Shown here: positions 1 to 32,994 of the stretch, piece after piece
Position numbering within the stretch: the first letter of the stretch is position 1
Layout of the letters: each line of letters starts with the position of its first letter
Source of the DNA: Acidobacteriota bacterium
GTDB lineage: Bacteria > Acidobacteriota > Polarisedimenticolia > J045
Length of the DNA stretch: 32,994 bases
Direction of reading: 5' to 3'
Assembly: GCA_003695625.1 (NCBI GenBank)
Contig: RFIB01000129.1
Location: 1 to 32,994 of the forward strand
The notes under the pieces: model-generated
The model's database searches: none
Seen by the model: the letters and a program-made list of their open reading frames with translations, nothing else
Told to the model about the DNA's origin: nothing
Program-made: the position numbers and the translations under genes

Positions 1-1
1 G

Positions 2-49
2 AGACACCTGCTCGGGCTGCTCGTCCGGCCCGCCGGGCCGACCCGCTGA
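2..49 (+). CDS. possible C-terminal end of an upstream truncated gene ([15 protein letters not shown])
   Basis: Open frame from the window edge ending in TGA at 47-49; too short to identify. Confidence 0.2.
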
Positions 50-114
50 CGCGCTGGCCGGTCGGCGGGAAGCTGTTACCCTCGCAGTCGGGGTGCGGTG
101 CGAAGGGGCGAGCG

Positions 115-645
115 ATGGCCACCAGACTCCTGCCTGCCGCGGTGTTCGCGACGACATGCGTCGCCGGACTCGTCGTTCTCGCCGGGATCGCCGGCGGGGA
201 CGCCGGTTCGTCGGCGAGGAGGTCCCAGCCGATGGCCGACGACCAGGCGCAGCGACTCGATCTGTCCGAGGATGAATGGCGGGCGCGGCTGACGCCCGAG
301 CAGTTCCGCATCCTGCGGCAGAAGGGCACCGAACGCGCCTTTTCGGGCGCGCTGTGGAACGAGCACCGGGACGGGACGTATGTCTGCGCCGGCTGCGGGC
401 TGCCGGTGTTCGACGCACGCGCCAAGTTCGACTCGGGGACCGGCTGGCCGAGCTTCTGGCAACCGGTCGATCCGTCGGCGGTGGCGACCGAGCAGGACCG
501 TTCGTGGTTCATGGTGCGGACCGAGGTCCACTGCGCGCGCTGCGGCGGGCATCTCGGCCACGTCTTCGACGACGGGCCGCCGCCGACGGGACTGCGCTAC
601 TGCATCAACTCGGCCGCGCTGGAGTTCCGCCCGCGGACCGAGTGA
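115..645 (+). CDS. msrB: peptide-methionine (R)-S-oxide reductase MsrB with N-terminal signal/anchor
   Basis: Motifs [38 protein letters not shown] and [11 protein letters not shown] (catalytic Cys); hydrophobic N-terminus [24 protein letters not shown]. Confidence 0.95.
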
Positions 646-678
646 CGCGCGGAGTGCATGCCGCCGCCGCCGTGCGGC

Positions 679-1326
679 TCAGATCTCGGGATGCGGCGCG
701 GCGCGGCGCGCGGCCGGCCGCTCGCCGGTCGGCTGCGGCGCCAGGCTGACCGTGATGAACTTGCCGAGACCGCGGGCCGTCACGGTGTGCGGCACTCCGG
801 CGCGGATCGTCACCGAGACCTCGTTCTCCGGATCGAGCGTCACCGTGCGATCGGGCAGCTCGACCTCGAACGTTCCGGCGATCGCGACCATCGTCACGGT
901 GACCGGATGCCGGTGCTCGGCGAGGCGGGCGTTGTCGGTCTTGGTCTCGACGAGCGAGACCTGGAACCCGCCGCCGACCGACGTCCCCAGGTCGCGGACG
1001 ATGAAGTCCGGCGATTCGAGGTGGCTGCCCCGCCCCGGAACGAACGGCTGGTCGTAGTCGTTGCTCGGCAGCAGGTCGTCGTACGACCGGTCGGGACGAC
1101 CGTCCGCGTCCAGCGGCACGCGTGCCCGGTAGGCGGCGAACAGCAGCTCGCGCCGGTCGAGCCCGAGCACGTCGGCCAGACGCTGGACGACGGCATCGCT
1201 GGGCACCTTGCCGTCGTTCTCGATCTGGACGATGTACGGCTGGGTCACGCCGACCAGCTCCGCGAGCCTCTTCTTGGTCCAGCCCGCGGCCTCTCGCCGT
1301 GTCCGGATCAGTTCGCGGAATTCCAT
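679..1326 (-). CDS. XRE-family transcriptional regulator with C-terminal cupin domain
   Basis: N-terminal HTH (IRTRREAAGWTKKRLAELVGVTQPYIVQIENDGKVPS) followed by a cupin-like beta-rich domain (HRHPVTVTMVAIAGTFEVELPDRTVTLDPENEVSVTIRAGVPHTV). Confidence 0.85.
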   Translation of the reverse strand: MEFRELIRTRREAAGWTKKRLAELVGVTQPYIVQIENDGKVPSDAVVQRLADVLGLDRRELLFAAYRARVPLDADGRPDRSYDDLLPSNDYDQPFVPGRGSHLESPDFIVRDLGTSVGGGFQVSLVETKTDNARLAEHRHPVTVTMVAIAGTFEVELPDRTVTLDPENEVSVTIRAGVPHTVTARGLGKFITVSLAPQPTGERPAARRAAPHPEI

Positions 1327-1375
1327 GGCTGTTCCTTTCCCCGAGGACTCCGAGCGGGGCTCTCAAACAAGTAAG

Positions 1376-1386
1376 TAACACAGTTA
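1376..1386. promoter_or_regulatory. inverted repeat TAAC-ACA-GTTA in the AT-rich upstream region of the XRE-cupin gene (candidate operator)
   Basis: Perfect 4-3-4 inverted repeat in the divergent intergenic region, about 50 bp upstream of the XRE start. Confidence 0.3.
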
Positions 1387-1615
1387 GGACGCGAAAATCA
1401 AGCGGTTCTGCGTCGATGACGCGCCTGCGTGGAGCGAAGCTTGTGGGTGACGAGGAGATGCCGCCCCCGGGCGTGGCGCCCGCTCACCGCGGATCGGCGA
1501 AGTGCTTGCGGGACAGAACGTTACCGGCGGGGCTGGCGCGGCATCGGACCGGGAATCCCTGGTCTGCGAGGCCCACCCACAGGCTTCGCTACACGTAGCG
1601 TTTTCGCGGAGACCG

Positions 1616-2749
1616 ATGTGCGGCGGCCAGCGGCCCGTCTTGCCCGTATATCCCTCTCCGGAGGCGGACTTGGGCGCGTGGCTCCGGATCCCGGTTCTCG
1701 CTGCGGAGTCGCTGCTCGCCGCGTCGGGCAACCGGCGCTACCGGCAGCGCCCGGAGGACTACGCCCGCTTCCTCGGCCCCGGAGGTCTCGAGGCGGCGCG
1801 CCGGGAGTGCCTGGCCGCGTCGCGCGACCTCGCCGCGTACATGAACCCGGGCCCCGCCCGGATGCCCGATGGGCTCTCCGTCCGGCGGATCCCGCGCCGC
1901 CGCGGGCATGCGGTCGGCATCGCGTTCGACTCGCCGTGCCCCGTCGGCGATCCGGTCAACGACCGGGTGCACGCGCGTCTGCTCCTGCCGGCCGGCGGCG
2001 AGCCTGCCGACCGCGTCGTCGTGTTTCACCACGCGATCCGTCACGACCGCTGGCGGTTCTGGGAGCGGTTCGTCACGCCGCTCGCGTCGCGCGTGCCCGT
2101 CGCGATCCTCGCCGGACCACACCATTTCGAGCGCCGCCGCCCCGACGAACTCGCTGGCCAGGCGCTGTGCAACGGCAATCCGGCGCGGCTCTACCAGGGG
2201 GTGCGCCAGTGGTGCGCGGACCAGCAGGCGCTGTCGGTCGTGCTCGAGCGCGAGTTCGGCCTGCCGACCTGCGCCGTTGCGGGCTTCAGCCTGGGCGCGT
2301 TCCAGACGCTTCTCGTGGCGTCGCTCGGATTCCTTCCCCGCGTTCCGATCGTGTCGATCGCCTCGACGTGCTGCTACTCGTGGGGGCTGCTCCGGGGATG
2401 GATCGGCCCGCCGATCCTCGAGGCGCTGCGCGGCCTCGGCATCGACGACCGGGAACTCGTGCGGCTGACCGGGGCGCTCGATCTGGCGCGCCACGCGACC
2501 GCGCTGCGCGACCGCGACGTGCTGCTGATCCAGGGCCGCTGGGATCCGGTCGACCCCGCCCCCTCCCCCGAACGGCTGCGCGAGGCGATCCGGCCGCGGC
2601 GCTGCGTCGTGCTCGATGCCGGCCACGGCACGCTCGTGCTGCGCCGGCGCGCGATCCACCGGGCGATGTTCGAGTTTCTTCGCGAATGCGGGGCGCTCGG
2701 TCGCCGCGCGGCGAGCCCGGCGGGCTACCGGACGGCCGCCGCGTCCTGA
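1616..2749 (+). CDS. alpha/beta-hydrolase-fold protein
   Basis: GFSLGAFQT nucleophile-elbow-like motif, IQGRWDPVDPAPSPERLREAI acid-strand region, LDAGHGTLVLRR terminal His. Start chosen at internal ATG 1616 (MCGGQRPVL); the ORF track extends upstream to 1502. Confidence 0.65.
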   Translation: MCGGQRPVLPVYPSPEADLGAWLRIPVLAAESLLAASGNRRYRQRPEDYARFLGPGGLEAARRECLAASRDLAAYMNPGPARMPDGLSVRRIPRRRGHAVGIAFDSPCPVGDPVNDRVHARLLLPAGGEPADRVVVFHHAIRHDRWRFWERFVTPLASRVPVAILAGPHHFERRRPDELAGQALCNGNPARLYQGVRQWCADQQALSVVLEREFGLPTCAVAGFSLGAFQTLLVASLGFLPRVPIVSIASTCCYSWGLLRGWIGPPILEALRGLGIDDRELVRLTGALDLARHATALRDRDVLLIQGRWDPVDPAPSPERLREAIRPRRCVVLDAGHGTLVLRRRAIHRAMFEFLRECGALGRRAASPAGYRTAAAS

Positions 2750-2755
2750 AGACGA

Positions 2756-3211
2756 TCAGCCGCGGATCCGCGAGACGGCAAGCCGGTCGGCGTACTCGTT
2801 CCAGGTCGAGCCGTCGTGGGCGCGGATCCATTCGAGCCGGACCCCGGGATGCCGCCGGGCGAGCTCGTAGAGCCGCCGGACCAGGTCGAGATTCTCGACG
2901 GGACCGGTCCTGCGCCGCCATCCGCGCCGCTCCCAGCCCGCGGCCCACTCGTTGATCGTCCGCACGCAGAGCTGGCTGTCCGACCAGATCGTCTCCTCGG
3001 CGTCCTCCGGCAGCATCTCGTAGGCGGCGATCAGCGCGGTCAGCTCCATCCGGTTGTTGGTCGTGTGATCGGCGTGCCCGGAGCGCTCCTCGACGATCTC
3101 GCCGTCGCGGACACGCACCGCGGCCCATCCGCCGGGCCCGGGATTGCCCGAGCAGGCGCCGTCGGTGAACACGCCGCTGTCCGGTCCCGACCGCCGTTCA
3201 GTCCGCGTCAT
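2756..3211 (-). CDS. rnhA: ribonuclease HI
   Basis: FTDGACSGNPGPGGWA, TTNNRMELTALI, IWSDSQLCV and IRAHDGSTWNEYADRLA match the RNase H catalytic blocks (D, E, D, H/D). Confidence 0.9.
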   Translation of the reverse strand: MTRTERRSGPDSGVFTDGACSGNPGPGGWAAVRVRDGEIVEERSGHADHTTNNRMELTALIAAYEMLPEDAEETIWSDSQLCVRTINEWAAGWERRGWRRRTGPVENLDLVRRLYELARRHPGVRLEWIRAHDGSTWNEYADRLAVSRIRG

Positions 3212-5678
3212 CCGTGTCGCGCTCCGCCGGCTCGCGGAACGTCCGCGCCCGGTACGAGCTGACGATCACCGTCAGCGAACTCGCCGGCATCAGCAGCGCG
3301 GCGAGCAGCGGGTGAATATAGCCGGCCATCGCCAGTCCCGCCCCGACGACGTTGTAGACCAGCGAGAACGCGAGGTTGCGACGCACGACGGCCAGCGTCC
3401 GGCGCGCCCCGACGAACAGCTCGTCGAGCAGTCGCAGGTCCGGCCGCGTGACGTACACGTCCGCCGCCGCAAGCGCGGCGTCGCTGCCGCCGTGAATCGC
3501 GACGCCGGCACTCGCCGCGGCGAGCGCCGCCGCGTCGTTGACGCCGTCGCCGACCATCACGACGTGACCCTCGCGCGCCGCGCGCTCGACGACGCGCAGC
3601 TTGTCCTCGGGGCTCGCCCCGCCGAGGGCGTCGGCGGCCGCGATGCCGAGGCGGGCGGCGACGACGCGGACGGTCCGCGGGTGGTCCCCCGAGAGCAGCC
3701 GCACGCGGTAGCCGTGGCGGCGCAGGCGCGCGACCAGCTCCTTCGCACCGGGGCGCAGCGGATCGCCGAGGATCGCCAGCGCCACGATCGCGCCGTCGGC
3801 GGCCACCGCGACCGGCGTGCAGCCCGACGCCGTGGCCCGCTCGATCTCCGGCCCGAACCACTCCGGCGGGGACGAGGAGCAGAACCGGACGACCCATTCC
3901 GGCGCCCCGACGACCAGCGCGCGTCCGTCGACGCGCCCCGAGATCCCGGCACCGGTCGACTCGCGCACCTCGGCCGGCAGCGAGGCGTCGCCACCGGACG
4001 CCGTGTCGGCGCCGGCCAGGGCCCGGGCGATCGGATGCGCCGAGCACGCCTCGAGCCGCGCGACGAGCGGACGGACCGCATCGTCGCCGGCCCAGCGCAC
4101 GACCTCCAGGCGCCCTTCGGTGAGCGTTCCGGTCTTGTCGAGCAGCGCGACGCCCGGACGCGCGACGCGCTCGATCGCGTCGCCGCCCTTGACGAGCAGT
4201 CCGGCGCGCGCCGCACGACCGATCGCCGCGCTGACCGCGAGCGGCGTCGCCAGACCGAGGGCGCACGGGCAGGTGACGATCAGCAGCGCGATCGCGTGGT
4301 CGACCGCCGTGCCGACGCCGGTGCGGACCCACAGCGCAAACGTCGTCGCGGCGAGCAGCAGGACCGCCGCGACGAACCACGCCGACAGCCGGTCGGCGAG
4401 CTGCACGACCGGCGCCTTGCGCCGGGCATGCTCCTCGACCAGCGCGAGCAGCCGGCCAAGGCGGGTGCGCGCGCCGGCGGCGCGCACCTCGAGCACCAGC
4501 CGCCCGGAACGGTCGACCGTCCCCGCCTCGACCTCGTCCCCGGGGCCGACGGGAACCGGCACCGTCTCGCCGGTCATCAGGGCGCGATCGACCAGCGCCC
4601 GGCCCTCGACGACGGCACCGTCGGCCGGGATCGTCTCCCCGGCCCGGACCTCGACCCGCATTCCCGGCACCAGCGACGCCACCGGCACGTCGCGACACGA
4701 ACCGTCGTCGGCGACGAGACGCGCGACGGAGGGCGAGAGCGCGTGCAGCAGCTCCGCGGCCCCCGCCGCGGCCCGCTGCTGACGGCGCAGCAGCCAGCGC
4801 CCGACGAGCAGCAGGAACACGAGCGTGGTCACCGAATCGAAGTAGATCTCGCCGCGCCCGGCGACGGTATTGACCGCGCCCCAGCCGAATCCCGCGGCGA
4901 TGCCGAGGCTGACCGGCACGTCCATGTGCAGCGTGCGGGCCCGCAGTGCGCCGAGCGCCCCGCGGTGGAACACCGAGGCGCACCAGGTCACCGCCGGAAC
5001 CGTGAGCACGAGGCTTGCCCAGCGGAAGAACGTCTCCAGCGCGGGGTCGATCCCCGAGAACATGCCGCCGTAGAGGGCGACGGCGATCAGCATCACGTTG
5101 CCGGCAACGGCGCCGGCCACACCGACGCGCACGAGCAGGCCGCGATCCTCGCGGCGCGCGCGGGCCTCGACCTCCGCACCGAGGAACGGATGCGCGGGAT
5201 AGCCGAGCCGGTCGAGCTGGCGCGCGATCGCCGACAGCCGCGTGCGGGTCGGATCCCAGGTCACCCGCGCCCGCGCGCGGCCCACGTCGAGCCGCACGGC
5301 GACCGCGCCGTCGACCAGCCGCGGCAGCCGTTCGACGAGCCACACGCACGCGGCACAGTGCACGCCCTCGAGGTACAGCTCGCAGGTCAGCAGTCCGCCG
5401 GGCGCCGCCCGGACGTGCAGTTCGGCGAACGCGGGATCGTCGAACTCCTCGTAGGACCGGCCGCTGACCCGCGCCGGGCGCGGCTCCGCACCGCTCGCCT
5501 CGCGCAGCGCGTACCAGCGCGCCAGCCCTTCGTCGTGCAGGATGCCCCACACGGTCCTGCAGCCCTCGCAGCAGAACTGGCGCGGTTCGCCGGCCCGGAT
5601 CAGCCCCGCAGGGACCGGCAGCCCGCAGTGGGCGCAGTCCGCGGCGGTCTGCTCGGCGTCACGGTCAGCGGGGAGCAT
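3198..5678 (-). CDS. ccoI: Cu-translocating P1B-type ATPase, CcoI/FixI-like (cbb3 oxidase maturation)
   Basis: N-terminal Cys-rich domain (CAHCG...FCCEGC), HMA GVHCAACVWLVE, TGETVPVPVG, TCPCALGLATPL (CPC), DKTGTLTEG, HPIARALA and MVGDGVNDAAAL; located in a cbb3 operon. Confidence 0.93.
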   Translation of the reverse strand: MLPADRDAEQTAADCAHCGLPVPAGLIRAGEPRQFCCEGCRTVWGILHDEGLARWYALREASGAEPRPARVSGRSYEEFDDPAFAELHVRAAPGGLLTCELYLEGVHCAACVWLVERLPRLVDGAVAVRLDVGRARARVTWDPTRTRLSAIARQLDRLGYPAHPFLGAEVEARARREDRGLLVRVGVAGAVAGNVMLIAVALYGGMFSGIDPALETFFRWASLVLTVPAVTWCASVFHRGALGALRARTLHMDVPVSLGIAAGFGWGAVNTVAGRGEIYFDSVTTLVFLLLVGRWLLRRQQRAAAGAAELLHALSPSVARLVADDGSCRDVPVASLVPGMRVEVRAGETIPADGAVVEGRALVDRALMTGETVPVPVGPGDEVEAGTVDRSGRLVLEVRAAGARTRLGRLLALVEEHARRKAPVVQLADRLSAWFVAAVLLLAATTFALWVRTGVGTAVDHAIALLIVTCPCALGLATPLAVSAAIGRAARAGLLVKGGDAIERVARPGVALLDKTGTLTEGRLEVVRWAGDDAVRPLVARLEACSAHPIARALAGADTASGGDASLPAEVRESTGAGISGRVDGRALVVGAPEWVVRFCSSSPPEWFGPEIERATASGCTPVAVAADGAIVALAILGDPLRPGAKELVARLRRHGYRVRLLSGDHPRTVRVVAARLGIAAADALGGASPEDKLRVVERAAREGHVVMVGDGVNDAAALAAASAGVAIHGGSDAALAAADVYVTRPDLRLLDELFVGARRTLAVVRRNLAFSLVYNVVGAGLAMAGYIHPLLAALLMPASSLTVIVSSYRARTFREPAERDTDDAD

Positions 5679-6450
5679 GGTGCGGGCAGGCCCCGGCGGC
5701 GTCGCCCTCCTGCACCTGACGCGCCGCCTCGTCGACGGTGGCGGGGACGGCGCGGCCGGGGGCCGGGTCGCGACCGATCATCGGCAGCCGGCCCGCGACC
5801 GCGAACCCGCCGACGACGATCAGCGCCAGCGCGGTGACCACCGGCAGGCGACGCCGCAGGGGGCCTGCCAGCAGCTCGATCCCCGAGCCGACCGCCGCCA
5901 TCACCGGCAGGGTCCCGGCCCAGAACGCCACCATCACCAGCGCCCCGCCGAGCGGGTGTCCCGCTCCCGCGGCGGTGATCACGAACGCCCACAGGAAGCC
6001 GCAGGGCAGCAGCACCGACACGATCCCGACGACGGCGGCGCGCCCGGAGGCGGGCAGCGCGACGAGGCGCCGCAGGACCGCCGCGATCACGCCGCGCAGG
6101 GCGGTCGAGCCGGGCGTCGCGCCGACACGCACGCCGAGCGCGGCGAGCAGGGCCACCGTGCCCCACGCGATGATCAGCACGCCGGCGACGAGCGCCGCGG
6201 CGCGCTGGACGCCCGCGAGCCGGGCACCCGCCAGGTCGAGCGCGGCACCGAGCCCTCCGGCCAGCGCCCCGAGCGCCGCGTACGAGAGCAGGCGCCCGCC
6301 GTTGTAGGCGACATGCGGCGCCGGACGCCAGCGTCGGCCCGGCGTGGCAGCCGATCCGGCGTAGAACGCGACGAACGGACCGCACATCCCGGCACAGTGC
6401 GGGCTGCCGACGAGGGCAGCGAGCAGGACGGCGACGAGCAGCGCGGTCAT
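5665..6450 (-). CDS. sulfite exporter TauE/SafE-family-like membrane protein (often encoded in cbb3/copper-maturation loci)
   Basis: MTALLVAVLLAALVGSPHCAGMCGPFVAFY, HVAYNGGRLLSYAALGALAGGLG, LLPCGFLWAFVITAAGAGHPLGGALVMVAFWAGTLPVM; multiple TM helices. Start set at ATG 6450; the long ORF extension is out of context. Confidence 0.85.
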   Translation of the reverse strand: MTALLVAVLLAALVGSPHCAGMCGPFVAFYAGSAATPGRRWRPAPHVAYNGGRLLSYAALGALAGGLGAALDLAGARLAGVQRAAALVAGVLIIAWGTVALLAALGVRVGATPGSTALRGVIAAVLRRLVALPASGRAAVVGIVSVLLPCGFLWAFVITAAGAGHPLGGALVMVAFWAGTLPVMAAVGSGIELLAGPLRRRLPVVTALALIVVGGFAVAGRLPMIGRDPAPGRAVPATVDEAARQVQEGDAAGACPHHAPR

Positions 6451-6938
6451 CGCAGCACCGGCGGCAGCTCGCGCCGCAGCGTGGTCGAGAACTCCTGCCC
6501 CTTGCGCGAGACGTCGATGTCGAAGATCCACAGGCCGGGACGACGCATCGACAGCTCGGCGACGTGGCGTCCGTCCTCGACGGCCAGCTCGACGCGCTCG
6601 CGACGCGCCGCCCGCGCGTTGTGGAACGTCTCGAGCGCGACGCGGCATCCGTCGAGCACGCGCCCCTCGCGATCCCGGACGACCGCCTCGATCCGCCGGA
6701 AGCCGGGCCGGTCGGGGATCGCGCGCACGTCGAGGTCGACCTGCCAGCCGAGGGCGCGGCTCGCCCGCCGGCGCGCCATCTCCTCGTCCCAGTGGCGCGC
6801 CTTCTCGTAGTAGTTCTCCTCGACGGCGAACGACGGGTCGTTGATCGCGACGGCGACGAGCACGAGATTCGGCACGATCCCCGCGACGAGAATCCCGACG
6901 ACGATCCACGGCCAGTACCAGCCCTTCGCGCGCGGCAC
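6447..6938 (-). CDS. ccoH: FixH-family protein (CcoH-like cbb3 assembly factor)
   Basis: N-terminal TM (KGWYWPWIVVGILVAGIVPNLVLVAVA) then NDPSFAVEENYYEKARHWDEEMARRRASRALGWQ, typical of FixH. GTG start at 6938 preceded by GGAGG. Confidence 0.85.
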   Translation of the reverse strand: MPRAKGWYWPWIVVGILVAGIVPNLVLVAVAINDPSFAVEENYYEKARHWDEEMARRRASRALGWQVDLDVRAIPDRPGFRRIEAVVRDREGRVLDGCRVALETFHNARAARRERVELAVEDGRHVAELSMRRPGLWIFDIDVSRKGQEFSTTLRRELPPVLR

Positions 6939-6940
6939 GG

Positions 6941-8371
6941 TCAGTCCTCCCGGGGCGGAAGCGGACGGAGCGCGAACGGACCGAGCAGGCGATACGGAAC
7001 GTTCCGGCCGAAGTCCACGCCGTCCTCGACGCGGACCACGATGTCCCGGCGCCCGTGCTCGAACACGTCCGCGGGCGTGTTGACGAACAGCACCGCGGTC
7101 CCCGTCTCGCCGGGCGCGACCGTCAGCGGGTTCTGCGGCGAGATCACCTCGGCACCCTCGACCCCGAGCACCGAGATGCGGTAGCGGCGCGGCTCGTCGG
7201 CGCGGTTGGCGATCTTCACGCGCAGCTGGTTGGAGATCCGGCCGTCCTCGAGCGTCGCGTACGGCTCGCCGAGACCGCGCAGGATCCAGACATCGGCCGA
7301 GGCCCGCCGCGCCAGCGACACGCCGAGCAGCCCGAAGACGATCACCAGGATCAGCGGATAGAACACGGTGCGCGGCCGCAGCCACCGCGGCCGCCGGCCC
7401 TCGAACGAGTCCTGCGAGCCGTAGCGCACGAGTCCGCGCGGCTTGCCGATCTGCTCCATGATGCGATCGCAGGCGTCGATGCACTGCGTGCAATGGATGC
7501 ACTCCATCTGCAGGCCGTCGCGGATGTCGATTCCCGTCGGGCATGCGAGCACGCAAGCCCGGCAGTCGATGCAGTCCCCGTAGCGCCCGGCCGGATCGCG
7601 CCGCCGCTGGCCGGCCTTGCCTCGTGGCTCGCCGCGGCGCCGGTCGTATCCGACGATCAGCGACGACTTGTCGAGCAGCACCGCCTGGATCCGGCCATAC
7701 GGACAGACGACCGTGCACATCTGCTCGCGGAACCAGGCGAAGTCGAGGAACATCAGCCCGGTCGTGATCGCCATCGTCGCGAACGCGACGGGATGCTGTG
7801 CCGGGGAACTGCGCACCCAGCGCAGCAACTGCTCGACGCCGACAAAGTAGGCCAGGAACGTGTGCGCGAGAAACGCGGAGATCACGAGGAAGATCGGGTA
7901 CTTGATCGCCCGGCGCAGACCGCCGCCCTCCCGGTCCCGGCGCAGCTGGCCCGAGCGCCCCCCCTCGAGCCATTGCTCGATCGGCCGGTAGAGGAACTCC
8001 ATGTAGACCGTCTGCGGGCAGGCCCAGCCGCACCAGACGCGGCCGAACAGCGCCGTGAGCAGGAAGATCGCCACGATCGCGCCGACCAGCACGAACATCA
8101 GCAGCATCGTCTCGGTGGGCAGGAACGTCGTCCCGAGCACCGTGAAGCGGCGGCGGGTGATGTCGAGCAGGACGGCGGGCTTCCCGCCGACGCGCACGTA
8201 GGGCAGCGCCGTGAACAGCACGATCAGCGCCCAGGCCACCACGAGCCGGCGGCGCCAGAAGCGGCCCTTCTCGCGCTTCGGGCGGATCCAGCGCCGGCTC
8301 CCGTCGACGTTGAGCGTCGAGAGCACGGCCTCGCTGGCCTGCGGGATGTCGCCCGACCCTGCCCGGCTCAT
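6941..8371 (-). CDS. ccoG: cytochrome c oxidase accessory protein CcoG (FixG/RdxA-like polyferredoxin)
   Basis: GRVWCGWACPQTVYMEFLYRPIEQWLEG, CTVVCPYGRIQAVLLDKSSLIVGYD, CIDCRACVLACPTGIDIRDGLQMECIHCTQCIDACD. ATG 8371 has an upstream GGAGG; an alternative GTG start at 8407 would overlap the ccoP stop. Confidence 0.95.
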   Translation of the reverse strand: MSRAGSGDIPQASEAVLSTLNVDGSRRWIRPKREKGRFWRRRLVVAWALIVLFTALPYVRVGGKPAVLLDITRRRFTVLGTTFLPTETMLLMFVLVGAIVAIFLLTALFGRVWCGWACPQTVYMEFLYRPIEQWLEGGRSGQLRRDREGGGLRRAIKYPIFLVISAFLAHTFLAYFVGVEQLLRWVRSSPAQHPVAFATMAITTGLMFLDFAWFREQMCTVVCPYGRIQAVLLDKSSLIVGYDRRRGEPRGKAGQRRRDPAGRYGDCIDCRACVLACPTGIDIRDGLQMECIHCTQCIDACDRIMEQIGKPRGLVRYGSQDSFEGRRPRWLRPRTVFYPLILVIVFGLLGVSLARRASADVWILRGLGEPYATLEDGRISNQLRVKIANRADEPRRYRISVLGVEGAEVISPQNPLTVAPGETGTAVLFVNTPADVFEHGRRDIVVRVEDGVDFGRNVPYRLLGPFALRPLPPRED

Positions 8372-8403
8372 CGCAGTCTGTTCCTCCGGCGCCCGCCCCC
8401 GGC

Positions 8404-9060
8404 TCACGCCGCGGGTCGCGCCTCGGCGGCGTCGGGGACCGCCTCGCCGCCCGCCTCGCCGCCCGGGGCATCCCCGTCCTCGGGCAGCGGCTGGCGCACG
8501 AACAGCTCGCCCTGGGGCGGCTTCGGGTTGGCCGGCGTCGTGCCGCGCAGCGATCCGACGTACGCCGTCACCGCCATGATGTCGACCTCGGACAGCTGGT
8601 TACCCCAGGCGATCATGCCCTTGGTCGGCACGCCGTCGTGGATCGTGCGGTGGATGTCCATCAGGTTGCCGCCGTGCAGCCAGTAGTCGTCGGTCAGGTT
8701 CGGACCGATGTTCCCGCCACCGTCGCGGGCATGGCACTGCACGCACTTGGCGATGAAGATCTTCTCCCCGGCGGAGAGCATCGCCGGGTTCTCCATCATC
8801 TTGCGCAGCACGACCTCGGAGACCTCGCCCAGCGCGAGCAGCTGCTGGCGCTGCTGCTCGTAGTACGCGTCGAGTTCCTCCTGGTACTCGTCTGCCACGA
8901 GCTTTCCCGGCCCGAAGTGGTAGTAGACGATGTACACCGGCGTCGCGATGATCGTGGCCCAGAACAGCCAGACCCACCATCGGGGCAGCGGATTGTCGTA
9001 CTCCTTGATGCCGTCGAACTCGTGCTCGCGCAGCTCGTCACGCACCTCGCGCTGACTCAT
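8404..9060 (-). CDS. ccoP: cbb3-type cytochrome c oxidase subunit III (CcoP), single CXXCH
   Basis: EYDNPLPRWWVWLFWATIIATPVYIVYYHFGPG N-terminal TM signature, plus one CVQCH c-haem domain with IGPNLTDDYWLHGG and GMIAWGNQLS. Confidence 0.92.
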   Translation of the reverse strand: MSQREVRDELREHEFDGIKEYDNPLPRWWVWLFWATIIATPVYIVYYHFGPGKLVADEYQEELDAYYEQQRQQLLALGEVSEVVLRKMMENPAMLSAGEKIFIAKCVQCHARDGGGNIGPNLTDDYWLHGGNLMDIHRTIHDGVPTKGMIAWGNQLSEVDIMAVTAYVGSLRGTTPANPKPPQGELFVRQPLPEDGDAPGGEAGGEAVPDAAEARPAA

Positions 9061-9252
9061 CGGTCGTCTCCGCGGCCCGGGCCGGCGGGCGCGACCGCGG
9101 GCAGGTCGTCGTCGAGCGGCAGATGCCTCGCGCGCTCGTACTGCGCGCTCCGCCGCCGCGAGAACGTGTGGATCGCGATCGTCACGAACACCGCGACGAA
9201 CAGCAGCAGGGCGGCCTCGGCCCAGCCGGACAGCCCCGCGGCCCCCATCACG

Positions 9253-9266
<14 letters not shown>
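9057..9266 (-). CDS. ccoQ: CcoQ-like small membrane subunit of cbb3 oxidase
   Basis: 69 aa with a single TM (AALLLFVAVFVTIAIHTF) followed by basic and acidic residues; located between ccoNO and ccoP with overlapping ends. Confidence 0.7.
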
Positions 9267-11504
<2,238 letters not shown>

Positions 11505-11508
<4 letters not shown>

Positions 11509-11900
11509 GCCGTCTCCGCATCCAGCGGCAGCGCCTCGATGGCACCGCTCTCCACCAGTTCCAGGACCCCCTGACCGTCCCCCAGCGCACCGCGGGGGAT
11601 GAACACGATCTCGGACTCGTCGGCCAGCACGACGTCGCACGCCGCGGGCTCGCCGAGAGCACGGGGCGGCGGCAGCACCAGCGGACGCCCCGGATGTGCC
11701 CGCCGCAGGACACCGCGTCCGTCCGGCCCGCGCGGACCGATGCGGACGGCGCCGTCGACGACGACGAACAGGCTCAGCGGCACCTGCCCGGCGTAGACCA
11801 GCACCTGGCCGGCCGGGCGGCGCGCGCGCAGTGCGTCCGGCAGGGCGGCGAGCCGCTCGCCGGCGGGAAGGTCGTCGTGTCGCGCGGCCCGGTCGTCCAT
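11505..11900 (-). CDS. small cyclic-nucleotide-binding-like (cNMP fold) protein without an HTH
   Basis: 131 aa: PAGQVLVYAGQVPLSLFVVVDGAVRIG...CDVVLADESEIVFIPRGAL resembles a CRP/FNR sensory beta-roll, but the C-terminus lacks a helix-turn-helix. The stop overlaps the ccoNO start. Confidence 0.6.
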
Positions 11901-11975
11901 CGCGGCCTCGATCCCGTGGCGGGCCAGTCTAGGGGCCCGCGGGCCGGCGGGGCTTGACGGTCGTCACGGGCAGAC

Positions 11976-11989
11976 TTGATCGAGATCAA
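11976..11989. promoter_or_regulatory. FNR/ANR-type box TTGATCGAGATCAA
   Basis: Perfect match to the TTGAT-N4-ATCAA consensus (11976-11989; palindrome extends to cTTGATCGAGATCAAg) between the divergent cbb3 operon and an FNR-like gene. Confidence 0.85.
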
Positions 11990-12047
11990 GTCCGGGCGGA
12001 GAATGCCCGGGCCGCACCGCGGCCGGGGAGAGGACGGAGGCACGCGC

Positions 12048-12779
12048 GTGGACCGCGACAGCGACGAGCTGCGACCGCCCGCCGGCAACTGCTTCGTCTG
12101 CCAGGCCCGCGAACGCACCGAATGGTGCCGGCTGGGCGAGGACGAGCTCGGTCTGCTCAACCGGCACAAGATCGCCAACCGGTACGAACCGGGCCAGGTG
12201 ATCTTCTACCAGGGCAACCCGTGCCTCGGAATCCACTGCATCGAGGAGGGCACGGTCGCGCTGCGCAAGGCGGCGTCGGACGGCCAGGAGATGGTCGCCC
12301 GCCTGTTCCACGCCGGCGACACGCTCGGCTACCTCGCCTACTTCGCGGAGACCGGGTACACCGGGACCGCCGTGGCGGTCACGCCCGCGCACGTCTGCTT
12401 CATCGAGCGCACGGCGGTCCGCGAGCTGCTCGCCCGCAACCCGGCGCTCGGCCTCGCGTTCCTGCGCCGCACCGCGGAAAACCTGCGCGATGCCGAGGAC
12501 GCCCGTCTCCGCGACGCCGCGCTGCCGCTGCGGATCCGCCTCGCGCACCTGCTGCTCGTGTTCAAGGACCGGTTCGGCACCGCCGACGAGGACGGCACGA
12601 TCTCGATCGACCTGCCCCTGTCCCGGCAGGACATCGCCGCGATGCTCGGTGTCCGGCCGGAGTCGCTCTCGCGGGCGATCCGCCAGCTCGAACGGTCGGG
12701 GGCGGCCCGCTTCTCGCGCCGGCTGGTCCGGGTTCCCGACCTCGATCTGCTGTTCGACCAGCTCGAGGAAGCCGGCTGA
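12048..12779 (+). CDS. fnr: CRP/FNR-family transcriptional regulator, FNR-like with N-terminal Cys cluster
   Basis: CFVCQARERTEWC N-terminal cluster, cNMP-fold region, Cys in HVCFIERTAVREL, C-terminal HTH LPLSRQDIAAMLGVRPESLSRAIRQLERSG. GTG start at 12048 with upstream GGAGG. Confidence 0.85.
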   Translation: MDRDSDELRPPAGNCFVCQARERTEWCRLGEDELGLLNRHKIANRYEPGQVIFYQGNPCLGIHCIEEGTVALRKAASDGQEMVARLFHAGDTLGYLAYFAETGYTGTAVAVTPAHVCFIERTAVRELLARNPALGLAFLRRTAENLRDAEDARLRDAALPLRIRLAHLLLVFKDRFGTADEDGTISIDLPLSRQDIAAMLGVRPESLSRAIRQLERSGAARFSRRLVRVPDLDLLFDQLEEAG

Positions 12780-12859
12780 TCACGGGCCGGGGCGCCCCTC
12801 GCCTATGATGAGCGACCGGCGGCGTGCCGTCGCACGCACGCCGGGGAGAGGACGACACG

Positions 12860-13285
12860 ATGGGCGGCTTCCGCAGCGGTGACGAGTTCGTCAGGGTGTT
12901 CGACAGGCTCTGGACGATGATCGACGAGCATCCCGAGGTCGGTCCGAAGCTCCGGGAGGCACGCGCGCCGCACCGGTTCTCCTTCACCGACCTCGACCTC
13001 GAGCTGAACGTGACCTACAGCGAGGAGCCCGGACACAACCTGCGCTGGGTCTGGGGCCGCGAGGGATGCGACTGGGAGCCGCTGATCTCGCTGGCGATGA
13101 CCAGCGAGGTGGCCAACCGCTACTTCCAGGGCAAGGAGAACGTCGCGACGGCGGTCCTGTTCGGCCGGATCCGGCTGTCCGGTCCGATGGCGACGATCCT
13201 CAAGCTCGCGCCGGTGCTGCGGCCGATCGAGCCGCTCTACCGCGAGATGCTCGTCCGCGAGGGTCTCGACCACCTGCTGGCCTGA
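12860..13285 (+). CDS. SCP2 sterol-binding-domain-like protein
   Basis: VTYSEEPGHNLRWVWG...LISLAMTSEVANRYFQGKENVATAVLFGRIRLSGPMATILKLAPVLRPIEPLYREML resembles SCP2-type lipid-carrier domains (substrate-binding strand, then KLxPVxxPI). ATG 12860 with upstream GGAGAGGA. Confidence 0.6.
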   Translation: MGGFRSGDEFVRVFDRLWTMIDEHPEVGPKLREARAPHRFSFTDLDLELNVTYSEEPGHNLRWVWGREGCDWEPLISLAMTSEVANRYFQGKENVATAVLFGRIRLSGPMATILKLAPVLRPIEPLYREMLVREGLDHLLA

Positions 13286-13319
13286 CGGCCGCACCGTCCC
13301 GGGTCGAGGGAGACGGACC

Positions 13320-14777
13320 GTGACCGACCGACCGCGCCGCGAACCGATGTCGAGGGTCGACGCCGCGTGGCTGCGCATGGATCAGCCGACCAACCGGATG
13401 ATCGTCACCGGCGTGATGTTCTTCGAGCAGCCCGTCGACTACGCGCGGCTGCGGCGGCTGATCGAGGACCGGATGCTGCGCTTCCGGCGCTTCCGCCAGC
13501 GCGTGGTCGACCCGGGGGTGCCGCTGGCCGGACCGTACTGGATCGACGACCGGCCGGTCGATCTCGACCACCATCTCGTCCGGGAGCGCCTGCCGGAGCC
13601 CGCGGACGAGACCGTCCTGCAGCGGCGCGTCGGCGAGCTGATGGCGACGCCGCTCGATCCGGAGCGGCCGCTGTGGCAGTTCCACTGCCTCGAGCACGAG
13701 CCGGGCCGCAGCCGCGCGGTCGTCTGCCGGATCCACCACTGCATCGCGGACGGGATCGCGCTGATCTACGTGATGATGTCGCTGATGGACCAGGACGGCG
13801 CCGCCGGTGCCCTTCCCGCGCAGGAGCGGCAGGACGGGCCGCCGGAGGACGACGAGGACGGCCGCACGCAGGCGGGCTCGCCGCTCGAGGCGATGCTCCG
13901 CGGCCTGCGCCGCGCGCTCGGCTCGACGTGGAGCGCGGCCGGCTCGGTGCTCGAGGAGGGGCTGCAGCTCTTCACCGAGCCGCACCGGACGCTCGATCTG
14001 GCGGCGCTCGCCGTCTCGGGGCTCGGCTCGCTGGCCAAGCTGCTGACGCTGCCCGCCGACTCGGACACGCTGTTCCGCGGCACGCTGGGGATCGAGAAGG
14101 CCTGCGCATGGTCGCGCGACTATCCGCTGCCCCAGGTCAAGGAGATCGCGCGGGTCTTCGGCGGCACGATCAACGACGTGCTGGTCACCGCGGCCGCGGG
14201 CGCGCTGCGCCGCTACATGGTCGAGCGCGGCGAGTCGCCGGACGGTGTCGAGATCCGCGCGATGATCCCGGTCAACCTCCGGCCGCTCGAGCGCGCGTCC
14301 GAGCTCGGCAACCACTTCGGTCTCGTCTACCTGTCGCTGCCGGTCGGCATCGAGGATCCGTTCGACCGGTTCCTCGAGACGAAGGCCCGCATGGACGCGA
14401 TCAAGCGCTCGCCCGAGGCGCTGGTCGCGTTCCAGGTGCTGCGCGGACTGGGATACGTGCCGCGCGGCGGGACGACCCCGGTCGTCGAGATGTTCGCCCG
14501 CAAGGCGACGGCGGTGATGACCAACGTCCCGGGACCGCGCGAGCCGATCTCGCTTGCCGGGAGCCGGCTCGAGCGGGCGATGTTCTGGGTGCCGCGCTCG
14601 GGACCGATCGGACTCGGGCTGAGCATCCTGAGCTACGCGGGGCGCGTCTACGTCGGCATCGCGACCGACGCCGGGCTGGTGCCGGACCCGCAGCGGATCG
14701 CCGAGCACTTCCACGACGAGCTGGCCGCGATGGTCGAGCTGGTCGAGCTGCCGCGACGCGACGGGATGGCGCCCTGA
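13320..14777 (+). CDS. wax ester synthase/diacylglycerol O-acyltransferase (WS/DGAT) family
   Basis: HHCIADGIAL (HHxxxDG active-site motif), VDAAWLRMDQPTNRMIVTGVMFF, NDVLVTAAAGALRRYM, MIPVNLRP, MTNVPGPREPISLAGSRL. Confidence 0.9.
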   Translation: MTDRPRREPMSRVDAAWLRMDQPTNRMIVTGVMFFEQPVDYARLRRLIEDRMLRFRRFRQRVVDPGVPLAGPYWIDDRPVDLDHHLVRERLPEPADETVLQRRVGELMATPLDPERPLWQFHCLEHEPGRSRAVVCRIHHCIADGIALIYVMMSLMDQDGAAGALPAQERQDGPPEDDEDGRTQAGSPLEAMLRGLRRALGSTWSAAGSVLEEGLQLFTEPHRTLDLAALAVSGLGSLAKLLTLPADSDTLFRGTLGIEKACAWSRDYPLPQVKEIARVFGGTINDVLVTAAAGALRRYMVERGESPDGVEIRAMIPVNLRPLERASELGNHFGLVYLSLPVGIEDPFDRFLETKARMDAIKRSPEALVAFQVLRGLGYVPRGGTTPVVEMFARKATAVMTNVPGPREPISLAGSRLERAMFWVPRSGPIGLGLSILSYAGRVYVGIATDAGLVPDPQRIAEHFHDELAAMVELVELPRRDGMAP

Positions 14778-14793
14778 CCGCCCTGCCGCCGCC

Positions 14794-15618
14794 TCAGGAC
14801 GCGTCCAGCAGCGGGGCGAGCATCCGGCGGATGCGCGTCGCCTCGCGCTGGAGCCGGTAGGCGCCGGTCCGCACCGCCTCGGACGCGGCGCGCAGCTCGT
14901 ACTCGATGGCGAGGATCTCGCCGATCATCGCCTCGGCGAAGCGCTCGGTCGGCGCCCGGACCTCGTTCTCGGCCGGCATCGCCCGCTGCGCGGGCTCGCG
15001 GACCCGCGACCAGCTCAGCTCCGCCTGCCGGACGATCCCGACGACCCGCTGGCCGAGCAGCCCGATCCGGGCCAGCGTGTTGTCGATCTGCGCGACGGTG
15101 CGCCGCGCGACCAGTCGCGCCCGCGCCCGGTTCGGGGCCTTGTCGGCCTCGAGCTGGAGGGCCAGGGCCCGCAGCCGCGTGATCGCGTCGACGAGCCGCT
15201 GCCGCTCCCGAAGCCAGGCGCGCTCGGTCGCGTCGAGGGCCTGGATCGTCCGCTCGACCTGCGCCTCGTGGCTCGCCGCCGCGAGCGTCGCCTCGCGCAT
15301 CAGCCGTGCCAGCGGGTCCCGCCGTCCGCGGCCCTCCTGGTGCAGCGCGAGCGAGTAGGGGTCCAGCACGCGGTTGATCCGGTGGCCCGCGAACGGCTCG
15401 ACGCCCGCCTTGTGTCCGGCGTGCAGCACGAAGCGGACATGCTCGTCGAGATCGATCAGTGCGCCGAGCAGCTCCGAGGCGATGCTGCCGGCGCGCGTCT
15501 CCCAGGCGACGTCCTCGGGGACGACGGCGGGACCTGAGGCGGCGAGCAGCGCCGCCACGAGAATGACCCGCCCCCGGACCGGGCGCGCGCCGGGCCCGCC
15601 GCGGCGGCGTGAGCTCAT
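14794..15618 (-). CDS. hypothetical exported/anchored helical protein
   Basis: N-terminal hydrophobic segment (VILVAALLAASGPAVV), then about 230 aa rich in Arg/Ala/Leu/Glu with predicted helical character; no recognisable family. ATG 15618 overlaps the upstream mini-gene stop (ATGA). Confidence 0.6.
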   Translation of the reverse strand: MSSRRRGGPGARPVRGRVILVAALLAASGPAVVPEDVAWETRAGSIASELLGALIDLDEHVRFVLHAGHKAGVEPFAGHRINRVLDPYSLALHQEGRGRRDPLARLMREATLAAASHEAQVERTIQALDATERAWLRERQRLVDAITRLRALALQLEADKAPNRARARLVARRTVAQIDNTLARIGLLGQRVVGIVRQAELSWSRVREPAQRAMPAENEVRAPTERFAEAMIGEILAIEYELRAASEAVRTGAYRLQREATRIRRMLAPLLDAS

Positions 15619-15734
15619 TCCTTGATCTTCTTGGGCTTGCAGAGCTTCTTCTTCTTCTTCGAGACGGCGCCGCACTTGGTGCACTCGTAGCGTCCCGGCT
15701 TGCGCGGCTTCCTCGGCTTGTCCCTGATGCACAC
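15615..15734 (-). CDS. 39-aa Lys/Cys-rich mini-protein (possible zinc-ribbon-like knuckle)
   Basis: MCIRDKPRKPRKPGRYECTKCGAVSKKKKKLCKPKKIKE from GTG 15734; CxxC plus a downstream C; ATGA overlap with the downstream gene. Confidence 0.6.
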   Translation of the reverse strand: MCIRDKPRKPRKPGRYECTKCGAVSKKKKKLCKPKKIKE

Positions 15735-15886
15735 GGTGCGGCGTCTCCGGTCGGACCGGCCACGGGCCCACCTCGCGCGCGACGGCCGGTCGTGGATTAT
15801 CTTAGCGCGGTCGGCCCGCGAAGCCCTTCCGGGTCGGCGCGACCGGCCGCACATCCCTTCCCTCCGGATCCCCTGCGGAGCAGAAC

Positions 15887-17827
15887 GTGACTCACCGGAC
15901 ACGGACGTCGATTCCCCTGATCCCGCTCGAGACGCTGTTCGGCAACCCCGATCGCATCGCCCCCTCGCTGGCCCCGGACGGCAGGCGGCTGACGTATGTC
16001 GCGCCGCTCGACGGGGTGCTCAACGTGTTCCTGCACGAACGCGGCGGGGGGCAGGACCGGCCGCTGACGCGGGACCGCGGCCGCGGCATCCGTCGTCAGG
16101 GCTGGGCCTGGGATGGACGGCACGTGCTGTATCTGCAGGATCGGGACGGCGACGAGAACTGGCGCCTGTTCGCGATCGACGCCGGGACCGGGGACGAGCG
16201 GCTGCTGACGCCCGACGCGCCGGACCAGGCCCACCCCGTCCAGGTGCAGATCCTCGCCTCGAGCCCGCGACACCCCTCGACGCTGCTCGTCGGACTCAAC
16301 CGCCGCGACGAGCGCGTGCACGACGTCTACCGGCTCGGGCTGACCGACGGGCGGCTCGAGGAGATCGAGCGCGGCGATCCCACCGTGATCGGCTGGCTCG
16401 CCGACCACGAGCTGGTCGTGCGCGGCCGCCTGCGCTCCGAGCCGGACGGCGGGACGACGCTGCTGATGCGCGACGCTCCCGGCGCCCCGTGGCGTGAGGC
16501 GATCCGCTGGTCTGCCGAGGATGCGCCGCTGTCCGGCCCGCTGCGGTTCACCGAGGACAACCGTCGCCTGTGGATGCGGGACAGCCGGGACCGCAACGCG
16601 GCGGCGCTCGTCCTGTTCGACCCGGCCACCGGAGAGACGACCGAGATCGCGTCGGACCCGGAGTACGACGTCTCGGCGACCGCCTTTCACCCGACGCGCC
16701 ACGAGATCCAGGCGGTCGCCTTCACCCGCGCGCGCCGCGAGTGGCGCGTGCTCGACGAGGCGGTGCGGTCCGACTTCGAGCACCTGCTCGCGGCCGATGC
16801 CGGCGAGCTGTCGCTCGTCGACCGCTCGCTCGACGACAGGCTGTGGCTTGTCGCCTGGACGCGCGACGACGGTCCCGTCGCCTACGCCCTGTGGGACCGC
16901 GAGGCGGCTCGCGTCGAGCACCTGTTCGTGCACCGCGAGGCGCTGGTCGGCCTGCCGCTGGCGCGGATGGAGCCGGTGACGATCGACGCGCGTGACGGGC
17001 TGAGCCTGCACGCCTACCTGACGCGTCCCCCGTTCGGCGAGGCGCCGTGGCCGCTGGTCCTGGTCGTCCACGGCGGCCCGTGGGTGCGCGACACCTGGGG
17101 CTACGACCCCGAGGCACAGTGGCTCGCCAACCGCGGGTACGCCTGCCTGCAGGTCAACTACCGCGGGTCGACCGGCTACGGCAAGGCGTTCCTGGCGGCG
17201 GGCGACCGCGAGTGGGGCGGCCGGATGCAGGACGACCTGACCGACGCGGTGATGTGGGCCGTGCAGCAGGGGATCGCCGATCCGGAGCGCGTGGCGATCT
17301 GGGGCGGGAGCTACGGCGGCTATGCCGCGCTGGCCGGGGTGACCTTCACGCCCGGGGTCTACCGCTGCGGCGTCTCGATCGTCGGGCCGTCGAACCTGCT
17401 GACGTTCCTCGACTCGGTGCCGCCCTACTGGGAGAGCTTCCGGGCGATGCTCGACCGGCGCGTCGGCCGGCTGCCACGCTACACCGACGGCGAGCGCGCC
17501 GGGCAGGTCAAGCTGGAGGCCGACCTGACCGACGAGGATCGGCGCGAACTCGAGTTCCTGCGGGCGCGATCGCCGCTGTTCCACGCGGATCGCGTGCGCT
17601 GTCCGATGCTGATCGCCCAGGGCGCGAACGACCCGCGCGTCAAGAAGGCCGAGAGCGACCAGTTCGTCGCCGCGATGCGCGAACGGGGACTGGAGATCGA
17701 GTACGTCGTGTACGAGGACGAGGGGCACGGCTTCGCGCGGCCGGAGAACCGGCTGGACTTCTACCGCAGGGCGGAGCGGTTCCTGGCCCGGCACCTCGGC
17801 GGTCGCTGCGAGGAGGGCACCGGCTGA
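15887..17827 (+). CDS. S9 family peptidase (prolyl oligopeptidase / acylaminoacyl peptidase-like)
   Basis: VVHGGPWVRDTWGYDPEAQWLANRGYACLQVNYRGSTGYGKAF, WGGSYGGYAAL (Ser), ANDPRVKKAESDQF (Asp), EDEGHGFARPENRLDFY (His). Confidence 0.93.
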   Translation: MTHRTRTSIPLIPLETLFGNPDRIAPSLAPDGRRLTYVAPLDGVLNVFLHERGGGQDRPLTRDRGRGIRRQGWAWDGRHVLYLQDRDGDENWRLFAIDAGTGDERLLTPDAPDQAHPVQVQILASSPRHPSTLLVGLNRRDERVHDVYRLGLTDGRLEEIERGDPTVIGWLADHELVVRGRLRSEPDGGTTLLMRDAPGAPWREAIRWSAEDAPLSGPLRFTEDNRRLWMRDSRDRNAAALVLFDPATGETTEIASDPEYDVSATAFHPTRHEIQAVAFTRARREWRVLDEAVRSDFEHLLAADAGELSLVDRSLDDRLWLVAWTRDDGPVAYALWDREAARVEHLFVHREALVGLPLARMEPVTIDARDGLSLHAYLTRPPFGEAPWPLVLVVHGGPWVRDTWGYDPEAQWLANRGYACLQVNYRGSTGYGKAFLAAGDREWGGRMQDDLTDAVMWAVQQGIADPERVAIWGGSYGGYAALAGVTFTPGVYRCGVSIVGPSNLLTFLDSVPPYWESFRAMLDRRVGRLPRYTDGERAGQVKLEADLTDEDRRELEFLRARSPLFHADRVRCPMLIAQGANDPRVKKAESDQFVAAMRERGLEIEYVVYEDEGHGFARPENRLDFYRRAERFLARHLGGRCEEGTG

Positions 17828-17830
17828 CAC

Positions 17831-17845
17831 GCCGCCCGTTGCGGC
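17831..17845. terminator. GC stem-loop GCCGC-CCGTT-GCGGC after the S9 peptidase (weak terminator candidate)
   Basis: Inverted repeat just after the stop at 17825-17827; no clear U-tract. Confidence 0.3.
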
Positions 17846-17867
17846 GGCCAGCTTACCGTCAAATAAT
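17839..17867 (+). promoter_or_regulatory. candidate sigma70-like promoter TTGCGG-17-AATAAT upstream of the bd-like operon
   Basis: AATAAT at 17862-17867 with a 17-bp spacer to TTGCGG, 48 bp before the ATG at 17916; local AT-rich island. Confidence 0.35.
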
Positions 17868-17915
17868 GCCGGGTCGACGGGCGGCCCCCGGAGCCGCTCC
17901 GGCGCGGGAGGACGG

Positions 17916-19595
17916 ATGAGCTATCCGATCTGGGATGTCCCCGCCCCCGGCCTGCTGATCGCCGGGATCGCGATCCTCCACGTGTACATCTCCCACTTCG
18001 CGGTCGGCGGCGGGCTGTTCCTGGTGCTCGCCGAGCGGCGGGCGCGGCGCACCGCCGACGCGGGAATGCTCGCCTACGTCGAATCGTTGAGCCGGTTCTT
18101 CATCCTGCTCACGCTGGTGCTCGGCGCGGTGACCGGCGTCGGCATCTGGTTCACGATCGGCCTCGTCTCGCCGATGGGCACGTCCGCCCTGATCAACGCC
18201 TTCGTCTGGGGCTGGGCGATCGAGTGGACCTTCTTCGTGGCCGAGATCGCGGCGGCGATCGTGTACTACTACGGCTGGCGCCGGCTCGACGCGAAGACCC
18301 ACGAGGCGGTCGGGTGGATCTACTTCGTCGCCGCGTGGATGAGCCTGGTGATCATCAACGGGATCCTGTCCTTCATGGCGACGCCCGGCCGCTGGCTCGA
18401 GACGCGATCGTTCTGGGACGGGTTCTTCAACCCGACGTACGTCTCGTCGCTCGTGCTGCGCACGCTCGTCGCGGTCGGCATCGCCGGCCTGTTCGCGCTG
18501 TTCGCGGCGGCCCGCCTCGGCGACGGTGAACTCAAGCAGCGCATCGCGCGCTGGACGGCGACGCGCTGGATCCTTCCCGCCGCGATCGGCGTGCCGCTGT
18601 GCCTGCTGTGGTATCTCGGCGCGGCGGCAGGGGCCGGGATTCCCGTCGCCGAGATCTTCGGCGCGACGTCGAGCGGACCGGGCGCGCTCGTCGCGAGCGT
18701 GTTCGCGTCAGATCATGCGAGCGGCTATCCGCCGGCCCAGCGGGCGGCGCTCGTCGCGGCGATCGCCTATCCGGCGATCGTGGTGCTGACCCTCGCCCTG
18801 CTGTGGCTCAGGCCGCGCAACTACGGCCGGCTGGTCACCGCGCTGATGCTGCTGTTCGGCATCGCGGGGATGGGCGCCGGCGAATGGGCCCGCGAGGACC
18901 TGCGCAAGCCGTGGATCATCGGCGGCTACATGTACGTCAACGGGGTCCGCGTCCCGCCGCCGGCAGGCGCGACCGGACCGGCCGCCGAGGCGGCGCGGCG
19001 CGCCCCCGATCCGTTCCGGATCGACGTCCTGAACGAGCGCGGGCTGCTCGAGTCGTCGGTGTGGCTCGCGGTGCCCGCCGGCGCCGAGCCGGAGGACCCG
19101 GCCGACCGGCTCGCGCTCACCGGACGGCAGGTGTTCCGCGGGCTGTGCTCGACGTGCCACACGGTCGACGGCTACCTGGCGATCCGGCCGCTCGTCCGCG
19201 GGCAGAAGGTCGCCGCGCTCGAGCGGCTGCTCGAACGGCTCGACGCCCACCGGCAGCGCCGGATGCCGCCGTTCGCCGGCACGGACGAGGAGCGGCACGC
19301 GCTGGCCGTCTGGCTCGCGCGCCTCGGCGGTGACGAGACCGCTGGGCGCGAGGTCGCGCCGGCCGCGACGACGGGGCACCCCGGCGCCGCCCTGTTCGAG
19401 GACCAGTGCTCGCTGTGCCACGCGGCGGATGCCGACTTCCCGATGGCCGAGCTGGTCGCGGGCCGCGGCGCCGACGAGCTGTACGACATCATCGGCCGTC
19501 TGCCAGAGATCAACGACATGATGCCCGCGTTCGAGGGTACGGACGAGGAACGCCGCGCTCTCGCGGAGTACCTCGCGAGCCTGGAGGCGGAATGA
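17916..19595 (+). CDS. cytochrome bd-superfamily subunit-I-like membrane protein fused to two C-terminal cytochrome c domains
   Basis: TM1 His (ILHVYISHFAVGGGLF), VWGWAIEWTFFVAEIAAAIVYYYGW (CydA-like Glu-bearing helix), GEWAREDLRKPW (CydA GRQPW-like), then CSTCH and CSLCH haem c motifs. Confidence 0.8.
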   Translation: MSYPIWDVPAPGLLIAGIAILHVYISHFAVGGGLFLVLAERRARRTADAGMLAYVESLSRFFILLTLVLGAVTGVGIWFTIGLVSPMGTSALINAFVWGWAIEWTFFVAEIAAAIVYYYGWRRLDAKTHEAVGWIYFVAAWMSLVIINGILSFMATPGRWLETRSFWDGFFNPTYVSSLVLRTLVAVGIAGLFALFAAARLGDGELKQRIARWTATRWILPAAIGVPLCLLWYLGAAAGAGIPVAEIFGATSSGPGALVASVFASDHASGYPPAQRAALVAAIAYPAIVVLTLALLWLRPRNYGRLVTALMLLFGIAGMGAGEWAREDLRKPWIIGGYMYVNGVRVPPPAGATGPAAEAARRAPDPFRIDVLNERGLLESSVWLAVPAGAEPEDPADRLALTGRQVFRGLCSTCHTVDGYLAIRPLVRGQKVAALERLLERLDAHRQRRMPPFAGTDEERHALAVWLARLGGDETAGREVAPAATTGHPGAALFEDQCSLCHAADADFPMAELVAGRGADELYDIIGRLPEINDMMPAFEGTDEERRALAEYLASLEAE

Positions 19596-20710
19596 TGCCT
19601 GCGCCGCTGTCGATCGCGCAGATCGCGCCCCCCGACCCGCTGCCGCTGCCCGCACCCGGGTGGCTGCTCTGGTCGCTGCTGATGCTGACGTTCTTCCTGC
19701 ACATGCTGGCGATGAACTGGGTCCTCGGCGGCTCGATCATCGGCGCGGTGACGCGCGTGTCCCGCCGCACGAGCCCCGAGGCCGATGTGCTCGTCGGCCT
19801 GCTGACACGCTCGATGCCGTCGGCGGTCGCCGCGACGATCACCCTCGGCGTCGCGCCGCTGCTGTTCGTGCAGGTGCTCTACGGACGGCTGCTGTTCACC
19901 AGCTCGATCCTGATGGGCTGGTTCTGGCTGTCGGTGATCCCGCTGCTGATCATCGCCTACTACGCGGTGTACGCGCTCTCGTTCCGCGGGGACCGCCTCG
20001 GAGGACTCGAGGCCCCGCTGTCGTGGCTCGCCGCGCTGTGCTTCATGGCGATCGGGTTCCTCTACAGCAACAACATGACGCTGATGCTGCGCCCCGACTC
20101 GTTCGTCTCGCGCTACCTCGCGGACGGCCGCGGGTTCCACCTCAACCTCGACGACCCGACGCTCGTTCCGCGCTATCTGCACATGCTGCTCGGCGCGCTG
20201 GCCACGTCGGGGATGGCGATCGCGCTGATCGGCGCGCTGCGTCGCTCGCTCGACGCCCGCGCGGCGCGCTACCTGATGCGCTGCGGGAGCCTGTGGTTCG
20301 TGATCCCGACCGCGATCAACGTGCTGTTCGGCCTGTGGTGGCTGATCGCGCTGCCGCGGGAGACGATGCTGCGCTTCATGGGTGGCAGCGCCGTGGCCAG
20401 CGGCGCGCTGGCGATCGGCCTGCTCGCCGCCCTGAGCGCACTGCTGATGATGGCGATGGCGCTCGGCCGCGAGGACCCGCGCGGGCTGATCCGCGGCGGC
20501 GCGTGGTCGCTCGGACTGACCCTCGTCGCGATGGTGCTGATGCGCGACCAGGTGCGGCAGGGCGCGCTCGAGGCGGCGGGTTTCGAGCCGTCGCCGTGGG
20601 TCGAGCCGCAGTGGGGCCCGATCGTCCTGTTCGTCGTCCTGCTCGTCGCGGCGCTCGCGGCGGTCGCGTGGATGGTCCGCGCGATCGCGCGCCCCGCATC
20701 GACGTCGTGA
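19595..20710 (+). CDS. second cytochrome bd-superfamily-like membrane protein, paralogous to the preceding CydA-like domain
   Basis: TM1 His (FFLHMLAMNWVLGG), parallel helix layout, DPTLVPRYLHMLLGALATSGMAIAL and VLMRDQVRQGAL align by eye with NPTYVSSLVLRTLVAVGIAGLFALF and GEWAREDLRKPW of the upstream protein. TGATG overlap with the upstream stop (alternative ATG 19592). Confidence 0.65.
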   Translation: MPAPLSIAQIAPPDPLPLPAPGWLLWSLLMLTFFLHMLAMNWVLGGSIIGAVTRVSRRTSPEADVLVGLLTRSMPSAVAATITLGVAPLLFVQVLYGRLLFTSSILMGWFWLSVIPLLIIAYYAVYALSFRGDRLGGLEAPLSWLAALCFMAIGFLYSNNMTLMLRPDSFVSRYLADGRGFHLNLDDPTLVPRYLHMLLGALATSGMAIALIGALRRSLDARAARYLMRCGSLWFVIPTAINVLFGLWWLIALPRETMLRFMGGSAVASGALAIGLLAALSALLMMAMALGREDPRGLIRGGAWSLGLTLVAMVLMRDQVRQGALEAAGFEPSPWVEPQWGPIVLFVVLLVAALAAVAWMVRAIARPASTS

Positions 20711-21543
20711 GCGACGATCCGGCCCCGGGAGGGCGCGCCGACGGGAGCGCGCCGCTGTTCGACAGCCACTGCCATCTCGACTTCCCGTCGCTGGCGGACG
20801 ACCTGGACGGTGTGCTCGAACGTGCCGCCGCCGCCGGCGTGTCCCGCATCGCGACGATCGGCGCCGGCCGGGCGCTCGATTCGGCACCGGCCGCGATCGC
20901 GCTCGCGCGCCGGCATCCCGGACGCATCGTGGCCAGCGTGGGGCTGCACCCGCACGACGCGCGGCTCGCCGACGACGACACGTTCGACCGGCTCGAGGCG
21001 TGGGCCCGCGACCCCGCGGTCGTCGCCGTCGGCGAGACCGGCCTCGACTTCCACTACGACAACTCGCCGCGCGACATCCAGCAGGATGTCTTCCGCCGCA
21101 CGATCGCCCTCGCGCGCACGGTCGGCAAGCCGCTGATCATCCACACGCGCGAGGCGCCGCGCGAGACGCTCGCGATCCTCGCCGAGGAGTGCGCGCAGGA
21201 CGTCGGCGGCATCATCCACTGCTTGAGCGAGGACGCCGGGTTCGCCCGTGCCGCGCTGGAGCTGGGCTTCGTCAGCTCGTTCAGCGGCATCGTCACGTTC
21301 CCCAACGCACGGCGCGTCCACGAGGCGGCGCGCGCACTGCCCGACGACGCGATCCTCGTCGAGACCGACGCGCCGTTTCTCGCTCCGCAGCCGGTGCGCG
21401 GCCGGCGCAACGAGCCGGCATACGTCGCCCACGTCGCCGCGGCGATCGCGGACCTGCGCGGCGTCTCCGAGCAGGCCGTGCGGCGGCTGGCGTGGGACAA
21501 CGCCTGCCGCGTCTACCGGCTCGACCCGGCCGCTTCCGCCTGA
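20707..21543 (+). CDS. tatD: TatD family metal-dependent DNase
   Basis: FDSHCHLDFP, SVGLHPHDA, AVGETGLDFHYDNSP, LIIHTREA, IIHCLSED, LVETDAPFLAP. GTG start 20707 overlaps the preceding stop (GTGA). Confidence 0.93.
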   Translation: MSDDPAPGGRADGSAPLFDSHCHLDFPSLADDLDGVLERAAAAGVSRIATIGAGRALDSAPAAIALARRHPGRIVASVGLHPHDARLADDDTFDRLEAWARDPAVVAVGETGLDFHYDNSPRDIQQDVFRRTIALARTVGKPLIIHTREAPRETLAILAEECAQDVGGIIHCLSEDAGFARAALELGFVSSFSGIVTFPNARRVHEAARALPDDAILVETDAPFLAPQPVRGRRNEPAYVAHVAAAIADLRGVSEQAVRRLAWDNACRVYRLDPAASA

Positions 21544-23468
21544 GCCTGGACCAGCAGGCGCTCGAGCTCACGGACCGTCCCGTCGAAGCTGCGCAGCGCC
21601 GCCTCGATCGCGTCGGGACGCGTGAGGTCGACGCCGGCCCGCCGCAGCAGCTCGAGCGGGGGCGCGGAGCTGCCTCCCCGCAGCATCGCGAGGAAGCCCC
21701 GGACCGCGGGCTCGCCGACCGTCCGTACCCGCTCGGCGATCGCGATCCCGCTCGACAGGCCCGTCGCGTACGTGAACACGTAGAACTTGTAGTAGAAGTG
21801 GGGCACGTAGGCCCACTCCATGCCGTCGTCGGCGTCGAGCGCGTAGTCGGGACCGTAGTACTCGGCGATCAGCGTGCGGTACAGCGCGTCGAGCGCCTCC
21901 GCGGTGATCGGCGTGCCCTGCTCGGCCATGCGGTGGACCCGATCCTCGAACTCGGCGAACAGGACCTGGCGGTAGATCGTGGTCCGGATCGTCTCCGCGC
22001 GTTCGGCGAGCAGCGCGGCGCGCTCGGCGTCGTCGCGCGCGTGGGCGATCAGCCAGTCCGACAGCAGCGCCTCGTTGCAGGTCGACGCGATCTCGGCCAG
22101 GAACGGGACGTAGCGGAACGACGAGTACGGCTGCGCGTCCATCGCCAGCACGCTGTGCACCGCGTGACCGAACTCGTGCGCCAGCGTCGACAGGTCGTCG
22201 ACGCTGTCCTGGTAGTTGAGCTTGATGTACGGCCGGATGCCGTACGCGCTGGCCGAGAACGCGCCGCTCGCCTTGTCGCGGTGCGGATAGACGTCGATCC
22301 AGCCGTTCGCGGGGTCGAGCCCCTCGCGCAGCAGCGCGCCCACCTCGGGGCCGAGCGGCGCGAGGGCCTCGGGCAGGATGCGCCGCGCCTCGGCGAACGG
22401 GACCTTGCGATCCGCCGCGGCGACGAGCGGGACGTACATGTCGTAGAGGTGCACCTTGTCCAGGCCGAGCACGCGGCGGCGCAGGGCGACGTAGCGGTGC
22501 AGCGGCGCCAGGTGCGCGCGCACGGTGGTCACCAGCGTGTCGAACACCGCCGGATCGATCGCGTCCTTGTCGAGATAGGCCTCCCTCGCCCGCTCGTACC
22601 CGCGGGCCCGGGCGAACGCGACGCTGAGCCGCGCCTGGCCGCCGAGGGTGGCCGCGTAGGCGTGCTCGAACCGGCGCAGCGCGCCCGTCAGCCCGGCGAC
22701 GGCCGCCCGGCGCGTCGCGCGGTCCCGGTCGGCCCGCAGGCGCGCGTACCCGGCGAGCGTGAGCGGCACGCGGCGCCCGTCACCGGTCTCGATCTCCGGA
22801 AGCGGCATGTCGGCCAGCAGCGCCTGGAACGTCTTCTCGTGGTCCGACGGCAGCTCGTTGAGGTCGATCTCCGCCCACAGGTTGTCGCCGAACAGCGAGA
22901 GCACCCGTTCGGCCTCGGGGCCGAGCACCCGATCCGCGCGGCGGCGCAGGTTGGCGATGTACGGCGCATGGACCCGCAGGCGCGGGCGCCGGGCGACGCC
23001 GGCGGCCAGGGCGTCGTCGTCGAGCGCGAGCACCGCGCGCCGCACGTCGGCGGCGCGCGCCATCAGGCCCCGCATCAGGCCCAGCGCGCGCTCGTTGAGC
23101 TCACGCAGCCGGTCGTCCGTCTGCGCGGTGTCGAGCCGCAGATTGGCATACAGCGTCAGCCGGTTGGCACGCCGGTGCAGCTCGAAGTACGTCTCGAGGC
23201 AGCGCTCGAGCCCTTCGGCGGAGGGGCTCTCGTCGGCCTCGGCACAGACGTCGAGCCGCGGGAGTTCCTCGGCGACCGCGGCCAGCTCGCGCTCGAACGC
23301 GGCATCGTCCGCGAACAGCCGCGAGAGGTCCCACTTGTAGGCGTCGGGGATCTCGGCGCGTGCGACCGTCGGGTCGGGTGTCCACGCGGGAAGGTCGTCG
23401 GCGACGGCGACCGGGGCGAGCAGGCACGCAGCAAGCAGGACGGATCGCAGGCGGCTGGGACGAGACAT
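21513..23468 (-). CDS. pepF: M3-family oligoendopeptidase (PepF-like) with N-terminal signal peptide
   Basis: LAHEFGHAVHSVLA (HExxH-type HEFGH), NYQDSVDDLSTL, YYKFYVFTYATGLSSG; N-terminus MSRPSRLRSVLLAACLLAPVAVADD resembles a signal peptide. Confidence 0.9.
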   Translation of the reverse strand: MSRPSRLRSVLLAACLLAPVAVADDLPAWTPDPTVARAEIPDAYKWDLSRLFADDAAFERELAAVAEELPRLDVCAEADESPSAEGLERCLETYFELHRRANRLTLYANLRLDTAQTDDRLRELNERALGLMRGLMARAADVRRAVLALDDDALAAGVARRPRLRVHAPYIANLRRRADRVLGPEAERVLSLFGDNLWAEIDLNELPSDHEKTFQALLADMPLPEIETGDGRRVPLTLAGYARLRADRDRATRRAAVAGLTGALRRFEHAYAATLGGQARLSVAFARARGYERAREAYLDKDAIDPAVFDTLVTTVRAHLAPLHRYVALRRRVLGLDKVHLYDMYVPLVAAADRKVPFAEARRILPEALAPLGPEVGALLREGLDPANGWIDVYPHRDKASGAFSASAYGIRPYIKLNYQDSVDDLSTLAHEFGHAVHSVLAMDAQPYSSFRYVPFLAEIASTCNEALLSDWLIAHARDDAERAALLAERAETIRTTIYRQVLFAEFEDRVHRMAEQGTPITAEALDALYRTLIAEYYGPDYALDADDGMEWAYVPHFYYKFYVFTYATGLSSGIAIAERVRTVGEPAVRGFLAMLRGGSSAPPLELLRRAGVDLTRPDAIEAALRSFDGTVRELERLLVQAQAEAAGSSR

Positions 23469-23512
23469 CGGCGTCACTCCGAAGGGAAACGGGCGCTGCG
23501 GATTATGCACGA

Positions 23513-23528
23513 CCGTGCCGTGGCACGG
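23513..23528. terminator. perfect inverted repeat CCGTGC-CGTG-GCACGG at the 3' end of the SDR gene / upstream of pepF
   Basis: 6-bp stem with 4-nt loop abutting the SDR stop; could be a terminator or an operator. Confidence 0.35.
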
Positions 23529-23529
23529 G

Positions 23530-24408
23530 TCAGGTGGACCCGCGCTCGTGCGACGCGCGCACCGGCCCGCCCAGCGCACGGGCGATCCGTTCGTCGAGCA
23601 GCCGGGCCGGGGCCCACTGCATCAACCGCACGCCGAGACCGGTGCGCGGTGCGACGAGGATCCGCAGCGGCGGGTCGGGGGCGAGCATCGCGCGCGAGAC
23701 GGCCTCGGCGACCGGCTCCGGGCCGAGCGCGCGCCGCTCGGCGCGCTCGGCCCGGCGGGCGAACGCGCGGAACCACGGCGCGTAGACCGACCGCTCGAAC
23801 CGTCCCTCCGCGGCGGCACGCATCTTGTCCCAGATGCGCGAGCGCAGCGCCTCGGGCTCGATGACGACGACGCGCACGCCGAACGGCAGCAGCTCGCGCC
23901 GCCAGCCGTCGGAGAGCGACTCGAGGGCGTGCTTCGATGCGGCGTACGCCGCCAGGAACGGCATCGTGACCAGGCCGGCGACGCTGCTGACGTTGACGAT
24001 CCTGCCCCGTGCGGCACGCAGCCGGGGCAGCAGGGCGCGGGTCACCCGATGCACGCCGAACACGTTGACCTCGAACAGGTGCCGCAGTTCGTCGGTCTCG
24101 AGGTGCTCGAGCGGGCCGACGAGGCCGACCCCGGCGTTGTTGACCAGGCCGGCGACCCGCTCCCGGGGCCAGCGGCGGTCGAGCTCCGCGGCCAGCGCGG
24201 CGACGGCCGACGGGTCGGTCACGTCGGCGACGACCGGCTCGACACCCCGCCCGGCGGCGCGCCGGGCGTCCTCCGCCGTCCGGACGGTGCCGACGACGAC
24301 GAAGCCGTCGGTCCGCAGCCGGCGGGCGATCGCCGCCCCCAGCCCGCTCGACACGCCCGTGACGACGACGACCCGCCCCCCCCGGGGGCCTGCGTCAAGC
24401 TCCTGCAT
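23530..24408 (-). CDS. short-chain dehydrogenase/reductase (SDR)
   Basis: VVVVTGVSSGLGAAIA (TGxxxGxG), LVNNAGVG (NNAG), NVSSVAG, YAASKHALE (YxxxK). Confidence 0.93.
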   Translation of the reverse strand: MQELDAGPRGGRVVVVTGVSSGLGAAIARRLRTDGFVVVGTVRTAEDARRAAGRGVEPVVADVTDPSAVAALAAELDRRWPRERVAGLVNNAGVGLVGPLEHLETDELRHLFEVNVFGVHRVTRALLPRLRAARGRIVNVSSVAGLVTMPFLAAYAASKHALESLSDGWRRELLPFGVRVVVIEPEALRSRIWDKMRAAAEGRFERSVYAPWFRAFARRAERAERRALGPEPVAEAVSRAMLAPDPPLRILVAPRTGLGVRLMQWAPARLLDERIARALGGPVRASHERGST

Positions 24409-24500
24409 GGACGCAGGATAGCCCGGCCCGCGCCCGGCCGATCCGCCCCGGGACCGGATATCCGTCGGCCGGCCCCGGGGGAGGGCCGAACGATTTCGGT

Positions 24501-24530
24501 TTGACGTCCAAACGATCGGTGGCTTACTAT
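24501..24530 (+). promoter_or_regulatory. candidate sigma70-like promoter TTGACG-18-TACTAT upstream of nifJ
   Basis: -35 TTGACG at 24501-24506, -10 TACTAT at 24525-24530, 75 bp before the ATG at 24606. Confidence 0.5.
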
Positions 24531-24605
24531 GCAGTTTGTCACATCGAACCGGGCGGCGGACCGGGCCGCGGCCCCCGCCCGGCGGACGCATCCGGAGGAC
24601 ATCCG

Positions 24606-27600
24606 ATGGCACGCCGGACGATCACGATCGACGGGAACGAGGCCGCCGCGAGAACCGCGTTCCGCCTCAACGAGGTCATCTCGATCTACCCGATCACGCC
24701 GTCCTCGCCGATGGGCGAACTCTCCGACGAGTGGGCAGCGCACGGGAAGCGCAACATCTGGGGCGCCGTGCCGACCGTCGTCGAGATGCAGAGCGAGGGC
24801 GGCGCTGCGGGCGCCTGCCACGGCGCACTGCAGAAGGGTGCGCTGACGACGACGTTCACCGCGTCGCAGGGCCTGCTGCTGATGATCCCCAACATGTTCA
24901 AGATCGCCGGCGAGCTGACGCCGACGGTGTTCCACATCGCGGCGCGGACGGTCGCCACGCACGCGCTGTCGATCTTCGGGGACCACAGCGACGTGATGGC
25001 CGCACGCTCGACCGGCTGGGGCATGCTGTTCTCCGGATCGGTCCAGGAGGTCCACGACCTGGCGGCGATCGCCACCGCGGCGAGCCTCGAGTCGCGGATC
25101 CCGTTCCTGCACGTGTTCGACGGCTTCCGCACGTCTCACGAGGTCAACAAGATCGTGATGCTCGAGGACGACGAGCTGCGCGCGCTGGTCGACGAGCAGG
25201 CGGTGCGCGCCCATCGCGAGCGCGCCCTCGACCCGGACCGGCCGTTCATCCGCGGCACCGCGCAGAACCCCGACGTCTTCTTCCAGGCGCGCGAGGCGTG
25301 CAACCCGTTCTACGCCGCCTGCCCGGAGACCGTCGCGAAGGTCATGCAGCGTTTCGAGAACATCACCGGCCGCGCCTACCGGCTGTTCGACTACGTCGGT
25401 CATCCCGAGGCCGAGCGCGTCGTCGTGCTGATGGGCTCGGGCGCGGAGGCCGCCCACGAGACGGTCGAGTACCTCGCCGGGCGCGGCGAGAAGGTCGGCG
25501 TGCTCAAGGTCCGGCTGTTCCGGCCGTGGTCGGCCGAGCACTTCCTCGCCGCCCTGCCCCCGACGGTCCGGACCCTGGCCGTGCTCGACCGGACCAAGGA
25601 GCCCGGGGCCTCCGGCGAGCCGCTGTACCAGGACGTCGCGGCGACCGTGCTCGAGGCGGTCGAGACCGGCCGGCTCGATGCCGGCGTCGCGCCGCGGGTG
25701 ATCGGCGGGCGCTACGGGCTGTCGTCCAAGGAGTTCACTCCGGCGATGGTCAAGGCGGTGCTCGACGAGGCGGGACGCGAGCAGCCGAAGCGCCACTTCA
25801 CGGTCGGCATCGTCGACGACGTGAGCGGCACGAGCCTCGAGGTCGACGCCGCGTTCCGCGTTCCGGCCGAGGGCGTGACGCAGGCGCTGTTCTACGGGCT
25901 CGGGGCCGACGGCACCGTCGGCGCGAACAAGAACTCGATCAAGATCATCGGCGAGGAGACCGACAACTACGCGCAGGGCTACTTCGTCTACGACTCGAAG
26001 AAGGCCGGCGCGATGACGGTCTCGCACCTGCGCTTCGGACCGCGCCCGATCCGCTCGACCTACCTGCTCGACCAGGCCAACTTCGTCGCCTGCCACCAGG
26101 AGGTCTTTCTCGAACTCTACGACATGCTCGAGAAGGCGGCGCCCGGCGGCGTGTTCCTGCTCAACAGCACGAAGGGTCCCGACGAGGTGTGGGACTCCCT
26201 GCCCGCCCTGCACCAGCAGCGGATCCTGGAGAAGAACCTGCGGCTGTACGTGATCGACGCCTACAGGGTCGCGCGGGAGGCCGGCATGGGCCGGCGGATC
26301 AATACCGTGATGCAGACGTGCTTCTTCGCCATCTCCGGCGTGCTGCCGCGCGACGAGGCGATCGCACGGATCAAGCAGGCGATCGAGAAGACCTACGGCA
26401 GGAAGGGCGAGGCGATCGTCCGGCAGAACTTCGCGGCGGTCGACGCCGCGCTCGACAACCTGCACGAGGTCCGCGTCCCCGGCCGGCCGACCAGCGACCG
26501 GCCGCTGCGTCCGCCGGTGCCGGCCGATGCCCCGGAGTTCGTGCAGAAGGTCACGGCGAAGATCATCGCCGGACGCGGCGACGAGTTGCCCGTCTCGGCG
26601 ATGCCGCCGGACGGGACATTCCCGTCGGGCACGACCCGCTACGAGAAGCGCAACATCGCGCTCGAGATCCCGATCTGGGATCCCGAGGTGTGCATCCAGT
26701 GCGGCAAGTGCGCGCTGATCTGCCCGCACGCGGCGATCCGGCAGAAGGTCTACGAGCCGGCCGCGCTCGACGGCGCACCCGAGGGATTCCGCAGCGTCGA
26801 GGCCAAGGGCAAGGAGTTCGCGGGGCTGCGCTACACGATCCAGGTCGCCCCGGAGGACTGCACCGGCTGCGGCCTGTGCGTCCACTTCTGCCCGGCGAAG
26901 AACCGGCGCGAGCCCCGACTCAAGGCGATCAACATGGAGCCGCAGCCGCAGCATCGCGAGGTCGAGCGGATGAACTACGACTTCTTCCTCGCGCTGCCGG
27001 AGTACGACCGGACGAAGCTCAAGGTGCACACGATCAAGGGCTCCCAGTTCCTCGAGCCGCTGTTCGAGTACTCGGGCGCCTGCGCCGGCTGCGGCGAGAC
27101 GCCGTACGTCAAGCTGGTCAGCCAGCTGTTCGGGGACCGGGCCGTGATCGCCAACGCCACCGGCTGCTCGTCGATCTACGGCGGCAACCTGCCGACGACC
27201 CCGTGGTCGGTCAACCGCGAAGGCCGCGGCCCCGCGTGGTCGAACTCGCTGTTCGAGGACAACGCCGAGTTCGGCCTCGGTTTCCGGCTGACGATCGACC
27301 AGCTCCACGACTACGCCGTCGAGCTGTGCCGCCGGCTCGCCGACCGGATCGGCGGCGAGCTGGTCGAGCAGCTCGTCCAGGCCCCGCAGGAGACCGAGGA
27401 GCAGATCCGCGAGCAGCGGGCACGCGTCGAGGCGCTGCGCGAGCGGCTGGCGGCGATCGACGACCCGGACGCGGCGCGGCTGGCCGACATCGCGCACTAT
27501 CTGGTCCGGCGCAGCGTGTGGATCGTCGGCGGTGACGGCTGGGCCTACGACATCGGCTACGGCGGGCTCGACCACGTGCTCGCCTCGGGCCGCGACGTGA

Positions 27601-28160
27601 ACATCCTCGTGCTCGACACCGAGGTCTACTCCAACACCGGCGGGCAGATGTCCAAGGCGAGCCCGATGGCGGCGGTGAGCAAGTTCGCCGCCGGCGGCAA
27701 GCCGACCGAGAAGAAGGACCTCGGCATGATGGCGATGGCGTACCCGAACGTGTACGTCGCCCAGGTCGCGATGGGCGCCAACGACACGCAGACCGTCAAG
27801 GCGTTCGTCGAGGCCGAGGCGCACCGCGGGCCGTCGCTGATCATCGCCTACTCGCACTGCATCGCCCACGGGATCGACATGAGCCGCGCCACCGACAGCC
27901 ACAAGCTCGCTGTCGAGACGGGCGAGTGGATCCTCTACCGCTGGGATCCCAGGCGCCGCGAGCTCGGCAAGAGTCCGCTCCAACTCGACTCGCGCGAGCC
28001 GTCGCGTCCGCTCAAGGACTACATGGAGCGCGAGACGCGCTTCCGGATGCTGTTCAAGGCCGACCCCGAGCGGGCGCGCCGGCTGGCCGAGCTGGCCCAG
28101 CAGGCGGTCCGCGAGAAGTGGGCCCGCTACCGGCACCTCGCGGCGATGGACGTGCAGTAG
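24606..28160 (+). CDS. nifJ: pyruvate:ferredoxin (flavodoxin) oxidoreductase
   Basis: YPITPSSPMGE, GALTTTFTASQGL, CIQCGKCALICPHAAIR, CTGCGLCVHFCPAKNRRE, CAGCGETPYVKLVSQLFGDR, ATGCSSIYGGNLPTTPW, GGDGWAYDIGYGGLDHVL. Confidence 0.97.
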   Translation: MARRTITIDGNEAAARTAFRLNEVISIYPITPSSPMGELSDEWAAHGKRNIWGAVPTVVEMQSEGGAAGACHGALQKGALTTTFTASQGLLLMIPNMFKIAGELTPTVFHIAARTVATHALSIFGDHSDVMAARSTGWGMLFSGSVQEVHDLAAIATAASLESRIPFLHVFDGFRTSHEVNKIVMLEDDELRALVDEQAVRAHRERALDPDRPFIRGTAQNPDVFFQAREACNPFYAACPETVAKVMQRFENITGRAYRLFDYVGHPEAERVVVLMGSGAEAAHETVEYLAGRGEKVGVLKVRLFRPWSAEHFLAALPPTVRTLAVLDRTKEPGASGEPLYQDVAATVLEAVETGRLDAGVAPRVIGGRYGLSSKEFTPAMVKAVLDEAGREQPKRHFTVGIVDDVSGTSLEVDAAFRVPAEGVTQALFYGLGADGTVGANKNSIKIIGEETDNYAQGYFVYDSKKAGAMTVSHLRFGPRPIRSTYLLDQANFVACHQEVFLELYDMLEKAAPGGVFLLNSTKGPDEVWDSLPALHQQRILEKNLRLYVIDAYRVAREAGMGRRINTVMQTCFFAISGVLPRDEAIARIKQAIEKTYGRKGEAIVRQNFAAVDAALDNLHEVRVPGRPTSDRPLRPPVPADAPEFVQKVTAKIIAGRGDELPVSAMPPDGTFPSGTTRYEKRNIALEIPIWDPEVCIQCGKCALICPHAAIRQKVYEPAALDGAPEGFRSVEAKGKEFAGLRYTIQVAPEDCTGCGLCVHFCPAKNRREPRLKAINMEPQPQHREVERMNYDFFLALPEYDRTKLKVHTIKGSQFLEPLFEYSGACAGCGETPYVKLVSQLFGDRAVIANATGCSSIYGGNLPTTPWSVNREGRGPAWSNSLFEDNAEFGLGFRLTIDQLHDYAVELCRRLADRIGGELVEQLVQAPQETEEQIREQRARVEALRERLAAIDDPDAARLADIAHYLVRRSVWIVGGDGWAYDIGYGGLDHVLASGRDVNILVLDTEVYSNTGGQMSKASPMAAVSKFAAGGKPTEKKDLGMMAMAYPNVYVAQVAMGANDTQTVKAFVEAEAHRGPSLIIAYSHCIAHGIDMSRATDSHKLAVETGEWILYRWDPRRRELGKSPLQLDSREPSRPLKDYMERETRFRMLFKADPERARRLAELAQQAVREKWARYRHLAAMDVQ

Positions 28161-28188
28161 CCTCGGCCGCAGACCAGGAGGACTCGTG

Positions 28189-29178
28189 ATGGACCTGTCG
28201 ACGACGTACATGGGCCTGACGCTGCGCAGCCCGCTCGTGCCCTCGGCCTCCCCGCTCTCCGAGAGCGTCGACACGATCCGCGAACTCGAGGATGCCGGCG
28301 CGGCCGCGATCGTGCTGCACTCGCTGTTCGAGGAGCAGCTCCGCTACGAGGAACTCGAGCTGCACCACTACATGGAGTACGGCTCGGAGAGCTTCGCCGA
28401 GGCGCTGAGCTACTTCCCCGAGCCGGGCGAGTACCGCAAGGGGCCGGACGAGTACCTCGAGCACATCCGGCGCACGCGCGAGGCGGTCGGCATTCCTGTC
28501 ATCGCCAGCCTCAACGCGTCCCGGCCCGGCTCGTGGATGGAGTTCGCCAGGCGCTTCGAGGAGGCGGGCGCCCACGCGATCGAACTCAACATCTACTTCC
28601 TGCCGACCGACATCGACGAGCCGGTACGCGAGATCGAGCAGACCTACGTCGACGTGGTCCGCGAAGTTGCCGGCAGCGTCGGCATTCCCGTCGCCGTCAA
28701 GCTGCACCCGTTCTTCACCTCGGTCGCCCACATGGCGCACGACCTCGAGCGCGCCGGCGCACGCGGCCTCGCCCTGTTCAACCGCTTCTACCAGCCCGAC
28801 ATCGACCCCGAGAACCTCGAGGTGTTCCCGAACCTGAAGCTGTCGAGTCCGTACGAGTCGCGGCTGGCGCTGCGCTGGATCGCGATCCTCCACGGGCGGA
28901 TCTCGTGCGACCTGGCCGCCACGGGGGGCGTCCACCACGGGCGGGACGCGATCAAGCTGCTGATGGCCGGCGCGCGCGTGACGCACCTGTGCTCGGCGCT
29001 GCTCAAGTACGGCGTCGGGCACCTCAGGCGCGTCGAGGAGGAGATCGCCACCTGGCTCGAGGAGAACGAGTACGGGGCGCTGGCCGACATCGTCGGGGTG
29101 ATGAGCCAGAAGTCGTGCCCCGACCCGCGGGCGTTCGAGCGCGCGAACTACATCCGGATGCTGCAGTCGTACGCCTGA
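28189..29178 (+). CDS. dihydroorotate dehydrogenase-like protein (FMN TIM-barrel)
   Basis: TTYMGLTLRSPLVPSASPLSES, VIASLNASRPGSWMEFARRFEEAGAHAIELNIY, PVAVKLHPFFTSVAHMAHDLERAGARGLALFNRFYQPDID, ATGGVHHGRDAIKLLMAGA. AGGAGG 6 bp upstream. Confidence 0.9.
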   Translation: MDLSTTYMGLTLRSPLVPSASPLSESVDTIRELEDAGAAAIVLHSLFEEQLRYEELELHHYMEYGSESFAEALSYFPEPGEYRKGPDEYLEHIRRTREAVGIPVIASLNASRPGSWMEFARRFEEAGAHAIELNIYFLPTDIDEPVREIEQTYVDVVREVAGSVGIPVAVKLHPFFTSVAHMAHDLERAGARGLALFNRFYQPDIDPENLEVFPNLKLSSPYESRLALRWIAILHGRISCDLAATGGVHHGRDAIKLLMAGARVTHLCSALLKYGVGHLRRVEEEIATWLEENEYGALADIVGVMSQKSCPDPRAFERANYIRMLQSYA

Positions 29179-29191
29179 CCGGCGGGGCGGA

Positions 29192-30289
29192 TCACCCGAG
29201 GGCGCGCCGCTCGGCGCTGCGCGAGAACAACGCCTCGAGCTGCTCGGGATCCGGCTCGCCGGCGAGCCTCCGCCGCGCGAGCCGCTCGCGCAGCGTCTCG
29301 GTCAGGTACTCGCGCACGCGCGCACGCAACTGGTCGAGCGTCTCGAGCGCGGGGTCGAGGATCGCCTCGTGCGACCAGTGAAAGTCGGTGACGCGGCCCT
29401 CGGCGTCGGCGAGCAGGAAGCATCCCGCCTTGAAGATCTGGAACAGCGCGGAGCTGACCTTGCCGTGCGCGCTGTCCATCCCGCTCGACTCGAACACGCC
29501 GACCAGCTCGTCGAGCATCTGCTGGTGGCGCACGCGCGGGCGTCCCTGGCCGCCATCGGTGGCAAGATCCCACACGCGGGCGGAGATCTCCTCCCAGTCC
29601 TCGCGGGCAAGCACGTACAGCCGCGGCTGGCCGTAGCGCAGCACGTCGCGGTAGTACGCGGCGTCGTGACGCGGCTCGCCGAGATCGCGCTCGGTCTCGC
29701 CGTTGCCCGCGGGGTACCCGGAACGCGTACGCCCGCCGCCTGCCTGCACCCGGTCGAGGTCGGCCAGGTCCGCGAACCGGTCGAGCCACGCCGCGGCGGC
29801 GCGCGCCTGCCCCTCGTCGAGTTCCGCGGCGGTCGCGACCCAGAGACCGCGCCGGCGCAGCTCGGCGGCGACGGGGAGCATGCCGTCGTCGCCCCCGACC
29901 AGCACGAAGCCGTCGACACCGCGGGGTGAACGCGCCAGCTCGATGCAGTCCGCCGTGATCCGCACGTCGAGGGTGGCGTGGGGCGAGCCGCCGGGCATGC
30001 GGAAGACCTGGACCGGCTCGATGCCGAGTTCGAGCAGCGAGCGCGGGAGCGACTGCAGGAAGTAGTCGCGGTAGCTCTCGCCCTCCTCGCGACGCCAGAC
30101 ATTGAAGTTGGCGTAGGCGCGCCGGACGGCCAGCCGGCGGCCGCCGGCCAGCCGGTCCGCCGCGGCCAGCAGCTCGGCCAGGCCGGCGACGGGATCCCAC
30201 GCCACCGGCGGCGCGGCGTCGGCGCAGGCCCGCTCGCGTGCGATGAACCAGCTCTCGAGGTCGATGATCAGGGCAACGGATCCGGACAT
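29192..30289 (-). CDS. NYN-domain (PIN-like/LabA-type) protein with an uncharacterised C-terminal extension
   Basis: ALIIDLESWF (N-terminal Asp), AYANFNVWRRE, KxxD-like DVRITADCIELA, VDGFVLVGGDDGMLPVAAELRRRGLWV. Confidence 0.75.
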   Translation of the reverse strand: MSGSVALIIDLESWFIARERACADAAPPVAWDPVAGLAELLAAADRLAGGRRLAVRRAYANFNVWRREEGESYRDYFLQSLPRSLLELGIEPVQVFRMPGGSPHATLDVRITADCIELARSPRGVDGFVLVGGDDGMLPVAAELRRRGLWVATAAELDEGQARAAAAWLDRFADLADLDRVQAGGGRTRSGYPAGNGETERDLGEPRHDAAYYRDVLRYGQPRLYVLAREDWEEISARVWDLATDGGQGRPRVRHQQMLDELVGVFESSGMDSAHGKVSSALFQIFKAGCFLLADAEGRVTDFHWSHEAILDPALETLDQLRARVREYLTETLRERLARRRLAGEPDPEQLEALFSRSAERRALG

Positions 30290-30458
30290 GCAGGCACCTC
30301 ATCGCCGGCAGCTCCGGGCGGCAGATCGTGCCCGATGACCCCGGGCGGCCGGCCGCGCACGATAGCGCATCTCGGCCGAGCCGGCGAGCAGCGGCACGCC
30401 CCCTCCCGCTCTGGCAGAATCCGCGGGTGGCGGCGCCCGGGGCCGCCGGGAGAGCGAC

Positions 30459-31628
30459 ATGGCAGACACGCCCCGCCACGGGCTGGCGACGCGCGCGATC
30501 CACGCCGGGCAGGAGCCGGATCCGCGCACCGGCGCCGTCGTCGTCCCGATCGTCACCTCGTCGACGTTCAAGCAGGACGGCGTCGGAGGATTCCGCGACG
30601 GCTTCGAATACGCGCGGACCGGCAACCCGACCCGGCGCTCGCTCGAGCAGACCCTCGCGGCGATCGAGAACGGGACGCACGCCCGCGCGTTCGCCAGCGG
30701 CTCGGCGGCGACCGATGCGGTCGTCTCGCTGCTCTCGCCGGGTGATGAGGTGCTGACGACGATCGACGTCTACGGCGGGACGTACCGGTATCTCGAGCAG
30801 GTCAAGGCCCGCTGGGGCCTCGTCTGTCGCTTTCTCGCCACATCGGACGCGGAGGAGATCCTCGCCGCGATCACCGACCGCACCCGGCTGATCTGGATCG
30901 AGACGCCGACCAACCCGCTGCTCAACGTGATCGACATCGCGGCACTGGCCGCGGGGCGGCCCGAGGGCGTGCTGCTGGCGGTCGACAACACGTTCGCCAC
31001 GCCGGCGCTGCAGAACCCGCTCGACCTGGGCGCCGATATCGTCGCGCACAGCGCGACCAAGTACCTCGGCGGCCATTCCGACGTGCTCGGTGGCGCGGTG
31101 ATCACGCGCGACGCGGAACTCGACGAACGGATCGGATTCCACCAGAACGCCGTCGGCGCCGTCCCCTCGCCGTTCGACTGCTTCCTGGTCCAGCGGGGCA
31201 TCAAGACGCTGTCCGTGCGCATGCCGCGGCACGAGGACAACGCCCGCCGGATCGCCTCGCTGCTCGAGGAGCACCCCGCGGTCGAGCGCGTGTTCTTCCC
31301 CGGCCTGCCGAGCCATCCGCATCACGAGCTGGCGCGCCGCCAGATGCGCGGCGTGCCCGGGATGGTCTCGTTCCGGCTCGCCGGCGGCCGGGCGGCCGCC
31401 GACCGGTTCCTCGACGGCCTCGAGCTGTTCGCGCTCGCGGAGAGCCTCGGCGGCGTCGAGTCGCTGGCCTGCTATCCGTACACGATGACCCACGGCGCGA
31501 TCCCGGACGCGCAGAAGCAGGCGATCGGGATCACCGAGAACCTCGTGCGGCTCTCGGTCGGCATCGAGGACGCGGCGGACCTGCTCGCGGATGTCGAGCA
31601 GGCCCTCGCACGGGCTGCCGCGCCGTGA
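30459..31628 (+). CDS. Cys/Met metabolism PLP-dependent enzyme (cystathionine gamma-synthase/lyase-like)
   Basis: TRAIHAGQEPDP, YARTGNPTRRSLEQTLAAIENGTHARAFASGSAAT, VDNTFATPALQNPLDLGADIVAHSATKYLGGHSDVLGG (PLP Lys). Confidence 0.94.
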   Translation: MADTPRHGLATRAIHAGQEPDPRTGAVVVPIVTSSTFKQDGVGGFRDGFEYARTGNPTRRSLEQTLAAIENGTHARAFASGSAATDAVVSLLSPGDEVLTTIDVYGGTYRYLEQVKARWGLVCRFLATSDAEEILAAITDRTRLIWIETPTNPLLNVIDIAALAAGRPEGVLLAVDNTFATPALQNPLDLGADIVAHSATKYLGGHSDVLGGAVITRDAELDERIGFHQNAVGAVPSPFDCFLVQRGIKTLSVRMPRHEDNARRIASLLEEHPAVERVFFPGLPSHPHHELARRQMRGVPGMVSFRLAGGRAAADRFLDGLELFALAESLGGVESLACYPYTMTHGAIPDAQKQAIGITENLVRLSVGIEDAADLLADVEQALARAAAP

Positions 31629-31650
31629 CGGCGCCCGGGAGCGACCCGCG

Positions 31651-32580
31651 GTGATCGCCGCCGGGCGGACGCGCGCGACCCGCGGCCCGCGCTACCTCGC
31701 GCTGGCCGAGTCCGGCGAGCTGGCCCGCCGGGCAGCCGCGGCGGTCGCCCGTCTCGCCTCGTGCGACCTGTGTCCGCACCGCTGCCACGCGGACCGCACC
31801 GCCGGACCGTTCGGACTGTGCTGCATCGGGCGTCGCGCAGTGGTGCACGGCTGGGGACCGCATCTCGGCGAGGAGCCGCCGATCCGCGGCACGCGCGGCT
31901 CCGGGACCGTGTTCTTCTCCGGGTGCAACCTGTCGTGCGTCTTCTGCCAGAACTGGGAGACGAGCCATCTGCGCCGCGGCCGCGAGACATCCCCGGACGA
32001 ACTGGCGGAGATCATGCTCGCGCTGCAGCGCGCGGGGTGCCACAACATCAACCTGGTCAGCCCGACGCACGTGCTGGCGCAGGTGCTCGAGGCGCTGCCG
32101 ATCGCCGTCGATCGCGGACTGCGGCTGCCGCTGGTGTGGAACTCCGGCGGCTACGACGCGGTCGACGCCCTCGCCCTGCTCGACGGCGTCGTCGACATCT
32201 ACATGCCCGACGCCAAGTACGGCGCCGACGAGCCGGCGCGCACGCTCTCGGGCGCGCCCGACTACGTCGCCGTCAACCGGGCCGCGCTGCGCGAGATGCA
32301 CCGCCAGGTCGGCGACCTCGAGATCGGTCCCGACGGACTGGCCCGCCGCGGGCTGCTCGTGCGCCATCTCGTGCTGCCCGGACGGCTCGCCGCGAGCGAG
32401 GCGGTGTTCGACTTCCTCGCCCGCGAGATCTCGCCGAATACCGCGGTCAACGTGATGGACCAGTACCGACCCTGCTGGCGGGCCGACGAGCATCCGCCGG
32501 CCGACCGGCCGCTGACGCGCGCGGAGTTCGAGCAGGCGCTCGCCTCGGCCCGCCGTGCCGGTCTCTCGCGGTTCGTCTGA
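31651..32580 (+). CDS. radical SAM protein, PflA/PflX-like
   Basis: FFSGCNLSCVFCQNWETS (CX3CX2C), N-terminal Cys cluster CDLCPHRCHADRTAGPFGLCC, INLVSPTHVLAQVLEAL, MPDAKYG. GTG start at 31651 chosen; ORF track begins at 31591. Confidence 0.88.
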   Translation: MIAAGRTRATRGPRYLALAESGELARRAAAAVARLASCDLCPHRCHADRTAGPFGLCCIGRRAVVHGWGPHLGEEPPIRGTRGSGTVFFSGCNLSCVFCQNWETSHLRRGRETSPDELAEIMLALQRAGCHNINLVSPTHVLAQVLEALPIAVDRGLRLPLVWNSGGYDAVDALALLDGVVDIYMPDAKYGADEPARTLSGAPDYVAVNRAALREMHRQVGDLEIGPDGLARRGLLVRHLVLPGRLAASEAVFDFLAREISPNTAVNVMDQYRPCWRADEHPPADRPLTRAEFEQALASARRAGLSRFV

Positions 32581-32610
32581 CGGACCGCCGCCCCCCAAGG
32601 AGTCCCTGCA

Positions 32611-32994
32611 ATGCGCACGACGACACGAGTCCTGTCCCTGGCGATTCTCCTCGCGCTGACGGCGCTGCCCGGCGCGCTCGCGACCGGGGCCTCGCCCGGC
32701 CTGACGCTCGAGCAGGCCGTATCGCTGCGCAGCGTCTCCGGCGCGGTGATCTCCCCGGACGGCGCACGGCTCGCCTGGATCCTCCACGAGCCGCGCGATC
32801 CGTTCGCCGAGGACGACGGACCGGCGCGGGACCGGCTGCAGGTCGCGCCGTTCGCCGAAGGAACGCCTCGGATCTTCGTCGGCGGCGAGACGGATGTCTC
32901 GGCGGTCGCGTTCACGCCGGCCGGCGACGCGATCACGTTCCTCGCCAGGCGCGGTGACGACGAGCACAAGGCGCTGTGGTCGATCCCGGTCGAC
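32611..32994 (+). CDS. S9 family peptidase, N-terminal part with signal peptide (truncated by window end)
   Basis: MRTTTRVLSLAILLALTALPGALATGASPGLTLEQAVSLRSVSGAVISPDGARLAWILHEPRD...TDVSAVAFTPAGDAITFLARRGDDEHKALWSIPVD; beta-propeller-like blades. Runs off the end in frame and is absent from the ORF track. Confidence 0.75.
   Translation, partial: MRTTTRVLSLAILLALTALPGALATGASPGLTLEQAVSLRSVSGAVISPDGARLAWILHEPRDPFAEDDGPARDRLQVAPFAEGTPRIFVGGETDVSAVAFTPAGDAITFLARRGDDEHKALWSIPVD

Follow-up and report, generated by a model that had tools for sequence, protein, structure and literature searches.

The window analysed here, a stretch of 32,994 nucleotides from an Acidobacteriota bacterium (assembly GCA_003695625.1, contig RFIB01000129.1), contains two adjacent genes, A and B, one of which joins a CydA-like membrane domain to a cytochrome c domain. 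This raises the question of what kind of complex the two genes encode, from which donor it would take its electrons and what it would reduce.

A coupled gene pair of the cytochrome bd superfamily

The two genes lie on the same strand.

17916..19595, plus strand: gene A, a CydA-like membrane domain with a C-terminal dihaem cytochrome c domain (559 aa, ATG start)
19592..20710, plus strand: gene B, a CydA-type paralogue with nine transmembrane (TM) helices (372 aa; its start codon overlaps the stop codon of A)

The first-pass annotation had described the genes as translationally coupled through TGATG. Indeed, they overlap by four bases, ATGA, with A ending in ...GAA TGA and B beginning with ATGATG at 19592, and the junction reads TGATG if the second ATG of B serves as the start codon. 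Among relatives such tight spacing is the rule: of 53 complete pairs, all but one have a gap of -8 to +60 nt between the stop of A and the start of B. In the phylum, 88 of 396 sampled genomes had a relative of A and 89 had one of B, so that about 22% carry the pair; together with the tight spacing, these counts argue that the association of A with B is not due to chance. On the far side of the pair, the GTG start of a TatD-type nuclease gene (window 20707-21543) overlaps the stop codon of B.

The protein encoded by A matched Pfam family PF01654 (CydA) over residues 17-198 (E 2.9e-13, 49.6 bits; cut-off 26.2 bits) and Cytochrome_CBB3 in two stretches, with CXXCH motifs at residues 411 and 498, in agreement with the earlier description of a CydA-like domain fused to two such motifs. 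The PF01654 search proposed at that stage thus succeeded for A and failed for B, which matched no Pfam or NCBIfam family. Profile-to-profile comparison with hhalign related both proteins to CydA: A against CydA reached 98% in local alignment over 214 columns and 99.3% in global alignment over 322, A against B 97.7% and 98.9%, respectively, and B against CydA 91.5%, compared with less than 1.5% for an unrelated haem-copper (COX) subunit used as a control. The possibility that B is a CydB was rejected, its match to CydB being 14.8% (local) and 1.5% (global), below those to A and CydA. A weak match between A and CydB (69.9% local, 0.5% global) was read as similarity of the CydA and CydB folds, not membership.

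The AlphaFold models had a mean pLDDT of 90.0 for A and 94.6 for B, and Foldseek matched them to CydA and CydB chains of solved bd oxidases with E values of 4e-6 to 3e-2 (A) and 2e-6 to 6e-3 (B); the top match was a CydA chain in both cases, and no protein outside the bd oxidases was found at comparable significance for either model. A sequence search of the PDB with the profile of B gave no match, and that with the profile of A mainly retrieved c domains. A tree of the membrane parts placed each of four groups, A, B, canonical CydA and a further bd-like group, on one side of a well supported branch. The further group (L167-L171), a clade of the phylum separate from A and B, consists of frames of about 600-680 aa with an N-terminal extension and no CXXCH; the frame of L171 has 332 aa. 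By the hhalign and Foldseek matches, both subunits have the bd-superfamily fold that had been proposed for them, and by hhalign and the tree B is a CydA-type paralogue, as the first reading of the sequence had it.

Gene A keeps the dihaem-site residues of CydA and lacks its quinol site

The membrane part of A comprises about residues 1-330 and has eight TM helices. Lysine and arginine residues number 14 in the would-be cytoplasmic loops versus two in the would-be periplasmic loops that link helices, and by this positive-inside distribution both termini would lie outside and the c domain would be periplasmic. There is no TM9; the c domain sits where CydA would have this helix. The CydA residues used below for comparison (His19, Glu99, Glu107, His186 and Glu445-x-x-R-Q-P-W) carry E. 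coli numbers.

17979..17981, plus strand: codon of H22 in A, aligned with the H19-type dihaem-site ligand of CydA (50/50 sequences)
18222..18245, plus strand: codons 103-110 of A, in which E103 and E110 align with CydA E99 and E107 (50/50)
18459..18461, plus strand: codon of R182 in A, invariant, adjoining L181 at the position of the CydA b558 ligand His186
18882..18914, plus strand: codons 323-333 of A, EWAREDLRKPW, the counterpart of CydA E445-x-x-R-Q-P-W at the end of TM8
19146..19160, plus strand: first c-haem site of A, CSTCH, residues 411-415 (M450 invariant)
19407..19421, plus strand: second c-haem site of A, CSLCH, residues 498-502, in most, not all, relatives

In the motif that closes TM8, E327 is present in 49 of 50 sequences and R330 in all 50, and each named residue of E327-x-x-R330-K-P332 is kept in at least 47. 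His27, where CydA has a proline, occurs in 48 of 50. The dihaem-site ligands are also kept in the homologues from Methylosinus and Agrobacterium, and in that from Thermus with Asp in place of E110. A dihaem oxygen site in A is the natural reading of this alignment. As regards the c domain, M450 is likely to be the sixth ligand of the first c haem. The dihaem c module put forward earlier holds for A of the window and is not universal, relatives carrying one, two or three CXXCH motifs.

The claim that the quinol site is absent was borne out. In the profile alignment with CydA, the Q-loop region is missing from A, and a simple pattern search found no quinol-site motif in its membrane part. The same pattern was found in 14 of 23 canonical CydA proteins of the phylum, including the CydA of the window's own genome, and once among relatives of A (L098), in a stretch thought to lie in the c domain. 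At the position of the b558 ligand His186, relatives of A mostly have F, L, A, M or I. Across the aligned relatives, no histidine is conserved in the membrane part of A after residue 150, and several have no histidine whatever in that half. Without a histidine at the His186 position, A is unlikely to bind a b558-type haem in the way that CydA does.

Two conserved histidines in gene B

19700..19702, plus strand: codon of H37 in B, aligned with A H22 and CydA H19 (46/46 sequences)
20180..20182, plus strand: codon of H197 in B, aligned with the CydA b558 ligand His186 (45/46)

Both dihaem-site glutamates are missing from B in the alignment. From these residues we infer that a low-spin b haem would be held by B. 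The pair has in common with canonical CydAB the fold, the H19-, E99-, E107- and E445-type residues and the TM1-8 topology of A, whereas A differs from CydA in having neither Q-loop nor His186 nor TM9 and a c domain instead, and its partner is CydA-like, not CydB.

Place within the bd superfamily

The first-pass annotation had pointed to a published classification of the superfamily. Such a scheme does exist: PMC13189123 and PMC10839748 give the division of Murali et al. into qOR, OR-C and OR-N, PMC13189123 describes the quinol site as the mark of the qOR branch, and PMC11707229 refers to published OR-C profiles. The OR-N enzymes of Nitrospira and Nitrospinota are hypothesised to consist of CydAA' pairs, with cytochrome c as the probable donor (PMC10839748), and going by that description they resemble A-B in having two CydA-type paralogues in place of CydA plus CydB.

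The OR-C branch, named by Murali, Gennis and Hemp in 2021, would share with A-B the absence of a quinol site. Its members reportedly carry c-haem motifs. On these two grounds we file A-B as a probable member of the predicted OR-C family and not as a new kind of complex. Text searches of the literature found mentions of the OR-C family and no description of it. The family to which the pair belongs is widespread, predicted and apparently unstudied. What could be novel is that B is given the low-spin haem, an assignment made from aligned residues.

Distribution and gene neighbourhood

A congener of the source organism (G303) carries the pair, with 73% identity in A. Its gene B (L034, C45:2910-3950) contains a single in-frame TAG, and another contig carries a further fragment of B; a sequencing error, a contig end or a broken copy could each account for this. 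The 80 loci named in this study come from Acidobacteriota, Myxococcota, Zixibacteria, Calditrichota, Ignavibacteriota, Krumholzibacteriota, Verrucomicrobia, Armatimonadota, Chloroflexota and a Geobacter MAG, and across them B normally follows directly after A. Tandem copies of A (A-A-B), each with one CXXCH, were seen at L092:4933-7528 and L116:4966-7559.

Pairs are also borne on plasmids of Thermus thermophilus (WP_244455000/WP_244454999), Methylosinus sp. C49 and Agrobacterium tumefaciens LN-1, where they are annotated solely as cytochrome c or c-type cytochrome plus hypothetical protein or cytochrome C. They share the two-gene order and the ligand residues of the window pair but have one c-haem motif and 29-39% identity in A. 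Directly downstream of the pair, the two alphaproteobacterial plasmids carry RegB/RegA-type two-component genes (L222:10703-12928 and L223:10757-12545), the histidine kinase and response regulator being nearest to the NCBIfam models ActS/PrrB/RegB and ActR/PrrA/RegA of redox regulators, below the curated cut-offs; one of these two loci has an extra cytochrome c gene. The Methylosinus pair adjoins methanobactin and FeoB genes, which would suit a copper-free oxidase, in this one case. Outside A, B and their mirror-strand frames, the commonest gene family is shared by no more than about 10 of the 80 loci, and gene context therefore hints little at the donor.

Haem-copper oxidases were found in 58 of 67 pair-bearing genomes. 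Five of the remaining nine (G064, G120, G129, G282 and G368) have no intact CydAB either, which leaves the pair as the only oxygen reductase candidate found there; the search covered haem-copper oxidases and CydAB, and all five genomes are incomplete to some degree, three of them being at least 91% complete. Some carriers of the pair may be anaerobes. The window's own genome encodes a canonical CydAB (contig C319) and has three haem-copper oxidase genes, among them that of a cbb3 oxidase within the window, so here the pair would be one of several branches.

The window itself includes a cbb3 oxidase operon on the minus strand (3201-5678, 6450-8471, 8407-9060 and 9256-11640). Its CcoN and CcoO are fused in one protein of 795 aa, which scores above the cut-off of NCBIfam NF011053; the operon also encodes a CcoP-like cytochrome, a copper P-type ATPase and, in the 6450-8471 frame, a FixH domain. 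According to a paper of 2023, Acidobacteriota have no cbb3 oxidases (PMC10564751). Between this operon and the A-B pair, genes for Crp/Fnr-type regulators lie on both strands (window 11508-12776), and the best NCBIfam model for the frame at 11976-12776 is FnrL, below cut-off.

A predicted copper-free oxidase fed from the periplasm

Oxygen reduction with cytochrome c appears most likely, given the conserved dihaem site, the missing quinol site, the periplasmic c domain and the genomes in which the pair is the sole candidate. We put the probability at about 0.68 that the two proteins make up a terminal oxidase of the bd superfamily, free of copper and of two subunits, that takes its electrons from a periplasmic c-type cytochrome, or another periplasmic donor, and not from quinol. 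In the proposed scheme, a soluble cytochrome c would pass electrons to the c haems of A, from where they would reach the dihaem site of A either directly or via a low-spin b haem held by B. Oxygen would be reduced at the dihaem site with protons drawn from the cytoplasm, and charge would consequently be separated across the membrane. The fuller version, in which a copper-free cytochrome c oxidase has its low-spin b haem moved from CydA to B (at His197) and c haems on the catalytic subunit, is more tentative, and we would sooner expect one of its particulars to fail than all to hold.

Alternatively, the complex might connect cytochrome c with the quinone pool by electron transfer, for instance in reverse electron flow, and reduce no oxygen. 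Such a role with c-type cytochromes has been proposed for bd-like_3 of Nitrospira (PMC6606698), and most carriers of the pair do have other oxidases; yet A has neither Q-loop nor quinol motif, no other quinone site is recognisable, and the strict conservation of the dihaem-site residues also speaks against a mere shuttle. We consider it unlikely. Slightly less probable again is a cytochrome c-fed detoxification system whose dihaem site would mainly reduce nitric oxide or peroxide in place of oxygen. Canonical bd oxidases are reported to take part in NO and O2 detoxification (PMC10839748), and regulation of the RegB/RegA type would fit that role too, but in the window and on the three plasmids examined no NO or nitrite genes were seen to adjoin the pair, nor do the 80 loci offer a recurrent partner family besides A and B. 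That A is an ordinary quinol oxidase with accessory c domains, as its membership of the CydA superfamily and the ExxRKPW at the end of its TM8 (compare ExxRQPW of CydA) might suggest, is very improbable, because A lacks the region that holds the quinol-binding loop in CydA and the motif is absent in the family.

Implications

To conclude, the reading we prefer is an oxidase of the bd superfamily fed by cytochrome c. If its fuller version with the haem in B also holds, the pair would represent a third electron route to an oxygen site, next to that of haem-copper oxidases (cytochrome c with copper) and that of cytochrome bd (quinol). The pair is widespread among uncultured phyla, and the cultured relatives found are annotated as no more than cytochrome c plus hypothetical protein, so that estimates of aerobic potential based on canonical CydAB or COX1 can overlook it. 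The homologues of Thermus thermophilus, Methylosinus and Agrobacterium open the way to a direct test. Should the complex prove to be a cytochrome c oxidase, respiration through cytochrome c would not require copper, and quinol would not be the necessary donor for chemistry of the bd type.
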